Assembly (NCBI RefSeq): GCF_900184265.1
Contig: NZ_FXXA01000002.1
Span: forward strand, 1,758,918 to 1,822,917
DNA length: 64,000 nucleotides
Reading direction: 5' to 3'
DNA from: Eggerthella timonensis
GTDB taxonomy: Bacteria > Actinomycetota > Coriobacteriia > Coriobacteriales > Eggerthellaceae
The stretch's first letter is position 1, and each line of letters opens with the position of its first letter. This document shows, in pieces, positions 1 through 64,000 of the stretch. Below the pieces are notes generated by a model. It was not told the origin of the DNA. It saw nothing but the letters and a program-made list of their open reading frames with translations, and searched no databases. The translations under genes and the position numbers were made by a program.

Positions 1-2
1 TG

Positions 3-373
3 GCCGGCTGGCGCGAAGGAGCAGGCGTGGCGGCCGAGGAGCTGGCGCGCGACGTGGCGGCGCTCGGCTTTAGGCATCTCGTGTACACCGACATCGCGCG
101 CGACGGCATGCAAACCGGCGTCGAGGCGGCGGCGTACGTGCGCATGGCCGAGGCGTTCGGCCATCCGGTGATCGCGTCGGGCGGCGTGGCCGGCGTGGAC
201 GACCTCGTGCGCCTGGGCGAGGTGGCCGGCAGCATCGAGGGGGTCATCGCAGGGCGCGCCGTGTACGAGGGCGCGCTGTCGGTGGCCGACGGCGTGCGCG
301 CCTGCGCCGAGGCCACGCGCCGCGCCGAGGCCGCCGCCATCGCGTCCGATCCGTGCGGGATGGGAGGTGCGCG

Positions 374-380
<7 letters not shown>
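3..380 (+). CDS. hisA: HisA, ProFAR isomerase (C-terminal part, 5' truncated by window edge)
   Basis: Cytoplasmic TIM-barrel enzyme of histidine synthesis that isomerises ProFAR to PRFAR. The frame is open from base 3, so the visible 125 codons are the C-terminal half and the true start lies outside the window. Recognisable pieces are [12 protein letters not shown], which carries the family's second catalytic Asp, the phosphate-binding ASGGVAG strand, and the terminal GRAVYEG motif. The stop codon overlaps the hisF start by 7 bases, as expected for translational coupling in a his operon. The internal GTG at 27 is not a start because family sequence continues upstream of it. Confidence 0.93.
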
Positions 381-1138
<758 letters not shown>

Positions 1139-1182
1139 CGTCTTCGCACGCTGTTTTATCCGTAAAATAGGAACATTTGTTC

Positions 1183-1211
1183 TTGACTAGAGAACGCTGG
1201 AAAGCTATACT
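1183..1211 (+). promoter_or_regulatory. sigma-70-type promoter for the DUF1016 nuclease gene
   Basis: TTGACT (1183-1188) and TATACT (1206-1211) are separated by exactly 17 bases, one of the best promoter matches in the window. A GAAC/GTTC dyad (1171-1181) lies just upstream and GCTATACTGCATAGC is a palindrome over the -10. The nuclease therefore need not depend on the his promoter. Confidence 0.75.
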
Positions 1212-1291
1212 GCATAGCAGGTTGGTAGGTGCCTAACCGCAATTCCCGGGACAGCCTCATAACTACTCGCGTGCGAAAGAGGAGGCCGTCC

Positions 1292-2287
1292 ATGCTTGCC
1301 AACAGCGATGGATATCTGAACGCCCTGAATCACATCAAAAGAGAAATAGCCGACGCGCAGAACCGTGCGGTACAAAGCGCTAATGCAGAGGTGATCCAGC
1401 TGTATTGGCGCGTCGGCCGCTTGATAGACGAGCGATCCCTATGGGGAAACAAGTACCTCGAAACCCTTTCCCGCGATATACGCCTTGCGTTTCCGGGCAT
1501 TAAAGGCTTTTCCGTGAGAAGCATGAAGTACATGGTCAAATTCGCGCGCGAGGTGGATCGCCAATTGTGCGACAGCTGTTGCACAATTCCATGGGGCCAT
1601 ATCACCCATCTTCTCGATAAGACGGAACCGGGTGCGGAGCGCAAATGGTACGTTCAGGCCACCATAGAGAACGGGTGGAGCCGTGCGGTTCTTTTGCACC
1701 AGATAGAGACCAGACTCTACCAGCGACAAGCGCTCTCCGGTAAAGTGAGCAATTTCGAGCGGACGCTTCCATCGCCCGAAAGCGAGCTGGCGCAGCAGAC
1801 GCTCAAAGATCCGTACATTTTCGATTTCATCACGACGCGCCAAGGTGCAGTCGAACACGAGGTGGAAGATCGCATGATGGAGAACCTCACCAAGCTCTTG
1901 CTCGAGCTTGGCACAGGGTTCGCCTTCGTCGGAAGACAATACCACCTTTCAGTGGGCGAGCAGGATTTCTATATCGACTTGCTTTTTTATAACATTCGGC
2001 TGCGAAGTTACGTGGTCGTAGAGTTGAAGAGTGCCGCATTCAAGCCCGAGTTCGCGGGTAAACTGAACTTCTACCTTTCGGCGGTAGACGACCTGCTGCG
2101 CACCGAACATGACAACCACAGCATCGGGTTGCTTTTGTGCAAGACGAAGGATAACGTGGTAGCCGAATACGCGTTGCGCGACATCGGCAAGCCGATGGGC
2201 GTCAGCGAATACCGGCTCGCCGAAGTGCTGCCGGAGGGCTTCGCCGATCTGCTGCCTTCGCCGGAGGATATCGAGAAACGAATATGA
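1292..2287 (+). CDS. YhcG-like DUF1016 protein with C-terminal PDDEXK nuclease domain
   Basis: A 331-residue protein of the YhcG/DUF1016 family. The N-terminal helical part (about 1-160) has the family signature [11 protein letters not shown] and [11 protein letters not shown]. The C-terminal part (about 180-331) is a PDDEXK-type fold: [18 protein letters not shown], then FYIDLLFYN supplies the Asp and [13 protein letters not shown] the E-x-K. Start ATG 1292 has GAGGAGG 7 bases upstream; the GTG at 1229 lacks such a site. The gene sits between hisF and hisI with its own promoter, as an insertion in the his operon. A near-perfect palindrome lies inside the coding sequence at 1563-1588, and a second copy follows the stop at 2293-2318. 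A second family member is at 27148-28191. The family is annotated as putative nuclease and is often linked to mobile or defence loci. Its actual substrate is unknown. Confidence 0.9.
1563..1588. repeat. 26-base palindrome inside the DUF1016 gene
   Basis: Outer arms AATTGTGC and GCACAATT are perfect, around the core GACAGCTGTT. It encodes the stretch QLCDSCCTI, immediately before the conserved codons PWGH. A 22/26 identical copy lies at 2293-2318, and the other DUF1016 gene has an unrelated palindrome at the equivalent codons (27853-27881). Confidence 0.85.
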
Positions 2288-2292
2288 AATGC

Positions 2293-2318
2293 AATCGTGC
2301 AACAGCTGCTGCACGATT
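2293..2318. repeat. Second copy of the DUF1016-associated palindrome, after the stop codon
   Basis: Arms AATCGTGC and GCACGATT flank AACAGCTGCT, six bases past the nuclease stop and 22 bases before hisI. It could fold as a hairpin, but no T-tract follows, so simple intrinsic termination is unlikely. It matches the intragenic copy at 22 of 26 positions. Confidence 0.85.
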
Positions 2319-2339
2319 CGAGCGACCAAGGAGCGCTGC

Positions 2340-2660
2340 ATGGACATGCCCGAACTGACCTACAACGCCGACGGGTTGATCCCGTGCATCGTGCAGGATG
2401 CGGACACCCTCGAGGTGCTCATGATGGCGTGGATGAGCGAGGAATCGCTCGCGCTGACGCTCGAGCGCGGCGAGACGGTGTTTTGGAGCCGCAGCCGTCA
2501 GGAGCTGTGGCATAAGGGCGCCACGTCGGGCAACGTGCAGCGGCTCGTGGAGCTGCGCTACGACTGCGATGCCGACACGCTGCTCGCGCTCGTGCACCCG
2601 GCAGGGCCGGCCTGCCACACGGGGGAGCGCACCTGCTTCTTCCGCACCGTCCCTCGTTAA
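2340..2660 (+). CDS. hisI: HisI, phosphoribosyl-AMP cyclohydrolase
   Basis: A 106-residue zinc enzyme that opens the adenine ring of PR-AMP, the third step of histidine synthesis. It carries [21 protein letters not shown], the metal-binding DCDADTLL, and [10 protein letters not shown] with the zinc cysteines. There is no HisE fusion. ATG 2340 is chosen because AAGGAG lies 7 bases upstream; the frame is open from 2289 but that part overlaps the palindrome. It is separated from hisF by the DUF1016 gene, so its transcription must now come through that gene or from its promoter. Confidence 0.95.
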
Positions 2661-2808
2661 ACGCGCAGTAGCCGAGCGGCGCATCGTAGCACGAAACGAG
2701 GGATTTACCCGTGCAATGCCGAGCGATCTCCTCAGAGGGGTTGTGAGGCCGTTGAGCGTGTCCCATAATAACTGCCGATAGGTTGGCGCGTTTGCGAAGG
2801 GAGCGCGA

Positions 2809-5052
2809 GTGGCCGCGAGAACGGCAGCATGCGATGGAGACGCGAGGAGCGGGGCCGAATCGGCAGAGCGCCCCTCCGAGCCCGTGCGCATCGACTCCCT
2901 CACGGGGCTGTTGACCAAAGAGGCGTTCTTCGCCGAGGCCGCCGCCTACCTGCGCGGCCCGGACGGCGCCCGCGCGAGCATCGTCTGCTTCGACGTCGAC
3001 CATTTCAAGCTACTCAACGATCTGCACGGACTCGATCGCGGCGATGAGTTGCTGGCCTTTCTGGGCGCCGCGCTCAAGGAGCGCTTCTCGCCCGACGGCT
3101 CGTATCCGCTCGCTCATCTCGCCGCCGACACGTTCGCCCTGTGCTCCTCCGGCATCGACCCTGCCTGCGTCGAGCGCGCGCTCATTGACATTGCCGCGAC
3201 TTGCCCGCTCGGCATCGACGCCATCGTGCGCGCCGGCGTCTACGACATCGAGGACCCCGACGCCCCCGTCAGCCTCATGTGCGACCGCGCGGTCATCGCG
3301 CTGCGCACGGTGAAGGGCAGCTATTTCGACCGCGTCGCGCAGTACGATCCCGACATGCGCGCGTCGCTCATCCGCGAGCGCGAGGTGATCGCCGGCATCG
3401 AGTCCGCGCTGCGCGAGGACCGCATCGAGCTGTTCCTGCAACCGAAGTGCAACATGCGCACCGGCAAGATCGTCGGCGCCGAGGCGCTTGCGCGCTGGCG
3501 GCATCCCGATCGCGGCATCGTCGCCCCCGGCGAGTTCATCCCCCTGCTCGAGCGCAACGGCCTTGTGCGCTCGCTCGATCTGCGGGTGTGGGAGAAGTCG
3601 GCCGCCTGGGTCAGGAGCCTCATCGACCGGGGAGTGCGCCCCGTTCCCGTTTCGGTGAACGTGTCGAGAGCCGATATCTACCTGATGGACGTGTCTGCCG
3701 AGCTCCATGCGCTCGTTCAGCGCTACGGCATCGATCCCTCGCTCATCGAAGTCGAGATCACCGAAAGCGCCTACTCGGAGCGGCCCGACCGCATCGTCGC
3801 CGCGTTCGACGCGTTGGCGGAGCGCGGGTTCACCGTGCTCATGGACGACTTCGGCAGCGGTTACTCGTCGCTCAACATGCTCAAGGACATCAACGTCGAC
3901 GTGTTGAAGATCGACATGCGCTTCCTCGACCGCGACGACCGGCGCAGCAAGGACATCATGGAGTCGGTCATCCGCATGGCGCGCTGGCTCGATCTGCCCG
4001 TCATCGCCGAGGGCGTGGAGACGCGCGAGCAGGTGAACTTCCTGTTGGACGTGGGCTGCTCGTACGCCCAGGGCTACTACTACGCGCGCCCCATGGAGGT
4101 GTCCGCGTTCGAGGGGCTGCTGACCGACGGATCGAGCGTCGAGCACGAGCAGCGCGTGCTGCAGGAGGCGCGCCGACCCGTCCTCGATTTCAAGGACCTG
4201 CTGCACGAGAACATCATCAGCGACCGCATGCTGTCGAGCATCATCGGCTCGGTCGCCCTGTACTCCTACGCCGACGAGGATCTGCGCCTTCTGCGCGGCA
4301 ACGAAGCCTACCATCGGCTGATCACGGCGTTCGACGCCGACGTGCGGGGCGCCGAAGAGGGCGGCAGCGTGCTTCCGTTCGTGATGGAAGAGGATCGCCC
4401 CGCGCTCGTCGCCGCAGCCGAGGAGGCGGTGCGCTCATGTCCCGACGACGGCGTGGAGGTCATCGTGCGTCGCGCCGGCACGCGCGGATGCCGCTGGCAC
4501 AAGCTGCGCCTGTTCCATCTCGGCACGACGAACGGCGTGGCCACCGTGTACGCCAGCATCGCCGACGTGACGGCGCACATGCGGGATATGGAGGCGCTCC
4601 GCATGAGCGAGCGGCGCTTCGAGATCGCCATGGAAGCCACGAGCATCGTGGTGTTCGAGCTGGACATCCCCACGCGAACGGCGCGCTATTCGGAGTTCGT
4701 GCAGCAGGCGTTCGGCCTGGCCGAAACCGTGGCGAACGCTCCGGAGGGCTTTATCGAGCAGGGGACGGTGGCCGACGAGTCGGTGGAGGACTTCCGTGGC
4801 ATCTACCGCGCCCTGTACGCGGGCGCCCCGCGTGCCTCCGCGGTGATCCGCGCCAACATGGCGGACGGCTCGGACGTATGGAACCGCGTGACGCTGATGG
4901 CCGTTCCGAACGGCGCGAAGGCTCCCGACAAGGCCGTGGGTCTCGTGGAGAACGTCACGCGCGAGAAGCAAATGGAACGCTCGCTCGAGCATATCGGGAG
5001 GAACCCGCAGCTGGCGCACGGGCAGGAACGCGCCGTCCGCACCGATTCGTAG
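2809..5052 (+). CDS. Degenerate GGDEF / intact EAL / PAS protein (c-di-GMP phosphodiesterase)
   Basis: A 747-residue cytoplasmic protein without membrane segments. Residues about 28-180 are a GGDEF-like domain whose active loop reads AADTF (105-109), so cyclase activity is probably lost. Residues about 190-440 are an EAL domain with the catalytic set intact: GAEALARW (EAL at 225-227), VSVNVSR, EVEITES, MDDFGSGYSS (346-347 acidic pair), KID (367-369) and EGVE (401-404). It should hydrolyse c-di-GMP. The C-terminal about 280 residues look like two PAS-type sensor domains, an unusual placement after EAL. Start is GTG 2809 with AAGGGAG upstream. It stands alone between hisI and the transaldolase. 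Confidence 0.88.
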   Translation: MAARTAACDGDARSGAESAERPSEPVRIDSLTGLLTKEAFFAEAAAYLRGPDGARASIVCFDVDHFKLLNDLHGLDRGDELLAFLGAALKERFSPDGSYPLAHLAADTFALCSSGIDPACVERALIDIAATCPLGIDAIVRAGVYDIEDPDAPVSLMCDRAVIALRTVKGSYFDRVAQYDPDMRASLIREREVIAGIESALREDRIELFLQPKCNMRTGKIVGAEALARWRHPDRGIVAPGEFIPLLERNGLVRSLDLRVWEKSAAWVRSLIDRGVRPVPVSVNVSRADIYLMDVSAELHALVQRYGIDPSLIEVEITESAYSERPDRIVAAFDALAERGFTVLMDDFGSGYSSLNMLKDINVDVLKIDMRFLDRDDRRSKDIMESVIRMARWLDLPVIAEGVETREQVNFLLDVGCSYAQGYYYARPMEVSAFEGLLTDGSSVEHEQRVLQEARRPVLDFKDLLHENIISDRMLSSIIGSVALYSYADEDLRLLRGNEAYHRLITAFDADVRGAEEGGSVLPFVMEEDRPALVAAAEEAVRSCPDDGVEVIVRRAGTRGCRWHKLRLFHLGTTNGVATVYASIADVTAHMRDMEALRMSERRFEIAMEATSIVVFELDIPTRTARYSEFVQQAFGLAETVANAPEGFIEQGTVADESVEDFRGIYRALYAGAPRASAVIRANMADGSDVWNRVTLMAVPNGAKAPDKAVGLVENVTREKQMERSLEHIGRNPQLAHGQERAVRTDS

Positions 5053-5094
5053 ACCTTCCTCCATCGCATTTCCACGAACCCGCGCGCTTTGCGC

Positions 5095-5123
5095 TTGAAC
5101 GAACCGAACACATGCGGTACCAT
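5095..5123 (+). promoter_or_regulatory. Promoter of the transaldolase-rho unit
   Basis: TTGAAC (5095-5100) and TACCAT (5118-5123) are spaced by 17 bases. The resulting leader before the GTG start at 5242 is about 110 bases, AC-rich, with no clear hairpin. Confidence 0.6.
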
Positions 5124-5241
5124 GATGATCAGTTCTTTTATCTCTCAGCACACATCCAACACATCCGCATCTCATCACGGAATCCATGCGCGCAGTCGCG
5201 CGCGTTTCACCTGTAATAGCCATTGTATAAGGAGGACCTGG

Positions 5242-5904
5242 GTGAAGTTTTTTCTGGACACCGCCGATCTCAACGAAATAGAAGAGGCGGCCAGCTGGGG
5301 CGTGCTCGCCGGCGTCACCACGAACCCGACGCTGTACGCGCGCACCGGCGGCAAGCTCGACGATTTCCACAACCACATCAAGCGCATCTGCGAGATCGTC
5401 GACGGTCCCGTCTCCGCCGAAAGCGTCGCCATGACGCGCGACGAGATCATCCGCGACGGCCGCGAGCTGGCCGCGCTCGCCGACAACGTGGTCGTGAAGA
5501 TCCCCACCATGGTGGAGGGTCTCGCCGCCACCAAGGCGCTCTCCGAAGAGGGCATCCCCGTGAACATGACGCTGTGCTTCAGCGTGCCGCAGGCCATCAT
5601 GGCCGCGCGCGCCGGCGCCCGCTACATCAGCCCCTTCGTCGGCCGTTTCGACGACATCGCCGAAGACGGCATCGCGCAGCTGGCCGACGTGGTGGCCGCC
5701 GTGAACAACTACGACTTCGGCCACGACGTGGAAATCATCGCCGCGTCGGTGCGCAGCGCAAACCACGTGACGCAGGCCGCCCTCATGGGCGCCGACATCG
5801 CCACGGTGCCGTTCGCCGCGCTCAAGAAGTGCGTGCAGCATCCGTTGACGGATCGCGGCCTCGATGCGTTCATGAAGGACTGGGAGAAAGTTCAGCAAGC
5901 ATGA
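5242..5904 (+). CDS. tal: Transaldolase / fructose-6-phosphate aldolase-like (TalC family)
   Basis: A 220-residue short transaldolase. It carries FFLDTADL at the N-terminus, GVTTNPTL, the Schiff-base lysine in NVVVKIP (Lys86), NMTLCFS and SPFVGR. The length is that of the small TalC/FSA subfamily, which acts in the non-oxidative pentose phosphate pathway or as a fructose-6-phosphate aldolase; sequence reading alone cannot separate these. The GTG start at 5242 is supported by AAGGAGG 6 bases upstream. Its stop overlaps the rho start (ATGA), implying coupled translation. Confidence 0.93.
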   Translation: MKFFLDTADLNEIEEAASWGVLAGVTTNPTLYARTGGKLDDFHNHIKRICEIVDGPVSAESVAMTRDEIIRDGRELAALADNVVVKIPTMVEGLAATKALSEEGIPVNMTLCFSVPQAIMAARAGARYISPFVGRFDDIAEDGIAQLADVVAAVNNYDFGHDVEIIAASVRSANHVTQAALMGADIATVPFAALKKCVQHPLTDRGLDAFMKDWEKVQQA

Positions 5905-7541
5905 GCGAAAACGAAGCAACCTCCACGGCCCCCGCGGCCGCTCCTGCCAAGCGCCGTTCGACGAGCGTGAACGCCAAATCGGCAAGCAAGGCGGAAGGCG
6001 CTGCGACGCCAGGCCGCAACTCGTCGGCAACGCGCACGCCGCGCAAGTCGGTGAAGGCGGGCGGAACGCAGCAACAGCAGCAGGGCTCGGGTTCGAACAA
6101 CCGCCGCCAGAACGCCTCGAACGCGGGCAAGCCGAACGGCGGCAACAACAACCGCCAGAAGCAGGGCGGCGGCCAGAACCGCCAGAACAACAACCAGAAC
6201 CAGCGCCGCCAACGCCGCCAGCACGACAACAACCGCGGCAACCGCGAAGTGCAGCCCAGCGTGTCGCGCGAGGAGCTGGCGAAGCTCAAGGTGGCCGAGC
6301 TGCGCGAGAAGGCCGCCGAGTTCAACCTCGACGTCACGGGCCTCAAGAAGGCCGAGCTCGTCGAAGCCGTGTTCGGCGCCAGCGTGAAGGCCGAGGGCTT
6401 CATCGAGGTGTCGGGCATCCTCGACATCCTCGCCGACGGCTACGGCTTTTTGCGCACGCAGGGCTACCTGCCCAGCGAGACGGACTGCTACGTTGGTCTG
6501 TCCACCATCCGCCGCAACGGCCTGCGCAGAGGCGATCTCGTGGCCGGCCAGACGCGCCCGGCGCGCGAGAACGAGAAGTACGCGGCCATCCAGAAGGTGA
6601 CGGCCGTCAACGGCACCCCGGTCGAAGAGCTGGGAAGCCGCGTCCGCTTCGGCGATCTCACCCCGGTCTACCCGGACGAGTGCCTCACCATGGAGCACGG
6701 CAAGAACACCGTCACCGCGCGCGTCATCGATCTCGTGTCGCCCATCGGCAAAGGCCAGCGCGGCCTCATCGTCAGCCCCCCGAAGGCCGGCAAAACCACC
6801 ATCCTCAAGGACATCGCGGCCGCCATCAGCGCGAACAACCCCGAAGTGCACCTCATGTGCCTGCTCGTGGACGAGCGTCCCGAAGAGGTCACCGACATGG
6901 AGCGCTCCATCAAGGGCGAAGTCATCTCCTCGACGTTCGACATGCCCACCGAGAACCACATCGCCGTGTCCGAGCTGGTCATCGAGCGCGCGAAGCGCCT
7001 CGTGGAATGCGGCAAGGACGTCGTCGTGCTGCTCGACTCGCTCACGCGCCTCGCGCGCGCCTACAACCTGGCGCAGCCGGCCTCGGGCCGCATCCTGTCG
7101 GGCGGCGTCGATTCCACGGCGCTCTACCCGCCGAAGCGCTTCCTGGGCGCCGCCCGCAACATCGAGCACGGCGGCAGCCTCACCATCCTGGCCTCGGCGC
7201 TCGTGGACACGGGATCGAAGATGGACGAGGTCATCTTCGAGGAGTTCAAGGGCACCGGCAACATGGAACTCAAGCTCGATCGCAACCTGGCCGACCGCCG
7301 CATCTTCCCGGCCATCGACCCGGTGGCTTCGGGCACGCGCAAGGAGGATCTGCTGCTCGAGCCGCAGGAGGCGCCGCTCATCTGGGCCGTGCGCCGCATC
7401 CTGGCGAACACGAACAGCACCGAGCGCGCCATGGACATGCTCATCAAGTCGCTCAAGCAGACCGAGACGAACCAGGAGTTCCTCGTGCGCACGGCGAAGA
7501 AGGCCCAGCATACCAAGGCGGACGGATCGCTCGAGTTCTAA
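5901..7541 (+). CDS. rho: Transcription termination factor Rho with N-terminal low-complexity tail
   Basis: A 546-residue hexameric RNA-dependent ATPase. Residues about 1-54 are A/S/T/K-rich and about 55-115 are extremely rich in N, Q, R and G (runs such as TQQQQQG and RQNNNQNQRR). The Rho N-terminal helical domain is at about 122-160, the RNA-binding OB fold at about 165-240 (GYGFLR), then the ATPase core with Walker A VSPPKAGKTT (near 292-300), Walker B VVVLLDSLTRLARAYN and the C-terminal R-loop/Q-loop region. The core is fully conserved, so it should be active. The disordered N/Q-rich segment resembles phase-separating or prion-like extensions known in Rho of some other bacteria. Confidence 0.97.
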   Translation: MSENEATSTAPAAAPAKRRSTSVNAKSASKAEGAATPGRNSSATRTPRKSVKAGGTQQQQQGSGSNNRRQNASNAGKPNGGNNNRQKQGGGQNRQNNNQNQRRQRRQHDNNRGNREVQPSVSREELAKLKVAELREKAAEFNLDVTGLKKAELVEAVFGASVKAEGFIEVSGILDILADGYGFLRTQGYLPSETDCYVGLSTIRRNGLRRGDLVAGQTRPARENEKYAAIQKVTAVNGTPVEELGSRVRFGDLTPVYPDECLTMEHGKNTVTARVIDLVSPIGKGQRGLIVSPPKAGKTTILKDIAAAISANNPEVHLMCLLVDERPEEVTDMERSIKGEVISSTFDMPTENHIAVSELVIERAKRLVECGKDVVVLLDSLTRLARAYNLAQPASGRILSGGVDSTALYPPKRFLGAARNIEHGGSLTILASALVDTGSKMDEVIFEEFKGTGNMELKLDRNLADRRIFPAIDPVASGTRKEDLLLEPQEAPLIWAVRRILANTNSTERAMDMLIKSLKQTETNQEFLVRTAKKAQHTKADGSLEF

Positions 7542-7590
7542 GGCCCGGCATCCGTCATCCGGGCGTCAACGTGCATGCCGCCCGCGGTCT

Positions 7591-7635
7591 TATAATGGAA
7601 ACCACCAGGGAACCGCATCCGTTGGATGCGGTTCC
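7591..7635 (+). promoter_or_regulatory. -10 box and leader hairpin upstream of sppA
   Basis: A perfect TATAAT is at 7591-7596, with no good -35 at normal spacing. Shortly after the expected start, 7609-7635 forms a perfect 12-bp stem with a 3-base loop (GGAACCGCATCC / GGATGCGGTTCC). It could stabilise the 5' end of the sppA message or act as a weak terminator. A separate GCCCGG/CCGGGC stem just after rho (7543-7564) lacks a T-tract. Confidence 0.5.
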
Positions 7636-7682
7636 GTGCCGCATACGGTAGTATGAGCAGACGCATGAACCTAGGAGGGACC

Positions 7683-8738
7683 ATGTCTCAAGATAACAAC
7701 TGGCAGCAGCAGGTATGGCAGCAGCCGGCCGCCCCGCAGCAACCGGCCCCGCAGGGCGCCCCGTACGGCTACGCCGTGCAGCAGCCTCCGAAGAAAAGCC
7801 GCGGCTGGATCGTGGCCCTCGTGGCCGTCGTGCTCGTGTTCGCGCTGCTGGCGCTGGGCATGTGGTCGTGCACGTCCGTCATGTCCTCGTCGTTCGGCTC
7901 CTTCGGCGCCGGCTCCGCGGTCGACGACGTCGACTACCTCACGGGCGACGCGGTGGGCGTCATCGACATCGACGGCACCATCCAATACGACGGCTCCACC
8001 TCGAGCCCCGAGGGCCTCAAGGCCCAGCTCGACCGCGCCGAGAAGAACAACCACATCAAGGCCGTCGTGCTGCGCGTGAACTCCGGCGGCGGCACCGCCA
8101 CTGCGGGCGAGGAGATGTCCGATTACGTGCGCGAGTTCTCCGAACGCTCCGGCAAGCCCGTCGTGGTGTCGAGCGCGTCCATGAACGCGAGCGCCGCCTA
8201 CGAGATATCCTCGCAGGCCGACTACATCTACACGGCCAAGACCACGGCCATCGGCGCCATCGGCACGGCCATGCAGGTCACCGACCTGTCGGGCCTTATG
8301 GAGAAGCTGGGCATCTCGGTGGACAACGTCACGAGCGCCGACAGCAAGGACTCCAGCTACGGCACGCGCCCGCTCACCGACGAGGAGCGCGCCTATTACC
8401 AGGATCAGGTCGACCAGATCAACGAGACGTTCATCCAGACCGTGGCCGAGGGCCGCGACATGCCCGTCGAGGACGTGCGCGCGCTGGCGACGGGCCTCAC
8501 CTTCACCGGCATGACGGCGGTCGAGAACGGCTTGGCCGACGAGATCGGCACGAAGGACGACGCCGTGTCCAAGGCGGCCGAGCTCGCAGGCGTCTCGCAG
8601 TACGCCACGGTCACCCTCAAGGATTCTTCGAGCAGCCTTTCGAGCCTGCTCGATCTCATGTCCGAAAGCAACGTCTCCACCGACGATATCGCCCGAGCGC
8701 TGAAGGAGCTGGACACCGATGGCAGCATCGCCCACTAG
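7683..8738 (+). CDS. sppA: Signal peptide peptidase SppA (S49 family)
   Basis: A 351-residue single-pass membrane serine protease that degrades leftover signal peptides. There is a Q/P-rich cytoplasmic N-terminus, one transmembrane helix at about 39-60 (WIVALVAVVLVFALLALGMW), then the S49 domain. Visible elements are the substrate-groove strand VLRVNSGGG, the serine region SMNASAAYEISSQAD, and AIGAIGTAMQ, followed by the segment expected to hold the general-base lysine. The length fits the short bacterial SppA. Start ATG 7683 has AGGAGGGA upstream; an upstream in-frame extension to 7626 overlaps the leader hairpin and was rejected. It overlaps the next gene by 20 bases. Confidence 0.9.
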   Translation: MSQDNNWQQQVWQQPAAPQQPAPQGAPYGYAVQQPPKKSRGWIVALVAVVLVFALLALGMWSCTSVMSSSFGSFGAGSAVDDVDYLTGDAVGVIDIDGTIQYDGSTSSPEGLKAQLDRAEKNNHIKAVVLRVNSGGGTATAGEEMSDYVREFSERSGKPVVVSSASMNASAAYEISSQADYIYTAKTTAIGAIGTAMQVTDLSGLMEKLGISVDNVTSADSKDSSYGTRPLTDEERAYYQDQVDQINETFIQTVAEGRDMPVEDVRALATGLTFTGMTAVENGLADEIGTKDDAVSKAAELAGVSQYATVTLKDSSSSLSSLLDLMSESNVSTDDIARALKELDTDGSIAH

Positions 8739-10746
8739 CAACGAACGAATCTCCTGGCCCAAGCGCGCCGTGGTCACGGCGGGCATGCCCTACGGCAACA
8801 AGCCGCTTCACTTCGGCCACATCGCCGGCGTGTTCGTGCCCGCCGACGCCTTCGCGCGCTTCCTGCGCGACCGCATCGGCGCCGCCAACGTTCGCTTCAT
8901 CAGCGGCACGGACTGCTTCGGCTCACCCATCAACGAGGGCTACCGCAAGCTCGTGGAGGCGGGGGAGTTCGACGGCTCCATCGCCGACTACGTCGAACGC
9001 AACCACGAGGCGCAGAAGCGCACGCTCGAGGCCTACGGCATCAGCCTGTCCATCTACGAGGGGTCGGGGATGGGCCACTCGGGCGACGTGCACCAGCTGA
9101 TCACCGAGAAGTTCATCGAGAAGCTGCACGAGAACGGGCACTTGCAGCGCCGCGCCACGCTGCAGTTCTACGACACGGAGGCCGACACGTTCCTCAACGG
9201 CCGTCAGGTGGTCGGCCGCTGCCCCGTGCAGGGCTGCAAGTCCGAGCACGCCTACGCCGACGAGTGCGACCTCGGGCACAGCTACGCGCCCGAGGACCTC
9301 ATCGCGCCGAAGTCGTCGCTGACGGGCACCACGCCCGAGATGCGTCCCGTGGAGAACTGGTACTTCGACCTGCCCGCGTTCGCCGACTTCCTGCGCGGCC
9401 ACGTGGCGGCGCTCGAGGCCGATCCCGAGGTGCGCGCCATCGTGCCGCAGACCATCAAGGAATTCCTCGCCCCGCCCGTCGTCTACATCAAGAACGACGC
9501 GCGCGAGGCCTACGAGGCCGTGGCGGCCGAGCTGCCGAAGCACGAGCTGCGCGAGGCCGAGAAGGGCAAGCAGAGCTTCGAGATCGAATTCGCCACGATC
9601 GACGACCGCGACGCGGCGCGCGAGGTGCTAGGGCGGGCGGGCATCCGCTTCCGCACGGGCAAGGCGCTCGTGCCGTTCCGCATCACCGGCAACATCGAGT
9701 GGGGCGTGAAGGCGCCGGTCATCGACGGTCTCGAGGGCCTCACGGTGTGGTGCTGGCCCGAGAGCCTGTGGGCTCCCATGTCGTTCACGATGGCGGTCAA
9801 CGACAAGATGGGGCTGCCGCGCGGCAGCTGGCGCGATTACTGGTGCTCGGAAGATGCCGAGGTGTACCAGTTCATCGGACAGGACAACCTGTACTTCTAC
9901 GGCGTGGCCCAGCCGGCGCTCATCGAGGCGCTGCGCCCCGGCGACATCCTCGCCCCGGGCGTCACCGACCACCCCATCCGCCAGACGACGCTCGTGGCGA
10001 ACCACCACATCCTGTTCGGCGACAAGAAGGCCTCATCGTCGGGCTCGGTGAAGCCGCCCACGGCCGACGAGCTTTTGGACTACTACACCGTCGAGCAGCT
10101 GCGCGCGCACTTCCTGGCGCTCGGCCTCGACCAGAAGTCGGTGGGCTTCAAGCCCAAGCCGTTCCTCGCCACCCCCGAGGAGCTCGAGGACACGCGCGTG
10201 GCCGACCCGGTGCTCAAGGAGGGCGCGCTGCTGACGAACGTGTTCAACCGCCTGGCGCGCAGCTGCTTCTACGAGGCGCAGAAGAACTTCGAGGGCTACC
10301 TGCCGCTGGGCGAGGTATCCGAGGACGTGGTGGCGAAGGCGCACGAGGTGCTGCGCGCCTACGACGACACGATGCACCGCGTGGAGCTGCACACCATCAT
10401 GTCGATCATGGACGAGTTCATCCGCTGGGCGAACAAGCGCTGGTCGGACGGCATCAGAGAGGCCGAGAACACGGGCGACGACGAGCTGCGCCGCCAGGTG
10501 CTCGTGGACTCGTTCTTCCTGCTGCGCATGGCCACGCTGCTCATGCACCCCGTGGTGCCGGCGGGCGCCGAGAAGATCTGCGACTACCTCAGCTTCGAGT
10601 TCGACGACTTCTTCAGCTGGAACTACGACTTCGAGGGCATGGAGGAGCTGTGCAGCGCCGGCGAGATCACCGAGGCGCGCCACCGCATCCGTGAGCTGCC
10701 GCCCCGCTTCGACTTCTTCGCCAAGCATCCGAGCCAGTACAAGTAG
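8719..10746 (+). CDS. Methionyl-tRNA-synthetase-like class I aaRS with altered substrate pocket
   Basis: A 675-residue class I synthetase of the MetRS group. It has an HIGH-type motif HFGHI (31-35), the zinc knuckle CPVQGCK...CDLGH (168-187), APKSSLTG, and a MetRS-like anticodon-binding helical domain (about 470-675). It departs from normal MetRS at key places. The KMSKS loop reads KKASSSG (436-442). The strand YVW-DAPIGY is VWCWPESLW (343-351). The FHSLFWP segment is FYGVAQP (393-399), so the His and Trp that line the methionine pocket are Tyr and Gln. A 60-residue insertion occupies about 259-320. It may be a divergent MetRS or a paralogue with another substrate. It overlaps sppA and has AAGGAG at 8703. 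Confidence 0.72.
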   Translation: MAASPTSNERISWPKRAVVTAGMPYGNKPLHFGHIAGVFVPADAFARFLRDRIGAANVRFISGTDCFGSPINEGYRKLVEAGEFDGSIADYVERNHEAQKRTLEAYGISLSIYEGSGMGHSGDVHQLITEKFIEKLHENGHLQRRATLQFYDTEADTFLNGRQVVGRCPVQGCKSEHAYADECDLGHSYAPEDLIAPKSSLTGTTPEMRPVENWYFDLPAFADFLRGHVAALEADPEVRAIVPQTIKEFLAPPVVYIKNDAREAYEAVAAELPKHELREAEKGKQSFEIEFATIDDRDAAREVLGRAGIRFRTGKALVPFRITGNIEWGVKAPVIDGLEGLTVWCWPESLWAPMSFTMAVNDKMGLPRGSWRDYWCSEDAEVYQFIGQDNLYFYGVAQPALIEALRPGDILAPGVTDHPIRQTTLVANHHILFGDKKASSSGSVKPPTADELLDYYTVEQLRAHFLALGLDQKSVGFKPKPFLATPEELEDTRVADPVLKEGALLTNVFNRLARSCFYEAQKNFEGYLPLGEVSEDVVAKAHEVLRAYDDTMHRVELHTIMSIMDEFIRWANKRWSDGIREAENTGDDELRRQVLVDSFFLLRMATLLMHPVVPAGAEKICDYLSFEFDDFFSWNYDFEGMEELCSAGEITEARHRIRELPPRFDFFAKHPSQYK

Positions 10747-10755
10747 CGAAACCGA

Positions 10756-10780
10756 GAGCGCCCCGCCCGCCGGGGCGCTC
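10756..10780 (+). terminator. Hairpin after the MetRS-like gene
   Basis: GAGCGCCCCG and CGGGGCGCTC form a 10-bp stem around CCCGC, 10 bases after the stop. No T-tract follows, so Rho may be needed. Confidence 0.5.
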
Positions 10781-10785
10781 GTCGT

Positions 10786-10883
10786 GAGACGAAGGGACGG
10801 GGTTATCGTCTCGTCCCGCAGAACGAGGCGCTTGCCTCCACGTTTTACGGCGGGACGAGACGATAACCCCGTCCCTTCGTCTC
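10786..10883. repeat. Perfect 34-bp inverted repeat of the GAGAC/GGGACGGGG family
   Basis: Arms 10786-10819 and 10850-10883 are exact reverse complements around a 30-base loop. Each arm contains a 27-base unit that itself begins GAGACG and ends CGTCTC around GGGACGGGG. Related copies lie at 15741-15773 (one unit) and 59761-59836 (two units). It sits between two convergent genes. Confidence 0.9.
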
Positions 10884-10926
10884 GTGGCCGCAGCGTCTTT
10901 CGACCGATGCTTGCATGCGCGAGCAA

Positions 10927-10960
10927 GGAAAACGCCCGCCCGCGGGATGCGGGCGGGCGT
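10927..10960 (-). terminator. Intrinsic terminator of the SUOX-fold gene (minus strand)
   Basis: ACGCCCGCCCGC and GCGGGCGGGCGT form a 12-bp stem with a short loop. Read on the minus strand it is followed by TTTTCC, 28 bases after the stop of the 10988-12067 gene. Confidence 0.75.
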
Positions 10961-10987
10961 CTCGATCGGTGCGGAACGCGGGGCGCT

Positions 10988-12067
10988 CTAGACCACTTCG
11001 AACTCGAGCGTCGCCGCGAGCGGGGACACCACGTCGTCGGCGGTCTTCGCGCGCACGGTCATGCGGTAGTCGCCCTTCTCCTCGAACGACGTGGTGAACT
11101 GCCAGTTCACCCACTTGTCGGCCGTTGCGCCGTCGGTGTCGCACGTCGTCCAGGTGGCTCCGTTGTCGAAGGAGAACTCGATGGCGGCGATGGGGCTGCC
11201 CAGATCGTCAGCCACGCCCTCGAACGTGATCTCGTCGCCGGCCTTGAACACGCAGTCGTCGGCGTAGTTCATGATGTTGATCTTGTTGCGGTAGCAGGGA
11301 TCCACCTGCTGCACGTCGGGCTCGGCGTCCTCCTGCGTCAGCTCGATGTTCACGATGTCGCGCGTGAAGTAGCGCGCCACCGTCTCGGGCATCCATAGCT
11401 GCAGGCTCGACCCGGTGGCCGCTTCCAGCTCCTGGCCGTTCACCTGGTACACCAGAAGCGCGTTCTTCTCGAGGGCGTAGCGCAGCGGCAGCGGCTGGCC
11501 GAAGCCGTCCGCGCCGTAGGCGGTGACGGTGTTCACGCCGTCCTCGAGATCGGCCATCTCCACGACGGCCGACAGCGGCACGCCCATGACGGCCGCCTGG
11601 CCGAAGGGGGAGCCGGTGGCGCACGAGCACGCCATCATCGTCTCCTGGCTGGCATCGTCGGCCATGTCGCGCACGTCGATGGTGAAGTTCTTCTTGATGT
11701 TGCCGCCCACGTTCACGTAGAAGTTGGCGACGCCGCCCTCCGTGTCGACGAACTCGGTGGCGGGCTTCGAGCACATGCTGGTCAGGGCCGCGCCGAACAC
11801 GTTGAACAGTTCGTCGTTGGGAGTGACGCCCTCCTGGTTGAAGGAGAACGAGCCCTGCGCGTCGTGCACGGCCACGAAGGACCCGTCGTCCTCGTTGAAC
11901 CACTGGGCCGTCACCACGTTGTCGCCCACGGTGTGCGTCGTGGCGATCGGGTCCGCGTCGGCGGTCTGCGGCAGCCCGGCTGCGGTGCCGAGGGCCCCCG
12001 CCGCTCCGAACATGAGCAGCGCACCACCGGCCACGCCGCCCGCGATCTTCTTGGGGTTGTAAGCCAT
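10988..12067 (-). CDS. Secreted sulfite-oxidase-fold protein with Ig-like C-terminal domain (locus 1 small partner)
   Basis: A 359-residue exported protein. The signal peptide (about 1-38, MAYNPKK then a hydrophobic core ending near TADA) has no twin arginine. Residues about 55-255 resemble the oxidoreductase molybdopterin-binding fold of the SUOX/YedY superfamily. A CSC motif (MACSCATGSP) stands where the family has its single molybdenum-ligating cysteine, followed by the MGVPLSAVVEMA helix and LWMPETVARYFTRDIVNIEL. Residues about 270-359 are the Ig-like Mo-co dimerisation domain (AIEFSFDNGATWTTC, DYRMTVRAK). The gene follows the triheme lipoprotein gene by 9 bases and is its probable partner. 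In locus 2 the equivalent protein is encoded by two genes. GGAGGA precedes the start. Confidence 0.8.
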   Translation of the reverse strand: MAYNPKKIAGGVAGGALLMFGAAGALGTAAGLPQTADADPIATTHTVGDNVVTAQWFNEDDGSFVAVHDAQGSFSFNQEGVTPNDELFNVFGAALTSMCSKPATEFVDTEGGVANFYVNVGGNIKKNFTIDVRDMADDASQETMMACSCATGSPFGQAAVMGVPLSAVVEMADLEDGVNTVTAYGADGFGQPLPLRYALEKNALLVYQVNGQELEAATGSSLQLWMPETVARYFTRDIVNIELTQEDAEPDVQQVDPCYRNKINIMNYADDCVFKAGDEITFEGVADDLGSPIAAIEFSFDNGATWTTCDTDGATADKWVNWQFTTSFEEKGDYRMTVRAKTADDVVSPLAATLEFEVV

Positions 12068-12076
12068 AGCGTCCTC

Positions 12077-13876
12077 CTACTCGCTCTTCTCGTCAGCAGC
12101 CGCTTCGACCTTCGGGGGGACGAGCGACGCGGTCTGCAGCACGGTCGTCTCCTCGGGGCTGGGCAGCTTGTCCTTTGCGTTGAACATCACGGTCTGCGTT
12201 TCGAAGCTCACCATGCCGCTCTCGGTGGTGGCGCGGACGGTCAGGCAGTACGCGCCTTCCAGCTCGGGCGTGTAGGAGTACGTCCACCACACCATCTTGT
12301 TGCGGTCGGTGTCGGCCAGGTCGTACTTCGTCCAGGTCTCGCCGCGATCCATCGAGAACTCGACGCTCGTGATCTTCTCGTCGTAGCCGTCCACGTAGCC
12401 CGAGAACTCGTAGGGTTGGCCGTTCTGCACGAGCAGGCCGTCGGGCACGCCGAGGATGGTGGCGTTGGGCTTGTTCATGGGAACGTCGTCCTCGTTCTGC
12501 CATCCGTTCGGGTTGCCGGCCCACTTGTCGGTGTAGTCGATGTCCTCGTCGGTGACGTGGTAGGTGTCGACCTGCTTGGAGTTGATCTGCGCATCGACGC
12601 CCTCGACCCAGTTCGTGCACGGGTAGCCGCGCGTCGCGTCGAGGTACTCGCCGCCGATCTTGTACACCAGCAGCGCCTCGTCGGAGTCCACCTTGCCCAC
12701 GGGGAAGGCGCGCTTGGAGCTGCCGTCGGCGCGCAGCGCCTTGACGCCCGTGGTGCCGTCCTTGTAGCCGCCCGCCTTCTCGACGAGCCAGCTCACGGGA
12801 ATGCCGGTGATCTCGGTGTTCGTGACGCCGCCGCCGCCGACCGGGTTCCAGTTGCACACCATCTTCGAGGTCTTCGTCACCACGGCGCCATCGGCTTCCG
12901 CTTCCTTGATGAGCTCGGGCAGCGTGGCCGTGTACTCCGCGTTCACGTTGCCGTCCACCGTGATGGTCCATTCGTCGAACAGGCTCTGCGGCATCTCGAG
13001 GTCGAGGCCGTTCACGCCCGCGCCGTGGCGCATGTTGTCGTAGTAGGCGTGCATCCAGTCGTACGAGAACACGCCGCTTTGATCCTGCGTCCTCTCCTGG
13101 TCGATGGCGAAGGCGCCCTGCACGTTCTCAACGTCGTTGATGCCCCACAGGCGGTCGTACTTCGTGGTGTCCCACAGCTCCATGCCGCCGCCGTTCTCGG
13201 TGGCGTTGTGGCACGACATGCAATCGCCGTCGTACTGCTCGGTGAACTCGCCCTTCGTGCGCGATCCGAAGTGGATGCCGTGCATGAGCGTGCCGAACTC
13301 GTACTGCTTGGAGATGTAGCCGGGCGCGTAGGAGTGGCAGAACAGGCACTGCTGCAGCGTGGTCTTGTTGTCCAGCTCGTCGTTCCATGCCACCGGGTGC
13401 TCGTAAGGCAGGTTCTTCAGCAGCGCGTTCATGTCGGCGTGGCACGATTCGCAGCCGCGGTTGTCGGCATCGAGCCAGTAGGTGTTGTACGAGTTCGAGC
13501 CGGCCTGGATCTGCCAGGCGTCGGGGTCGACCTCGTACTCGGTGGGCGTGCGCTGCACCATCTGGCCGTTCGGCAGCGTCCTCACTTCGGGCGCGTACTC
13601 GGTTGCCACCTGGTCCCAGCGGTCCCATAGCCCGTCGAGGTACTCCTTGCCGGGATAGTAGTCTTCGTTGATGTCCTCGTTCGTGGTGCCTTCGGCGCCG
13701 TCGATGATGGCTTGCTGCTCGGGCGTGAGATTCTGCTCCTGCGGGGCGGCGGCGCCGTCCCCGGACGGGGCGGCGGTGCTCGCGTTCTCCGACTGCTGCG
13801 GCGCGCATCCGGCCGCCAGGCCGAGCGTGCAGGCCGCGCAGGTTGCCACGATGATGGCCTTCTTGTTGAACCTCAT
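12077..13876 (-). CDS. Triheme c-type cytochrome / SUOX-fold lipoprotein fusion (locus 1)
   Basis: A 599-residue lipoprotein. Lipobox LAAG-C (Cys24) follows a short hydrophobic core without a twin arginine. Three heme-attachment motifs are CESCH (142-146), CLFCH (177-181) and CMSCH (219-223). A conserved LMHGIH between the second and third probably gives distal His ligands. From about 325 there is a SUOX-type domain with VCNWNPVGGGG, NTEITGIPV and a GYPCTNW loop. The last about 120 residues are the Ig-like dimerisation domain (SVEFSMDRGETW, YCLTVRATTE). ATG 13876 is chosen for the lipoprotein signal and AAAGGGGG upstream; the frame runs open further 5' without signal features. It should sit on the outer face of the membrane and pass electrons. 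Substrate unknown. Confidence 0.85.
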   Translation of the reverse strand: MRFNKKAIIVATCAACTLGLAAGCAPQQSENASTAAPSGDGAAAPQEQNLTPEQQAIIDGAEGTTNEDINEDYYPGKEYLDGLWDRWDQVATEYAPEVRTLPNGQMVQRTPTEYEVDPDAWQIQAGSNSYNTYWLDADNRGCESCHADMNALLKNLPYEHPVAWNDELDNKTTLQQCLFCHSYAPGYISKQYEFGTLMHGIHFGSRTKGEFTEQYDGDCMSCHNATENGGGMELWDTTKYDRLWGINDVENVQGAFAIDQERTQDQSGVFSYDWMHAYYDNMRHGAGVNGLDLEMPQSLFDEWTITVDGNVNAEYTATLPELIKEAEADGAVVTKTSKMVCNWNPVGGGGVTNTEITGIPVSWLVEKAGGYKDGTTGVKALRADGSSKRAFPVGKVDSDEALLVYKIGGEYLDATRGYPCTNWVEGVDAQINSKQVDTYHVTDEDIDYTDKWAGNPNGWQNEDDVPMNKPNATILGVPDGLLVQNGQPYEFSGYVDGYDEKITSVEFSMDRGETWTKYDLADTDRNKMVWWTYSYTPELEGAYCLTVRATTESGMVSFETQTVMFNAKDKLPSPEETTVLQTASLVPPKVEAAADEKSE

Positions 13877-14028
13877 GCATCCCCCTTTCCTTGTCTTGGA
13901 TCCTATCGTCCGATGCGCCTGCAGCCGCTTTTTCCGGTCGTGCCTCCTCCCTTCGCGTTCCCTTCCGTATCGTGCTGACGGCGTATCGACGGACCGTTTC
14001 ATCGTAGGGTGCCCGCCCTCGCGCGCGC

Positions 14029-14092
14029 CATCACCCAAGTATCCGATTCGCTTCGTATTCGACGATGCGCGCATCGGACACTTTGGGCGATG
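14029..14092. promoter_or_regulatory. Operator-like inverted half-sites between the triheme gene and LuxR-1
   Basis: The 359-base gap between the divergent genes (13877-14235) holds two inverted half-sites of the form CATCRCCC-N6/7-CCGAT: one reading rightward at 14029-14047 and one reading leftward at 14071-14092. The same pair, with similar spacing, occurs upstream of LuxR-2. A tiny ORF with SD GGGGGAAG (ATG 14219, four codons) lies just before the LuxR start. The rest of the gap shows no other clear feature. Confidence 0.65.
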
Positions 14093-14235
14093 CCCGTGTG
14101 GGACGGGGTGATTCGCCTGGCGGGCTGCGCTCTGCCGATATTTGAGGGTGCGGGTGCGCGAAGGGCGTGCGATAATGGGGGACGGTCGCCGCATGGGCGA
14201 TCGGACGTTGGGGGAAGCATGGGAAATCTCTGATC

Positions 14236-15726
14236 ATGGGCAACCGCGGTCTGCAAATCAATCCGGTGGGCGTGCTCGCTTCGTGCGGGCTGGGGCTCAA
14301 CCTGGTGTGGTGCACGTTGATGGGCCACACGCTGGGGTTCATGTCGTCCACGGCCGGCATGGACGTGTGGGTGAACCCGCGCCTGTTCTTTCTTGCGGGC
14401 ATCCTTGTGTGCACGGTGGCGTTCACGGCGGCGCCGCGCGCGCTCAAGCGCGCCGACGGCATGCTGCGCTTCGTGCTGCCGCTGCTGTCGGCGTTCGGCA
14501 CGGCGTGCTTCGGCATGTCGTTCCATCAGACGATATTCGATCCCGGCGCGCTGGCCGTGGGCGGTTTGTTCGTAGCGGGCGTGGGCTACTTCTGGCTGGC
14601 GGCGCGCTACATCCTGCTGCTCGCGCGCACGCAAGGTTACGTGTGCGCCGTCGGCAGCATCGCGGGCGGGCTGATCGTCAAGCTGCCCATCCTGCTCGTG
14701 CTCGGCGCGTTCGCGAGCCCCGCCGTGCAGGTGATCGTCGCCATCGTCATGCCGGTTGCCACGGCGCTTCTGTTCGAAACGGCCTGCGCCCTGGCGCGCG
14801 ACCGCGCGGTTCGAGCTGCGGACGGCGCGGAGGCGGCCGTTGCAGCGGAGGGGGTGCGGCTGCGCACGGTGTTCGGCGTGCCGGCCGTCCCGCGCACGCG
14901 CGAGCACACGTCGGCGGCCGAGCGCCGTACCATGCTCGTGCTGCTTGCCATCGCGGCGGTGGTGCTGGCGGTCATCCGCTCGGTCAGCTACCTCGGCATG
15001 TGGGGCGACACGAACGCGAGCATCTCCACGGCGCTGCCGTGGCTCACCGCCTTGGTCGTCCCGGCGGCCTGCGTCGTGGTGTTCGCCTATGCGGCGCTCG
15101 CGCGCCTGGCCGACGCGGCGTTGCCGATCCGCTTCCAGCCCGCGCTGCTGCTCATCCTCGTGGGCCTGTTCGTGGTGGCCATCCAGGCGAACCCCACGGG
15201 CGCCTCGCTCGGCTTCCTCACCGTGGTCATCCAAATCGACGAGCTGTTCGCGCACCTCTTGTTCTGGACCGTGGTGGTGACGGCGCTCGACGTGCTCGAC
15301 GTGCCGTCGTACCGCGTGATGGGGGTGGCCGGCGTCGTGTACGCGGGGGCGTCCATCGCCTGGGTGCTGCTGCTGGGGCGCGCGGCCATCGTGGACACGC
15401 TGCTCGTCATGCTGGCGACGTACGCTTTCGTGGTCATCGCGCTGTGCGCGGTATGGTTCGTGCCGAACCGGAAGGGCTCCTCCGACGAGGACGCGGCTCC
15501 GCTTGCGCAGACCGTGTCCGACACGTGCTTCGAGCTGGCGGGGCGCTACGGGCTGTCCCCGCGCGAGACCGAGGTGTTCGTGCTCTTGGCCCAGGGTCGC
15601 ACGCGGGCCTTCATCCAGGACGAGCTCGTGCTGTCGGGCAGCACCGTCAAGACCCACGTCTCCCACATCTACGCCAAGATGGGCGTGCACGACCGCCAGG
15701 AGATGATGGACCTCATCTGGAGCTGA
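14236..15726 (+). CDS. 12-TM membrane LuxR-type regulator 1
   Basis: A 496-residue protein. Residues about 1-415 form roughly 12 hydrophobic helices arranged as two similar halves, and the C-terminal about 70 residues are a LuxR/GerE helix-turn-helix ([36 protein letters not shown]). Such membrane-embedded LuxR proteins are expanded in Eggerthella, where they neighbour inducible respiratory or reductase genes. The membrane part is presumed to sense a small molecule. The gene is divergent from the triheme lipoprotein of locus 1. Its DNA-binding domain is almost identical at DNA level to that of LuxR-2 (15511-15726 versus 20216-20431, 2 differences in 216 bases), whereas the sensor halves are only moderately similar. 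Start ATG 14236 has only a weak ribosome site. Confidence 0.9.
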   Translation: MGNRGLQINPVGVLASCGLGLNLVWCTLMGHTLGFMSSTAGMDVWVNPRLFFLAGILVCTVAFTAAPRALKRADGMLRFVLPLLSAFGTACFGMSFHQTIFDPGALAVGGLFVAGVGYFWLAARYILLLARTQGYVCAVGSIAGGLIVKLPILLVLGAFASPAVQVIVAIVMPVATALLFETACALARDRAVRAADGAEAAVAAEGVRLRTVFGVPAVPRTREHTSAAERRTMLVLLAIAAVVLAVIRSVSYLGMWGDTNASISTALPWLTALVVPAACVVVFAYAALARLADAALPIRFQPALLLILVGLFVVAIQANPTGASLGFLTVVIQIDELFAHLLFWTVVVTALDVLDVPSYRVMGVAGVVYAGASIAWVLLLGRAAIVDTLLVMLATYAFVVIALCAVWFVPNRKGSSDEDAAPLAQTVSDTCFELAGRYGLSPRETEVFVLLAQGRTRAFIQDELVLSGSTVKTHVSHIYAKMGVHDRQEMMDLIWS

Positions 15727-15740
15727 CACGGGGCGGTGCC

Positions 15741-15773
15741 GATGAGACGTTGCCCCCGTCCCTTTGTCTCATC
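15741..15773. repeat. Single-unit GAGAC repeat between convergent genes
   Basis: GATGAGAC and GTCTCATC enclose a loop containing CCCCGTCCC, giving one unit of the element seen doubled at 10786-10883 and 59761-59836. It lies 14 bases after LuxR-1 and 15 bases past the stop of the opposing gene, so it may also work as a two-way terminator. Confidence 0.8.
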
Positions 15774-15788
15774 GGGCGCGCCTCTCGC

Positions 15789-16352
15789 TCACGGCGTCAC
15801 GTCGAAAACGTGCGCGGCCGGCACGGGAGACGCGGTGCCGTCCTCGTTGACGGCGCGGACGAGCGCCTTGTGGCGTCCCGGCGCGCGGGGCGCGAACTCG
15901 AAGCGCCACCAGACCCAGCGCTCGAACGTGGCGCCCTCGGTGGGGCAGACGCTCCAGGTTTCTCCCTCGTCGAAGGAGAGCTCCACGGCCGCGATGGCCT
16001 TGTCGAAGTCGCTCGCCCAGCCTTCGAGGATCAGCGGTTGGCCGACGCGCGCCGCGTACGGGGCCTTCACCGCCACGTTGGGCCTGTTCGTGAAATCGTG
16101 CCCGTCGTTCTCGAACGCGGGGATGGAGGGCGGTTCGTCCTCTTCGGTGAACCGTATGTCCACAATGTCGCGCACGAAGAGCTTGGCGGGCAGCCCCGGC
16201 ACCCATAGCTGGTTGCGTGCGCGCATGACGTCGAAGACGTCCTCGCCGTTGACGCGAGACGCCACGACGGCGCCGCGGTCGATGAGCGGTTGGAGAGGCA
16301 GCGACGTGCGGTACCCGTCGGCGGCGGTGAACGTTACGGTGTTGCAGCGCAT
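15789..16352 (-). CDS. C-terminal half of a split SUOX-fold partner protein (locus 2)
   Basis: A 187-residue protein that aligns with the second half of the 10988-12067 protein. It starts inside the SUOX-type domain (NTVTFTAADGYRTSLPLQPL, then LWVPGLPAKLFVRDIVDIRF) and continues through the Ig-like dimerisation domain (AVELSFDEGETWSVC). It has no signal peptide of its own. The N-terminal half is the upstream gene 16439-16939; an 86-base gap with a hairpin separates them. ATG 16352 has GAGGAGG 6 bases upstream, so it is translated efficiently. Without export it could not meet its periplasmic counterpart. Possibly a decaying pseudogene half, or a real cytosolic piece. Confidence 0.72.
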   Translation of the reverse strand: MRCNTVTFTAADGYRTSLPLQPLIDRGAVVASRVNGEDVFDVMRARNQLWVPGLPAKLFVRDIVDIRFTEEDEPPSIPAFENDGHDFTNRPNVAVKAPYAARVGQPLILEGWASDFDKAIAAVELSFDEGETWSVCPTEGATFERWVWWRFEFAPRAPGRHKALVRAVNEDGTASPVPAAHVFDVTP

Positions 16353-16385
16353 GGGTTCCTCCTCGAAAAGACGGCGGTTGCAAGA

Positions 16386-16420
16386 CGCAGCCGAGCCCGA
16401 CGGCGCGGTGCTCGGCTGCG
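16386..16420 (-). terminator. Hairpin between the two halves of the split gene
   Basis: CGCAGCCGAG and CTCGGCTGCG form a 10-bp stem with a 15-base loop. On the minus strand it follows the stop of 16439-16939 and precedes the start of 15789-16352, so it could reduce transcription into the second half. Confidence 0.55.
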
Positions 16421-16438
16421 TGCGTGGAAGCGCGAAGG

Positions 16439-16939
16439 CTACCGGGCTTGGGCCTTGTCGGCGATGGACGCCAGGGCTACGCCCTCCACCTCGGCGTTCG
16501 CGATCGCTCCGCCGCCGGGTACGTTGGAAGCGCACGAACACGCCATGTCGTAGGCTTCGGTGCCCTTTTCGTCGGCAAGCTCGGACAGCGTGGCGCTGTA
16601 CGCCTGGTCGACGTCGCCTCCCACGCTGATGGGCTCATCGTCGCGCGGCTCGCCGTATTCCGGCATGCTCGTGCACAGCACGGCGGCTGCCTTCGAGAAC
16701 ACGTTCGAGATGTCGGCGGTGCTGGAAAGCACCGCTTGATCGAAGGTGAAGGCTCCTTGGACGTTCGACTCCCGCACGATGCCGCCGGGCGCGGTGGCAT
16801 CGGAGGGCTGCACGTCCCCGGCCAAGGGGGCCTGCACGGTGCCGTCCGCCAGCGCCGGTGCGTATCCGGCAGCCGCCGACGTGGTCAGCGCCACGGCGCC
16901 CGCGATGGCCGTCAGGGTTTTCGCGTTCATTCGGGTCAT
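16439..16939 (-). CDS. N-terminal half of a split SUOX-fold partner protein (locus 2)
   Basis: A 166-residue exported protein. A Sec-type signal peptide (about 1-32, ending APALA) lacks a twin arginine. The mature part matches the N-terminal half of the 10988-12067 protein: VQGAFTFDQ, VLCTSMPEYG, ISVGGDVDQAYSATLSEL, and the CSC motif in MACSCASNVPGGGAIANAEVEGVAL. The chain stops right after that helix, in the middle of the SUOX fold. The missing remainder is encoded by 15789-16352. The gene follows the triheme lipoprotein of locus 2 by 14 bases and has GAGGAG before ATG 16939. Confidence 0.75.
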   Translation of the reverse strand: MTRMNAKTLTAIAGAVALTTSAAAGYAPALADGTVQAPLAGDVQPSDATAPGGIVRESNVQGAFTFDQAVLSSTADISNVFSKAAAVLCTSMPEYGEPRDDEPISVGGDVDQAYSATLSELADEKGTEAYDMACSCASNVPGGGAIANAEVEGVALASIADKAQAR

Positions 16940-16953
16940 GATGGCTCTCCTCG

Positions 16954-18555
16954 CTATTGGATGTGGAACACGGTGTTGACGTCTTGCGGGATCACGCGGC
17001 CGGTTTCGGTGACGATGCGCATGCGCAGATCGTAGCTGCCGGGCTCGAGGCCGTCGATGCGGTAGGTCCAATAGATCCAGCGGTCGATCATGGAGGAGGA
17101 GGTGTCGCACGTCTGCCAGGTCTTGCCCTGATCGAGCGAGAAGGAAACCTCGGTGACCTGCTCGTTGAAACCGTCGGCATAGCCCTCGAACGTGACCGAC
17201 GACGTGCCGGTGAAGATCTGGCCGTCCTGGACGTTGAGGAACGCGCCCACCGGCTTGTTGAAGTACGTGTCGTCCTCGCCGGGCAAAAGCGTGCCGGGCA
17301 CGTCGTTCTTCCATTTCTTCACCTCGGCGCCGTCGACGAACTCGAGGCTGGTGATGTAGCGGCGGCTCGAGGAGGCACCGGTGCCCTCGGTGAACATCGT
17401 GCAGGGGTAGCCCAGCTCGCTCGGCAGGTTCTCGCCGTTCATCTTGAAGGCGAGGATGGCCTTCTTCTCGATGAGCCAATCCACCTTGAACGTGGATTTG
17501 CCCTCTTCGCACACGAGCGTCACCGCGTCGGCCTCGACCCCGGCCATCTCGACGATGTCCTCGAACGGGATGCCGGTGATCTCGGCGTTCGCGATGAACG
17601 CGTCGCCCACGCCGTTGGCCGAGCAGTTCATCTTCATGATGCGCGTCTCCAGCTGGTCTTGCGGGATGTCGACGAGCTTGAGGTCGAGCGGCTTCTCGAC
17701 CTGGCCGCTCACGGCCACGACGCGCTCCTGGAGCACCGAGTCGTCGCTGCTCGAGTGCAGCGCGATGCCGTTCGGGTCGGTTGAGGCGGAAAGCTGGTAG
17801 AACGCCAGGTCGTTGTCCGTGAGCACGTTCTGGTCGAACGAGAACGCGCCGTTCACGTCGGCCACGGCGGTGAAGCCCTGCATCTGGTCGTACTTGACCT
17901 CGTCCCACAGGGGCATGTCGCCGGAGACGGGATCGATGTAGTGGCACGACAGGCAGTTGCCGTTCTTGTCGGTGAAGTTGTCGCTGTTGAGATGGGAGTT
18001 GTGGATGACGTTGCCCATCTCCAAGCCGGAGCGCCCGAACAGCGGCTTCTGCTGGCCGTCGTGGCAGGCGATGCACGTGGTCACGTTGATGGGGTCGTCG
18101 CCGTAGCTGTTCAGCCCGTTGTGCGAGATGGGGCACCATTCGATCGCGTTCTCAAGCGAGTGGCACGACGTGCAGCCGCGCTCCTCGGCCTTGATGATGC
18201 CCATGTTGTAGCCGCGCGCGTCGTTGGGCACGGGCTGCACCTGCGTGCCGTCCTCGAGCGTGGTGACCGTCGCCTTGTACAGCTCCTTGGAGTCCTCGTC
18301 TCGTTTCGTGCGGTTTGCCACGTAGTCCTCGAGCTTCGAAGGATCGTCGAACGTGTCGCGCCCGGCCTGCAGGTCGTACGATTTCGTGACGCCCGCTTCC
18401 GCAGCTTGGTCGGCCGCTGCGGGCTCGGGTGCCGCCTGAGGCTGGCAGGCGCACAGGCCCAGCGCGGATGCGGCCGCAACGCAGCAGGCGAGCGTGATGG
18501 CGAGCTTGCACGGCGACCCTCCTCGCGCTGCTTCCCGTCGCTTATCGACTGTCAT
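16954..18555 (-). CDS. Triheme c-type cytochrome / SUOX-fold lipoprotein fusion (locus 2)
   Basis: A 533-residue paralogue of the locus 1 protein. The signal ends in LCA-C (lipid Cys37), without a twin arginine. Heme motifs are CTSCH (128-132), CIACH (161-165) and CLSCH (201-205), with VIHNSH before the third as probable distal ligands. The SUOX-type domain has MNCSANGVGDAFIANAEITGIPF and LGYPCTMFTEG; the Ig-like domain carries EVSFSLDQGKTWQTC. A signature DVNGAFSFDQ after the hemes is shared with the other loci. ATG 18555 has AAAGGGG upstream. It heads a short operon with the two split-gene halves and is divergent from LuxR-2. Confidence 0.85.
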   Translation of the reverse strand: MTVDKRREAARGGSPCKLAITLACCVAAASALGLCACQPQAAPEPAAADQAAEAGVTKSYDLQAGRDTFDDPSKLEDYVANRTKRDEDSKELYKATVTTLEDGTQVQPVPNDARGYNMGIIKAEERGCTSCHSLENAIEWCPISHNGLNSYGDDPINVTTCIACHDGQQKPLFGRSGLEMGNVIHNSHLNSDNFTDKNGNCLSCHYIDPVSGDMPLWDEVKYDQMQGFTAVADVNGAFSFDQNVLTDNDLAFYQLSASTDPNGIALHSSSDDSVLQERVVAVSGQVEKPLDLKLVDIPQDQLETRIMKMNCSANGVGDAFIANAEITGIPFEDIVEMAGVEADAVTLVCEEGKSTFKVDWLIEKKAILAFKMNGENLPSELGYPCTMFTEGTGASSSRRYITSLEFVDGAEVKKWKNDVPGTLLPGEDDTYFNKPVGAFLNVQDGQIFTGTSSVTFEGYADGFNEQVTEVSFSLDQGKTWQTCDTSSSMIDRWIYWTYRIDGLEPGSYDLRMRIVTETGRVIPQDVNTVFHIQ

Positions 18556-18642
18556 AGTTCCCCTTTCTCTCGTCCTTGAGGTCGATCCGGACGGTGCACG
18601 CCGGATGATCGTTCGATCCTACGCCGCCCGCCTGCGCCCCGC

Positions 18643-18709
18643 CATCACCCGTACGTCCGATTTTCCGACGCTCATCCAACGGGCTCGGCATCGGCCAGTT
18701 TGGGTGATG
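18643..18709. promoter_or_regulatory. Operator-like inverted half-sites between the triheme gene and LuxR-2
   Basis: Half-sites of the form CATCACCC-N6/7-CCGAT face each other at 18643-18661 and 18688-18709 within the 265-base divergent gap. Their outer span (67 bases) is close to that of the locus 1 pair (64 bases). This is the expected place for a LuxR-type operator serving both genes. Confidence 0.65.
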
Positions 18710-18820
18710 TTTTGGCCGATGCCAATCGTTTGACCTGCGAATATGAGGAAGGTTGAGGCATGGCCGATGCGTCGCGGAGCGCGATGTGCCATAATGTCAA
18801 CGGCGAAAGGGGAACGCTCG

Positions 18821-20431
18821 ATGACCATCCGGGGTTTGCATGTCCATATGTCCGCAGCGCTCGCAGCCGTCGGTTTCGGCCTGACGCTGGCGTGGTGCAT
18901 GCTCACAAGCCACACGCTCGGGTTCACCTCCTCGACGGAGGGCATCGGCGCGCTCGTCAACCCCCGCATGTTCTACCTGCTGGGCATCCTGCTGCTCGCA
19001 CTCGCGTTCATCGCCTTCCCGCGCGCGCTCAAGCGAGCCGACAACGCGTTGCGCTACGTGCTGCCGCTGCTGTCGGCGTTCGGCACGGCATGCTTCGGGC
19101 TCGCGTACCATCAGGCGTTCTTCGCCCCTGCGGCGCTGGCCGTGGGCGGCCTGTTCGTGGTGGGCATCGGCTTCTTCTGGTTCCTGGCGCGCTACATCCT
19201 GCTACTCGCGCGCACGCAGGGCTTCGTCTGCGTGGTGTGGTCCATCGCGGCCGGCATCATCATCAAGCTGCCCATCGTCCCTGCGTTCAGCCTGCTCATC
19301 AGCCCCGAGTGGCAAGTGCTCGTGGCCATCACGCTCCCGGTCGTCTCGGCGCTCGTGTTCGAGGCGGCCTGCGCGATGGCTCGCAGGGAGGCCCGGCTCG
19401 ACGGCGGCGCGGCGGAGGGGGAGGCGCCGTCGGGGCGCACGGTGTACGGAATACCGGCGAAGCCGCGCACGGCGGCGCCCGCGTCCAAGGCGTTCAAGCG
19501 CAACCTGTACATCCTCCTGGCGGTGTCGGCCATCCTGCTCGCCGTCATCCGCTCGGTCACCTACCTGGGGCTGTGGGGGGACGCGGCCAACGGGGGCGTG
19601 TCCCCCACGTGGTTCGCGGGCTTCGTCGCCTCGGCGCTCGTCATCGTGGCGTTCGCCTACGGAACGCTCATCAAGTTGGCCGACTTCACGCTGACCATGC
19701 GCTTCCAGCCGGCGATGCTGCTCATCTTGGCCGGCCTGTTCGTGGTCGCGTTGCAGGCCAGTCCTGACAGCGAAACGCTCCCGTTCCTCACCGACGTCAT
19801 CCAGGTTGACGAGCTGTGCGCTCACCTGCTGTTCTGGACGGTCATCGTCACGGCGCTCGATGCGCTCGACATGCCGTCGTACCGCGTTATCGGCATTTCC
19901 GAGGCGGTGTTCGCCGGCGCCTCCATCGCGTGGCTGCTCCTGCTCAGCTCGTCGGAGATCATCAGCAACATTTACGTGCTGCTGGCCACCTACGTCATCG
20001 TGATCGGGGCGATGTACGCCACGTGGCTGGGCGGCAAGCGCCGCCCGGACGAGCGGGAGGCGCCCCTTGCCGCCGAGGCCGTCGCCGTGAAGGCCGAAGC
20101 GGAAGCTGCGGCGCCGCAGCCGCATGCGCCCTCGTCGGCGCTCGCGGCCGAACCCGCACCAGCGAGCGCGCTCGAGCCTGCATTCCGGCCCGAGGCGGCG
20201 CAGCCGTTGGCCGACACCGTGTCCGACACGTGCCTCGAGCTGGCGGGGCGCTACGGGCTGTCCCCGCGCGAGACCGAGGTGTTCGTGCTCTTGGCCCAGG
20301 GCCGCACGCGGGCCTTCATCCAGGACGAGCTCGTGCTGTCGGGCAGCACCGTCAAGACCCACGTCTCCCACATCTACGCCAAGATGGGCGTGCACGACCG
20401 CCAGGAGATGATGGACCTCATCTGGAGCTGA
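18821..20431 (+). CDS. 12-TM membrane LuxR-type regulator 2
   Basis: A 536-residue paralogue of LuxR-1 with about 12 hydrophobic helices ([30 protein letters not shown] and others align), followed by an A/P/E-rich linker of about 65 residues that LuxR-1 lacks, then the LuxR/GerE helix-turn-helix. Start ATG 18821 has AAAGGGG 8 bases upstream; the frame is open to 18743, but that part overlaps the promoter region. It is divergent from the locus 2 triheme gene. The last 216 bases differ from those of LuxR-1 at only two positions, one of them silent, against clear divergence elsewhere, which suggests gene conversion or recent domain exchange. Confidence 0.9.
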
Positions 20432-20498
20432 CGCGCGGGGGAGAGGCTCGTGGTATGATACCTACCCAGTTTGTTCCCGGACGCGAAAGGCCTTTCAC

Positions 20499-20975
20499 AT
20501 GCACGTAGACATCTACACCGACGGTGCGGCGCGGGGAAACCCGGGGCCGGGGGGCTACGGCACGGTGCTGCGCTTCACCGATTCGAAGGGCGTCGTCCAC
20601 GAGAAGGAGCTGTCGCAGGGCTACGAGCGCACTACGAACAACCGCATGGAGCTCATGGCCGTGGTGGCGGGCCTCGAAGTGCTCAAGCGCCCGTGCTCCA
20701 TCACGCTGTACTCCGACTCCCAGTACGTGGTGAACGCGTTCAACCAGCACTGGGTGGACGGTTGGCTCAAGCGCGGCTGGAAGAACGCGCAGAAGCAGCC
20801 CGTGAAGAACGACGATCTGTGGAAGCGCCTGCTCGCGGCAAAGAAGCCCCACGACGTGGAGTTCGTGTGGGTGAAGGGGCACGCGGGGCATCCCGAGAAC
20901 GAGCGGTGCGACGAGCTTGCCACGACCGCGGCCGACGGGACGGGGCGCATTCGCGACGAGGGGTTCAACGGTTAG
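20499..20975 (+). CDS. rnhA: Ribonuclease HI
   Basis: A 158-residue enzyme that cleaves RNA in RNA-DNA hybrids. The catalytic acids are visible in order: Asp in [15 protein letters not shown], Glu in NNRMELMA, Asp in LYSDSQYV and Asp in NERCDELA, with the handle helix GWLKRGWKN and the loop KGHAGHPEN. Length matches RNase HI without an N-terminal hybrid-binding domain. AAAGG lies before ATG 20499, and TATGAT at 20454 may be its -10. Confidence 0.96.
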
Positions 20976-21122
20976 TTGAGGGTTGCGATCGCACTCGCAC
21001 GGCCCCTGGGGTTCGTATGATGTTCCTGTTTGATTTCCAACCTGTTTCGTAGGCGAACCGCACGATCTGGTACACTGGTTCGCAGTGTATACAAGCATCT
21101 AAGCGCAGGTGGAGGTTCCCAC

Positions 21123-22256
21123 ATGCAACAGCAAGCAACGTGCGCCCGCAAGGGCGTGTTCGCGGGAGTGGTGGCTGCGGCTCTTGCAGCGACCCTCATG
21201 ATTCCCTCGTTGGCGTACGCCGATCCGTCGGCAAGCGAGAAGCAGGCCGAAGCCCAGGCCGCGCTCGCATCGCTCAACAGCATGCAGAGCACGCTCGACC
21301 AGGCCGCCGTCGTCTACGACGAGGCGTTGGCCGCACAGCGGGAGGCCGAAGCCAAGCGCGACGAGGCGCAGGCCCGCATCGACGAGGCCAACGGCCAGAT
21401 CGCCGATCTGCAGGAGCGCTTGGGCTCTCGCGCGCGCAGCATGTACCGCACGGGCGGCAGCTCGTTCCTCGATTTGCTGTTGGGCGCCACCACGTTCCAG
21501 GAGTTCTCGACGGGTTGGGACATGCTCAACACCCTGAACGAGAACGACGCCGACCTCGTGCAGCAGACGAAGGACCTGCGTGCCGAGGTGCAGGAGCAGG
21601 AAGCCACCTACGCCGAGCAGCAGCGCGTCGCCACCGAGAAGGCCGATGAGGCCCTGCGTTCCAAGGAAGAGGCGGCCTCTACGATGTCCGCCATGCAGGC
21701 CACCTACGACGGGTTGAGCGCCGAGGCCGCCGAACTGCTCGAGCAGGAACGCGCCGCCCAGACCGCCGCCGAGGAAGCCCAGGCGCAGGCTGTGGTAGAC
21801 GAAGCCGTGAAGCAGGCGCAGCAGTCTCAGCAGGGCAACACGGGCGGCGGCAATGAAGGCGGCGGCAATGCGCCTTCCCCCTCGCCTGCACCCAGCCCTT
21901 CGCCTGCCCCTGACTACAACGAGCCCATCGCGAGCTCCGTCGTCGGACGTGCGTACAGCCAGATCGGCAAGGCGTACGGCTACGACGATCCCAGCTACGG
22001 TGCCGGTCCTACCTCGTACGACTGCTCCGGCTTCGTCTCGTTTTGCCTGAGCGGCAGCTACTCGCGCATGGGCAGTACGCTCACGTTCTTGAGCTGGCCG
22101 CGCGTGCAAGGCGAACCCCAGCCGGGCGACGTTGCGGTGAACGCCGAGCACTGCGGTATCTACGTCGGCGGCGGCCAGATGATCCACGCGGCCACGTACG
22201 GCGTCGGTGTCGTGCAGGGCCCGGTGCAGAGCGGGATGGTGTTCGTCCGCCCGTAG
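21123..22256 (+). CDS. Secreted coiled-coil NlpC/P60 peptidoglycan hydrolase
   Basis: A 377-residue secreted protein. The signal peptide ends SLAYA (about residue 35). Residues about 38-235 are a long charged coiled coil like that of RipA or PcsB relatives. A G/N- and P/S-rich linker (about 240-265) leads to the NlpC/P60 domain with catalytic Cys in YDCSGFVSFCL and His in EHCGIYVGGG / MIHAAT. It probably cuts stem peptides during division or wall turnover. ATG 21123 has GGAGG upstream; in-frame codons back to 21030 are not needed. TACACT at 21071 may be its -10. Confidence 0.9.
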   Translation: MQQQATCARKGVFAGVVAAALAATLMIPSLAYADPSASEKQAEAQAALASLNSMQSTLDQAAVVYDEALAAQREAEAKRDEAQARIDEANGQIADLQERLGSRARSMYRTGGSSFLDLLLGATTFQEFSTGWDMLNTLNENDADLVQQTKDLRAEVQEQEATYAEQQRVATEKADEALRSKEEAASTMSAMQATYDGLSAEAAELLEQERAAQTAAEEAQAQAVVDEAVKQAQQSQQGNTGGGNEGGGNAPSPSPAPSPSPAPDYNEPIASSVVGRAYSQIGKAYGYDDPSYGAGPTSYDCSGFVSFCLSGSYSRMGSTLTFLSWPRVQGEPQPGDVAVNAEHCGIYVGGGQMIHAATYGVGVVQGPVQSGMVFVRP

Positions 22257-22278
22257 CGCGAACTTCATAGCGATATCG

Positions 22279-22304
22279 GAGAGGCGGCCCATGGGCCGCC
22301 TCTC
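22279..22304 (+). terminator. Terminator hairpin after the NlpC/P60 gene
   Basis: GAGAGGCGGCCC and GGGCCGCCTCTC form a 12-bp perfect stem with a 2-base loop, 22 bases after the stop. Only a weak T-tract (TTC) follows. Confidence 0.6.
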
Positions 22305-22412
22305 TTCATGGATGAGATTGAACGACGCAATGCGCCGACCTCGACGCCCACGCGGTCGCAGCTTCGCCTCCGGTCCGCTTCCGCCCGTCGTGCATCCTGG
22401 AAGGGGCGGGAT

Positions 22413-22573
22413 GGCAGGTTTTCATCGAATTCGGAGCTTTGGGCTCCGTCCCAAAGCTCGGCTGCGCGCTCCTTCCCGGAAAAAGACCAGGTGGCGGGAA
22501 GACCCATCTCACCGACGGGTTCGCAGACCCCGCCCTTGGCGCACCGAACCTCCGAATTCGGTGAAAACCTGCC
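22413..22573. repeat. Long imperfect inverted repeat in a 430-base intergenic gap
   Basis: The gap 22257-22686 has no convincing gene. Arms 22413-22443 and 22543-22573 pair at 27 of 31 positions and share a CGAATTCGGAG core. Inside lie further hairpins (AGCTTTGGG/CCCAAAGCT at 22435-22458; CTTCCCG/CGGGAAG about 22471-22501). The ORFs seen on both strands here mirror the inverted repeat and have no recognisable product. It could be a mobile-repeat remnant or a structured RNA. Confidence 0.7.
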
Positions 22574-22686
22574 ATTCTCGGAGGCGTCCGCTGCACGGAG
22601 GGGCGCACGCGATGGATCCTGCTGGGAGCATGCGTTGCGGAGAGGAGATCGAGCGACGGGAAGCTCGCCGCGCCGCTGGAACGCGC

Positions 22687-23268
22687 TTACCGAACGCTGC
22701 TCTTGATGAGCGAGCGCAGCTCGTCGATGCCGGTGCCCTTCTCCGATGAGCACACGACGAGCGGCACGTCGGCCCCTAGCTTCAGCTGCTTCTTCAGGGC
22801 GGCCTTCTGCTTCATCTGCTGCTGCCGGCTGAGCTTGTCGGCTTTCGTCAGCACCACGGCGAACGGCAGCTCGGCTTCCTGCAAAAAGCCGATCATGTTC
22901 ACGTCGAGGTCGGACGCCTCATGGCGGATGTCTACGAGCGACACCACGAGCGCAAGGTCGCGATCTTGGTTGAAGTAGCCCTCGATCAGCTCCGACCAGC
23001 GGCTCTTGTCCGACTTCGACACCTTCGCGTAGCCGTAGCCCGGCAGGTCGACGAAGCGCACGCCGTCGCACGAGAAGAAGTTGATGGTGGCCGTCTTGCC
23101 CGGCGTCTGCGACACCTTCGCCAGCCCTTTGCGGTTGAACAGCTTGTTCAGCAGCGACGATTTGCCCACGTTCGAGCGCCCTGCAAACGCGATCTCGGGC
23201 ATGGTCGAAGGCGTGAGCTGCGACGATACGCCGAACGATCGCTCGAATGTCACGTTGTTGATGTTCAT
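22687..23268 (-). CDS. engB: Ribosome biogenesis GTPase EngB/YsxC
   Basis: A 193-residue GTPase of the TrmE-Era superfamily needed for 50S assembly. G1 is GRSNVGKSS, the G2 threonine lies in SQTPGKTATINFF, G3 is DLPGYGYAKV, G4 is TKADKLS, and the C-terminal CSSEKGTGIDEL is the G5 region. ATG 23268 has AAGGAG 6 bases upstream; the frame is open to 23361 but the extension has no family similarity. Confidence 0.96.
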   Translation of the reverse strand: MNINNVTFERSFGVSSQLTPSTMPEIAFAGRSNVGKSSLLNKLFNRKGLAKVSQTPGKTATINFFSCDGVRFVDLPGYGYAKVSKSDKSRWSELIEGYFNQDRDLALVVSLVDIRHEASDLDVNMIGFLQEAELPFAVVLTKADKLSRQQQMKQKAALKKQLKLGADVPLVVCSSEKGTGIDELRSLIKSSVR

Positions 23269-23379
23269 GGGCCGCTCCTTGCCGCTCTTGCATTCACGAT
23301 GCCCCTCATGGTACCCGAACCCCGTCGGCGATGCGGGCCAGACCTGGCAACCCCCTCGCATTCCCCATGGGGCGCTCGC

Positions 23380-24174
23380 TCAGCACCTGAACGCTTCCTC
23401 GAAGGCGGGGCCGATGGATGCGAAGTCGGGCAGCGCGGGTTCGTCCGAGAACAGGTCGAGCAGCAGATCCCGCTGGGCGTGCGCGAGGTCGAGGTCGTCG
23501 AACCAGGGAAGCTCGGCGCGCCGTCCGCGACGGCGCGCCACGGCAGGGTTCGCGTACAACAGGAACAGCAACACGTCGGCGAGGCCTGCACGGTCGGAGG
23601 CGTTCGCCGTAGGGTCCGGCGCGCCTCGCTCGAAGAAATCGGCCAGCCCGAAATCGACGAGCGACACGGCGCCCTCGTCGTCGATCAGCAGGTTCGCCGG
23701 CCGCACGTCGCCGTGCGTCACGCCGCAGCGCTCCAAGTGCGCGAGCATGTCGACGACCTGACGGCCGACGGAGGCGATCTCAGCATGGTCGAACGGTCTT
23801 CGCTGCCGGAACAGCACGCGGTCGAGGGAGGTGCCGGGCATGAGGCTTTGCGCCATGAAACAGCGCCCGCGGTCGCGCGGGTCGTCGCGCTCGCACACGA
23901 TGCCGAGCCAGCGGGGGACGGCGGGGTGCGCGCACAGCGACAGCGCCTTCGCCTCTCTCCAGAGGGCGTCGCGGTCGAGGGATCCCCGCTCGGGCTTGAT
24001 CAGCTTGAGGGCCGCGATGCGGGGCTCGTCGCTGGAGCGCGAGGCTCGAAAGCACGTGCCGAACCGGCCTTGTCCCAGCACGGCATCGAGATGCCACGCC
24101 CCGAACGTGCTGCCGACGAGCCTGCGGTCGCCGGCAGCGGTGGCGAAGCGCGCTAGCCGCGCGGCGTGCCGCAT
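23380..24174 (-). CDS. Small Ser/Thr protein-kinase-like protein
   Basis: A 264-residue cytoplasmic kinase domain with no membrane segment. It has the glycine loop LGQGRFGTCF, the ATP-binding lysine in AALKLIKPE, the catalytic loop THGDVRPANLLI with Asp and Asn kept, and the metal-binding DFGLADFF. It is shorter than PknB kinases after the DFG segment, so substrate recognition may be reduced. ATG 24174 is the only start close before the kinase homology. It overlaps the end of the zinc-ribbon gene by 22 bases and has no strong ribosome site, so it is probably translated by coupling. Its partner or target is unknown. Confidence 0.8.
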   Translation of the reverse strand: MRHAARLARFATAAGDRRLVGSTFGAWHLDAVLGQGRFGTCFRASRSSDEPRIAALKLIKPERGSLDRDALWREAKALSLCAHPAVPRWLGIVCERDDPRDRGRCFMAQSLMPGTSLDRVLFRQRRPFDHAEIASVGRQVVDMLAHLERCGVTHGDVRPANLLIDDEGAVSLVDFGLADFFERGAPDPTANASDRAGLADVLLFLLYANPAVARRRGRRAELPWFDDLDLAHAQRDLLLDLFSDEPALPDFASIGPAFEEAFRC

Positions 24175-24548
24175 TCGAGGCAGAACTTCGCGCTGGGAGG
24201 CAGCGTCGCGCCGCACTGCCCGCAGAACCCGCCGCCCAGCTTCTCGCCGCATTCGAGGCAAAACTTGGAACCCGCCGGCACTTGCGCGTTGCACTTCGGG
24301 CAGGAAAGCGATCCGGCGGCCGAGGCGGCGCGCGGCGCGTGCGCTTGCGCTTGGGGTGCGGCCTGCGCCTGGCCGGGGAAGGGCTGCGCGTTCTGCTGGG
24401 GGTAGCCGTGGCCGTAGCGCTTGCGGTCCGAGCTGCTGAACGAGCCCATGAAGCCGCCGAGCTTGCCCATGAATCCTTGCTGTTGATAGTAGCCGCTGCC
24501 TTGGTTGGTGCGGTGCTTTTTGCGACCGCTCATGGAGAAGAGCCCCAT
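24153..24548 (-). CDS. Double zinc-ribbon protein with Q/A/P-rich linker
   Basis: A 131-residue protein. The first about 75 residues are Q-, G-, Y- and A-rich and look disordered. The C-terminus has two zinc ribbons: CPKCNAQ...FCLECGEK and FCGQCGAT...FCLECGTPRG. No enzymatic domain. It overlaps the kinase-like gene downstream, so the two likely act together, for example as an adaptor and its kinase. GAAAGGA precedes ATG 24548. Confidence 0.82.
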   Translation of the reverse strand: MGLFSMSGRKKHRTNQGSGYYQQQGFMGKLGGFMGSFSSSDRKRYGHGYPQQNAQPFPGQAQAAPQAQAHAPRAASAAGSLSCPKCNAQVPAGSKFCLECGEKLGGGFCGQCGATLPPSAKFCLECGTPRG

Positions 24549-24803
24549 CGGGTGGTCCTTTCAATCGGCTGGATAGCTGAGCCTCAGCATACCCGAAAGC
24601 CCCGTGCACCCGAACGCCGCCGCCCGACTCCCGGAAAAATCCAAGGGGCGAGGCGAGACGGCGGCTGCGCTTCGGTTTCGCAACCGGAGCGTTGCGTGTC
24701 CGAAACGCATGCGAACCGGCTCCGGAGCGTCGCTACACTGGATACGTTCGTCGCCGCGAGGCGTCGGGCGCGGGCGGTTCGGCGAACGAGGAAAGGCGGC
24801 GAC

Positions 24804-26213
24804 ATGGGCGAGGCGAACAAGCGCAAAGGGACCGTGGCGAGCATGCTGCCCGTGCTGCTGGCGTGCTCCTTCACGGCCTCGTTCGGGCAGAGCATGATGA
24901 ACGTCGCCCTCCCCGAGCTGGCGGAGCGCTTCGGCGTGACGCTGTCGATCGCGAACTGGGTGATCGTGGGGTACATGGTGGTCGCCGCGACGGCCATCAT
25001 GCTGTCGTCGTTCATGCTGAGGCGCCTCGGGCTGCGTCGCGTGTTCTTCGTCGGCGCGGGAGCGCTCGCGCTCGGAAGCGCGTTCGCGCTGCTCTCGCAG
25101 GATTTCCCCATGCTGTTCGCCAGCCGCCTCGTGCAGGCGGTGGGCACGGGCCTGTTCTTCCCATCGGTGACGAGCGTCATCATGACGAACTCGCCGGTCG
25201 CGGTGCGCGGCACGCGCCTCGCGTTGAACAGCGGCGTCATCGCCGTAGGGCTTGCCGTCAGCCCGACGGCCTCGGGATTCGCGCTCACGCAGTTCGGCTG
25301 GCGCGCCATGTTCGTCGTGTCGCTCGCCATGTCCGTCGCGCTTCTGGCGGTCGGCTTCTTCCGCGTTCACGGCGGCCCTTCGACGAAGCGCGTTCCCATC
25401 GATGCGCTCAGCGTGATGCTCGGGCCGCTCGGGTTGGCCGCGTTCCTGTACGGCTTGGGCGAGGTCACGCGCGATCTCGCTCCCTCTCTCGCGGCGCTCG
25501 CGGTCGGCGCGGTGCTGCTCGCCCTGTTCGCCTGGCGGCAGTTCGCGCTGGAGAGCCCGCTGCTCGACCTGCACCCCCTCGGCCACCCGCGGTTCGCCGT
25601 GGGCATCCTGCTCGTCATGGTGGGCATGCTCACGTCGTTTTCCATGAGCATCCTGCTGCCGCTGTACTACGAGGGGGCGCTGGGGTACACGGCGTTCTTC
25701 GCGGGCTTGCTGCTGCTCGGTCCCGTGCTGGTCAACGCGGCGTTCACGTTTCTGGGCGGCCGGGTGTTCGACAGGCGCGGCGCGTGGCCGCTCGTACCAG
25801 CGGGCCTCGTGCTCGTGCTCGTCGGGCAGGCGGCGGCGTTCTTCTCGGCCGAGAGCATGATCGCCATCCTGATCATCCTGTCGTCTGCGGCCGTGTACGC
25901 GGGCGCCGGGCTCGTGGTGGCGCCGTCCAAGACCGCGGCGCTCGGCACGCTGCCGCCCGCGACGTACTCCGCCGGCGCGTCCATCAACTCCACGGCCGTG
26001 CAAATCGCCTCGGCCATCGGCTCGTCGCTGTTCGTCGGCGTGCTGTCGGCCGACGTGCTCAGGGACACGGCGGCGGGCGCGGCGAAGGCGCAGGCATACG
26101 CCTCGGCGTTCGAGCACACGCTCTCGATCGCCATCGTCATAGCCGTGGCGGGCCTGCTCGTCGCGTTCTTCTACGCGCGCGCCATGCGCAAACCGGCGTC
26201 TGGCCGGCGCTGA
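24804..26213 (+). CDS. MFS transporter, DHA2 (14-TM) drug-exporter type
   Basis: A 469-residue inner-membrane transporter. The N-terminal motif NVALPELAERFGVTLSIANWVIVGYMV is typical of DHA2 pumps (QacA/EmrB group), as is the loop RRLGLRRVF. About 14 hydrophobic helices are countable. Proton-driven export of hydrophobic compounds is the family role; the substrate cannot be read from sequence. ATG 24804 has GAAAGG upstream. The 255-base gap before it (24549-24803) holds a possible -10 TACACT (24733) and a GC-rich dyad but no gene. Confidence 0.87.
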   Translation: MGEANKRKGTVASMLPVLLACSFTASFGQSMMNVALPELAERFGVTLSIANWVIVGYMVVAATAIMLSSFMLRRLGLRRVFFVGAGALALGSAFALLSQDFPMLFASRLVQAVGTGLFFPSVTSVIMTNSPVAVRGTRLALNSGVIAVGLAVSPTASGFALTQFGWRAMFVVSLAMSVALLAVGFFRVHGGPSTKRVPIDALSVMLGPLGLAAFLYGLGEVTRDLAPSLAALAVGAVLLALFAWRQFALESPLLDLHPLGHPRFAVGILLVMVGMLTSFSMSILLPLYYEGALGYTAFFAGLLLLGPVLVNAAFTFLGGRVFDRRGAWPLVPAGLVLVLVGQAAAFFSAESMIAILIILSSAAVYAGAGLVVAPSKTAALGTLPPATYSAGASINSTAVQIASAIGSSLFVGVLSADVLRDTAAGAAKAQAYASAFEHTLSIAIVIAVAGLLVAFFYARAMRKPASGRR

Positions 26214-26259
26214 CAACTTCCGGTTGTCGGGGAGACCGTGAAAAGCATCCCGTAGTTGG

Positions 26260-26288
26260 TTGAGGTAACCGCGGTTTCGGTGCATGAT
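26260..26288 (+). promoter_or_regulatory. Promoter with palindromic operator for the HTH-membrane gene
   Basis: TTGAGG (26260-26265) and CATGAT (26283-26288) are 17 bases apart. The spacer begins with the palindrome AACCGCGGTT (26267-26276), a likely autoregulatory site for the XRE-type protein encoded just downstream. Confidence 0.55.
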
Positions 26289-26318
26289 GGGGAAGAAGGC
26301 GATCGAGAGGAGAGCCCC

Positions 26319-27191
26319 ATGAGCTTCCGAGACAATCTCCAACATCTGCGCGCAGCGCGCGATTTGAGCCAGGCGCAGCTTGCGACGCTGCTCGGCGTGA
26401 GCCGCCAGTCGGTAGCCAAGTGGGAGGCCGAGAAGAGCTACCCCGAGATGGACAAGCTCATCAAGCTGTGCGACCTGTTCGAATGCTCGCTCGACGACCT
26501 CGTGCGCGGCGACTTAACCGGCTGCGCGACGGCTGCCGAGGAGCCGACGGTCGCGCTGAAGGCGTCGACATCCGTGGGTGGCGCGCTCATTATGCCGGGG
26601 ACCGCCGAAGGGGAGTCCGTGCTCGAAGCGGTGGGCGTCGAGGGCGAGGCACCCGAGGGCGAAGTCGCTGATGCATGCGGCTACGACGAGCACATGCGCC
26701 GCCGCGCATGGGACGTCGCCGCCGGTGTGGCGGTGATCGTCATGAGCTTCGGGGTGGCGATGTTCGTGACGGGCGGCGGTTACAACAGCACGACGGTTTT
26801 GGCGAACATCGTCGTCCACCTCGTAGGGATCGCGCTCGGCCTGTGCCTTTTCGTTCCGGCGTATCGCAGCCATGCGGCATTTCGCAAAGAGCACCCGGTG
26901 GTCGAGGACTGCTACACGCCGGAGGAGAAGGCGGAAGCGCGCCGTCGGAAGCTGTTCGGTGTCGGCGGCGGTGTCGCGCTGCTCGTCTTGGGCATGTTCA
27001 TGCCCGGCATGCTCCAATCGATTCAGATGTTCTCGTTCGTGCCGTTGGGGCTGTTCGCCTGCTTCGCCGCCGCCATCGCCCTGCTCGTCCACGCCGTTCT
27101 CATGGATCGCCGCGTCGACGTGTCCTTCTACAACGGCGCTCCCGATCTCACGATCCGATCCCTCCTTCGAGGGCGTCGTACTGACGCCTGA
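26319..27191 (+). CDS. XRE-family HTH regulator with C-terminal membrane domain
   Basis: A 290-residue protein. Residues about 1-65 are an XRE helix-turn-helix (LSQAQLATLLGVSRQSVAKWE) of the kind that starts many Firmicutes/Actinobacteria regulator-membrane hybrids. An acidic linker follows, then about four hydrophobic helices (135-270). It may transmit a membrane signal to DNA. ATG 26319 has GAGAGGAG upstream. Its last 15 codons overlap the end of the opposing DUF1016 gene by 44 bases, and the 21-bp direct repeat begins in its final codons, so its C-terminus may have been altered when that gene arrived. Confidence 0.85.
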   Translation: MSFRDNLQHLRAARDLSQAQLATLLGVSRQSVAKWEAEKSYPEMDKLIKLCDLFECSLDDLVRGDLTGCATAAEEPTVALKASTSVGGALIMPGTAEGESVLEAVGVEGEAPEGEVADACGYDEHMRRRAWDVAAGVAVIVMSFGVAMFVTGGGYNSTTVLANIVVHLVGIALGLCLFVPAYRSHAAFRKEHPVVEDCYTPEEKAEARRRKLFGVGGGVALLVLGMFMPGMLQSIQMFSFVPLGLFACFAAAIALLVHAVLMDRRVDVSFYNGAPDLTIRSLLRGRRTDA

Positions 27192-28191
27192 TCTCGTCGC
27201 GCAGCTCGTCTTCGGATGGCAAGCAGGGCAGGCATTCCGGCACGAAGATCTGCCGCTCGCCTTCCGGGAGGGTGTACTTTACCACGGCGTCTTTCTTGTT
27301 CGCGCACATCACGAGCCCCACGGGCGGGTTGTCGCCCTCGTTCATGAGCTCGCGCGTGTAATAATGGACGTACATCTGCATCTGTCCGAGATCCTGATGC
27401 GTGAGCGTGCCGGTTTTGAGGTCGATAAGCACGAAGCATCGCGTAACGTAGTTGTAGAACACGAGGTCGATGTAGAAGTGGTCGCCGTCGATCGTGATGC
27501 GCTTCTGCCGACCGACAAAGGCGAAGCCGCGACCGAGTTCCAGCATGAAGTCCTGCAGATGGTCGATAAGCGCTTGCTCAAGGTCGCTCTCGAGCCATGT
27601 TTCATCCTGCCTGAGGCCGAGGAATTCCAGCACGTACGGGTCGCGGATGAGGTCTTCGGGGCGCGTGGGGGCGATTTCGCCTTCTGGCTGGGCGGCGAGC
27701 GTGGGCTTGCCGAGAAGGCGCTCGTAGTGAAAGCTTCCGATCTGTCGCTTGAGTTGTCGTACGCTCCAGCCCTCTTTGATGCATTCTTCCAGATAGAAAG
27801 CACGAGCGTCCTTTTGGGTGACGCGCATGAGTTCGCAATAGTGGCTCCAGCTCAATTGGCTAGACAGTGTCTGGCCAATTGGAAACGTCAGGTAGAACTG
27901 CCGCATGTTCTTGAGGTTTGCAACGGTGAACCCCTTTCCGAAATCGGCGGTCATGCGTTTCGACAGCTGCTGGATGAGCTTCGTGCCGTACTCTGCGCGT
28001 TCCATGCCTTTCTGCTTAGCGACGATGCTCTCGCCGATACGCCAGTACGCCTGCACCATGGCGAAGTTTGCTGCGGAGTACGCGCGCTTCCGGGCGCTTT
28101 CCATGATCTCGTGGATGTGCGTGTAGAACGCGGCGTCGACGAGCGTGCTTGAGCCATCGGACGTTGCGTTTCGTGAATCGTGCATGTCCAT
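27148..28191 (-). CDS. Second YhcG-like DUF1016 PDDEXK nuclease-domain protein
   Basis: A 347-residue protein. The N-terminal DUF1016 part has YWRIGESIV, GKGFTVANLKNMRQFYL, TLSSQLSWSHYCELM and VRQLKRQI. The PDDEXK part has [21 protein letters not shown] (Asp) and FVLIDLKTG, where Asp replaces the Glu of the usual E-x-K. ATG 28191 has GAAAGGA upstream; the open frame to 28362 is untranslated leader. It is only moderately similar to the 1292-2287 protein, so the two are not a recent duplication. A 29-base palindrome lies in its coding sequence (27853-27881), and exact 21-bp direct repeats lie at both ends (27184-27204, 28376-28396). Confidence 0.9.
   Translation of the reverse strand: MDMHDSRNATSDGSSTLVDAAFYTHIHEIMESARKRAYSAANFAMVQAYWRIGESIVAKQKGMERAEYGTKLIQQLSKRMTADFGKGFTVANLKNMRQFYLTFPIGQTLSSQLSWSHYCELMRVTQKDARAFYLEECIKEGWSVRQLKRQIGSFHYERLLGKPTLAAQPEGEIAPTRPEDLIRDPYVLEFLGLRQDETWLESDLEQALIDHLQDFMLELGRGFAFVGRQKRITIDGDHFYIDLVFYNYVTRCFVLIDLKTGTLTHQDLGQMQMYVHYYTRELMNEGDNPPVGLVMCANKKDAVVKYTLPEGERQIFVPECLPCLPSEDELRDEIRRQYDALEGGIGS
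27184..27204. repeat. 21-bp direct repeat, copy 1
   Basis: An exact copy of 28376-28396 (begins ACGCCTGATCTCGTC). It covers the last codons and stop of the HTH-membrane gene and lies inside the 3' end of the DUF1016 gene. Confidence 0.9.
27853..27881. repeat. 29-base palindrome inside the second DUF1016 gene
   Basis: CAATTGGC and GCCAATTG enclose a near-palindromic centre (TAGACAGTGTCTG). On the coding strand it encodes PIGQTLSSQL, immediately before the conserved SWSH, the same place as the 1563-1588 palindrome in the first gene. Confidence 0.85.
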
Positions 28192-28631
28192 GATCGTCCT
28201 TTCGTTCGGTGTCGGTAACGTAAGCCGGGGCGACGAACGAGAGGAGCCGTCCGGAGCGCCGCCTTCCCATGCAAGCCTGCGGCATCTCCGATACGCTGGG
28301 TAGAGTGTACCGCGATTCGGCGAGAGCGAATCTGTTACATGCATAGTGCATGCAACAAACATGCTTTGTTCTAAAACGCCTGATCTCGTCGCGCAGCCGA
28401 ATGTGGGCGCGAATCGGCAGCTGTGACAATGTGGACGGTGTTTGCGGACGGCGACAGACGAAAGTGATTCGTCCCACCTGGGGTTTCTCGTTCTTCAGAG
28501 GCAGTGTTGCCCGCTCAAAGGGTCGCCGGATTGTCATGGGTACCGATTCGCGCCCATATTCGGGCGCACTCGCGCGTCGTCGTCGGCAAATTCGCCGCAA
28601 CCGCGCGCGAACGGCCTTTTGCGCTTTTCGC
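28192..28631. other. Intergenic region upstream of DUF1016 gene 2 and rpsB
   Basis: No gene is supported in this stretch. It contains a near-perfect palindrome at 28334-28356 (GTT-CATGCA / TGCATG-AAC), the second direct-repeat copy, and a locally lower GC content around 28340-28375. Small ORFs here have no ribosome sites or family similarity. Confidence 0.6.
28376..28396. repeat. 21-bp direct repeat, copy 2
   Basis: Identical to 27184-27204. The two copies bracket about 1.2 kb containing the DUF1016 gene, like attachment sites or a recombination scar. Confidence 0.9.
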
Positions 28632-28659
28632 TTGCAAACGCTCGGCGGCGTGGTATACT
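28632..28659 (+). promoter_or_regulatory. rpsB-tsf promoter
   Basis: TTGCAA (28632-28637) and TATACT (28654-28659) are 16 bases apart. The leader before rpsB is about 110 bases and could carry an S2 autoregulatory structure, though I cannot identify the conserved fold. Confidence 0.7.
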
Positions 28660-28774
28660 TCTGCAGTTTCTAAATACGCATGCTTGCGCGACCCGATCCG
28701 CTAGTGGCCAACCGAAAAAGGCTGCGGATGCAAGGGGATGACCGCAAGCAGAGGACTAACGAATGGAGAGAATC

Positions 28775-29587
28775 ATGACGAAAGTCAGCATTACCTCGCT
28801 GCTCGATGCGGGCAGCCACTTCGGCCATCAGACGCGCCGCTGGAACCCCAAAATGAAGCCGTACATTTTCGGCAGCCGCGGGGACATCTACATCATCGAC
28901 CTCAAGCAGACGCTCGTGGGCCTCGACCAGGCGTACACGTTCGTTTCCGAGCTGGCCAAGAAGGGCGGCACCGTGCTGTTCGTGGGCACGAAGAAGCAGG
29001 CCCAGGAGGCCGTCGCCGACGCTGCGAACCGCTGCGGCATGCCCTATGTGAACGCTCGCTGGCTCGGCGGCATGCTGACCAACTTCGTGACCATCCGCTC
29101 CCGCGTGAACCGCATGGAGGAGCTGGAGGCCATGGAGGCCGACGGCCGCATGGCCGTGCTGCCCAAGAAGGAGCAGATCCTGCTGCACAAGGAGCTGTCC
29201 AAGCTGCAGACGAACCTCAACGGCATCCGCAACATGAAGCGCACGCCCGACGCCGTGTTCGTGATCGACACGAACCGCGAGGCCATCGCCATCCACGAGT
29301 CCCGTCGTCTCGACATCCCCGTGGTGGGCACGCTCGACACGAACTGCGATCCGGACGACGTCGATTTCGGCATCCCCGCCAACGACGACGCCATCCGCTC
29401 GGTCCGCCTGCTGGCCGACTTCATTGCCGACGCCGTCATCGCCGGCGTGGGCGTGCCGGTGACCGCCGCCGACATGGCTGCGCCCGCCGAGGCTGCCGAA
29501 GCCGTCGCCGAGGTCGCCGTCGAAGCCGCTGCCGTCGAGGCTGTTGCAGAGGCCGCCGTCGAGGCTGCCGCGCCTGCCGCCGAGTAA
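28775..29587 (+). CDS. rpsB: 30S ribosomal protein S2 with A/E/V-rich C-terminal tail
   Basis: A 270-residue S2. It carries SLLDAGSHFGHQTRRWNPKM, FVGTKKQAQE, NARWLGGMLTNF, FVIDTNREAIA and PVVGTLDTNCDPD. The globular part ends near residue 232; the last about 38 residues are almost only A, E and V and end in APAAE. A similar tail ends L31 (44739-45200). ATG 28775 is preferred over 28763 because GGAGAG lies 5 bases before it. Confidence 0.96.
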   Translation: MTKVSITSLLDAGSHFGHQTRRWNPKMKPYIFGSRGDIYIIDLKQTLVGLDQAYTFVSELAKKGGTVLFVGTKKQAQEAVADAANRCGMPYVNARWLGGMLTNFVTIRSRVNRMEELEAMEADGRMAVLPKKEQILLHKELSKLQTNLNGIRNMKRTPDAVFVIDTNREAIAIHESRRLDIPVVGTLDTNCDPDDVDFGIPANDDAIRSVRLLADFIADAVIAGVGVPVTAADMAAPAEAAEAVAEVAVEAAAVEAVAEAAVEAAAPAAE

Positions 29588-29697
29588 GCTGCTTCGCGCA
29601 TCTACCGCACTGAACGCGCCGCCCCGCTCTCCAGCGCGGCGGCGCTCGACACCCCGCCGCGCCCCGAGGCCGCGGCATCGTGAGAGAAAGGAACAAC

Positions 29698-30564
29698 GTG
29701 GCTGCTGTTACCGCTTCCATGGTCAAGGAACTCCGTGAGATGACCGGCGCTGGCATGATGGAGTGCAAGAAGGCGCTCGTCGAGGCCGACGGCAACATCG
29801 ACCAGGCCGTCGACGTGCTGCGCACGCGCGGTCTCGCCGCCGTCGCCAAGAAGGCCGGCCGCGCCACCAACGAGGGCACCGTCATGGCCATCGTCTCCGA
29901 CGACGCCACGTCCGGCGCCGTCGTCGAGCTGAACTGCGAGACCGACTTCGTGGGCATGAACGACAAGTTCAAGGCCTACGCCGAGAAGATCGCCCAGGCC
30001 GCCCTGGCTTCCAAGCCGGCCGACCTCGAGGCCCTCAAGGCCGCCGACGCCGCAGGCGAGACGGTCGAGGCCGTGGTGACCGACGCTATCCACACGCTGG
30101 GCGAGAACATCCAGCTCGCCCGCTTCGCGGTGGTGGAGGGCGGCGCCGTGTCGTCCTACATCCACGGCGGCGGCAAGATCGGCGTGCTCGTGCAGTTCGA
30201 CGTCGAGGGCATCGACCCCGCGTCCGACGGCTTCAAGCAGTTCGGCCGCGACGTGGCCATGCAGGTCGCCGCTGCGGCTCCGGTCGCCGCGACGCGCGAG
30301 TCGGTCGACCCGGCCATCGTCGAGCACGAGAAGGCCATCTACATGGCGCAGGCCGCCGAGTCCGGCAAGCCCGAGGCCATCCAGGAGAAGATGGCCACCG
30401 GCCGCCTGGAGAAGTTCTTCAAGGAGAGCACGCTGACCGAGCAGCCCTTCGTGAAGAACCCGGACCAGTCCGTCAGCGAGTACGCGGCTGAGGTCGCCAA
30501 GAACCTCGGCGGCGAGATCAAGATCGTCGACTTCAAGCGCTTCGTGCTTGGCGAGGAAGCGTAA
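29698..30564 (+). CDS. tsf: Elongation factor Ts
   Basis: A 288-residue nucleotide exchange factor for EF-Tu. The N-terminal KELREMTGAGMMECKKAL module and the TDFV motif of the core (CETDFVG) are present, with a C-terminal subdomain ending FKRFVLGEEA. The start is GTG 29698 with AAAGGA upstream, giving the usual N-terminus; the ATG-less extension to 29680 is unlikely. It follows rpsB by 110 bases in the classic order and ends at a strong terminator. Confidence 0.97.
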   Translation: MAAVTASMVKELREMTGAGMMECKKALVEADGNIDQAVDVLRTRGLAAVAKKAGRATNEGTVMAIVSDDATSGAVVELNCETDFVGMNDKFKAYAEKIAQAALASKPADLEALKAADAAGETVEAVVTDAIHTLGENIQLARFAVVEGGAVSSYIHGGGKIGVLVQFDVEGIDPASDGFKQFGRDVAMQVAAAAPVAATRESVDPAIVEHEKAIYMAQAAESGKPEAIQEKMATGRLEKFFKESTLTEQPFVKNPDQSVSEYAAEVAKNLGGEIKIVDFKRFVLGEEA

Positions 30565-30590
30565 GCTTCGCTCGCATACCGCGCACCCAA

Positions 30591-30619
30591 GGCCCGGGGC
30601 TTCGGCTCCGGGCCTTTTT
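30591..30619 (+). terminator. Rho-independent terminator after tsf
   Basis: GGCCCGGGGC, tetraloop TTCG, GCTCCGGGCC, then TTTTT: the clearest intrinsic terminator in the window. Confidence 0.93.
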
Positions 30620-30634
30620 GCGTCCGCAACGGAG

Positions 30635-30690
30635 ATCGTCGCCCGATTCGCACGGTTCCCGCTCGAAAACCGTACGAATCGGGCGACGAT
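30635..30690. repeat. 23-bp inverted repeat between tsf and murA
   Basis: Arms 30635-30657 and 30668-30690 pair at 22 of 23 positions around a 10-base loop and share GTCGCCCGATTCG. It lies 15 bases after the tsf terminator, too far for that terminator's own stem. The rest of the gap up to murA has a perfect TATAAT at 30768-30773 without a good -35. Confidence 0.8.
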
Positions 30691-30866
30691 GATGTGCGTG
30701 CCGCTCGCCCTCCATCAGCCGTTCTGCTTTCGTTGTGATGAGGGTGGGCGGGCAGCCCCCCTGTTCCTATAATGGTGGAACGACGAATCAGGCGCACCCG
30801 CTGCGGTGCGTGTCTATAGACGAGAAAACGCCCGAGCCCATCGCATCGGGCTCGGAGGATGCTTCC

Positions 30867-32156
30867 ATGGCTGAAGAGATCATCATCGTACAGGGCAACA
30901 ACACGCTGGCCGGCGACGTCGCCGTGGCGGGCGCGAAGAACTCGGCGCTCAAGCTGATCGCCGCCGCCCTGCTGGGGCAGGGCGAAACCGTCATCCGCAA
31001 CGTCCCGCTCATCTCGGACATCAGCATCATGTCCGACGTGCTGCGCTGCCTCGGCGCGCGCGTGGAGCGCGACGGCCATACGCTGACGGTGGACACCTCC
31101 GCCGTCGACAAGCACGAGACCCCCTACGAGCTGGTGTCGAAGATGCGCGCGAGCATCTCGGTGCTCGGCCCGCTCGTCGGCCGCTTCGGTCGGGCCCGCG
31201 TTGCCATGCCCGGCGGCTGCCAGATCGGGGCGCGCAAGATCGATATGCACCTCGTGGGCCTCGAGGCCATCGGCGTGGAGTTCTCCATCGACCACGGCTT
31301 CCTCGAGGCCACCACGCCGAACGGTTTGCACGGTTCGCACGTCGTGCTCGACTTCCCCAGCGTAGGCGCGACGGAGAACCTGCTCATGGCCGCCGTGGCG
31401 GCCGAGGGCTCCACGGTCATCGAGAACGCTGCGCGCGAGCCCGAGATCGTGGACCTCGCGAACATGCTCGCGTCCATGGGCGCGCGCGTGACGGGCGCCG
31501 GCTCGGACATCATCGAGGTGGAGGGCGTGCCGCTCGCCTCGATGCACCCCTGCGAGCATACCACCGTGGGCGACCGCATCGAGGCCGGCACCTTCCTGGC
31601 CGGCGGCGCGCTGACGGGCGGCCCCGTGACCGTGCACGGCATCGATCCGTCGTACTTGCGCGTGGCGCTCATGAAGCTCCGCGCCATGGGCTGCGACGTG
31701 GAGACGGGCGAGGATTGGATCACCGTGCGTCGCACGCGCCCGCTTCAGCCCATCGACCTGCAGACGCTGCCGCATCCCGGCTTCCCCACCGATTTGCAGG
31801 CTCAGTTCATGCTGCTGGCCGCGTTCGCCGAAGGCATGTCCGTCATCACGGAGAACGTGTTCGAGAACCGCTTCATGTTCGCGAGCGAGCTCATGCGCAT
31901 GGGCGCCGACATCGCCATCGAAGACCACCATGCCCTCGTGCGCGGCGTCGAGGGGCTGCAGGGCGCCGACGTGTCTTCCACCGACCTGCGGGCCGGAGCC
32001 GCCCTCGTGCTGGCCGGCATCGTGGGGGAGGGCGAGACCCGCGTGCACAACATCGGCCACATCGACCGCGGCTACGAAGACTACGTGGGCAAGCTGCGCG
32101 GCCTCGGCGCCGACGTGGTGCGCGCGGACGCCGAGCAAGCCCGGTCGTCGCACTAG
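30867..32156 (+). CDS. murA: MurA, UDP-GlcNAc enolpyruvyl transferase
   Basis: A 429-residue enzyme that adds enolpyruvate from PEP to UDP-GlcNAc, the first committed peptidoglycan step and the target of fosfomycin. The PEP-binding GAKNSALKL, the catalytic Cys in MPGGCQIGARKID (Cys118, so fosfomycin-sensitive type), LRAGAALVLAG and HIDRGYEDYVGKL are visible. ATG 30867 has GGAGG upstream; the frame extends to 30735 but overlaps the promoter. Length is normal. Confidence 0.97.
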   Translation: MAEEIIIVQGNNTLAGDVAVAGAKNSALKLIAAALLGQGETVIRNVPLISDISIMSDVLRCLGARVERDGHTLTVDTSAVDKHETPYELVSKMRASISVLGPLVGRFGRARVAMPGGCQIGARKIDMHLVGLEAIGVEFSIDHGFLEATTPNGLHGSHVVLDFPSVGATENLLMAAVAAEGSTVIENAAREPEIVDLANMLASMGARVTGAGSDIIEVEGVPLASMHPCEHTTVGDRIEAGTFLAGGALTGGPVTVHGIDPSYLRVALMKLRAMGCDVETGEDWITVRRTRPLQPIDLQTLPHPGFPTDLQAQFMLLAAFAEGMSVITENVFENRFMFASELMRMGADIAIEDHHALVRGVEGLQGADVSSTDLRAGAALVLAGIVGEGETRVHNIGHIDRGYEDYVGKLRGLGADVVRADAEQARSSH

Positions 32157-32165
32157 CGAGCGCCC

Positions 32166-33659
32166 ATGGTCAACAAACGCAAGCAGGGCTTCACGCAGGC
32201 CCGCTCGAAACTCACGTCCCACCGCATGAAGTCGGCGACGGTCGGCACCCACGTGCCGCGCCGCTCGTCGCGCCATATGAACGGCGAATCGGTGGGATTC
32301 TCCAGCCCCCGCAAGCAGAAGCGCGCGGCGCGCGGCATCGTGGACACCATCCTGCCCGCCACCGCGTCGGGGGAGAGCTCTTCGCAGTACGCTCGGCGCG
32401 TCAGCCGGCGCGAGTTCACCCAGGAGATCCAGCGCAAGGCGCGCGTGCGCCGCATCCTCGCGATCGCGGTGTGCCTCGTCGTTGCGGTGGGCATCGCCGT
32501 CGCCGTGGGCGTGGCCACGTTCTTCGGGTCGCTCGACGCGAAGCTCGCGCTCAAGAACTCCGATGCCTCGTCGGCGCTCGTCGCGCCGAAGGCCGACGCG
32601 AAGGCGTTCTACACGGTGGTTGCCGCCGACCTGGATGCGCCCGGATCGGCGAACGGGATCGACGGCCCCGACGCCGTGGCGCTCGTGCGCGTCGACGAGG
32701 CCGCCCGCACCGTGACGGTCGTGTCGATCCCGCCCACGCTGCAGGTGTCGCTCAAGGACGGCAAGACGCACCCGCTGCGCGAGGCTCAGACGCAGGAAGG
32801 CGACGCCTCGCTCGTGTCGGCCGTGGCCGATTTCGCGGGCGTGGACGTGGCCCACTACGTGAAGACCGACGCGGAATCCATCGTGCGCCTCGTGGACGCC
32901 CTCGGCGGCATCGAGGTGAACGTGACCGAGGAGGTTGACGATCCGAACGCCGGCGACGCCTTCCTGCAGCCCGGAACGCAGACGCTCGACGGCGCTCAGG
33001 CGCTCACCTTGCTGCGCGCCAGCAACTTCGCGAACGGCCTCGAGGCGCAGGCCGCGAATCAACGCGCATTTCTCACGGCGTTGTCGCTGCGCCTGTTGGG
33101 CGACGGGTCGCTCGGCTTCCTCACCATGCTCGACAGCGTGGGCGGTTCCTTCCAAACCGACCTGTCGGCGACGGCGGCGCTCTCCATCGCCGACGCGATG
33201 CGCGGTATGGACGCCTCCGCGGTGTACGGCGCGCTCGTGCCCGGCTACGAGACTACGCGCGACGGCGTGACCACGTACGCGGCATCGTCCGATTCCTGGA
33301 AGAGCATGATGGAGCTCGTGGCGGCCGGGTCCGAGCCCGTGGTGGAGCAGGCGGCGCCCCAGGTCGATCCGGGCAGTTTCACCATCACCGTGCGCAACGG
33401 CTCGGGCGTGACGGGCGGGGCGAGCCAGATCGCCGACGCGCTGAAAGACCGCGGCTTCGATGTGACCGAAACGGGTAACACCGACACGTACGCCTACGAC
33501 GAGACGCTCGTGGTGTATAACGACGACGCCTACGAGGCGGCCGCGGAAACCGTGGTGTCGTCGCTCGGCATGGGGCGCACGGTGGCGGGCGCCGGTTTTT
33601 ACACGTTCGACACCGACGTGTTGGTGGTTCTCGGCAAGGATTGGAAGCCCACGTCGTAG
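32166..33659 (+). CDS. LytR-CpsA-Psr family protein with LytR_C domain
   Basis: A 497-residue single-pass membrane protein. A basic cytoplasmic N-terminus (about 95 residues) precedes a TM helix at about 96-119. The extracellular LCP domain (about 165-330) has VVSIPPTLQVSL, DAESIVRLVDALGGIEVNV and LDGAQALTLLRAS. A LytR_C domain (about 395-495) begins FTITVRNGSGVTGGASQIADAL. LCP proteins attach glycopolymers to peptidoglycan. The arginine positions that bind pyrophosphate in classic LCP enzymes are poorly conserved here, so activity should be tested. Nine bases separate it from murA. Confidence 0.82.
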   Translation: MVNKRKQGFTQARSKLTSHRMKSATVGTHVPRRSSRHMNGESVGFSSPRKQKRAARGIVDTILPATASGESSSQYARRVSRREFTQEIQRKARVRRILAIAVCLVVAVGIAVAVGVATFFGSLDAKLALKNSDASSALVAPKADAKAFYTVVAADLDAPGSANGIDGPDAVALVRVDEAARTVTVVSIPPTLQVSLKDGKTHPLREAQTQEGDASLVSAVADFAGVDVAHYVKTDAESIVRLVDALGGIEVNVTEEVDDPNAGDAFLQPGTQTLDGAQALTLLRASNFANGLEAQAANQRAFLTALSLRLLGDGSLGFLTMLDSVGGSFQTDLSATAALSIADAMRGMDASAVYGALVPGYETTRDGVTTYAASSDSWKSMMELVAAGSEPVVEQAAPQVDPGSFTITVRNGSGVTGGASQIADALKDRGFDVTETGNTDTYAYDETLVVYNDDAYEAAAETVVSSLGMGRTVAGAGFYTFDTDVLVVLGKDWKPTS

Positions 33660-33715
33660 ACTGTGGTAGAATCGGCAACCGAGACGGAAGTTTACAGTTC
33701 GAAAAGGAGCTTTTC

Positions 33716-33949
33716 ATGGTAGATAAGAACGATGTGGCGGCAGTGCTCGAGCTCATTCGCCCCAGCCTGCAGGCCGACGGCGGCGACGTGCGCCTCGTGG
33801 ACGTGAGCGAGGACGGCGTGGTGTCCGTGGAGCTGCAGGGTGCCTGCAAGGGCTGCCCGATGTCCCAGATGACGCTGGCCAACGGCGTGGAGCGCATCCT
33901 CAAGGAGCGCGTCCCCGGCGTGACGAAGGTCGTCCCGGCAGACCTGTAA
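33716..33949 (+). CDS. NifU C-terminal-domain (Nfu-type) Fe-S scaffold
   Basis: A 77-residue Nfu domain with the Fe-S ligands in the CKGCP motif and the flanking signature LQADGGDVRLVDV. Such stand-alone Nfu proteins carry 4Fe-4S clusters to target enzymes. ATG 33716 has AAAAGGAG upstream. TAGAAT (33667-33672) is a possible -10. It precedes a Cys-rich protein by 40 bases, perhaps in the same transcript. Confidence 0.92.
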   Translation: MVDKNDVAAVLELIRPSLQADGGDVRLVDVSEDGVVSVELQGACKGCPMSQMTLANGVERILKERVPGVTKVVPADL

Positions 33950-33989
33950 GCCAGACCTGATTCAGACGAGAGCGGGGAAGGAGGCGGAT

Positions 33990-34280
33990 ATGGCGCAGTG
34001 TTGGGAGCGTCGCGGATGCGACGAGGAGATGATGTCGCGCTGCCCGCACAACATCCCGGGCGAGCCGTGCCCCGCCGAATGCCGTTTCGCCGCATGCACG
34101 CGCTCGACGCACGTGGTGTGCCAGGATTTCAACAAGCTGCTGAATCCCGAGCGCGATTACGACGCGGCCGTCAAGGAGGTGTGCCGCTTCTGCGAGCACT
34201 TCCTGGAACATGGTCCTGACGTTGCCGAACGCACCGGCGAGGTCACGCGTCAGGGCAACCCGAACCGGTTTTTGCTCTAG
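33990..34280 (+). CDS. Cys-rich small protein, two-CW-like
   Basis: A 96-residue cytoplasmic protein with ten cysteines in the order CWERRGC, RCP, PCPAEC, AAC, VVC, VCRFC. This resembles the two-CW / Cys-rich modules found near redox proteins, which may bind Fe-S or zinc. I do not recognise a function. GAAGGAGG precedes ATG 33990. The 136 bases after it hold two GC-rich direct repeats (CGCGGCCGTGC) and no gene. Confidence 0.7.
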
Positions 34281-34416
34281 CCGAGCGGATCCGGTCAAAG
34301 CGCGCGGCCGTGCGGGGCCGGGCGCGCCAATCGCATCACCAACGCGGCCGTGCAGGGCATCTGCGCGGCCGCGCGCTACCCATGCACGACACGAGATCAC
34401 CGACGAAAGGGAGACG

Positions 34417-35307
34417 ATGGCAGAGCAGGCGAGGGGTACGCTGAAGGTTAAGACCGGGTTCGCGGAGATGATGAAGGGCGGCGTCATCATGGACGTCGTG
34501 AACCCCGAGCAGGCGAAGATCGCCGAAGATGCGGGAGCGGTGGCCGTCATGGCCCTCGAGCGCGTCCCGGCCGACATCCGCGCTCACGGCGGCGTGGCTC
34601 GCATGAGCGACCCCACCATGATCGAGGGCATCGTGGAAGCCGTGTCCATCCCCGTCATGGCGAAGTGCCGCATCGGGCACTTCGTGGAAGCCCAGGTGCT
34701 GCAGAGCCTCGGCGTCGACTTCATCGACGAGAGCGAGGTGCTCACGCCGGCCGACGACGAGTACCATGTGAACAAGTGGGACTTCGACGTGCCGTTCGTG
34801 TGCGGCGCCCGCAACCTGGGCGAGGCCCTGCGCCGCATCGCTGAGGGCGCGGCCATGATCCGCACGAAGGGCGAGCCGGGCACGGGCAACGTGGTGGAAG
34901 CCGTGCGCCACATGCGCACCGTGACCACCGATATCGCCCGCATCAAGGGCCTGCGCGACGAGCAGCTGTTCACTGCCGCAAAGGACCTGCAGGCTCCCTA
35001 CGAGCTGGTGAAGTGGGTGGCCGAGCACGGATGCCTGCCCGTGGTGAACTTCTCGGCCGGCGGCATCGCCACGCCCGCCGACGCGGCGCTCATGATGCAG
35101 CTGGGCTGCGACGGCGTGTTCGTGGGCAGCGGCATCTTCAAGTCGGGCGATCCGGCGAAGCGCGCCCGCGCCATCGTGGAGGCCACGACGAACTACGACG
35201 ATCCCGACACCATCGCGCGCGTCTCGCGCAACCTGGGCGAGGCCATGGTGGGCATCGAGATATCGGACATCCCCGACAACGAGCTCATGGCCGGCCGAGG
35301 CTGGTAA
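34417..35307 (+). CDS. pdxS: PdxS, pyridoxal 5'-phosphate synthase lyase subunit
   Basis: A 296-residue TIM barrel that builds PLP from ribose 5-phosphate, glyceraldehyde 3-phosphate and ammonia. It carries [20 protein letters not shown], the first Schiff-base lysine in [18 protein letters not shown], the second-lysine loop [15 protein letters not shown] and [15 protein letters not shown] 34417 is supported by AAAGGGAG. pdxT follows by 7 bases. Confidence 0.97.
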
Positions 35308-35314
35308 GGCTCGC

Positions 35315-35905
35315 ATGACGACGAAGCGCATCGGCGTCCTGGCGTTGCAGGGCGCCTTTCGGGAGCATCGGAGGATGCTCGACGGGTTGGGGGCCGACAC
35401 GCGCCTCGTGCGCTGGCCGGACGAGCTCGACGGCCTCGACGGCCTCGTGATGCCGGGGGGCGAGTCCACGGCCATTGCGAAGCTGCTGGCCATCCACGGC
35501 TTGTACGAACCGCTGCGCGCCGCGCATGCGGACGGCATGGCCGTATTCGGCACGTGCGCCGGAGCCATCCTCATGGCGCGCGACATCGAGGGCGCGCGCC
35601 CCGACCAAGAGCCGCTCGCCCTCATGGACGTGCGCATCCGCCGCAACGCCTACGGACGGCAGATCGACTCGTTCGAGACGACGGTGCCGTGGACGGGAAT
35701 CGAGGGCGGGCCGGTGAAGGGCGTGTTCATCCGCGCGCCGCGCTTCGCCGATCGGGGGCCGGGCGTGGAGGTGCTCAGCACGGCCGAGGACGGCGAGCCC
35801 CTGGCCGTGCGCGAGGGCCGGGCGCTCGCCGTGGCGTTCCATCCGGAGCTCACCGACGACGACCGCGTGCACGCCTATTTCCTCGAGCACGTCGCGGGAT
35901 CGTGA
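35315..35905 (+). CDS. pdxT: PdxT, PLP synthase glutaminase subunit
   Basis: A 196-residue class I amidotransferase that feeds ammonia to PdxS. The substrate loop VMPGGEST, the nucleophile in FGTCAGAILMA and the His-Glu pair in AFHPELTDD are intact. It follows pdxS closely. Confidence 0.96.
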   Translation: MTTKRIGVLALQGAFREHRRMLDGLGADTRLVRWPDELDGLDGLVMPGGESTAIAKLLAIHGLYEPLRAAHADGMAVFGTCAGAILMARDIEGARPDQEPLALMDVRIRRNAYGRQIDSFETTVPWTGIEGGPVKGVFIRAPRFADRGPGVEVLSTAEDGEPLAVREGRALAVAFHPELTDDDRVHAYFLEHVAGS

Positions 35906-36015
35906 GGGTCCGGACGCGTTGACGGGGCGTTTCCAATCGCAGATGCCGGTCTGGGAAGTTCTGCTACAATGAGGTCAACGGCAGGCGGACGGCGAAGCGA
36001 GAGGAGCGTGAACCG

Positions 36016-36234
36016 ATGGGCAAGGGCGTGACCTGTCCCGCATGCGGAGCGGTCGGTTTGGACGTGTGTCGCTACGAGTCCATGATGGTGGTGCGCGCCG
36101 ATCTCGCGCTGTTCACGCTGCGCTGCCCGCACTGCGATGCGACCGTATCCAGCATGCAGCCCATCCCGCCGCAGCTGCTCGAGGAGGTGCGGTTCGCCGC
36201 CCTTGAAGTGGGCGCCGGCATGGGTCTCGAATAA
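36016..36234 (+). CDS. Small zinc-ribbon protein of unknown function
   Basis: A 72-residue protein with two CxxC knuckles, TCPACGAV and LRCPHCDA, forming one zinc ribbon, and a hydrophobic C-terminal tail. GAGAGGAG precedes ATG 36016 and TACAAT at 35965-35970 may be its -10. No specific family recognised. Confidence 0.75.
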   Translation: MGKGVTCPACGAVGLDVCRYESMMVVRADLALFTLRCPHCDATVSSMQPIPPQLLEEVRFAALEVGAGMGLE

Positions 36235-36327
36235 CGGTTCCGTCGGCTCGGTCCGGCGGAACCGTTTTCTGTGCGGCTCGAACTACAACGAGAGGCCCGC
36301 GCCGCGCGCGGGCGATGAAGGAACGAC

Positions 36328-37161
36328 ATGCTCAACGACATCTACCAATCCATCGATCCCGTCCTCTTCGCCTTCGGGCCGTTCACCGTACGCTGGTACG
36401 GCGTCGCCTATGTGTTGGGCTTCGTCTTCGCCGGTCTCGTCATCTGGCGCGTCGCGCGTCGCTGGCGCGTGCGCGTGGATGTGGACTCGCTGCTCACCAT
36501 CATGTTCTGCGTCATCATCGGCGTCATCGTGGGCGGGCGCCTCGGCTACGTCCTGTTCTACGGCGAAGGCTACTACTTCCAGCACCCCGAGCTGATCCTC
36601 GCGTTCAACCAGGGGGGCATGAGCTTCCACGGCGGCCTGATCGGCGCCCTGCTGTCGGGCATCGTGGCGGCGAGGCTCACCCACATCCCGTACCTCACGC
36701 TGGCCGACCTCGGTTGCATCGGCGCGCCGCTCGGCCTTCTGTTCGGCCGTTGCGCGAACTTCATCAACGGCGAGCTGTGGGGCGCGCCCACCGACGCGGC
36801 CTGGGGCGTGGTGTTCGGCGGCGCGGCCGGCACGATGCCTCGTCATCCGTCCCAGCTCTACGAGGCGTTCCTCGAGGGCATCGTCATCTTCGCCGTGCTG
36901 TACCTGCTGTCGCGCCGCATGCCGCCGCGCCCGCGCGGCACGTTCCTCGGCCTGTTCCTCATCATGTACGGATGCTTCCGCTTCCTCGTCGAGTTCGTGC
37001 GCGAGCCCGACGTGCAGCTGGGCTACCTGTGGGGAGGTTGGCTCACGATGGGGCAGCTGCTGTCGGTCCCGCTGATCCTCGTGGGCGTCGGCGTGTTCGT
37101 TTATGCGCTTGTCGTGAAAAAGCCCCAACAGGGTCTTCCCGAAATGCAACAATCTGAGTAA
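36328..37161 (+). CDS. lgt: Lgt, prolipoprotein diacylglyceryl transferase
   Basis: A 277-residue, seven-TM enzyme that attaches diacylglycerol to lipobox cysteines. It has VRWYGVAYVLGF, GRLGYVLFY, MSFHGGLIGALL and the signature GRCANFINGELWG with the essential Arg and Asn. It would modify the many lipoproteins in this window, including the three triheme proteins. Confidence 0.96.
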   Translation: MLNDIYQSIDPVLFAFGPFTVRWYGVAYVLGFVFAGLVIWRVARRWRVRVDVDSLLTIMFCVIIGVIVGGRLGYVLFYGEGYYFQHPELILAFNQGGMSFHGGLIGALLSGIVAARLTHIPYLTLADLGCIGAPLGLLFGRCANFINGELWGAPTDAAWGVVFGGAAGTMPRHPSQLYEAFLEGIVIFAVLYLLSRRMPPRPRGTFLGLFLIMYGCFRFLVEFVREPDVQLGYLWGGWLTMGQLLSVPLILVGVGVFVYALVVKKPQQGLPEMQQSE

Positions 37162-37333
37162 CATTTAACGCGAACCGAGCGACGGTTTCGCCGCCATCCG
37201 GCGACGCATACGCGCTTGGTTACGGTTCGGCGGCAACCGGGCGTTCGGTAACGGTTTGCTGGCCTGACGAAGCTAAACTGGCAACAGAACAGATTGATTG
37301 CAGGTTATACCAGACGACGAAGGGGGACCCACC

Positions 37334-37714
37334 ATGGATCTCAAGTTCTACAAGTGCATGCATTGCGGCAACATCGCCATCAAGCCGTTCGACGCGGGCG
37401 TTCCGCTGGTGTGCTGCGGCGAGCAGATGACCGAGCTCACCGCCAATACGACCGACGCCGCGGTCGAGAAGCACGTGCCCGTCGTGCGCGTCGACGGCGC
37501 GAACGTGCATGTCGAGGTGGGCAGCACGCTGCACCCCATGACCCCTGAGCACTACATCACGTTCATCTGCCTCGTCACGAAGAACGGCTACCAGATCGTC
37601 GAGCTCACGCCGGAGGACGCCCCCGTGGCCGACTTCGCCATCGCCGAGGGCGACGAGGCCCTCAAGGTGTACGAGTACTGCAACATCCACGGCCTCTGGG
37701 TCGCCGAGGTGTAA
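37334..37714 (+). CDS. dfx: Desulfoferrodoxin (superoxide reductase, 2Fe class)
   Basis: A 126-residue cytoplasmic enzyme that reduces superoxide without making oxygen. The N-terminal desulforedoxin-like centre is KCMHCGN...VCCGEQM. The catalytic His4Cys site is formed from EKHVPV, GSTLHPMTPEHYI and CNIHGLW. All ligands are present. ATG 37334 has AAGGGGG upstream. The 172 bases before it contain GC-rich dyads but no gene. Electrons would typically come from a rubredoxin. Confidence 0.95.
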   Translation: MDLKFYKCMHCGNIAIKPFDAGVPLVCCGEQMTELTANTTDAAVEKHVPVVRVDGANVHVEVGSTLHPMTPEHYITFICLVTKNGYQIVELTPEDAPVADFAIAEGDEALKVYEYCNIHGLWVAEV

Positions 37715-37738
37715 GCAGCTCCGCTCGCCGGTCTGCGA

Positions 37739-37774
37739 AGCGCCCGTCCCGGTCGTCGGGGCGGGCGCTTTTTC
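37739..37774 (+). terminator. Intrinsic terminator after desulfoferrodoxin
   Basis: An AGCGCCCG / CGGGCGCT-based 12-bp stem with a 7-base loop and TTTTTC. Part of a tandem pair. Confidence 0.9.
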
Positions 37775-37819
37775 GTCTCGCGGCCGGGCGGTTCGTCCGC
37801 TCCGCTGCCGGTCTGCGAT

Positions 37820-37852
37820 GCGCCCGTCCCGCCAAGCGGGGCGGGCGCTTCT
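37820..37852 (+). terminator. Second, near-duplicate terminator
   Basis: Unit 37799-37853 repeats the 37718-37774 unit, including the leading GCTCCGCT-GCCGGTCTGCGA, with compensating loop changes but a broken T-tract (TTCTCG). Confidence 0.75.
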
Positions 37853-37916
37853 CGTTCGGAGGGGAGTGCCGCGCGGCGAGCGCTCGGCGGCGCCGTCGGC
37901 CACGCGCCGGCTAGGA

Positions 37917-37932
37917 TGTTTCACGTGAAATA
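37917..37932. promoter_or_regulatory. parS-like site (15 of 16)
   Basis: TGTTTCACGTGAAATA differs from the canonical ParB-binding palindrome at one base. It lies in a 22-base near-perfect palindrome (37914-37935), about 40 bases past the Crp/Fnr stop. Confidence 0.65.
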
Positions 37933-37970
37933 TCCGTTCTTGTTCCTCGTTGCTTCCGAGCCGCCCCCTG

Positions 37971-38705
37971 TCAGTACAGGACGGGGTTCTCCTCGAGCAG
38001 CAGGCGCTGCACCTCGCCGCGGTCCGCGATCTCGAGGTGCGTTCTCGTTTTGCTGGCGATGCCCTGTTCCTTGAGCGATTTCAGCAGCTTGTTGCATGTG
38101 GCGTAGTGGATCTCCAGCAATCCGGATATCTCGTCGACGATGAGGTTGCAGGGGATGCGGTACACGCCGTCGGCGTCGGGCGCATTCGCTTCGCACAGCT
38201 TCTCGAGCCATAGCAGCATGCGACGGCTCGTGGATTGTTGGTTTGCGGCATCGATGCGGTGCCCCAGCTGCGCCATCGTCATGTGCAGCGCGTGCATCAC
38301 GTCGTCGTAGAACGCGTCGTCGGCGTGCATAAGGGCGCGCACCTGGGCGCGCGTGAAGCTGATGAGCACGGTGTTGCGCACCGCCCTGAACGTGAGGCGG
38401 CTCGATCCGAGCGACAGATAGCCCGGCAGCCCTGCGACGGCTGCGTCCCCGGCGCCGCGTACGTAGAAATAGCTCAGCTTGCGCCCGTCGTCGCGGCTGA
38501 GCCCTACCTCCATCGCTCCGGTCTGCACGTAGAACAGGTAGGGGTCTTCGGGCGTCTCGCAGGTGGCGTCGTGCTCCTCTTCGCGGAACAGTTTGAGCAC
38601 GGTGCCCTGATCCAGGTATCGATCGAAATCCATCTTGCGGTGCAGCGACGACGTGAGCAGGATCGACGTCTCATCGTTGTGCCCCTCTTGGCCCCTCAGC
38701 CTCAT
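37971..38705 (-). CDS. Crp/Fnr-family regulator
   Basis: A 244-residue protein. A cyclic-nucleotide-type sensory barrel (about 20-145, YLFYVQTGAMEVGL) is followed by the dimer helix and a winged HTH near 180-230 (LIVDEISGLLEIHYATCNKLLKSL). The N-terminus lacks the cysteine cluster of FNR and the ligand is unknown. ATG 38705 is chosen for AAAGGGGGA upstream. It is divergent from the locus 3 triheme gene across a 312-base gap holding a Crp/Fnr-type site. It is a likely regulator of that module, in place of the LuxR proteins at loci 1 and 2. Confidence 0.9.
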   Translation of the reverse strand: MRLRGQEGHNDETSILLTSSLHRKMDFDRYLDQGTVLKLFREEEHDATCETPEDPYLFYVQTGAMEVGLSRDDGRKLSYFYVRGAGDAAVAGLPGYLSLGSSRLTFRAVRNTVLISFTRAQVRALMHADDAFYDDVMHALHMTMAQLGHRIDAANQQSTSRRMLLWLEKLCEANAPDADGVYRIPCNLIVDEISGLLEIHYATCNKLLKSLKEQGIASKTRTHLEIADRGEVQRLLLEENPVLY

Positions 38706-38800
38706 GGGTCCCCCTTTGCTTGGTGCGGCTCGGCCCCCTTTGTCGAGCGCGTTTCTTTCAGCTGGTAGTGTGCCACAATCGCAGCCGAATCGAAAGGCGC

Positions 38801-38818
38801 TCACGTGTCCGTATGTGA
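38801..38818. promoter_or_regulatory. Candidate Crp/Fnr box in the divergent gap
   Basis: TCACGT and ATGTGA face each other over a 6-base centre in TCACGTGTCCGTATGTGA. It lies about 96 bases from the Crp/Fnr start and 200 bases from the triheme start. The rest of the gap (38706-39017) has no gene. Confidence 0.55.
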
Positions 38819-39017
38819 TCTTGTCGAATACTCGTTTCAGAACATTCTCGTCGAGAAATAACTTCCCGCGCGCACGCGCGAGTCGCTTCCGCGCGAAAAA
38901 GACGTCACGAGCCGATATCCTGCGCCTACAGTCGAACGGCGTCTTCCCTTAGAGTTGCCATGGGGGACGAGCGCACGGGATTCGCTCGTCGAAGAACGAG
39001 AAAGAAGGAGGGATCGC

Positions 39018-40607
39018 ATGAAGACGAAAGGAAAGCTGGCGACATCGGCGCTGTGCCTGGTGGCCGCCGTCGGGCTCATGGCGGCATGCGCGCCGCAGGG
39101 CTCCGAGTCCACGCAGGGGGCCGACAAGCCCGCCCCCATCACGGCCGACGATCTGGGCCGCATCGGCAACGACATCGGCTATGCCGACGACGGGGGCACG
39201 TACCTCGAGAACTACGCCGAATACGCCGAGAAGCTGAAGTACGCCGACAAGGTGGCCAAGAACGCCGAGGACAACCAGCCGGCGCAGTACGCCGACCAGT
39301 TCGGGTTCACCACGCAACCCGTGCCGGCCGACCCGAAGGGCTGGAACGTCACGTACCTCGACGCCGACAACCGCGGCTGCCTGTCGTGCCACGAGAGCAT
39401 CGAGGACGTGGTGATGAGCCTGCCCACGAAGCACAACGTGTACGCCATGGGCTATACCACGCAGCTGACGGTGGCGAACTGCCTGGGCTGCCACCGCAAC
39501 GCCGGGTTCGGCAACATCCAGCTCGTGGAGACGCTGCACGGCATCCACAACGGCAACGCCAAGTTCTCGGGCATGAACGGCAGCTGCGACTCGTGCCACT
39601 ACATCGACGAAAACAGCGAGTTCAACCTGTGGGACTACGCCAAGTACGACCTGTACAAGGGCATCACGGACGTGAAGGCCGACGATGCGAAGCTCGGCTT
39701 GAGCTACGACCAGGACACCGTGTCCGACAACGACCAGCTGTTCTTCGAGTCGCTGAACAACGAGCCGTCCGAGTGGCGCACCGACACCGACCCGGCGGTG
39801 GCCGACGCATGGATGCTGACCATCGGCGGCGACGTGGAGAACCCCCTCGAGATGACGGTCACCGAGCTCAAGGAGAAGTTCGGCACCAAGAGCTTCGTGC
39901 AGAAGCAGGGGTGCATCGAGAACGCCACGGCCAACGCGTGGATCTACCAGGCCGAGCTGACCGGCGTGTCCATGAAGGACGTCATCGACTACGTGAAGCC
40001 GGCCGGCGGCACCACCAACATCGAGGTGACGTCCGAGGACGGCTACAACATGGTGGCACCCTCGTTCGAGTCGATCAACGTGGAGGACTGCCTGCTGGTC
40101 ACCGAGATCAACGGCCAGCCGCTGCCCGCGAGCCAGGGCTACCCGGTGACGCTCGCCGTGCCGCGCAACTCCGCCGCCTCCTACATCAAGGCCATCATGA
40201 CCATCGACTTCGTCAACGATCCCGAGTTCGAGGACGAGGAGGGCGTGGACACGCCGCTCGACCCGCACACCGGCCTGATGCAGGGCAAGCCGAACAGCGC
40301 CATCCTCAACTACCCCGACGGCGTGGTGCTCGACGGCCAGGCCGGCAAGGAGCTGACCATCGAAGGCTTCGCCGACGCCTACGACGAGCCCATCGCGAAG
40401 GTGGAGTATTCGCTCGACCACGGCAAGACCTGGACGACGCTCGAGACGCCCGTCAACGACCCGACGCGCTGGACGTACTGGCGCATGACGTACACGCCGG
40501 CCGAGGCGGGGTCGTACCTTCTGAAGGTGCGCACCACCTCGACGCAGCCCGACGGCTCCGAGCGCGTGTCATCGCGCGACACCAACTTCCTGTTCAACGT
40601 CAAGTAG
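39018..40607 (+). CDS. Triheme c-type cytochrome / SUOX-fold lipoprotein fusion (locus 3)
   Basis: A 529-residue paralogue. Lipobox MAA-C (Cys24), without a twin arginine. Hemes: CLSCH (121-125), CLGCH (155-159), CDSCH (190-194), with TLHGIH before the third. The SUOX-type domain has KQGCIENATANAWIYQAELTGV, QGYPVTLAVPRNS and IMTIDFV; the Ig-like domain has KVEYSLDHGKTWTT. A signature LSYDQDTVSDNDQLFF matches the DVNGAFSFDQ / DNDLAF segment of locus 2. ATG 39018 has GAAGGAGGG upstream. It is followed by its own small partner, again split in two. Confidence 0.85.
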   Translation: MKTKGKLATSALCLVAAVGLMAACAPQGSESTQGADKPAPITADDLGRIGNDIGYADDGGTYLENYAEYAEKLKYADKVAKNAEDNQPAQYADQFGFTTQPVPADPKGWNVTYLDADNRGCLSCHESIEDVVMSLPTKHNVYAMGYTTQLTVANCLGCHRNAGFGNIQLVETLHGIHNGNAKFSGMNGSCDSCHYIDENSEFNLWDYAKYDLYKGITDVKADDAKLGLSYDQDTVSDNDQLFFESLNNEPSEWRTDTDPAVADAWMLTIGGDVENPLEMTVTELKEKFGTKSFVQKQGCIENATANAWIYQAELTGVSMKDVIDYVKPAGGTTNIEVTSEDGYNMVAPSFESINVEDCLLVTEINGQPLPASQGYPVTLAVPRNSAASYIKAIMTIDFVNDPEFEDEEGVDTPLDPHTGLMQGKPNSAILNYPDGVVLDGQAGKELTIEGFADAYDEPIAKVEYSLDHGKTWTTLETPVNDPTRWTYWRMTYTPAEAGSYLLKVRTTSTQPDGSERVSSRDTNFLFNVK

Positions 40608-40620
40608 ATCGGAGATGAGC

Positions 40621-41421
40621 ATGCAAGATTACAAGAAAGGCCTGATGGCCGGCACGATGATCGCCTCCTTGACGTTGAGCGGGGCGGGCACGGCCTTCGC
40701 GGCCGACGGCGCGCCGGCATCCGACCAGGGCGCTTCCCCTGCGTCGACCGTCGAGGCGCCCGTCGGCACCGCCGTCGCCTCGCCGCTGGTCAGCGCATCG
40801 GCCGCGGCGGGAACGTTCTCGTACGACCAGACCGAGCTCACGCTGAACAGCGCCATCAAGGACGTGTTCCAGCGGGCGACGTCGGCGCTATGCGGCGCCA
40901 CCGACGATCTCGTCGTCACGAACCCGCTCGAATGGAAGCTCGCGGTGACCGGCGAGGTGGACAACGCGTTCACCGCCCCGGTGGACGTGCTGGCGTCCGA
41001 GAGCAGCGTCAAGCAGGTGATGACGTGCACCTGCGGCGGGAACCCGGCCGACGGCAAGGCCATCATCACCGCCGACGTGAAGGGCATCCCCGTCTCGCAC
41101 CTGCTCGACCGCGCCGAAGCGCGCGACGGCGTGAACACGGTGACGTTCGTGTCGAGCGACGGCACCGAGCTGGCCATGCCCATCAGCTACGTGGTGGGCC
41201 GTCACGGCGTGCTGTCCTACGAGATCAACGACGAGGACCTGTCGGCCTCGGTGGGCGGCAACAACCAGCTGTGGATGACGCGCACGCCGGCCAACTACTT
41301 CGTGCGCGACGTGGTGGAGGTGCGCGTGACGCGCGAGGAGGAGCCGCCCGCGAACCCGGGCGAGGACATGACGTACCCCAACAGCCCCAACGTGGGCGTG
41401 TTGGCGGCATCCGTCTCGTAA
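40621..41421 (+). CDS. SUOX-fold partner protein lacking its Ig-like domain (locus 3)
   Basis: A 266-residue exported protein. The signal ends TAFA near residue 28, without a twin arginine. The mature part resembles 10988-12067: ELTLNSAIKDVFQRATSALCG, a CTC motif in VMTCTCGGNPADGKAIITADVKGIPV, LDRAEARDGVNTVTFVSSDG, LWMTRTPANYFVRDVVEVRV. It stops after the SUOX-type domain; the Ig-like domain is encoded separately at 41438-41716. ATG 40621 fits GGAG spacing better than ATG 40615. Confidence 0.8.
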   Translation: MQDYKKGLMAGTMIASLTLSGAGTAFAADGAPASDQGASPASTVEAPVGTAVASPLVSASAAAGTFSYDQTELTLNSAIKDVFQRATSALCGATDDLVVTNPLEWKLAVTGEVDNAFTAPVDVLASESSVKQVMTCTCGGNPADGKAIITADVKGIPVSHLLDRAEARDGVNTVTFVSSDGTELAMPISYVVGRHGVLSYEINDEDLSASVGGNNQLWMTRTPANYFVRDVVEVRVTREEEPPANPGEDMTYPNSPNVGVLAASVS

Positions 41422-41437
41422 GGCGAAGGGGGATTCT

Positions 41438-41716
41438 ATGATCGCGCCGCAGGAGCTGGCCGTAGGCCAGACCGTCACGTTCGAAGGATACGCCGACGAC
41501 TACGGCACGCGCATCGTCGCGCTACAGTTCTCGCTCGACGGGGGCCGCACGTGGTGCACGCACGACGTGTCCGACGCGTCGGCCGACCTCTGGGTGCATT
41601 GGACGTACGCGTTCACGCCGGAGCGCGCCGGCAGCTACCGGCTGCGCGTGCGGTCGATGAACGAGGAGGGCCGCACTAGCCCCGCTTCGGCGGTGGCCGA
41701 CTTCCTCGTCGCGTAA
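41438..41716 (+). CDS. Detached Ig-like dimerisation domain (locus 3)
   Basis: A 92-residue protein equal to the C-terminal Ig-like domain of the SUOX partners (VTFEGYADD, LQFSLDGGRTWC, YRLRVRSMNEEGRTSPAS). No signal peptide. AAGGGGG lies 7 bases before ATG 41438, in a different frame from the preceding gene. It is either a real split or a frameshifted fragment that gained a start. Without a signal it would stay in the cytoplasm. Confidence 0.75.
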   Translation: MIAPQELAVGQTVTFEGYADDYGTRIVALQFSLDGGRTWCTHDVSDASADLWVHWTYAFTPERAGSYRLRVRSMNEEGRTSPASAVADFLVA

Positions 41717-41752
41717 GCGCGCGCGTGCGGGTGCGCGTTCGAAAGGCGCAGG

Positions 41753-41787
41753 CGGGCCCCGAAGGATGCTTCGGGGCCCGTTGCCGT
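41753..41787 (+). terminator. Terminator after locus 3
   Basis: CGGGCCCCGAAG, loop GATG, CTTCGGGGCCCG, a perfect 12-bp stem, then TTGCCGTTT. Confidence 0.75.
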
Positions 41788-41923
41788 TTCGGGGTGCCTC
41801 CTGCGGGCGGCTCGGCGCGCGCCGCCGTTCGGGGCGGCGCGACGGTCGCGAGCATTTTGCGGATCGCGCCGGGTGCGTCGCTTTCGCTCGGCTGGGCGAT
41901 ACTGCGCGCTGAACGGGTCGGGT

Positions 41924-42061
41924 GGACAAAAAGCCGACTTTTCTTTATCTTGAATAAAGAATAATCGCGCGAGCGAAGTCCTCACCTGCGGTTATGAAAA
42001 CCCGAAATTCCCGCGTCTCGGATTCCCGCTCGAAATCTAGAGAAAACTGCCCTTTTTGTCC
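41924..42061. repeat. MITE-like 138-bp AT-rich element with 21-bp imperfect inverted ends
   Basis: Ends 41924-41944 and 42041-42061 share GGACAAAAAG outside and TTTTCT inside (16 of 21 pair). The interior is unusually AT-rich and contains TTCTTTAT / ATAAAGAA (41941-41961). No target-site duplication seen. It occupies much of the 521-base gap before pyk, where no gene is supported. Confidence 0.6.
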
Positions 42062-42237
42062 ATGATGCGTCAGGTCAGGTATCGAAGAGGCGAACCTGCG
42101 GACGTGCCTTCGGGCCGAAGCCGTCTACGGCACGTTACGGTTGTGTGCAGACTCGCCGGATTGGGCGCGCTGCGGCATGGGCGCGCTGCGGTTCACGGTA
42201 TCATGCGATCATGGAACAGGCGCGATCGAGGAGGAGC

Positions 42238-43692
42238 ATGGCCAGACGCACGAAGATCGTTTGCACGCTGGGACCCGCCGTCGACGACGAGGCCTCCCTG
42301 CGCGAGCTGCTGTCCGCCGGCATGGACGTGGCGCGCTTCAACTTCTCGCATGGGTCGCACGACGAGCATCGCGCGCGCATGGACATGCTGAAGCGCGTGC
42401 GCCGCGACCTCGGCTCGCCGTGCGCCATCCTGCTGGATACCCGCGGCCCCGAGATCCGCACGGGCTCGCTTGAGGGAGGAGGTCCCGTCGAGCTGCATGC
42501 GGGCGACGCGCTCGTGCTCACCGAGGGCGCGGTGGAAGGAACCGCGCAGCTGGTCGCTCAAACCTGCGCGGGGCTGGCGAAGGTCGTCGAGCCCGGCGCG
42601 GCCATCTTGCTCGACGACGGGCTCATCGAGCTCGCGGTGGACGCCGTCGAGGGTTCCGACATCCGCTGCACCGTGCGTAACAGCGGTCTTCTGGGCGAGC
42701 GCAAGTCTATCAACCTGCCCGACACGAGCGTGCCGCTGCCGGTGATGACCGACCAGGATCGCGCAGACCTCGTCTTCGGCATCGAGCAGGACGTCGACTT
42801 CGTGGCGGCATCGTTCGTGCGCAACGCAGAGGGCGTGCGCGAGCTGCGGCGCTTCCTCGACGAGCACGGCGGCGCGGACGTGGGCCTCATCGCGAAGATC
42901 GAGTGCGCCGAGGCGGTGGAGAACTACGAGGCCATCATCGAGGCGGCCGACGGCGTGATGGTTGCGCGCGGCGATTTGGGCGTGGAAGTGCCGGCGCACA
43001 AGGTGCCGCACATCCAGAAGGAGATCATCCGCGCGTCGAACCGCGCGTCGAAGCCGGTGATCACGGCCACGCAGATGCTCGATTCGATGATACGCAACCC
43101 GCGTCCCACGCGTGCGGAGGTGGGGGACGTGGCCAACGCCATCTACGACGGCACCGACGCGGTCATGCTGTCGGGCGAGACGGCCAGCGGCCGCTGGCCG
43201 GTGGAGGCCGTGCGCATGATGGCGCGCATCGCCGAATCGAGCGAGCCTTACCTGTTCGACGAACGCGCGCCCGACCGCACGCGCGACCGTGCGCGGGTGG
43301 CGCTGGCCGTGGGGCTGGCCGCCGTGCAGACGGCCGAGAACGTGGGGGCCTCCTGCATCGTGGCGCCCACGATGTCGGGACGCACGGCGCGCCTCGTGTC
43401 GAACCTGCGGCCGCGCGTGCCCATTTACGTGGTCACGCCGTTTCCGCGCGTCATGCGCCAGCAGCAGCTCAACTGGGGCGTGACGCCCATGCTCGGCGAC
43501 GTGCAGGGCGACATGCGCCACGTCATCGAGCAGGCTCACGACGCCGTGCTGGCCAGCGGGCTGGCGCAGCCGGGCCAGCTGGCGGTGTTCACGGCGGGCG
43601 ACCCGTCCACGAGCCCAACCATCGGCGAGCCGGGTTCCGGCGCGGTGGCCGCCACGAACGTGATGTACGTCGTGCAGATACGCACGCGATAG
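42238..43692 (+). CDS. pyk: Pyruvate kinase
   Basis: A 484-residue enzyme of the lower glycolytic pathway. It carries RRTKIVCTLGPA, MDVARFNFSHGSH, LDTRGPEIRTG, the catalytic KIECAEAVENYEAI, MVARGDLGVEVP, and the signature TATQMLDSMIRNPRPTRAE. Length is that of a plain enzyme without a PEP-utilising extension. ATG 42238 has GAGGAGG upstream. Confidence 0.97.
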   Translation: MARRTKIVCTLGPAVDDEASLRELLSAGMDVARFNFSHGSHDEHRARMDMLKRVRRDLGSPCAILLDTRGPEIRTGSLEGGGPVELHAGDALVLTEGAVEGTAQLVAQTCAGLAKVVEPGAAILLDDGLIELAVDAVEGSDIRCTVRNSGLLGERKSINLPDTSVPLPVMTDQDRADLVFGIEQDVDFVAASFVRNAEGVRELRRFLDEHGGADVGLIAKIECAEAVENYEAIIEAADGVMVARGDLGVEVPAHKVPHIQKEIIRASNRASKPVITATQMLDSMIRNPRPTRAEVGDVANAIYDGTDAVMLSGETASGRWPVEAVRMMARIAESSEPYLFDERAPDRTRDRARVALAVGLAAVQTAENVGASCIVAPTMSGRTARLVSNLRPRVPIYVVTPFPRVMRQQQLNWGVTPMLGDVQGDMRHVIEQAHDAVLASGLAQPGQLAVFTAGDPSTSPTIGEPGSGAVAATNVMYVVQIRTR

Positions 43693-43723
43693 CGATAACC
43701 GAACTACGGACAAGGAGTTGATC

Positions 43724-44629
43724 ATGGGTTTCTTCGATAACGCTCAGGAAGTGCTCGATCGCGGCGTGTCGGCGGCGAAGGGCGCCGTCTCGGGCGTGGC
43801 CGTGGAGCAGCAGGCGTTCGTGAAAGGGTTCGTGCGCCTGTGCAGCGACGGCGCGGGCCAGGGCTGGCACGAGAGCAACGGCGGAAACGCGTCGTATCGG
43901 CTTACGCCGGAGGACGTGGCGTCAAGCCGCTCGTTCTTCTACGACAACCCCAGCTCGTGGGTGCCGCTGGGCTTGCAGGCCGCCAACCTGGGCGGCGAGT
44001 TCTTCCTGGTGACGGCTGCGGGCGCGCACATGCGCAACGTGGCGCTCGATCCGGACACGGGCGCGGGCATCGCGGAGATCAACGCGGCGGGCGATGCATG
44101 GCGCATCGTGTGGGGCTTCAAGAACGGCGGCGTCCCCACGAGCGAGTTCCCCAGCCATGTTGCCATCCAGTCGGTGCGCAAGGAGGTCACCGGCGGCACA
44201 GGCCGCGTGCTGTACCATGCGCATCCCGCGCACGTGGTGGCGCTGACGAACGTGCTGCCGCTCGACGCGCGCACGTTCACGCGCGCTTTGTGGAAGATGC
44301 TGATGGAGTGCATGATCGCGTTCCCGAAGGGCATCGGCGTGGTGCCGTGGATGGTGCCGGGCGGCCCCGAGATCGCCGATGCCACGGCCGATGCGATGCG
44401 CACCTACGACGCGTGCGTGTGGGCGCATCACGGCCTGTTCTGCGCCGGCTCCGACTTCGACGCCGCCTTCGGGCTGGCGCACACCATCGACAAAGCGGCG
44501 ACCATCTACGCTCAGGCTCGCGCGATGAACGGCGGTAGCGACCGATTCGCCAGCGCCATCCCCGACGAGGGCCTGCGCGGTATCGCCGCCGCCTACAACC
44601 TCCCGGTAAACGAGGCGTTCCTCGGCTAG
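43724..44629 (+). CDS. Class II aldolase, rhamnulose-1-phosphate aldolase (RhaD) type
   Basis: A 301-residue zinc aldolase. The family signature GWHESNGGNASYRL is followed by EFPSHVAIQ, the metal histidines in YHAHPAHVVAL and the third in VWAHHGLFC. RhaD splits L-rhamnulose 1-phosphate to DHAP and lactaldehyde; no other rhamnose genes are near, so the substrate may differ. AAGGAG precedes ATG 43724. It follows pyk by 31 bases. Confidence 0.83.
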   Translation: MGFFDNAQEVLDRGVSAAKGAVSGVAVEQQAFVKGFVRLCSDGAGQGWHESNGGNASYRLTPEDVASSRSFFYDNPSSWVPLGLQAANLGGEFFLVTAAGAHMRNVALDPDTGAGIAEINAAGDAWRIVWGFKNGGVPTSEFPSHVAIQSVRKEVTGGTGRVLYHAHPAHVVALTNVLPLDARTFTRALWKMLMECMIAFPKGIGVVPWMVPGGPEIADATADAMRTYDACVWAHHGLFCAGSDFDAAFGLAHTIDKAATIYAQARAMNGGSDRFASAIPDEGLRGIAAAYNLPVNEAFLG

Positions 44630-44677
44630 GGGAGGGGATTTCCTGAGAAAACGCGTGCGTTCGAAGGATGGCTGTGC

Positions 44678-44720
44678 TATAGTGCAAAGGCTTGTCTTCG
44701 CCTTGGTCGGAAACCAAGGC
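44678..44720 (+). promoter_or_regulatory. -10 box and leader hairpin of rpmE
   Basis: TATAGT (44678-44683) is followed by GCCTTGGT / ACCAAGGC (44700-44720, loop CGGAA), a hairpin just before the AAAGGAG ribosome site, well placed for control of L31 synthesis. The -35 is weak. Confidence 0.5.
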
Positions 44721-44738
44721 CTGTAAAGGAGAACCATA

Positions 44739-45200
44739 ATGAAACAGGGTATTCATCCGGAGTACGTGGAGTGCACGGTCAAGTGCAGCTGCGGCAACAC
44801 GTTCACGACGCGTTCCACGAAGCCTGAGCTGAAGATCGACATCTGCAACGTGTGCCATCCGTTCTACACCGGCCAGCAGCGCTTCGTCGACACCGGCGGA
44901 CGCGTCCAGCGCTTCGCCGACAAGTTCGGCGCCGCGAAGGAGACCGTGGCCGAGCGCGAGGCCGCCAAGAAGGCAGCGCGTGCCGCCGCCATCGCCGAGG
45001 CCGAGGCCAAGAAGAAGGCCGAGCGCGACGCGAAGGCTGCCGAGAAGGCCAAGCGCGCCGAGGAGTTCGCCAAGAAGTCCGAGGCCGAGGCCAAGAAGGC
45101 CGCTGAGGTCGAGGCTGCCGCCGAGACCGCTCCCGAGGCCACGGCCGAGGAAGCCGCTGCCGTCGACGCCCTCGTCGAGGAGGCTCCGGCCGCCGAATAG
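44739..45200 (+). CDS. rpmE: 50S ribosomal protein L31 (zinc type) with long A/E/K-rich tail
   Basis: A 153-residue L31. The first about 67 residues are the normal protein with zinc cysteines in VKCSCGNTF and [10 protein letters not shown]. The next about 85 residues are an added helical, highly charged A/K/E segment that turns acidic and ends APAAE, like the S2 tail. Typical L31 is about 65-90 residues long. Confidence 0.93.
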
Positions 45201-45230
45201 CGCATCCGCGCCGCTTCTGCAGCAAGCAAG

Positions 45231-45260
45231 ACGAACGCCCGGTCGATGCCGGGCGTTCGT
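45231..45260 (+). terminator. Hairpin after rpmE
   Basis: ACGAACGCCCGG and CCGGGCGTTCGT form a 12-bp perfect stem around a 6-base loop. No T-run follows. Confidence 0.65.
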
Positions 45261-45336
45261 GCGTTCGGGGCCTTATGGCGTCCGGTCGGCGCGGTACGGC
45301 GCGCCCGCGCCCCATGCGATTCCCCGCGTTGGCAAG

Positions 45337-46551
45337 CTACCCTTCCTCGATGAACTCCTCGCCGCGCAGCAGCTCCACCTCGAGGAGGTCGCCTTCCTCC
45401 CACCCCGCTTCGCCGAGGGGCGAGACGCGCTGGGCGTTCGACGTCATGCAGACGGCCAGCTCCCCGGCCTTGAAGTCGAGGAAGTGCGCCACGTAGCCCT
45501 CGCCGCCGCGCGTCACGCGTACGCGGGCGATGTTCGCCATCTTGGGGATGCTCGTCTTCGCGGCGTCCGTCCGCGCCTGCACGACGGGGCGGCGGTGCGG
45601 CGGAATTCCCAGGATGCGCGCCGTGATCGCCTGCAGGCACCATTCGGAGCCGAAGTAGGCGGCCATGGTGGGGCCGGGGAGGTCGACGACCGGCTTGCCG
45701 TCCACCACGGCCATCATGAGCGGTCGCCCCGGCACGGCGGCGATGTAGTGGTGCACCACCTGTCCGCGCCGCTCGATCAGCTTCGCGTTGAAGTCCTCCT
45801 CGCCGAGGGCCGAGCCTCCGTTGACCACCACGACGTCGGCGGTGGCCAGCGCCGCCTCGAAGGCGCGCTCGAGTTCGGCGGGGTCGTCGTGCACGAGGGG
45901 GAATACCACGGGTTCGGCACCGTACTCGATGAGGAGGTGCTTGCACATGAGGCTGTTCGTGTCCACGTTCTGCCCGCGCCGCGGCTTGATGCCGGCGGGC
46001 ACGAGCTCGCTGCCCGTGGGGATGAACGCCACGCGCGGCCTGACGCGCACGGGCACCATCGTGGCGCCGCCCATGGCGAGTGCGGCCAGGTCGGTGGGGC
46101 GGATGACGCTGCCGGCGCTCATGAGCGGCTCGCCCGCGCGCAACGTTGAGCCGGAGGGCCGCACGCCCGAGCCGGGCTCGACCGTCACGTCGTCGTCGAG
46201 CTTCACCGAACCGTCCTCCTGAACGGCCGCCTTCTCGATCATCACCACGGCATCGAACGCATCGAGGAAGTCGTCGCCGGTGTCGGCGCGCACGTAGTCC
46301 GCGCCGGGCTTCCAGCAGCTCGCGTCGGGCAGGCCGTTCGCGAACGCCGCAGACTTCACCGCGATGCCGTCGAACGCCGAAGCGCGCACCACCGGCAGTG
46401 TGTTCGCGGACGCGAGGTCCTCGGCGAGCACGCGCCCGACTGCGCCGTCGAGCGCGACGTGCTCGACGCGCCGCACCGGCTCCCATGCGGCGAAGAAGTC
46501 GGTCAGCGCCTCTTCCCGCGAGGGGAAGCCGTCCATGATCTTCTCTCCCAT
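45337..46551 (-). CDS. moeA: MoeA, molybdopterin molybdenumtransferase
   Basis: A 404-residue enzyme that inserts molybdate into adenylated molybdopterin. It carries PSREEALTDFF, LPVVRASAFDGIAV, the acidic VRADTGDDFLDAFDAVVMIE, PTGSELVP, VVVNGGSALGEEDF and VPGRPLMMAVVDGKPVVDLPG. Of the two adjacent ATGs, 46551 has AAGGAG at the right distance; 46557 abuts it. It would supply Moco to oxidoreductases elsewhere in the genome and perhaps to the SUOX-fold proteins here. Confidence 0.9.
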   Translation of the reverse strand: MGEKIMDGFPSREEALTDFFAAWEPVRRVEHVALDGAVGRVLAEDLASANTLPVVRASAFDGIAVKSAAFANGLPDASCWKPGADYVRADTGDDFLDAFDAVVMIEKAAVQEDGSVKLDDDVTVEPGSGVRPSGSTLRAGEPLMSAGSVIRPTDLAALAMGGATMVPVRVRPRVAFIPTGSELVPAGIKPRRGQNVDTNSLMCKHLLIEYGAEPVVFPLVHDDPAELERAFEAALATADVVVVNGGSALGEEDFNAKLIERRGQVVHHYIAAVPGRPLMMAVVDGKPVVDLPGPTMAAYFGSEWCLQAITARILGIPPHRRPVVQARTDAAKTSIPKMANIARVRVTRGGEGYVAHFLDFKAGELAVCMTSNAQRVSPLGEAGWEEGDLLEVELLRGEEFIEEG

Positions 46552-46584
46552 ACGCATCTCCTTGTTCGGTTTTCCACGATGATA

Positions 46585-46618
46585 GCGGGAAAGCCCGGCG
46601 CGCGCCGGGCTTTCCCGC
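46585..46618 (-). terminator. 34-base perfect palindrome between the SBP gene and moeA
   Basis: Each half is 17 bases (GCGGGAAAGCCCGGCGC and its complement) with no loop left over. It lies 30 bases past the SBP stop on the minus strand. No T-tract follows. Confidence 0.6.
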
Positions 46619-46648
46619 AGGGGTGCGAACGGGTCGCGGGACGAGACG

Positions 46649-47797
46649 CTAGGCCCTGGGCTGTGCGTTCGCGGCGATCTCGTCGAACTCGGATTCACTC
46701 AGGTCGTACCCGTAGAACGTCTTGAAGTAGCCGGCCACCGTCCCATACAGGTCGTTGTCGTACTGCTCGGGGTACAGCAGGCGCGGCAGCCACTGCATGC
46801 CCAGCACCTGGTTCACCGTCGGAGGGCTGTTCAGCCAGTTCCACGGCGTGTCGGGCACCTCGTAGTACGAGCCGGACTTGACGGCGTCGATGTCGGCGAA
46901 GGCGGCATCGGAGCCCACCGTGTCGTAGATGCTGTTCTCCGCGAACAGGATGACCTGCGGGTTCCACAGCGCCAGCTGCTCCATGCTGATCTCCACGCCG
47001 GCGCCGCTGCCGGACACCTCGCCCAGCTCGGCCACGTTGTTGGCCACGAGGTCGACCACTTGGCCCTGGTAGGAGTCCTTCGCGATGGTGTTCGTGCCCT
47101 TGTCGCCCAGCAGGTAGGCCACGTTCGCGCGCTCGGACTCGGGGATCTTGCCCATCACCGACACCGTCTCGTCGTAGGCGGCCTTGCAGTAGTCGGACAG
47201 CTCCTTGCCGCGATCTTCCATGCCCAAAAGCTCGCCCAGCATCTCGTAGGCCGCGCCGTAGTCTTCCATCTTCGTCTCGATGACCACCACGGGGATGCCC
47301 AGCTGCTCCTGCAGCGTGTCGAGGTCCTCCTTGATGCCGTCCTTGAGCTCGCCGGTGTCGATGAGGATCTGCGCGCCGGAGGCGGCGACCGCCTCCTTGT
47401 TGAGGTCGCCCTTCGCGCCGAAGGCGGCTCCCGTCACGGGCAGGTTGGCGTAGTCGGAGCCCAGGTACTTCGCCTGATCGGCGGTGAGCTCCTGCGAGAC
47501 GGTCGCCATCTTCTCCGGCGCCATCGTCAGCAGGATCTGCGTGGCGGTGTGGCCAGCCGGGGCGATGCGGTCGATCTGCGCGGGCACTTCAACGGTGCGC
47601 CCGGCCGAATCGGTGAACGTGCGCATCTCGTTCTGCGTCGCCCGATCGGTCTGCGCCGCTCCGTCCGTGCTTGCGGGCGCGTCCTGCGACGGGGCCTGCG
47701 AGCATCCGTTCAACGCGAACGCCAGCCCCAGGCACAGCATGCCCGCGACCAGCAGGCGCCGCGCCCGCTGCGTGTTCTTTGCGGTAATCCCTCCCAT
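46649..47797 (-). CDS. Periplasmic-binding lipoprotein of an iron-type ABC importer
   Basis: A 382-residue BtuF/FecB/FhuD-type binding protein. Lipobox ALNG-C near residue 32, then the class III fold: MRTFTDSAGRTVEVP, IDRIAPAGHTATQILLTMAP, then AASGAQILIDTGEL and MEQLALWNPQVILFAENS. Substrate could be a siderophore, heme or cobalamin. The upstream promoter has a Fe-box-like operator. ATG 47797 has AAAGGAAG before it. Last gene of the operon 49718-46649. Confidence 0.88.
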   Translation of the reverse strand: MGGITAKNTQRARRLLVAGMLCLGLAFALNGCSQAPSQDAPASTDGAAQTDRATQNEMRTFTDSAGRTVEVPAQIDRIAPAGHTATQILLTMAPEKMATVSQELTADQAKYLGSDYANLPVTGAAFGAKGDLNKEAVAASGAQILIDTGELKDGIKEDLDTLQEQLGIPVVVIETKMEDYGAAYEMLGELLGMEDRGKELSDYCKAAYDETVSVMGKIPESERANVAYLLGDKGTNTIAKDSYQGQVVDLVANNVAELGEVSGSGAGVEISMEQLALWNPQVILFAENSIYDTVGSDAAFADIDAVKSGSYYEVPDTPWNWLNSPPTVNQVLGMQWLPRLLYPEQYDNDLYGTVAGYFKTFYGYDLSESEFDEIAANAQPRA

Positions 47798-47832
47798 AGA
47801 TTCTTCCTTTCTCAACCTCTGTCGCCTTGCTT

Positions 47833-48615
47833 CTAACGCTCTATCTCGCGTACGGGCACGCACACGCGCACCTTGTCGCCGTATAGGGAATTGACCTCCA
47901 CGTCCACGTCGTAGATGGTGCTGACCAGCTCCTTGGTGATGACGTCTTTGGGGTCGCCGAACGCGTGCACGCGGCCCTCGTTGATGACAAGCGTCTGGTC
48001 TGCGTACAAAAACGCCTGGTCGGGTTGGTGCGTCGATTGGATGATGCTCAGGCCCTCGCGGGCGAGCTGGCGCACGGTGGACAGCACGCGCACCGTGTTG
48101 CCGTAGTCGAGCGCGCTCGTGGGCTCGTCCATGATGATGGTGCGCGCGTTCTGCGCGATGGCGCGCGCGATGAGCACGAGCTGCCGCTCGCCGCCCGATA
48201 TCTGCGTGTAGGGGCGATGCCCCAGATGAGCGATGCCCACGCGCTCGAGCGCGTCCCAGGCGCGGTCGACGTGCATGCGCTTGGGCGAGGAGAACAGCCC
48301 GATGCCGCCGCCGGCGCTCATGAGCACCACGTCGAGCACGTCGTAGGCGTAGGTGGACGAATGCGACTGGGGGATGTAGGCGATCTCGCTCGCGCGCTCG
48401 CGGATGGATATCGTGCGCAGGTCCTTCCCGTTCACGTGGATGCTTCCCGTCCAACCGTTGTCGAGGCACAGGATGCAGCGGAACAGCGTCGATTTGCCCA
48501 CGCCGTTGGGCCCCAGCACGTTCACGAGCGTGTTGTCGGGGATATGGAAGCTCAGGTCGCGCAGCACATGGTGGCTGCCGTACGAGAAATCGAGGCGTTC
48601 GACGTCGATGCTCAT
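47833..48615 (-). CDS. ATP-binding subunit of the iron-type ABC importer
   Basis: A 260-residue FepC/BtuD-type ATPase. Walker A GPNGVGKST, Q-loop YIPQSHS, signature SGGERQLVLIARA, Walker B TIIMDEPTSALD, switch His in STHQPDQ. It overlaps the permease gene by 4 bases (ATGA type) and precedes the binding protein. Confidence 0.93.
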   Translation of the reverse strand: MSIDVERLDFSYGSHHVLRDLSFHIPDNTLVNVLGPNGVGKSTLFRCILCLDNGWTGSIHVNGKDLRTISIRERASEIAYIPQSHSSTYAYDVLDVVLMSAGGGIGLFSSPKRMHVDRAWDALERVGIAHLGHRPYTQISGGERQLVLIARAIAQNARTIIMDEPTSALDYGNTVRVLSTVRQLAREGLSIIQSTHQPDQAFLYADQTLVINEGRVHAFGDPKDVITKELVSTIYDVDVEVNSLYGDKVRVCVPVREIER

Positions 48616-49718
48616 AGCCCCTGCTTCCTCCTCGTGATGAGGTACAGGAAGAACGGCGCACCCACGAACGCGGTCAGGATGCCGATGGGTATCTCGGAGG
48701 TTGCCACGAGGCGTGCCACGTCGTCGACGACGAGCAGGAAGCTGGCGCCCATGAGCATGCTGGCAGGCAGCAGCTTGCGGTAGTCGCAGCCGATGATCAT
48801 GCGCGCGAAGTGGGGGATGACGAGGCCCACCCAGCCGATCATGCCCGAGATGGACACGCTGGCGGCGGTGACGAGCGTGGCGGCCACGATGACGATGAGC
48901 CGCACGCGGCGCGCGTTCACGCCCATGGTGGAGGCCTCGTCGTCGCCCATGGTGAGCACGTTGATGCGCCAGCGCAGGGCGAACAGCGCCGCGAGGCCGA
49001 TCGCGATGGGGCCCAGAGAAAAGGCCATGTCGCTCCATTTCGCGCCGGTGAGGCTGCCCATGAGCCAGTACGTGATGGCGGCCAGCTGGTCGGTGGGGTC
49101 GGCGATGAGCTTCGTGAACGACACGCCCGCCTGGAACAGCGAGCTGACCATGACGCCCGCCAGCACCACGATGAGCAGGTGGTTGCCCTTCGCACGGGTG
49201 CCGATGGCCAGCACCAGCAGCACGGCGGCGATGGAGCAGGCGAACGCGAAGACGGAGATGCTGAGCGAGCCGAGCCCCAGCAGGATGGCCACCGCGGCGC
49301 CGAACGCGGCGCCCTGCGAGGCGCCGAGGATGTCGGGGGAGACGAGCGGATTCTGGAACGTGCCCTGGTAGGCGGCGCCGGCGGCCGCCAGGCTGCAGCC
49401 CACCATGAGCGCGAGCGCGATGCGCGGCAGGCGCACCTGGAAGAACAGCGTCTCCTGCTGAGACGTCCAGAACGGGTCGATGGGGAAGGCGAGGTTGGCC
49501 AGCATGCCGACGGCTTCGATGGGGGTGATGGGGTAGCGCCCGAGCATGAGCGAGGCGAGCGTGCTCGCTACGACGAGCGCGCCGAGCGCGATCAGGATGA
49601 GCGTGCCGCGCCGCGCGTTGCGGCGGGACGCGCATCGGGCCGCAACCTCGCCGTCACGCGCCCGAGGGGGTACCCCCTCGGCGCTGCTGATGCTTCTGGC
49701 ATCAGCAGCGCTTCGCAT
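48612..49718 (-). CDS. FecCD-type permease of the iron-type ABC importer
   Basis: A 368-residue permease with about ten TM helices. It carries RLPRIALALMVGCSLAAAGAAYQGTF, NPLVSPDILGASQGAAFGAA and GMIGWVGLVIPHFARMI. The first about 35 residues (before GTLILIALG) are unlike the family and are encoded by two hairpins (49663-49708). ATG 49718 has only GAGGGG abutting it, so initiation may be regulated or the start placed wrongly. Confidence 0.87.
   Translation of the reverse strand: MRSAADARSISSAEGVPPRARDGEVAARCASRRNARRGTLILIALGALVVASTLASLMLGRYPITPIEAVGMLANLAFPIDPFWTSQQETLFFQVRLPRIALALMVGCSLAAAGAAYQGTFQNPLVSPDILGASQGAAFGAAVAILLGLGSLSISVFAFACSIAAVLLVLAIGTRAKGNHLLIVVLAGVMVSSLFQAGVSFTKLIADPTDQLAAITYWLMGSLTGAKWSDMAFSLGPIAIGLAALFALRWRINVLTMGDDEASTMGVNARRVRLIVIVAATLVTAASVSISGMIGWVGLVIPHFARMIIGCDYRKLLPASMLMGASFLLVVDDVARLVATSEIPIGILTAFVGAPFFLYLITRRKQGL
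49663..49708 (-). promoter_or_regulatory. Two hairpins at the start of the permease gene
   Basis: CGAGGGGGTACCCCCTCG (49663-49680, perfect) and an 11-bp stem GCTGCTGATGC / GCATCAGCAGC with a 5-base loop (49682-49708). They occupy codons 4-18 or so of the annotated ORF, so they could mask translation or attenuate transcription. Confidence 0.55.
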
Positions 49719-49796
49719 CCCCTCGTCTAAAGTGTCTTCAATAGCTTCTATCGCTCTCGTCCCCTATGATTCGCAATTGAGAATAATACTGAGAGC

Positions 49797-49828
49797 AATA
49801 TATACTAAAGTACAATTATTATCAATTG
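49797..49828 (-). promoter_or_regulatory. Promoter with Fur-like operator for the iron-type ABC importer
   Basis: On the minus strand TTGATA (49820-49825) and TATATT (49797-49802) are 17 bases apart. The -35 sits in the dyad CAATTATTATCAATTG (49813-49828), rich in the GATAAT pieces of Fur boxes. The whole 49770-49845 stretch is strikingly AT-rich. Confidence 0.6.
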
Positions 49829-49861
49829 AATATAATCAAGATTGCACCGAGCAACCGCTTC

Positions 49862-49891
49862 GCACGGATGCTTCATGTGAAACATCCGTGC
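49862..49891. promoter_or_regulatory. parS-like core inside a 30-base palindrome
   Basis: TGCTTCATGTGAAACA (49869-49884) matches parS at 14 of 16. It lies in a near-perfect 30-base palindrome (GCACGGATG ... CATCCGTGC) about 25 bases past the DUF364 stop, so it could also be that gene's terminator. Confidence 0.5.
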
Positions 49892-49916
49892 GGGAATGCG
49901 TCCGAGGGCGCGGAGG

Positions 49917-50723
49917 CTAGGACCGCTCGCGTTCGACGAGGGTCATCTGCAGCGCCTCGCCGAAGAACTGGCCGGCGCCGTTCTGCACGGCGAAGCGCGC
50001 CTTCTCCGGATCGGCCACCACGCTGCCGGCCAGCGCGTCGGCACCCTGCTCGAACAGGCACGGCGCCATGATCACGCTGGGGCCCACGAGCACGGTGGTC
50101 GCGTCCTTCGCGAGCTCCAGCAGGCGCGGCGCGGTCTTGTTGATAAGGGTGACGCCGGTGACGAAGGCGAAGTCGGTGCCGGGCAGCACGTACTCGCACG
50201 CGGGGTCGGGCGTGTCGAGCTCGTGCGTGCAGTTCCGTTCGAGCACCGTGAGGTCGGCGTAGGCGGCGATGCGGTCGACGTGGGGGAAGTGGCCGATCAC
50301 CGTCACGCGTTTGCCAGCGGAGCGCTCGATGCGCGGACGGTACCGCTCGAATGCGTCCATCGTGCGGACGGTGCCGTCAGGAAGCTCGACAGGCTCGTCG
50401 TACACGGCGCCGAGCGGGTCGAGCAGCTCGGCGCGCGCGTAGTAGGCGTTGAGCGCCGCCACGCCGAGCGTGGCTTCCTCGAAGCACCATGACTTCGCGA
50501 GTTCGGCCATCGCGCGCAGCGGGACGCCGCGCAGATCCTGCTTGCAGGTGCGCAAGCCACCGCCCTTGCAGGTGAAGCTCACGCCCATGCCGCAGTCGGC
50601 CTCGACGTAGGACCAGTGCGTTCCCAGGCAGTAGTCGCGCACGACGAGGTCGTCGGGAACGCTCTCGATCAATCGGTCGTACAGCTTCCACGGTGCGGCG
50701 TCCTCGGCATCGGCTTTTCGCAT
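49917..50723 (-). CDS. DUF364 / DUF4213 putative heavy-metal chelation protein
   Basis: A 268-residue cytoplasmic protein. An N-terminal DUF4213-like part (about 10-100) leads to the Rossmann-like DUF364 part (VTVIGHFPHVDRI, DPACEYVLPGTDFAFVTGVTLINKTAPRLLELA, LVGPSVIMAP). Relatives occur beside metal ABC transporters, but their biochemistry is not settled. ATG 50723 has AAAGGA upstream. It shares the neighbourhood of the iron-type importer but has its own start region. Confidence 0.85.
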   Translation of the reverse strand: MRKADAEDAAPWKLYDRLIESVPDDLVVRDYCLGTHWSYVEADCGMGVSFTCKGGGLRTCKQDLRGVPLRAMAELAKSWCFEEATLGVAALNAYYARAELLDPLGAVYDEPVELPDGTVRTMDAFERYRPRIERSAGKRVTVIGHFPHVDRIAAYADLTVLERNCTHELDTPDPACEYVLPGTDFAFVTGVTLINKTAPRLLELAKDATTVLVGPSVIMAPCLFEQGADALAGSVVADPEKARFAVQNGAGQFFGEALQMTLVERERS

Positions 50724-50796
50724 AGCGCATCCTTTCTGTATTATTCGTGATGATATATAATACACCGATGAGAAGAAATGCGGAAGGAGAAGGCCC

Positions 50797-51651
50797 GTGC
50801 TGTTCTTGTTGACGGGAGACGTTCAGACAGGCAAGACGCGCTGGCTCGCCGCATTGGCGGACGAGCTTGCGAGCGGAGGCGTGGACGTCGCGGGCGTGCT
50901 GGCGCCCGGCGTGTGGCGCGAGCGCGGCCGGGCGGGCGAAAGGCGCTTCGAGAAGCTCGGTATCGACAACGTGCTGCTGCCCACGGGCGAGCGCATCGCG
51001 TTCGCGCGCCGCCGCGACCTCGCGCTGGCGGAGGGATCGTTCGACCCGACGAGCCAGAGCGCCGCCGCCCAGCTGGCCTGGGAGATATCGGACGACGCCA
51101 TCGCGCGCGTCAACGCCCACTTCGACGCCCTCGCCCACGGGGCGGCGGCCCCAGTAGATCACGTGCGCCCCGCGGTTTCGGCGGCTCCCGCGGATCATGC
51201 GTGTCCCGAGAGTTCGACGGCCCTCTCAAGCCCCGCGCTCCCCGTGGTCCCTGCATGTTCGGCGGCCCCCGCGCGCCTCTCAAGCCCCGCGTGCCCTGTG
51301 CTCCCGAACGAAGTGTTTCACGTGAAACATTCGTTCGCGCAAACAAATGTTTCACGTGAAACATCGGGCGCGGTTGAGGCGTGCGAGACGCGTTCCGGGC
51401 TGCTCGTGGTGGACGAGCTGGGACGGCTCGAGCTCATGCACGACGGCGGCCTCGTCTCGGCCACGGCGCTGCTGGCGCAGGGGCCCCGAACGGGCTTCCG
51501 CCATGCGATCGCCGTGGTGCGCGGCTGGCTGCTCCCGCGCGCCGAGGAGCGCTTCGCCGCAGCCTGGGGCGGTGCGCAGGCGATAGCGCCCGACGACGCG
51601 TCCCGCGCCCTCGTCCGCGCCGCGTGCGGACTTGCCGACCAATCGCATTGA
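50797..51651 (+). CDS. THEP1-like P-loop NTPase with low-complexity insertion carrying parS sites
   Basis: A 284-residue protein. Walker A GDVQTGKTRW (7-16), then GVLAPGVWRERGR and the FARR segment, and Walker B LLVVDELGRLEL near 200-212. THEP1-type nucleotide triphosphatases are about 180 residues; here about 85 A/P/S-rich residues (roughly 113-197) are inserted before Walker B. The insert contains a duplicated CTCTCAAGCCCCGCG stretch and two perfect parS sequences. GTG 50797 has GGAAGGAG upstream. It is divergent from the DUF364 gene. Confidence 0.8.
   Translation: MLFLLTGDVQTGKTRWLAALADELASGGVDVAGVLAPGVWRERGRAGERRFEKLGIDNVLLPTGERIAFARRRDLALAEGSFDPTSQSAAAQLAWEISDDAIARVNAHFDALAHGAAAPVDHVRPAVSAAPADHACPESSTALSSPALPVVPACSAAPARLSSPACPVLPNEVFHVKHSFAQTNVSRETSGAVEACETRSGLLVVDELGRLELMHDGGLVSATALLAQGPRTGFRHAIAVVRGWLLPRAEERFAAAWGGAQAIAPDDASRALVRAACGLADQSH
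51314..51329. promoter_or_regulatory. Perfect parS site 1
   Basis: TGTTTCACGTGAAACA, identical to the canonical ParB/Spo0J-binding palindrome, in frame within the NTPase gene (codes VFHVKH). Confidence 0.85.
51348..51363. promoter_or_regulatory. Perfect parS site 2
   Basis: The same 16-bp palindrome, 18 bases after site 1, in another frame phase (codes NVSRETS). Confidence 0.85.
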
Positions 51652-51655
51652 GGCC

Positions 51656-51688
51656 TTGCGTTCCTTAATGAGAATGATTATCATTATT
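51656..51688 (+). promoter_or_regulatory. Fur box over a promoter
   Basis: TTGCGT (51656-51661) and TATCAT (51679-51684) are 17 bases apart. The -10 lies inside GAGAATGATTATCATTATT (51670-51688), 16 of 19 against the classic Fur consensus. It predicts iron-repressed expression of the flavin reductase-rubredoxin gene. Confidence 0.8.
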
Positions 51689-51723
51689 GGAAACGTAAAC
51701 GAGAGCAGGGGAAAGGCGTCATC

Positions 51724-52416
51724 ATGATCGATCAGACTGCGTTCTTCAGTTTGAGCTACGGGCTCTACATCATCGGCGCGACGGACGGCGAGCGTAAAGC
51801 CGCCTGCGTCGCCAACACGTTTCAGCAGGTCACATCATCGCCGTTGCAGGTGAGCGTGGCGCTGAACAAGGAGAACGCCACCACCGACGTCATCCTGGAC
51901 TCCGGCCGCTTCACCGTGTCGTGCCTGGCGCAGGAGGCGACGATGGAGCTCATCGGCACGTTCGGCTTCCATTGCAGCACCGATACCGACAAGTTCGCAG
52001 CCTGCGAAACGGGGCTCGACGCGGCGGGCGTGCCCTATGTGGCCGAGCAGTGCGTCGCGCGCTTCTCCGTGCGCGTCACCCAGGCGGTGAACCTCGGCAC
52101 GCACATCCTCTACATCGGCGAGGTGGAGGAGGCTGAGAAGGTGTGCGCGGGCGATCCGATGACGTACGCCTACTACCACCAGGTGAAAGGCGGGAAGACG
52201 CCGCCGAAGGCCTCGAGCTACCTGCCTGACGCGCCCGACGCGGCGCCGGCTGCCCCGGCGGTCGCGGCTGCGGGCGACGAGGAGGCTCCGAAGCCGAAGT
52301 ACGCGTGGCGCTGCAAGGTGTGCGGCCACATCGAGTATGGCGACGAGCTGCCCGAGGACTTCGCATGCCCGGTGTGCAGCGTAGGTCCCGACATGTTCGA
52401 GCGCATCGAGCTGTAG
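51724..52416 (+). CDS. Flavin reductase-like protein fused to a rubredoxin domain
   Basis: A 230-residue protein. Residues 1-160 are a FMN-binding flavin-reductase-like domain (FSLSYGLYIIGATDG, NTFQQVTSSPLQVSVALNK, SGRFTVSCLAQEA). An A/P-rich linker leads to a C-terminal rubredoxin (WRCKVCGHIEYGDELPEDFACPVCSVG) with all four cysteines. Similar fusions (high-molecular-weight rubredoxin) pass electrons to oxygen- or superoxide-reducing enzymes. A link with desulfoferrodoxin at 37334 is possible. It sits behind a Fur box. Confidence 0.9.
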   Translation: MIDQTAFFSLSYGLYIIGATDGERKAACVANTFQQVTSSPLQVSVALNKENATTDVILDSGRFTVSCLAQEATMELIGTFGFHCSTDTDKFAACETGLDAAGVPYVAEQCVARFSVRVTQAVNLGTHILYIGEVEEAEKVCAGDPMTYAYYHQVKGGKTPPKASSYLPDAPDAAPAAPAVAAAGDEEAPKPKYAWRCKVCGHIEYGDELPEDFACPVCSVGPDMFERIEL

Positions 52417-52427
52417 GCGCCGAGTAC

Positions 52428-52458
52428 GGCATGGGAAGGGATAGCCCCTTTCCATGCC
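52428..52458. terminator. Two-way hairpin between convergent genes
   Basis: GGCATGG and CCATGCC arms with a partly paired G/A-rich continuation enclose ATAG. Both neighbouring genes end toward it; CCCTTTT follows outward only on one side. Confidence 0.6.
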
Positions 52459-52485
52459 AAAAGGGAGGCGCGCTGCTTCGGTCCT

Positions 52486-53394
52486 CTACTTGTTCCAGGC
52501 GATGAAGGCCCAGGTGACCGTCCGGGGCACGCGCAGACGCAGGGGCTTCTCCGGAAGCCCCTTCTTGTCGGGCATGCCCGCGCGCTCGTTCTCGACGAGG
52601 TTCTCCTCGAGCCACGTGCGCAGCCGGACGATGGCCGCGGCGCGCTCCTCGGCGCCGATGAACGCCGCGGTGGCGTCGTCTACCATGCGGGAGAACACGC
52701 CGAACGCGTCGTCGAGGGAGTCGAAGGTGTCGGTGCGCTCGCTGTCGATGTAGGCGACCTCAGGGCGCAGCCCCTCGTTCGCGAGGATGTTGAACGCATA
52801 GAGATGGTCGCGGCCGAGCACGCTGGAGAGGCCGATGGCGTTGAGGATGCGCTCATCGGTGCGCGGCGACGAGCCCGTGGCCAGCGTGACGCACGCGCGG
52901 CGGCGCGCCACGTCGGTGAGGCGCAGCAGCGCGTCGCGCAGGTCGGCCGTGGCCACCGAGCGCGAGGCCAGCGCCACGTCCACCATGCCCGGGCGCACGC
53001 CGTGGGCCGGCCAGTCGTCCGACCAGCTCATGCGCTTGGGGAACACGGTGCGAACGCCCTCGGCATCGAGCGTGGCCTGCATCTGGTCGAGCATGCCCTG
53101 CGAGAAGTCGGCCGCCACCACCTTGATGCCGCGCTTGCCCAGCGGCACCGACAGCGCGCCCGTGCCGCAGCCCATGTCGAACACCGTCTCGCCCTCGCGG
53201 ATGCCAGCGAGCTCGAGGAACCGCTCGACGTAGGGGTTCGGCGCGTCCTTCGTCGTGAAGGTGGCCGCGCGCTTGTCCCAGTAGCTCGCGTCGTCGAACC
53301 GTCGTCGCGCCTGTTGGAGCTGCTTCCACTCGGCGTTCCAGTCGCGGGTGGTGAGCTGGGGGACGAAGGGTTGGGACGTGTTGTTTTCGGGCAT
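52486..53394 (-). CDS. SAM-dependent class I methyltransferase
   Basis: A 302-residue methyltransferase. Motif I FDMGCGTGALSVPLG, motif II VVAADFSQGMLDQM, and the post-I region WPAHGVRPGMVDVALASRS are clear; an N-terminal helical part (about 1-55) precedes the fold. The substrate cannot be inferred. GAGAGG precedes ATG 53394. It is divergent from thyX. Confidence 0.85.
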   Translation of the reverse strand: MPENNTSQPFVPQLTTRDWNAEWKQLQQARRRFDDASYWDKRAATFTTKDAPNPYVERFLELAGIREGETVFDMGCGTGALSVPLGKRGIKVVAADFSQGMLDQMQATLDAEGVRTVFPKRMSWSDDWPAHGVRPGMVDVALASRSVATADLRDALLRLTDVARRRACVTLATGSSPRTDERILNAIGLSSVLGRDHLYAFNILANEGLRPEVAYIDSERTDTFDSLDDAFGVFSRMVDDATAAFIGAEERAAAIVRLRTWLEENLVENERAGMPDKKGLPEKPLRLRVPRTVTWAFIAWNK

Positions 53395-53506
53395 GGCGCG
53401 CCTCTCGCTTCGCTGGTCGGGGGCTTCGGGTACTATACTAGCGAAAGTGAACGCCTCTGTGCGCGCGAACCGCCGAATTTATCTCGAAGCGAGGAGCATT
53501 CATCCC

Positions 53507-54187
53507 ATGCAAGTTGAACTTCTGTACCACACGCCCGACCCCGAGCGCGCCATCGCCACGGCCGCGCGCCTGTGCTACGCGCCCGTCGGCGCGGCCGAGC
53601 TCATGGAGACCATGCCGGAGGAGCGCGTGAAAAGCGTGCTGTCCACCATCATGAGCGCAGGCCACACGTCCACGCTCGAGCATGCCAGCTACACGTTCGC
53701 GGTGGACGGCGTCTCGCGCGCGCTGACGCATCAGCTGGTGCGTCACCGCATCGCCAGCTTCAACCAGCAGAGCCAGCGCTACGTGAAGTTCACGGACGGC
53801 CTGGCCACGGTGAAGCCCGACAGCGTGAGGGCGAGCGAGGAGACGAACGCGGTGTTCGACGAGGCCATCGAGGCAGCCATCGCCGCCTACGAGAAGCTGC
53901 TGGCGGCTGGCATCCCCGCCGAGGACGCGCGCTACCTGCTGCCGAACGCCGCCGAGACGAAGATCGTCATCACGATGAACGTGCGCGAGCTGTTGCACTT
54001 CTTCTCGCTGCGCTGCTGCAACCGCGCGCAGTGGGAGATCCGCGCCATGGCGCATCGCATGCTGGAGCTGGCCAAGCCCACGGCTCCGTTCATCTTCATG
54101 GACGCGGGCGCGCCCTGCATTCGCGGCAACTGTCCCGAGGGCAAGATGACCTGCGGGAATCCGTACCCGCGCGTGAAGAGGGACTAG
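53507..54187 (+). CDS. thyX: ThyX, flavin-dependent thymidylate synthase
   Basis: A 226-residue FAD enzyme making dTMP from dUMP with methylenetetrahydrofolate. The ThyX signature RHRIASFNQQSQR is intact, and LPNAAETKIVITMNVRELLHFFSLR follows. ATG 53507 has GAGGAG 10 bases upstream. TATACT (53434-53439) is a likely -10. No thyA seen in the window. One base separates it from the next gene. Confidence 0.96.
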   Translation: MQVELLYHTPDPERAIATAARLCYAPVGAAELMETMPEERVKSVLSTIMSAGHTSTLEHASYTFAVDGVSRALTHQLVRHRIASFNQQSQRYVKFTDGLATVKPDSVRASEETNAVFDEAIEAAIAAYEKLLAAGIPAEDARYLLPNAAETKIVITMNVRELLHFFSLRCCNRAQWEIRAMAHRMLELAKPTAPFIFMDAGAPCIRGNCPEGKMTCGNPYPRVKRD

Positions 54188-54188
54188 C

Positions 54189-55442
54189 ATGGGCGAGCAG
54201 AAGAGCGACCTGTCGCGCGCGTTCTCCGAAGACGGCGCGCTCAAGACGCACGTCGGCGGCCAGGCGCTCATCGAGGGCATCATGATGCGCGGCAAGTACA
54301 ACTGGTCGGTGGCCGTGCGCGAGCCGGGCGGCGACATCTACGTGGAAGAGCACGACCTGGCCTCGGGCCGCAACAAGAACGGCTGGATGCACTGGCCGCT
54401 CGTGCGCGGCTGCCGGGCGCTCGTCGAGTCGCTCGTGCTGGGGTACAAGGCCCTCGAGATCGCGGCGCTGCACGCGTTCGCGGAGGAGGGGGAGGGCTCG
54501 TCCGGCGAGTCCGCGGAGGGGGACGGCGCCGCCGTTGAGGAGCGCTCGATCGGCTCGCTCGCTGAAGAAGGCGACTTCTCCTGGAAGGACGACTTCGGGC
54601 GACCCGATACGATGATCGACGCCCTCGGGGCGCAGCGTTCCCTCGAGGTGGTCTCCGAACCCGAGCCCGAGCCCGCCAAAAAATCCTTCATGGACGAAGA
54701 GGTGGAGTTCGGCAAGAAGGAGATGGCCGTTTCGATGGTGCTCGGCCTCGTGCTGGGCGTGGTGCTGTTCATCGTGGCGCCGGCGTTCATCACGAACCTC
54801 ATCGTGGGCGAGTACGACCAGAACACCGTGCTGTGGAACATCGTGGACGGCCTTTTGCGCGTGGCCGTGTTCGTGTTCTACCTGTGGCTCATCGGGCGCA
54901 TGGGCGAGATCAAGCGCATGTTCGGCTACCACGGCGCCGAGCACAAGACCATCCACTGCTACGAGCACGGCCTGCCGCTCACGGCCGCCAACGCGCGCAG
55001 CTTCCCGCGCTTGCACGTGCGTTGCGGCACGGCGTTCCTCATCATGGTCATGGTCATCGCCATCTTCGTGTACACCATCACGCCCATCAACGGGCTCATC
55101 GAGATGTGGGGCGTGCCCGACGGCGCGCCGAAGCTCGCGCTCGTCATCCTCGTGCGCATCCTGCTCATGCCCGTCATCGCGGGCATCTCCTACGAGATCA
55201 CCGTGAGGTGGGCGGGCAGCCACCCCGACAACCCGCTCGTGAAGGTGGTGCTGTGGCCGGGCATGCAGATGCAGTACCTCACCACGAACGAGCCCGACGA
55301 CGGCCAGATCGAGTGCGCCATCGCCGCCATGCAGAAGGTGCTCGAGCGCGAGCAGGCCGAGGAGGCGAAGGCCGCATCCTCCGAGGCCGCAGCTTCGCCC
55401 GTCGCCGCCGACTTGGAGCCTTCCGCGCCGTCGGCTTCGTAA
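54189..55442 (+). CDS. DUF1385 (YqhQ-like) membrane protein
   Basis: A 417-residue protein. It begins with the family motif GGQALIEGIMMRG, and an acidic insert (about 105-175) separates it from about five membrane helices (residues 180-340). EHKTIHCYE, PRLHVRCGTAFLI and WPGMQMQYLTTNEPDD are the other family hallmarks. YqhQ proteins are conserved in Firmicutes and Actinobacteria; function not known to me. It follows thyX immediately. Confidence 0.85.
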   Translation: MGEQKSDLSRAFSEDGALKTHVGGQALIEGIMMRGKYNWSVAVREPGGDIYVEEHDLASGRNKNGWMHWPLVRGCRALVESLVLGYKALEIAALHAFAEEGEGSSGESAEGDGAAVEERSIGSLAEEGDFSWKDDFGRPDTMIDALGAQRSLEVVSEPEPEPAKKSFMDEEVEFGKKEMAVSMVLGLVLGVVLFIVAPAFITNLIVGEYDQNTVLWNIVDGLLRVAVFVFYLWLIGRMGEIKRMFGYHGAEHKTIHCYEHGLPLTAANARSFPRLHVRCGTAFLIMVMVIAIFVYTITPINGLIEMWGVPDGAPKLALVILVRILLMPVIAGISYEITVRWAGSHPDNPLVKVVLWPGMQMQYLTTNEPDDGQIECAIAAMQKVLEREQAEEAKAASSEAAASPVAADLEPSAPSAS

Positions 55443-55473
55443 CCCTCGCGCGCAAGGGGCGCATCGTCGCGCA

Positions 55474-57621
55474 TCACGCGATGACGAAGCGCCCCTTGCC
55501 CAAACGCTTCGCTTCGTACATGGCCTTGTCCGCGCAATCGTAGAGATCGAGGTAGCTCTCGTCCCCCTCAGTCGCCCGATGCGCCCCGATGCTCACCGTG
55601 AAGGGGCGCCCTTGGGCCAGCGACTCGAGCCGCACGCGCTCCCCGAGCTCGGCGCAGCGCGTTTCGAGGGCCTCCTTGCTGATGGGGCCGCCGAGGCACA
55701 CGGCGAACTCGTCGCCTCCGAAGCGGCTGACGGCATCGCTTTCCCGAAACGAAGCCTCGAGCGCGCGGGCCAGAAGGCACAGGGCCTCGTCGCCCGCCTT
55801 GTGGCCGTACGTGTCGTTCACGTTCTTGAAATCGTCGATGTCGATGACGGCGAACCCGCCGATCTCCTTGCGCGCAGCGAGGTCGGCCGCCGTCTCGCGA
55901 AGCGCCCCCACCGTGAGCAGGCCGGTGAGGTCGTCCTGCTCGGCGACCGCTTTGAGGCGCTCCTTCTCCGCCCTGATGATGGCGAGCGCTTTCGACCGGT
56001 TGCGCGCGTACGCCACGGTGAGCACGACGATCAGGAGGGTGAACAGCACGCCGCAGGCGATGATCGTCTTCGCATTGGCCTCCACGAACCGGCTGAGCGT
56101 CATCTCGCGGTCCTGCAGGATCTCGCCGTAGATGGCGTCGTTGACGGTCCCGGCCGGCATCTCGCGGATGGCCTCGTTGAATGCGCGCAGCAGCGCGGAA
56201 TCGCAGTCGGGAGCGATCGCGAAGCAGAAGTCGCTGGGGATGTCGGCGTTTACCAGGGATGTCACGTTGCGCAAGCCTTTTGCGTTGATCAGGTACGAGG
56301 TCGTGAACCCTTCGGCGTAGGTGTAGTCGGCATCCCCTGAGCTCACCGCTTCGATGCAGTCCTCGAGCGTCTCGCAGATCAGCGTTCCCTCTTTGATGCT
56401 CATGCTTCCTGCGGCCCCTCTCGACACGGCGAGGCGCTGGTCGTCGAGGTTCGAGGCATCGCTGCTTTCGCGCACCACGAGACACTGGTACGACGACAGG
56501 TACGGGGTGCTGAGCGAGAGGCCGTACTGCCGGGCGAAATCGAAATCGTGGATGATACCGGCGATTGCATCGAGGTCGTACTGCTCGACCGCGTCGTTCC
56601 AGTTGTCGGGGTTGGGGATGGGGACGCACTCGATCTCGAGCCCCGTGTACGAGGCGATGAACTCGAGCGTCGCTTTCGACGCCCCGACGGGCTCGCCGGT
56701 GGACTCGTCGATGTCTTGGATGGGCGCGGCGCCGGCGAGGTAGCCTACGCGCACGGGCTCGCTGCGTCCGACGAAGGCCTGCAGGTCCTTCGACAGCGTC
56801 TGAGAGCCCCTCGCGCCGCTGAAGTACTTGTCGTACAGCTCGATGCTCAGCGAGGGCTCGGACTTCTCGATCTGGGTGATCGCCTCGTTCAGAGAGGAGA
56901 CGACGTCCTGCTCGCCTTTGGCCACGGCGAAATAGAACGGGTTGGCCCCGAGCGTCGCCACGACGTGCATGCCCTCGACGGGGCCGATGTCCGATCCGAC
57001 GAGCGCGTCGGCGCGTCCGGACAGCACGGCTTCGACCTGCTCGTTCGAGTCCTCGCACTCGACGCGCTCGAAACCGATGCCGTTCATGTCGCAGAACGTC
57101 TGGGCCGTCTGGGTGCTTTTCGGCGAAGAGCCTACGAAAGCGACGCGCAAGGTCTCCCGCGCGTAGACGTTGACGTCGGTGAGGTCTTCGTTGGCGTCCG
57201 ACGCCAGCAGCGCCGTGTGGGCCGTGCCGTAGGACTTGATGGCGAAGTCGTAGCGTTGCGCGTACGCATCGCTGTAGTTCATAGCGCCCATGATGTCCAC
57301 TTCGCCGGATTCCAGCATGCCGAGGAGCGTGACGAGCTGCTCGTTGAGGTCGCCCTCCACTCGCACGAACTCGTACTTCCAGTCCGTGAACTGCGCGATC
57401 CTTTCGAGGTACTCGTAGGTGTAGCCGGAATAGGCGCCGTTTTCGTCCATTTCGGTCAAACCGGTCTGGTCGGGCCATGCGACGCGAATCGTGCGCCGAT
57501 CGTCTGCGGGGGCGCTGCCTTCGTCGTCGGCGTACGCCTGTCCGGCGACGGCGCATACGAGCGCGACGGCGGCCACGAGGGCGAACGTCGATGCGACGAG
57601 CCGTGAGTACACCTGCTTCAT
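55474..57621 (-). CDS. Membrane diguanylate cyclase with two periplasmic SBP domains
   Basis: A 715-residue receptor. Signal peptide ending AGQAYA (about 31). Two tandem SBP_bac_3-like sensory domains (about 43-280 and 290-505), a TM helix at about 525-545 (IIACGVLFTLLIVVLTVAYA), then a GGDEF domain with RFGGDEFAV (635-639) and an intact inhibitory RxxD I-site (RESD, 626-629). It should make c-di-GMP in response to an amino-acid-like ligand, opposing the EAL protein at 2809-5052. AAAGGAGG precedes ATG 57621. Confidence 0.9.
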   Translation of the reverse strand: MKQVYSRLVASTFALVAAVALVCAVAGQAYADDEGSAPADDRRTIRVAWPDQTGLTEMDENGAYSGYTYEYLERIAQFTDWKYEFVRVEGDLNEQLVTLLGMLESGEVDIMGAMNYSDAYAQRYDFAIKSYGTAHTALLASDANEDLTDVNVYARETLRVAFVGSSPKSTQTAQTFCDMNGIGFERVECEDSNEQVEAVLSGRADALVGSDIGPVEGMHVVATLGANPFYFAVAKGEQDVVSSLNEAITQIEKSEPSLSIELYDKYFSGARGSQTLSKDLQAFVGRSEPVRVGYLAGAAPIQDIDESTGEPVGASKATLEFIASYTGLEIECVPIPNPDNWNDAVEQYDLDAIAGIIHDFDFARQYGLSLSTPYLSSYQCLVVRESSDASNLDDQRLAVSRGAAGSMSIKEGTLICETLEDCIEAVSSGDADYTYAEGFTTSYLINAKGLRNVTSLVNADIPSDFCFAIAPDCDSALLRAFNEAIREMPAGTVNDAIYGEILQDREMTLSRFVEANAKTIIACGVLFTLLIVVLTVAYARNRSKALAIIRAEKERLKAVAEQDDLTGLLTVGALRETAADLAARKEIGGFAVIDIDDFKNVNDTYGHKAGDEALCLLARALEASFRESDAVSRFGGDEFAVCLGGPISKEALETRCAELGERVRLESLAQGRPFTVSIGAHRATEGDESYLDLYDCADKAMYEAKRLGKGRFVIA

Positions 57622-57804
57622 GATGCCTCCTTTGGACGGATCGAGGCTGCGCTGCGCGAAGGTAGCCCGTTCGCAACCCAACGAGTATACACCAACGGGG
57701 GGGTGCGCTAAAGACGAACCGATGGCCCGAATGTGCTTGCCCCCCCCCTCGCTGTTATACTCATGCGGAACCTGTTATCGATTTCGACTCAGAGAGGTGA
57801 GCCG

Positions 57805-58581
57805 ATGGAATCAGCCCTGTCCGCACGAGGACTGCGGAAATCGTTCAAGCTTTCCGCCAAGCAACGCAAGCTCGAGCGCACCGATGCGCCCGTGAAGGTC
57901 GCGGTGGACGGATTGTCGTTCGACGTGCACCGCGGCGAGATCTACGGGCTGCTCGGCCCGAACGGCGCCGGGAAGACCACGACGCTGCGCATGCTGGCCG
58001 CGCTCGTGAAGCCCGACGAGGGCGACGCGTTCGTGGAAGGCGCCTCCGTCGTGTCCGACCCCGCTCGCGTGCGCAGCCTCATCGGCTTCTTGACGAGCGA
58101 GCTCAAGCTGGAGGACGTGTTCTCGCCCGACTACCTGTTCGACTTCTTCTCGGAGCTGCACCATGTCGATGCTCCCGTGCGCGACGAGCGCAAGCGCGCG
58201 CTGTTCGAGCGGTTCGGCATCGACCGCTTCGCCCAGACGAAGGTGGCCGACCTGTCCACCGGCATGAAGCAGAAGGCGTCGCTGGCCATCTCGCTCGTGC
58301 ACGACCCGCGGGTCATCATCTTCGACGAGCCCACGAACGGCCTCGACGTGCTCACGGCCAAGACGGTGACCGACTTCCTGTTGGAACTGGCCGCCGAGGG
58401 CAGGACGGTGCTCCTGTCCACCCATATCTTCAGCCTCGTAGAGAAGGTATGCGATCGCGTGGGCATCGTCATCGACGGGCGCATGGTGGCCTCGGGCACG
58501 CTGCCGGAGGTGGCGGGGGAGCGTTCGCTCGAGGACGCGTTCTTCGACTTGTACGCGGAAACGGCAGGTGAGGCCTCATGA
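57805..58581 (+). CDS. ABC exporter ATP-binding subunit (NatA-like)
   Basis: A 258-residue ATPase. Walker A GPNGAGKTTTLRML, signature LSTGMKQKASLAISLVHDP, Walker B VIIFDEPTNGLDVLT, switch STHIFS. The combination with the 58578-59750 permease matches the NatAB sodium-exporter group or a general ABC-2 exporter. ATG 57805 has GAGAGGTGA upstream; an earlier ATG at 57733 overlaps TATACT (57756-57761). Confidence 0.9.
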   Translation: MESALSARGLRKSFKLSAKQRKLERTDAPVKVAVDGLSFDVHRGEIYGLLGPNGAGKTTTLRMLAALVKPDEGDAFVEGASVVSDPARVRSLIGFLTSELKLEDVFSPDYLFDFFSELHHVDAPVRDERKRALFERFGIDRFAQTKVADLSTGMKQKASLAISLVHDPRVIIFDEPTNGLDVLTAKTVTDFLLELAAEGRTVLLSTHIFSLVEKVCDRVGIVIDGRMVASGTLPEVAGERSLEDAFFDLYAETAGEAS

Positions 58582-59750
58582 AAAGCAGCGCCTTCGTCAT
58601 CGCGCGCAAGGAGTTGGCGCGCTTCTTCAGCAACAAGGCCTCGGCGTTCGTGTCCATCGCGCTGCCTGGCCTGCTGATCTTCTTCATGTGGACGTTCATG
58701 GGCGACGCCATGGGCGGCATGTTCAATCCCGACGACAGCAAGCGGCCCGTGGTGGCCGTGGTGAACGAGCCGGCCAGCGTCGAGGCGCTCGCCTCCGCCG
58801 CGGGCATCGATGTGGTGCCCGAAACCGCGCTGCCCGACGCCGACGAGATGCGCGAGCGCATCGAGCAGGGCGATGTGAAGGCGTTCGCCGCGTTCCCCGA
58901 CGGGTTCGACGCCGATGTGGCGGCGTACGATCCCGCATCGGGCGCTCCGGCGCCGCAGGTGGAGATCTTCTACAACTCCGCCGACCCCGATTCCAGCCGG
59001 GCGCATTCGTCGTTCGCCGCGATGCTGGACGCCTACGAATCGTCGCTGTCGAACCGCTTCGACGTCAACGCGGGCGAGGGAGGCTACGACGTGGCCAAGG
59101 AGCGCGACGTCGCGGGCAGCATCGTGGTGTCCATCGTGCCGCTTTTGCTGCTCATCCTCGTGTTCACGAGCGTCATGTCCATCGCCGCAGAATCGGTGGC
59201 GGGCGAGAAGGAGCGCGGCACGATGGCGACGCTGTTGGCAACGCCTATCAACCGGCGCGACATCGCGCTGGGCAAGGTGCTGGCCATCACCGCTATCGGC
59301 CTGCTCATCGCTGTGTCGAGCGCGCTCGGCATCTTCGCGGGGCTGCCCAGCATCATGCAGGGGGCCGTGGACGTGAACGTGTACGGCCCGACGGACTACC
59401 TGCTGCTGGCGCTCGTCATCCTGTCGACGACGCTGCTCGTCGTCATGCTGATCACCATCGTGTCCACCCTGGCCAAGTCGGTGAAAGAGGCCACGATGTA
59501 CCTGACTCCGCTCATGATCGCGGTCATGCTCGTTGGCATCCTCGGCATGTTCGGCGACGCGAAGGCGGACATCGGGTACTACTTCATCCCCCTGTACAAC
59601 GCGGTGCAGTGCATGATCGGCATCTTCTCGTTCGATTTCCAACCGATCAACGTGGTCGCTTGCGTGGTCAGCAACCTCGTGTACACCGCCGCGGGCGTGG
59701 CGGTGCTGCAGCGCATGTTCGACAGCGAGCGCCTCATGTTCGCCCGCTAG
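58578..59750 (+). CDS. ABC-2 type exporter permease (NatB-like)
   Basis: A 390-residue permease. An N-terminal TM helix, a large extracytoplasmic domain (about 45-175), then five TM helices. The motif ESVAGEKERGTMATLLATPINRRDIALGK is characteristic of this group. It overlaps its ATPase gene by 4 bases and is followed at once by the doubled GAGAC repeat. Confidence 0.9.
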   Translation: MKSSAFVIARKELARFFSNKASAFVSIALPGLLIFFMWTFMGDAMGGMFNPDDSKRPVVAVVNEPASVEALASAAGIDVVPETALPDADEMRERIEQGDVKAFAAFPDGFDADVAAYDPASGAPAPQVEIFYNSADPDSSRAHSSFAAMLDAYESSLSNRFDVNAGEGGYDVAKERDVAGSIVVSIVPLLLLILVFTSVMSIAAESVAGEKERGTMATLLATPINRRDIALGKVLAITAIGLLIAVSSALGIFAGLPSIMQGAVDVNVYGPTDYLLLALVILSTTLLVVMLITIVSTLAKSVKEATMYLTPLMIAVMLVGILGMFGDAKADIGYYFIPLYNAVQCMIGIFSFDFQPINVVACVVSNLVYTAAGVAVLQRMFDSERLMFAR

Positions 59751-59760
59751 CTCCGGGCGG

Positions 59761-59836
59761 GATGAGACAGAGGGACGGGGTAATTGTCTCATTTTGCGGG
59801 CAAAATGAGACAATTACCCCGTCCCTCTGTCTCATC
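59761..59836. repeat. Perfect 36-bp inverted repeat, doubled GAGAC/GGGACGGGG unit
   Basis: Arms 59761-59796 and 59801-59836 are exact complements around CGGG, ten bases past the permease stop. The unit begins GATGAGACAGAGGGACGGGG and ends ATTGTCTCA. It could work as a terminator on either strand, though no T-tract follows. Confidence 0.9.
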
Positions 59837-60024
59837 CCCGTCCCCTGCCTCGGCCGGTTTCGCGCTGAGCGCGACCGATTTCGCTATCGTCAAAGTCTCG
59901 TAACCTCCCTGTCATCTGGGAAGATGCCGTGCATGCTAGACTGATCGGTGCATTCCTACATCGACCAGTTGACCGCGGCGCCCCTCGTAGATCGCGGCCG
60001 AGAACCATACGGGAGGCGTCAAGC

Positions 60025-60756
<732 letters not shown>

Positions 60757-60763
60757 GCGCGCC

Positions 60764-61585
60764 ATGATCACGAGAAGGACATTCATCCGCACGTCGGCGC
60801 TGGCCGCGGCGACGCTCGCGCTCGGAGGGACGGCGGGCGCCCTCGTCGGCTGCGCCGCCGACCCGAACGTGTTGCGCGTGGGCACGAAGATCGACGTGCC
60901 CGGCTTCGGCTTCCAGAACCCCGAGACGGGCAACATCGAGGGCATGGAAGTGGACATCGCGCGCGAGTTGGCGAAGCGCATCAAGGGCAGCCCCGACGCG
61001 CTCAAGGTGACCGGCGTGAACGTCACCACGCGCGGCGCGATGCTCGACAACGGCACGCTCGATGCGACGCTGGCCACCTTCACCATCACCGAGGCGCGCA
61101 AGAAGAGCTACAACTTCTCGCGCCCGTACTACACCGACCACATCGGGGTGCTCGTGAAGAAGTCGTCGGGGATCGTCGATCTGGCGGGCCTGGACGGCAA
61201 GACCGTGGGCGTGGCGCTGTCGGCCACGACGCGCGACAAGCTGACCGCCGCCGGCGACGAGATCGGCATCCACATGAACTTCGCCGAGTACTCGACGTAT
61301 CCCGAGATCAAGATCGCGCTGGTCACCGGCCGCGTCGACGCGTTCTCGGTGGACCGTTCCATCCTCAACGGCTACGTGGACGACTCCACCATGCTGCTGG
61401 ACGCGCAGTTCGCGCCCCAGGAGTACGGCGTGGCCACGAAGAAGTCGAACACCGAGCTTGCCGACCAGGTGGACGCCGCCATCGCCGGCATGGCCGATGA
61501 CGGCACGCTCGCCGCGCTCCAGCAGCGGTGGGGGCTGTCCACCGAGAAGCCCGGCGAGGGCGAGGGAGGCGCGTCCCATGCTTGA
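60764..61585 (+). CDS. Amino-acid-binding lipoprotein of the importer
   Basis: A 273-residue family 3 binding protein. The N-terminus TRRTFIRTSA plus a lipobox LVG-C (about residue 30) suggests a Tat-exported lipoprotein. It carries VGTKIDVPGFGF, GMEVDIARELAKRI, DATLATFTITEARKKSYNFSRPYY and VDAFSVDRSIL. Probable glutamine/glutamate/aspartate-type ligand. It ends in an acidic G/E-rich tail overlapping the permease. Confidence 0.9.
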   Translation: MITRRTFIRTSALAAATLALGGTAGALVGCAADPNVLRVGTKIDVPGFGFQNPETGNIEGMEVDIARELAKRIKGSPDALKVTGVNVTTRGAMLDNGTLDATLATFTITEARKKSYNFSRPYYTDHIGVLVKKSSGIVDLAGLDGKTVGVALSATTRDKLTAAGDEIGIHMNFAEYSTYPEIKIALVTGRVDAFSVDRSILNGYVDDSTMLLDAQFAPQEYGVATKKSNTELADQVDAAIAGMADDGTLAALQQRWGLSTEKPGEGEGGASHA

Positions 61586-63284
61586 TATCTTCGCGCCCTA
61601 CAAATGGGAGGCGCTGTTCGAGCGCTGGCCCGACATCCTGGCCGCGTTCGGCACCACGGTGGGCATCTCGGTGCTGGCGCTGGTCATCGCGCTGGCGCTG
61701 GGCATCGTGTTCGGCGTGCTGTCGGTATCGCGCATCCCCGTGCTGCGCGGCATCACCCGCGTGTACGTCGAGGTTGTGCAGAACGTGCCGTTGCTGCTGC
61801 AGGTGTTCGTGTTCTACGCCATCTTCCCCTTGCTCGGCCTGTCGCTGGCCGCGTTCTGGATCGGGGTCCTGGCCATCGGCATCTACCACGGCGGCTACAT
61901 CTCCGAGGTGGTGCGCTCCGGCATCGGCTCCATCCACCGCGGGCAGTTCGAGGCGGCGAAGAGCCAGGGCTTCTCGTACTGGCAGTCGATGTTCGTGATC
62001 ATATTGCCCCAGGCCATCCGCATCATCATGCCGCCATTGGCCGTGCAGGCCGCGAACCTCGTGAAGAACACGTCGGTGCTCGCGCTCATCGCGGGCGGCG
62101 AGCTCATGTACTTCTCGAACTCGTTCGCGGGGGCGACGAGCTACTACGGCCCGGTGTACGTGGTTGCGGCGCTGCTGTACTTCGTCATCTGCTTCCCGCT
62201 GTCGCGCCTGGCGCTGTACCTCGAGCGCCGCACGCGCTCTCATAGGCACCTGGCCACCGGCGACGCCACCGAGGCGCTGTCCGAGGACACGATGGAGGTC
62301 ACGCCGGGCACGCACGACATCACGGGCCGGGCGGCGGCGGACACGATGGCCGGCGGCGTGCAGACCATGTACGGCACGGTGGACATCGCGCCGGCGCGCG
62401 TGGCGCCCTCGCCGCGCCACCCGCTGCACGCGCTCGCCGAGGACGCGCTCGAGCCGGGCGTGGCGCCGGAGGATCCGTACGACCAGACCTTCACCGGTAA
62501 CCAGGCTGCCGAGATCGCCGACGAGATCGGGCGCGAGATCGCGCAGGAGATCGCCGAGCAGTGCGGCGACGACGAGGCGTGCGCCGCTCGCATCATGCGC
62601 ACGAAGTCGGGGCGCGTGAAGGCGCACCGTCGCCTCGAGCGCCGGGTCGCCGCGCGCCGCGGCGTCGAGGGTGCGCGCGGGTCGGGGGCGGCGATGCCCA
62701 CGACGCCCGACGCCGCCGCCGAGGGCGCGCGCGACGGGCGGGCGCGCCATCGCTCGCCCGAGGCCGACGACGCGCTCGCCTCGCGGGCCGAGACGGTGAC
62801 GAGCGACCGTATCACGAGCGACGTGCGACGTCGCGTTGACGAAAGCGCGCAGGCCCAGGCCGCGCGCGACCGGGTCCGCGACCGCGCGGAGCTGGGAGAG
62901 GAGGCTTTCTTGGATAACGACTACCTGCCGGGCGAGCTGGAGCAGCCCGATGAGCGCATCGCCCAGGTGCGCGCGCCGCACGACGAAGCCGATTTCGACG
63001 CCGAGGCCGAGGACGCCGCGGAGCGCGAAAGCCGCCGCGAGCGCCGCGAGGAGCATCGCGCAAAACGTCGAGAGCGACGCGAGGCGCGCGAGCGGGCCGA
63101 CGAGACCGGCGGTCCTCAGACCGTGCAGCCCGACGACGTGCGCCTCGACGAGGAGGCGGACGAAGCGCTCGAGGACGCCGAGGAGGCGGCCGAGATCGAC
63201 GAGCGCTCCATGGACGTGGAGCGCAGCGAGCTCGCCGCGGGCGAAGAGGCCGCCACGACCGACGACGGGCGGAAGGATCGCTGA
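61578..63284 (+). CDS. Amino-acid importer permease with about 345-residue charged cytoplasmic tail
   Basis: A 568-residue protein. Residues 1-220 are a complete HisM/GlnP-type permease with five helices and the EAA loop EAAKSQGFSYWQSMFVIILPQAIRI. The rest, about 345 residues, is hydrophilic, very rich in A, E, R and D, with predicted coiled coil. No known domain recognised. It overlaps the binding-protein gene by 8 bases and the second permease by 1. Confidence 0.85.
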   Translation: MLDIFAPYKWEALFERWPDILAAFGTTVGISVLALVIALALGIVFGVLSVSRIPVLRGITRVYVEVVQNVPLLLQVFVFYAIFPLLGLSLAAFWIGVLAIGIYHGGYISEVVRSGIGSIHRGQFEAAKSQGFSYWQSMFVIILPQAIRIIMPPLAVQAANLVKNTSVLALIAGGELMYFSNSFAGATSYYGPVYVVAALLYFVICFPLSRLALYLERRTRSHRHLATGDATEALSEDTMEVTPGTHDITGRAAADTMAGGVQTMYGTVDIAPARVAPSPRHPLHALAEDALEPGVAPEDPYDQTFTGNQAAEIADEIGREIAQEIAEQCGDDEACAARIMRTKSGRVKAHRRLERRVAARRGVEGARGSGAAMPTTPDAAAEGARDGRARHRSPEADDALASRAETVTSDRITSDVRRRVDESAQAQAARDRVRDRAELGEEAFLDNDYLPGELEQPDERIAQVRAPHDEADFDAEAEDAAERESRRERREEHRAKRRERREARERADETGGPQTVQPDDVRLDEEADEALEDAEEAAEIDERSMDVERSELAAGEEAATTDDGRKDR

Positions 63285-63946
63285 TGAGCGACATCGCCGC
63301 CCTGTTCACGTGGGTCAACATGCGCTTCCTGTTGCAGGGGCTCGGCATGACGCTGCTCATTTCCGCCCTGGCCATCCTCTGCTCGGTGGTGCTCGGCACG
63401 GTCATCTCGGTCATGCGCACGTCGAACGTCCGCGTGCTGCGGGGCATCGCCACGGTGTACATCGAGATATTCAAGAACACGCCGCTCCTGCTGTGGATCA
63501 TGTTCACGTTCTTCGTGGCCCAGCTACCGCCCATCGGGGCAGCCGTGCTGGCGTTCACGCTGTTCACGAGCGCGAGCGTGGCCGAGATCGTGCGCGGAGG
63601 CCTGGCCAGCGTGCCGCACGGCCAGTACGAGGCCGCCAAGTCGCAGGGGTTCTCCGCGGTGCAGACCTACGCGGTGATCATCCTGCCGCAGGCGCTGCGC
63701 AACATGGTGCCCGCGCTGCTGTCGCAGTTCGTAACCACCATCAAGGACACGAGCTACCTCTGGGGCGCCATGGCGCTGCAGGAGCTCATGGGTCGCGGCA
63801 TGATCCTCATGAACAGCTACAACTCCACTGTGCAGATCTTCGCCATCTTCGGCATCATGGCGCTCATCTACTTCATCGTGTGCTTCACGCTGTCGCAGAT
63901 CGTGCGCGCCTACCAGCGCAGGCTGAAGGAAGCCCGCACGGCGTAG
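63284..63946 (+). CDS. Amino-acid importer permease 2
   Basis: A 220-residue HisM/GlnP-type permease with EAAKSQGFSAVQTYAVIILPQALRNMVP and five TM helices. Its ATG overlaps the stop of the long permease by one base. The last 54 bases of the window after it hold no feature. Confidence 0.93.
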   Translation: MSDIAALFTWVNMRFLLQGLGMTLLISALAILCSVVLGTVISVMRTSNVRVLRGIATVYIEIFKNTPLLLWIMFTFFVAQLPPIGAAVLAFTLFTSASVAEIVRGGLASVPHGQYEAAKSQGFSAVQTYAVIILPQALRNMVPALLSQFVTTIKDTSYLWGAMALQELMGRGMILMNSYNSTVQIFAIFGIMALIYFIVCFTLSQIVRAYQRRLKEARTA

Positions 63947-64000
63947 AAGGGGATGCGGGCGCGTTTCCCTGTTATCTCCGAATGCCGCGCGAAGTCGAAG

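Follow-up and report, generated by a model that had tools for sequence, protein, structure and literature searches.

A palindrome inside DUF1016/YhcG nuclease genes that covaries with putative DNA-reading residues of the encoded protein

Two DUF1016/YhcG genes and their palindromes

The window, a 64,000-nucleotide stretch of DNA from Eggerthella timonensis, contains two genes of the DUF1016/YhcG family (PF17761 and PF06250; PADLOC PDC-S02). Both window proteins, and likewise E. coli YhcG, carry the DUF1016_N and YhcG_C domains over the Pfam cut-offs, and both genes match the PDC-S02 profile, a candidate phage defence family, with E-values of 6e-132 and 4e-139. Gene 1 (open frame 1229–2287, plus strand, likely start ATG at 1292) is flanked by hisF (PF00977) upstream and hisI (PF01502) downstream. 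Its PD-(D/E)XK nuclease domain, YhcG_C (1793–2254, plus strand), is assigned by profile match, and the conserved D and LK motif residues are present in the alignment. Ahead of gene 1, at about 1170–1215, a promoter-like TTGACT-N17-TATACT overlaps the inverted repeat GTTCTTGACTAGAGAAC, which may be the operator of a different regulator.

Gene 1 contains a palindrome, AATTGTGCGACAGCTGTTGCACAATT (1563–1588), composed of 13-bp arms with a single G.T mismatch pair, which is the predicted recognition site of the protein that the gene encodes. A second copy, AATCGTGCAACAGCTGCTGCACGATT (2293–2318), identical at 22 of 26 positions, lies 5 nt past the stop and ahead of the hisI ribosome-binding site. 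Gene 2 (27148–28362, minus strand, likely start 28191; DUF1016_N and YhcG_C) carries a palindrome of different sequence at the same codon place, directly ahead of its SWSH codons (27853–27881; CAATTGGCTAGACAGTGTCTGGCCAATTG as read in the window, CAATTGGCCAGACACTGTCTAGCCAATTG on the coding strand). These features, described in an earlier sequence-only reading of the window, are all present. The genome has a third DUF1016 gene beyond the window, with a 29-nt palindrome, CAATTCGGAACACACTGTGTTCCGAATTG, that is perfect and lies in the same place.

Two repeats are observed around gene 2. An exact 22-nt direct repeat, ACGCCTGATCTCGTCGCGCAGC, is found in the 3′ coding end of the gene (27184–27205) and just 5′ of its frame (28376–28397), and looks like an insertion scar or the remnant of an earlier gene end. 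Directly upstream of the gene is a 34-nt inverted repeat (28397–28430 and 28530–28563), the halves of which are 85% complementary and 99 nt apart.

The palindrome across the family

DUF1016 genes were gathered from Actinomycetota, Gammaproteobacteria, Bacteroidota, Clostridia, Cyanobacteria, and other groups, and the encoded proteins were aligned. Such genes are present in 109 of 296 sampled genomes of one phylum, and yhcG is present in most E. coli. Palindromes were sought in the linker that joins the ‘RNLKYM..F’ helix to the (P/S)W(G/S)H motif and were scored as matches minus twice the mismatches, with a threshold of at least 10. This threshold is reached in 61% of 223 non-redundant DUF1016/YhcG genes, compared with 0.36% of 13,380 synonymous-codon shuffles of these linkers and 0.52% of the 1,924 windows taken from other parts of the genes. 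In 173 of the 223 genes, the palindrome exceeds all 60 of the gene's own shuffles; an earlier version of this test comprised 112 genes. The in-gene palindrome is weak or absent in about 15–30% of genes. A cause in the protein sequence, considered as a source of the palindrome, is ruled out by the synonymous shuffles. The sequence-only reading had proposed a selected DNA-level site instead of a protein requirement, together with a codon-shuffle comparison, and its proposal is borne out both by the large excess of palindromes over the shuffles and by the occurrence of the motif in noncoding flanks.

The palindromes follow the pattern AATT-N4-(M)MCA around the dyad: each half-site consists of a conserved outer AATT, four variable bases, and an (A/C)(A/C/G)CA-like stretch leading up to the dyad. 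The innermost pair is purine-pyrimidine and complementarity is not required there, as expected if the palindrome comprises two independent half-sites. The dyad centre falls on codon position 1 in 146 of 158 cases, indicating that coding context or common descent constrains the frame. An apparent variation in reading frame does not hold up in this larger set and is no argument.

Additional copies are observed close to some of the genes. In a count that takes in redundant E. coli alleles, motif-type palindromes occur at 3.75 per 10 kb in the 300 nt 3′ of the genes and 1.85 per 10 kb in the 300 nt 5′, and at 0.00–0.16 farther out. The copy past the stop that the sequence-only reading had described at gene 1 is real, but such copies are not general: a minority of about 8% of genes have a motif palindrome no more than 300 nt from the open frame. 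Where flank copies occur, their match to the residue-base code of their own gene (see below) is 64%, compared with 45% for random genes, and lies above all 500 permutations. At gene 1, the in-gene palindrome agrees with the code of its own protein and the copy at 2293–2318 matches at nine of 10 positions. Five genes (L208, L213, L196, L171, and L219) lack a strong in-gene palindrome and have a motif palindrome in the flank instead, which suggests, from small numbers, that the site can sit beside the gene instead of inside it. A gammaproteobacterial DUF1016 gene (L149) is preceded by several tandem motif palindromes of differing specificity, at about -145 and -209 from the open frame.

Elsewhere in genomes the site is nearly absent. 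In the 3.9-Mb genome, the motif with at most one mismatch is confined to two of the three DUF1016 genes and one weak match, which does not fit the REP-like repeat suggested in the sequence-only reading, and close matches to the gene 1 site are restricted to its two known copies. Neither of two exact palindromes was found in a search of viral contigs. Orthogonality of paralogue sites within a genome was also considered and is not significant: paralogues of the same genome nearly always differ in their sites, with one of 61 such pairs sharing a site, but this equals the between-genome background rate.

Covariation of palindrome bases with protein residues

Mutual information was computed between the bases of the palindrome and those protein columns that lie outside the linker. 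It picked out a few residues, which are given here in the numbering of the gene 1 protein, P0001 (window numbering). By this covariation, residue 97 pairs with position -7 of the palindrome, residue 100 with -8/-9, and residue 101 with -5. In gene 1, residues 97–103 (codons 1517–1537, plus strand) constitute the start of a putative recognition helix, as judged from covariation and from their location in the first turns of model helix 75–87. Residues 123–126 (codons 1595–1606, plus strand), which lie immediately 3′ of the palindrome, map to the start of model helix 101–110, with residue 123 tracking -3 and residue 126 tracking -4. Residue 152 (codon 1682–1684, plus strand), at the start of model helix 131–139, also tracks -3.

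Of the 74 genes with R97, 72 have G at -7; where residue 97 is not Arg, the base there is mostly C or T. At residue 100, Arg is found with G at -8, Trp, Tyr, or Gly with T (W100-T, 15/15), and Glu with C (E100-C, 10/12). At residue 101, Tyr, Asn, and Gln are found with A at -5 (43/44, 18/20, and 9/9, respectively) and Arg with C (28/32). Residue 126 is Arg or Lys with C at -4 (R126-C, 27/31) and Ile or Leu with A, residue 123 is Gly with C at -3 (44/44) and Ser with A, and residue 152 is Arg or Lys with C at -3 and Val with A. Arg-Gua, Asn/Gln-Ade, and Glu-Cyt are textbook amino acid-base partners, and several pairs of the code agree with them.

The covariation persists when relatedness is taken into account. 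When sites are permuted only among proteins of the same nuclease-domain cluster, the z-values of the coupled residues are 12–16. In held-out predictions, for which training was limited to proteins less than 40% identical, the base is predicted correctly at -7 from residue 97 in 74% of cases (baseline 30%), at -4 from residue 126 in 72% (baseline 20%), at -3 from residue 123 in 76% (baseline 10%), and at -5 in 88% (baseline 67%); residue 100 is a moderate predictor of -8, and the predictions for window gene 2 and the third gene of the genome are incomplete and in part wrong. Among disjoint nearest pairs with different bases at the position, concordant changes outnumber discordant ones by 56 to 1 for -7/R97, 25 to 0 for -5/R101, 28 to 0 for -4/RK126, 44 to 0 for -3/S123, and 9 to 0 for -8 C/E100, and control pairs with unrelated columns are much weaker and mostly ties. 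Residues 97, 100, 101, and 126 provide the cleaner evidence because residues 123 and 152 follow large clades, such that their link to -3 is partly clade-wide.

The N-terminal domain (151 residues) is modelled with high confidence (pLDDT 93, pTM 0.81); in the full-length model, the nuclease part is poor and the fold search with it is weak. VIA structural neighbours of the N-terminal domain comprise 12 entries of ParB/Noc/Spo0J DNA-binding domains with Z-scores of 8.2–10.0, followed by an unrelated entry at 6.8. Foldseek likewise ranks the ParB/Noc family first, with weak E-values of about 0.5, and a sequence profile search of solved structures with this domain did not find ParB. Given the weak Foldseek E-values and the lack of a match by sequence profile, homology to ParB is a possibility, and the confidently modelled domain can be described as resembling the ParB/Noc DNA-binding domain. 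The coupled residues sit at the starts of model helices 75–87, 101–110, and 131–139, with the half-site read from outer to inner. In the ParB-parS crystal structure, parS is contacted from α4, α6, and α8 (PMC7383237), the same alternation of helices as that of the coupled residues in the DUF1016 domain.

When the nuclease domain of YhcG was predicted in 2005, its N-terminal domain gave no match to known structures (PMC1189080). Among open-licence papers, the family has been without a reported substrate since that prediction (PMC1189080), and the literature on DUF1016/YhcG under such licences does not mention the in-gene palindrome or a substrate.

Allelic exchange, recognition of the own gene, and possible roles

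At the gltD-yhcG-nanQ locus of E. coli, alleles differ by ~1% across most of yhcG and by 30–40% over ~180 bp that contain the recognition helix and the palindromes. The K-12/O157 type (K97, R100) reads AATTCGCC... and has a CGCC-type site, predicted in K-12 to be AATTCGCCAGACAGTGTCTGGCGAATT, and the other type (R97, W100) reads AATTGTGC... and has a GTGC-type site. The code trained at less than 40% identity gives the four testable bases correctly for each allele, including both switching bases. Between alleles, compensatory double changes are observed and no intermediates. The K-12 gene has three linker palindromes and one that lies 15 nt past the stop, of which P2–P4 mismatch the gene's own code at -7/-8; O157 lacks P2 and P3. 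Of 5,426 E. coli genomes, about 3,000 contain the 32-mers of P1 and P4, at one place per genome; the only exception in each search is one genome in which there are two places. As a further observation, the extra palindromes of E. coli yhcG (L159:5828–6955, L160–L166) are nearly perfect and fit the specificity of other alleles, not their own; in allele L165, P2 is a CGCC site, the type that K-12 has as its own. A Gordonibacter gene in the same hisF-hisI place (L016/L056) differs in its in-gene palindrome and in its SWSH type, while the copy after its stop retains the ancestral type, a local replacement of the module.

The sequence of the palindrome tracks the DNA-reading residues of the protein, which makes recognition of the own-gene site the most likely explanation: each DUF1016/YhcG nuclease very probably recognises the palindrome inside its own gene, in line with the sequence-only reading, which had given the target of the encoded nuclease as one example of what the site might be. 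The site, its DNA-level selection, the residue-base link, the module swap, and the near-absence of other genomic sites are established at the level of sequence, and we infer that the protein binds the palindrome in vivo. DUF1016/YhcG proteins would then be sequence-specific DNA-binding nucleases in which the N-terminal domain, with its ParB/Noc-like fold, reads a palindrome of ~26–29 bp, presumably as a symmetric dimer. The cognate palindrome would be written into a linker that tolerates change and whose codons are flanked by those of two DNA-contacting helices; in some genes a further copy lies within 300 nt. The recognition residues and the site lie within ~150–200 bp, so a single recombination tract can exchange both specificity and site, as observed between the E. 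coli alleles. Each family member thereby gains a predicted binding site that is readable from its own gene, and the family gains a residue-to-base specificity code, a ParB/Noc-like fold for a previously unmatched domain, and a test case in E. coli K-12. Specialists in DNA recognition and in bacterial defence would hardly expect a coding sequence that also serves as the cognate site of its own product, is conserved across phyla, and is exchanged together with the recognition helix.

The proposed system shares features with several known ones. The modelled fold of the N-domain resembles that of ParB-parS and Noc-NBS, and as in those systems there is a palindromic site, here judged from covariation. 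ParB contacts its site from three helices and a few residues switch specificity (PMC7383237), and the covariation points to the same in DUF1016. ParB and Noc differ in having a CTPase domain, whereas DUF1016 proteins have a nuclease domain and no CTPase domain was found, and ParB/Noc sites cluster at the origin, whereas the DUF1016 sites of 26–29 bp are private to each gene and, unlike those of ParB/Noc, diversify together with the recognition residues. One parS of B. subtilis lies within spo0J itself. In phage repressor-operator immunity pairs, protein specificity also adjoins a DNA site and the two are swapped as a module, but in DUF1016 the site lies inside the coding sequence, and a nuclease domain is part of the protein. 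Palindromes in or near coding sequence are likewise a feature of Rickettsia palindromic elements and REP/RAYT, RAYT genes having palindromes next to them, but the DUF1016 palindromes are not dispersed and are associated with no transposase; the Rickettsia elements are insertions of ~100–150 nt (PMC4316617).

Recognition of the own gene could serve different roles. Autoregulation, the favoured one, is a tentative proposal made by analogy and close to evenly balanced; it holds that the protein acts on its own gene to limit expression and that alleles diversify such that resident and incoming copies avoid mutual repression. Own-gene repression would keep the nuclease scarce, and diversification would act as it does in phage repressor-operator pairs; most sites, however, are ~300 nt inside the gene, away from the promoter. 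A speculative possibility, which leans toward the doubtful, is that these phylum-spanning nucleases recognise, and possibly cut, an in-frame site that forms part of an exchangeable, self-referential cassette. Diversifying selection would act on this cassette, which would mark mobile or defence genes as self or non-self.

The main rival to autoregulation is a self-targeting nuclease, one that cuts or nicks the palindrome of its own gene and thereby drives gene conversion, module exchange, or exclusion of elements with the same allele; it is rather unlikely. The intact PD-(D/E)XK domain, the long sites that are near-unique per genome, the centring of the ~180-bp E. coli swaps on the site, the K-12-type CGCC site held as P2 by L165, and the many copies per genome in some phyla are all consistent with it. 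Self-targeted cleavage is nevertheless awkward because every expressing cell carries the site in the gene itself and would be cut there. In addition, the filled allele retains the site intact, in contrast to homing endonucleases, for which the site is disrupted or absent in the gene-bearing allele. No cognate methyltransferase, as in restriction-modification, is adjacent to gene 1, the immediate neighbours being hisF and hisI.

A partition-like or nucleoid role, with ParB-like loading on the site of the own element and the nuclease domain acting elsewhere, would suit the ParB/Noc-like fold and the frequent location of these genes on plasmids, but it is improbable given that DUF1016_N and YhcG_C are the only domains found, with no ParB CTPase domain, and that the sites are mostly single. 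It is highly improbable that the palindrome acts as a stem-loop of the transcript for translation control or RNase action, as its long, perfect arms within a transcribed gene might suggest: A.C/C.A mismatches in the arms number 27 and G.T/T.G mismatches 17, and this lack of an excess of G.U argues that the palindrome acts as DNA, as do the fixed outer AATT, the residue-base code, and the copies in noncoding flanks on both sides. Least probable is a functionless by-product of mutation, in which template switching at quasi-palindromes turns chance palindromes within a tolerant linker into perfect ones; it would account for the compensatory double changes without intermediates in E. coli, but it leaves unexplained the same place across phyla and the conserved AATT, and its pure form is refuted by the code at residues 97, 100, 101, 123, 126, and 152, although template switching may help to perfect the palindrome arms.
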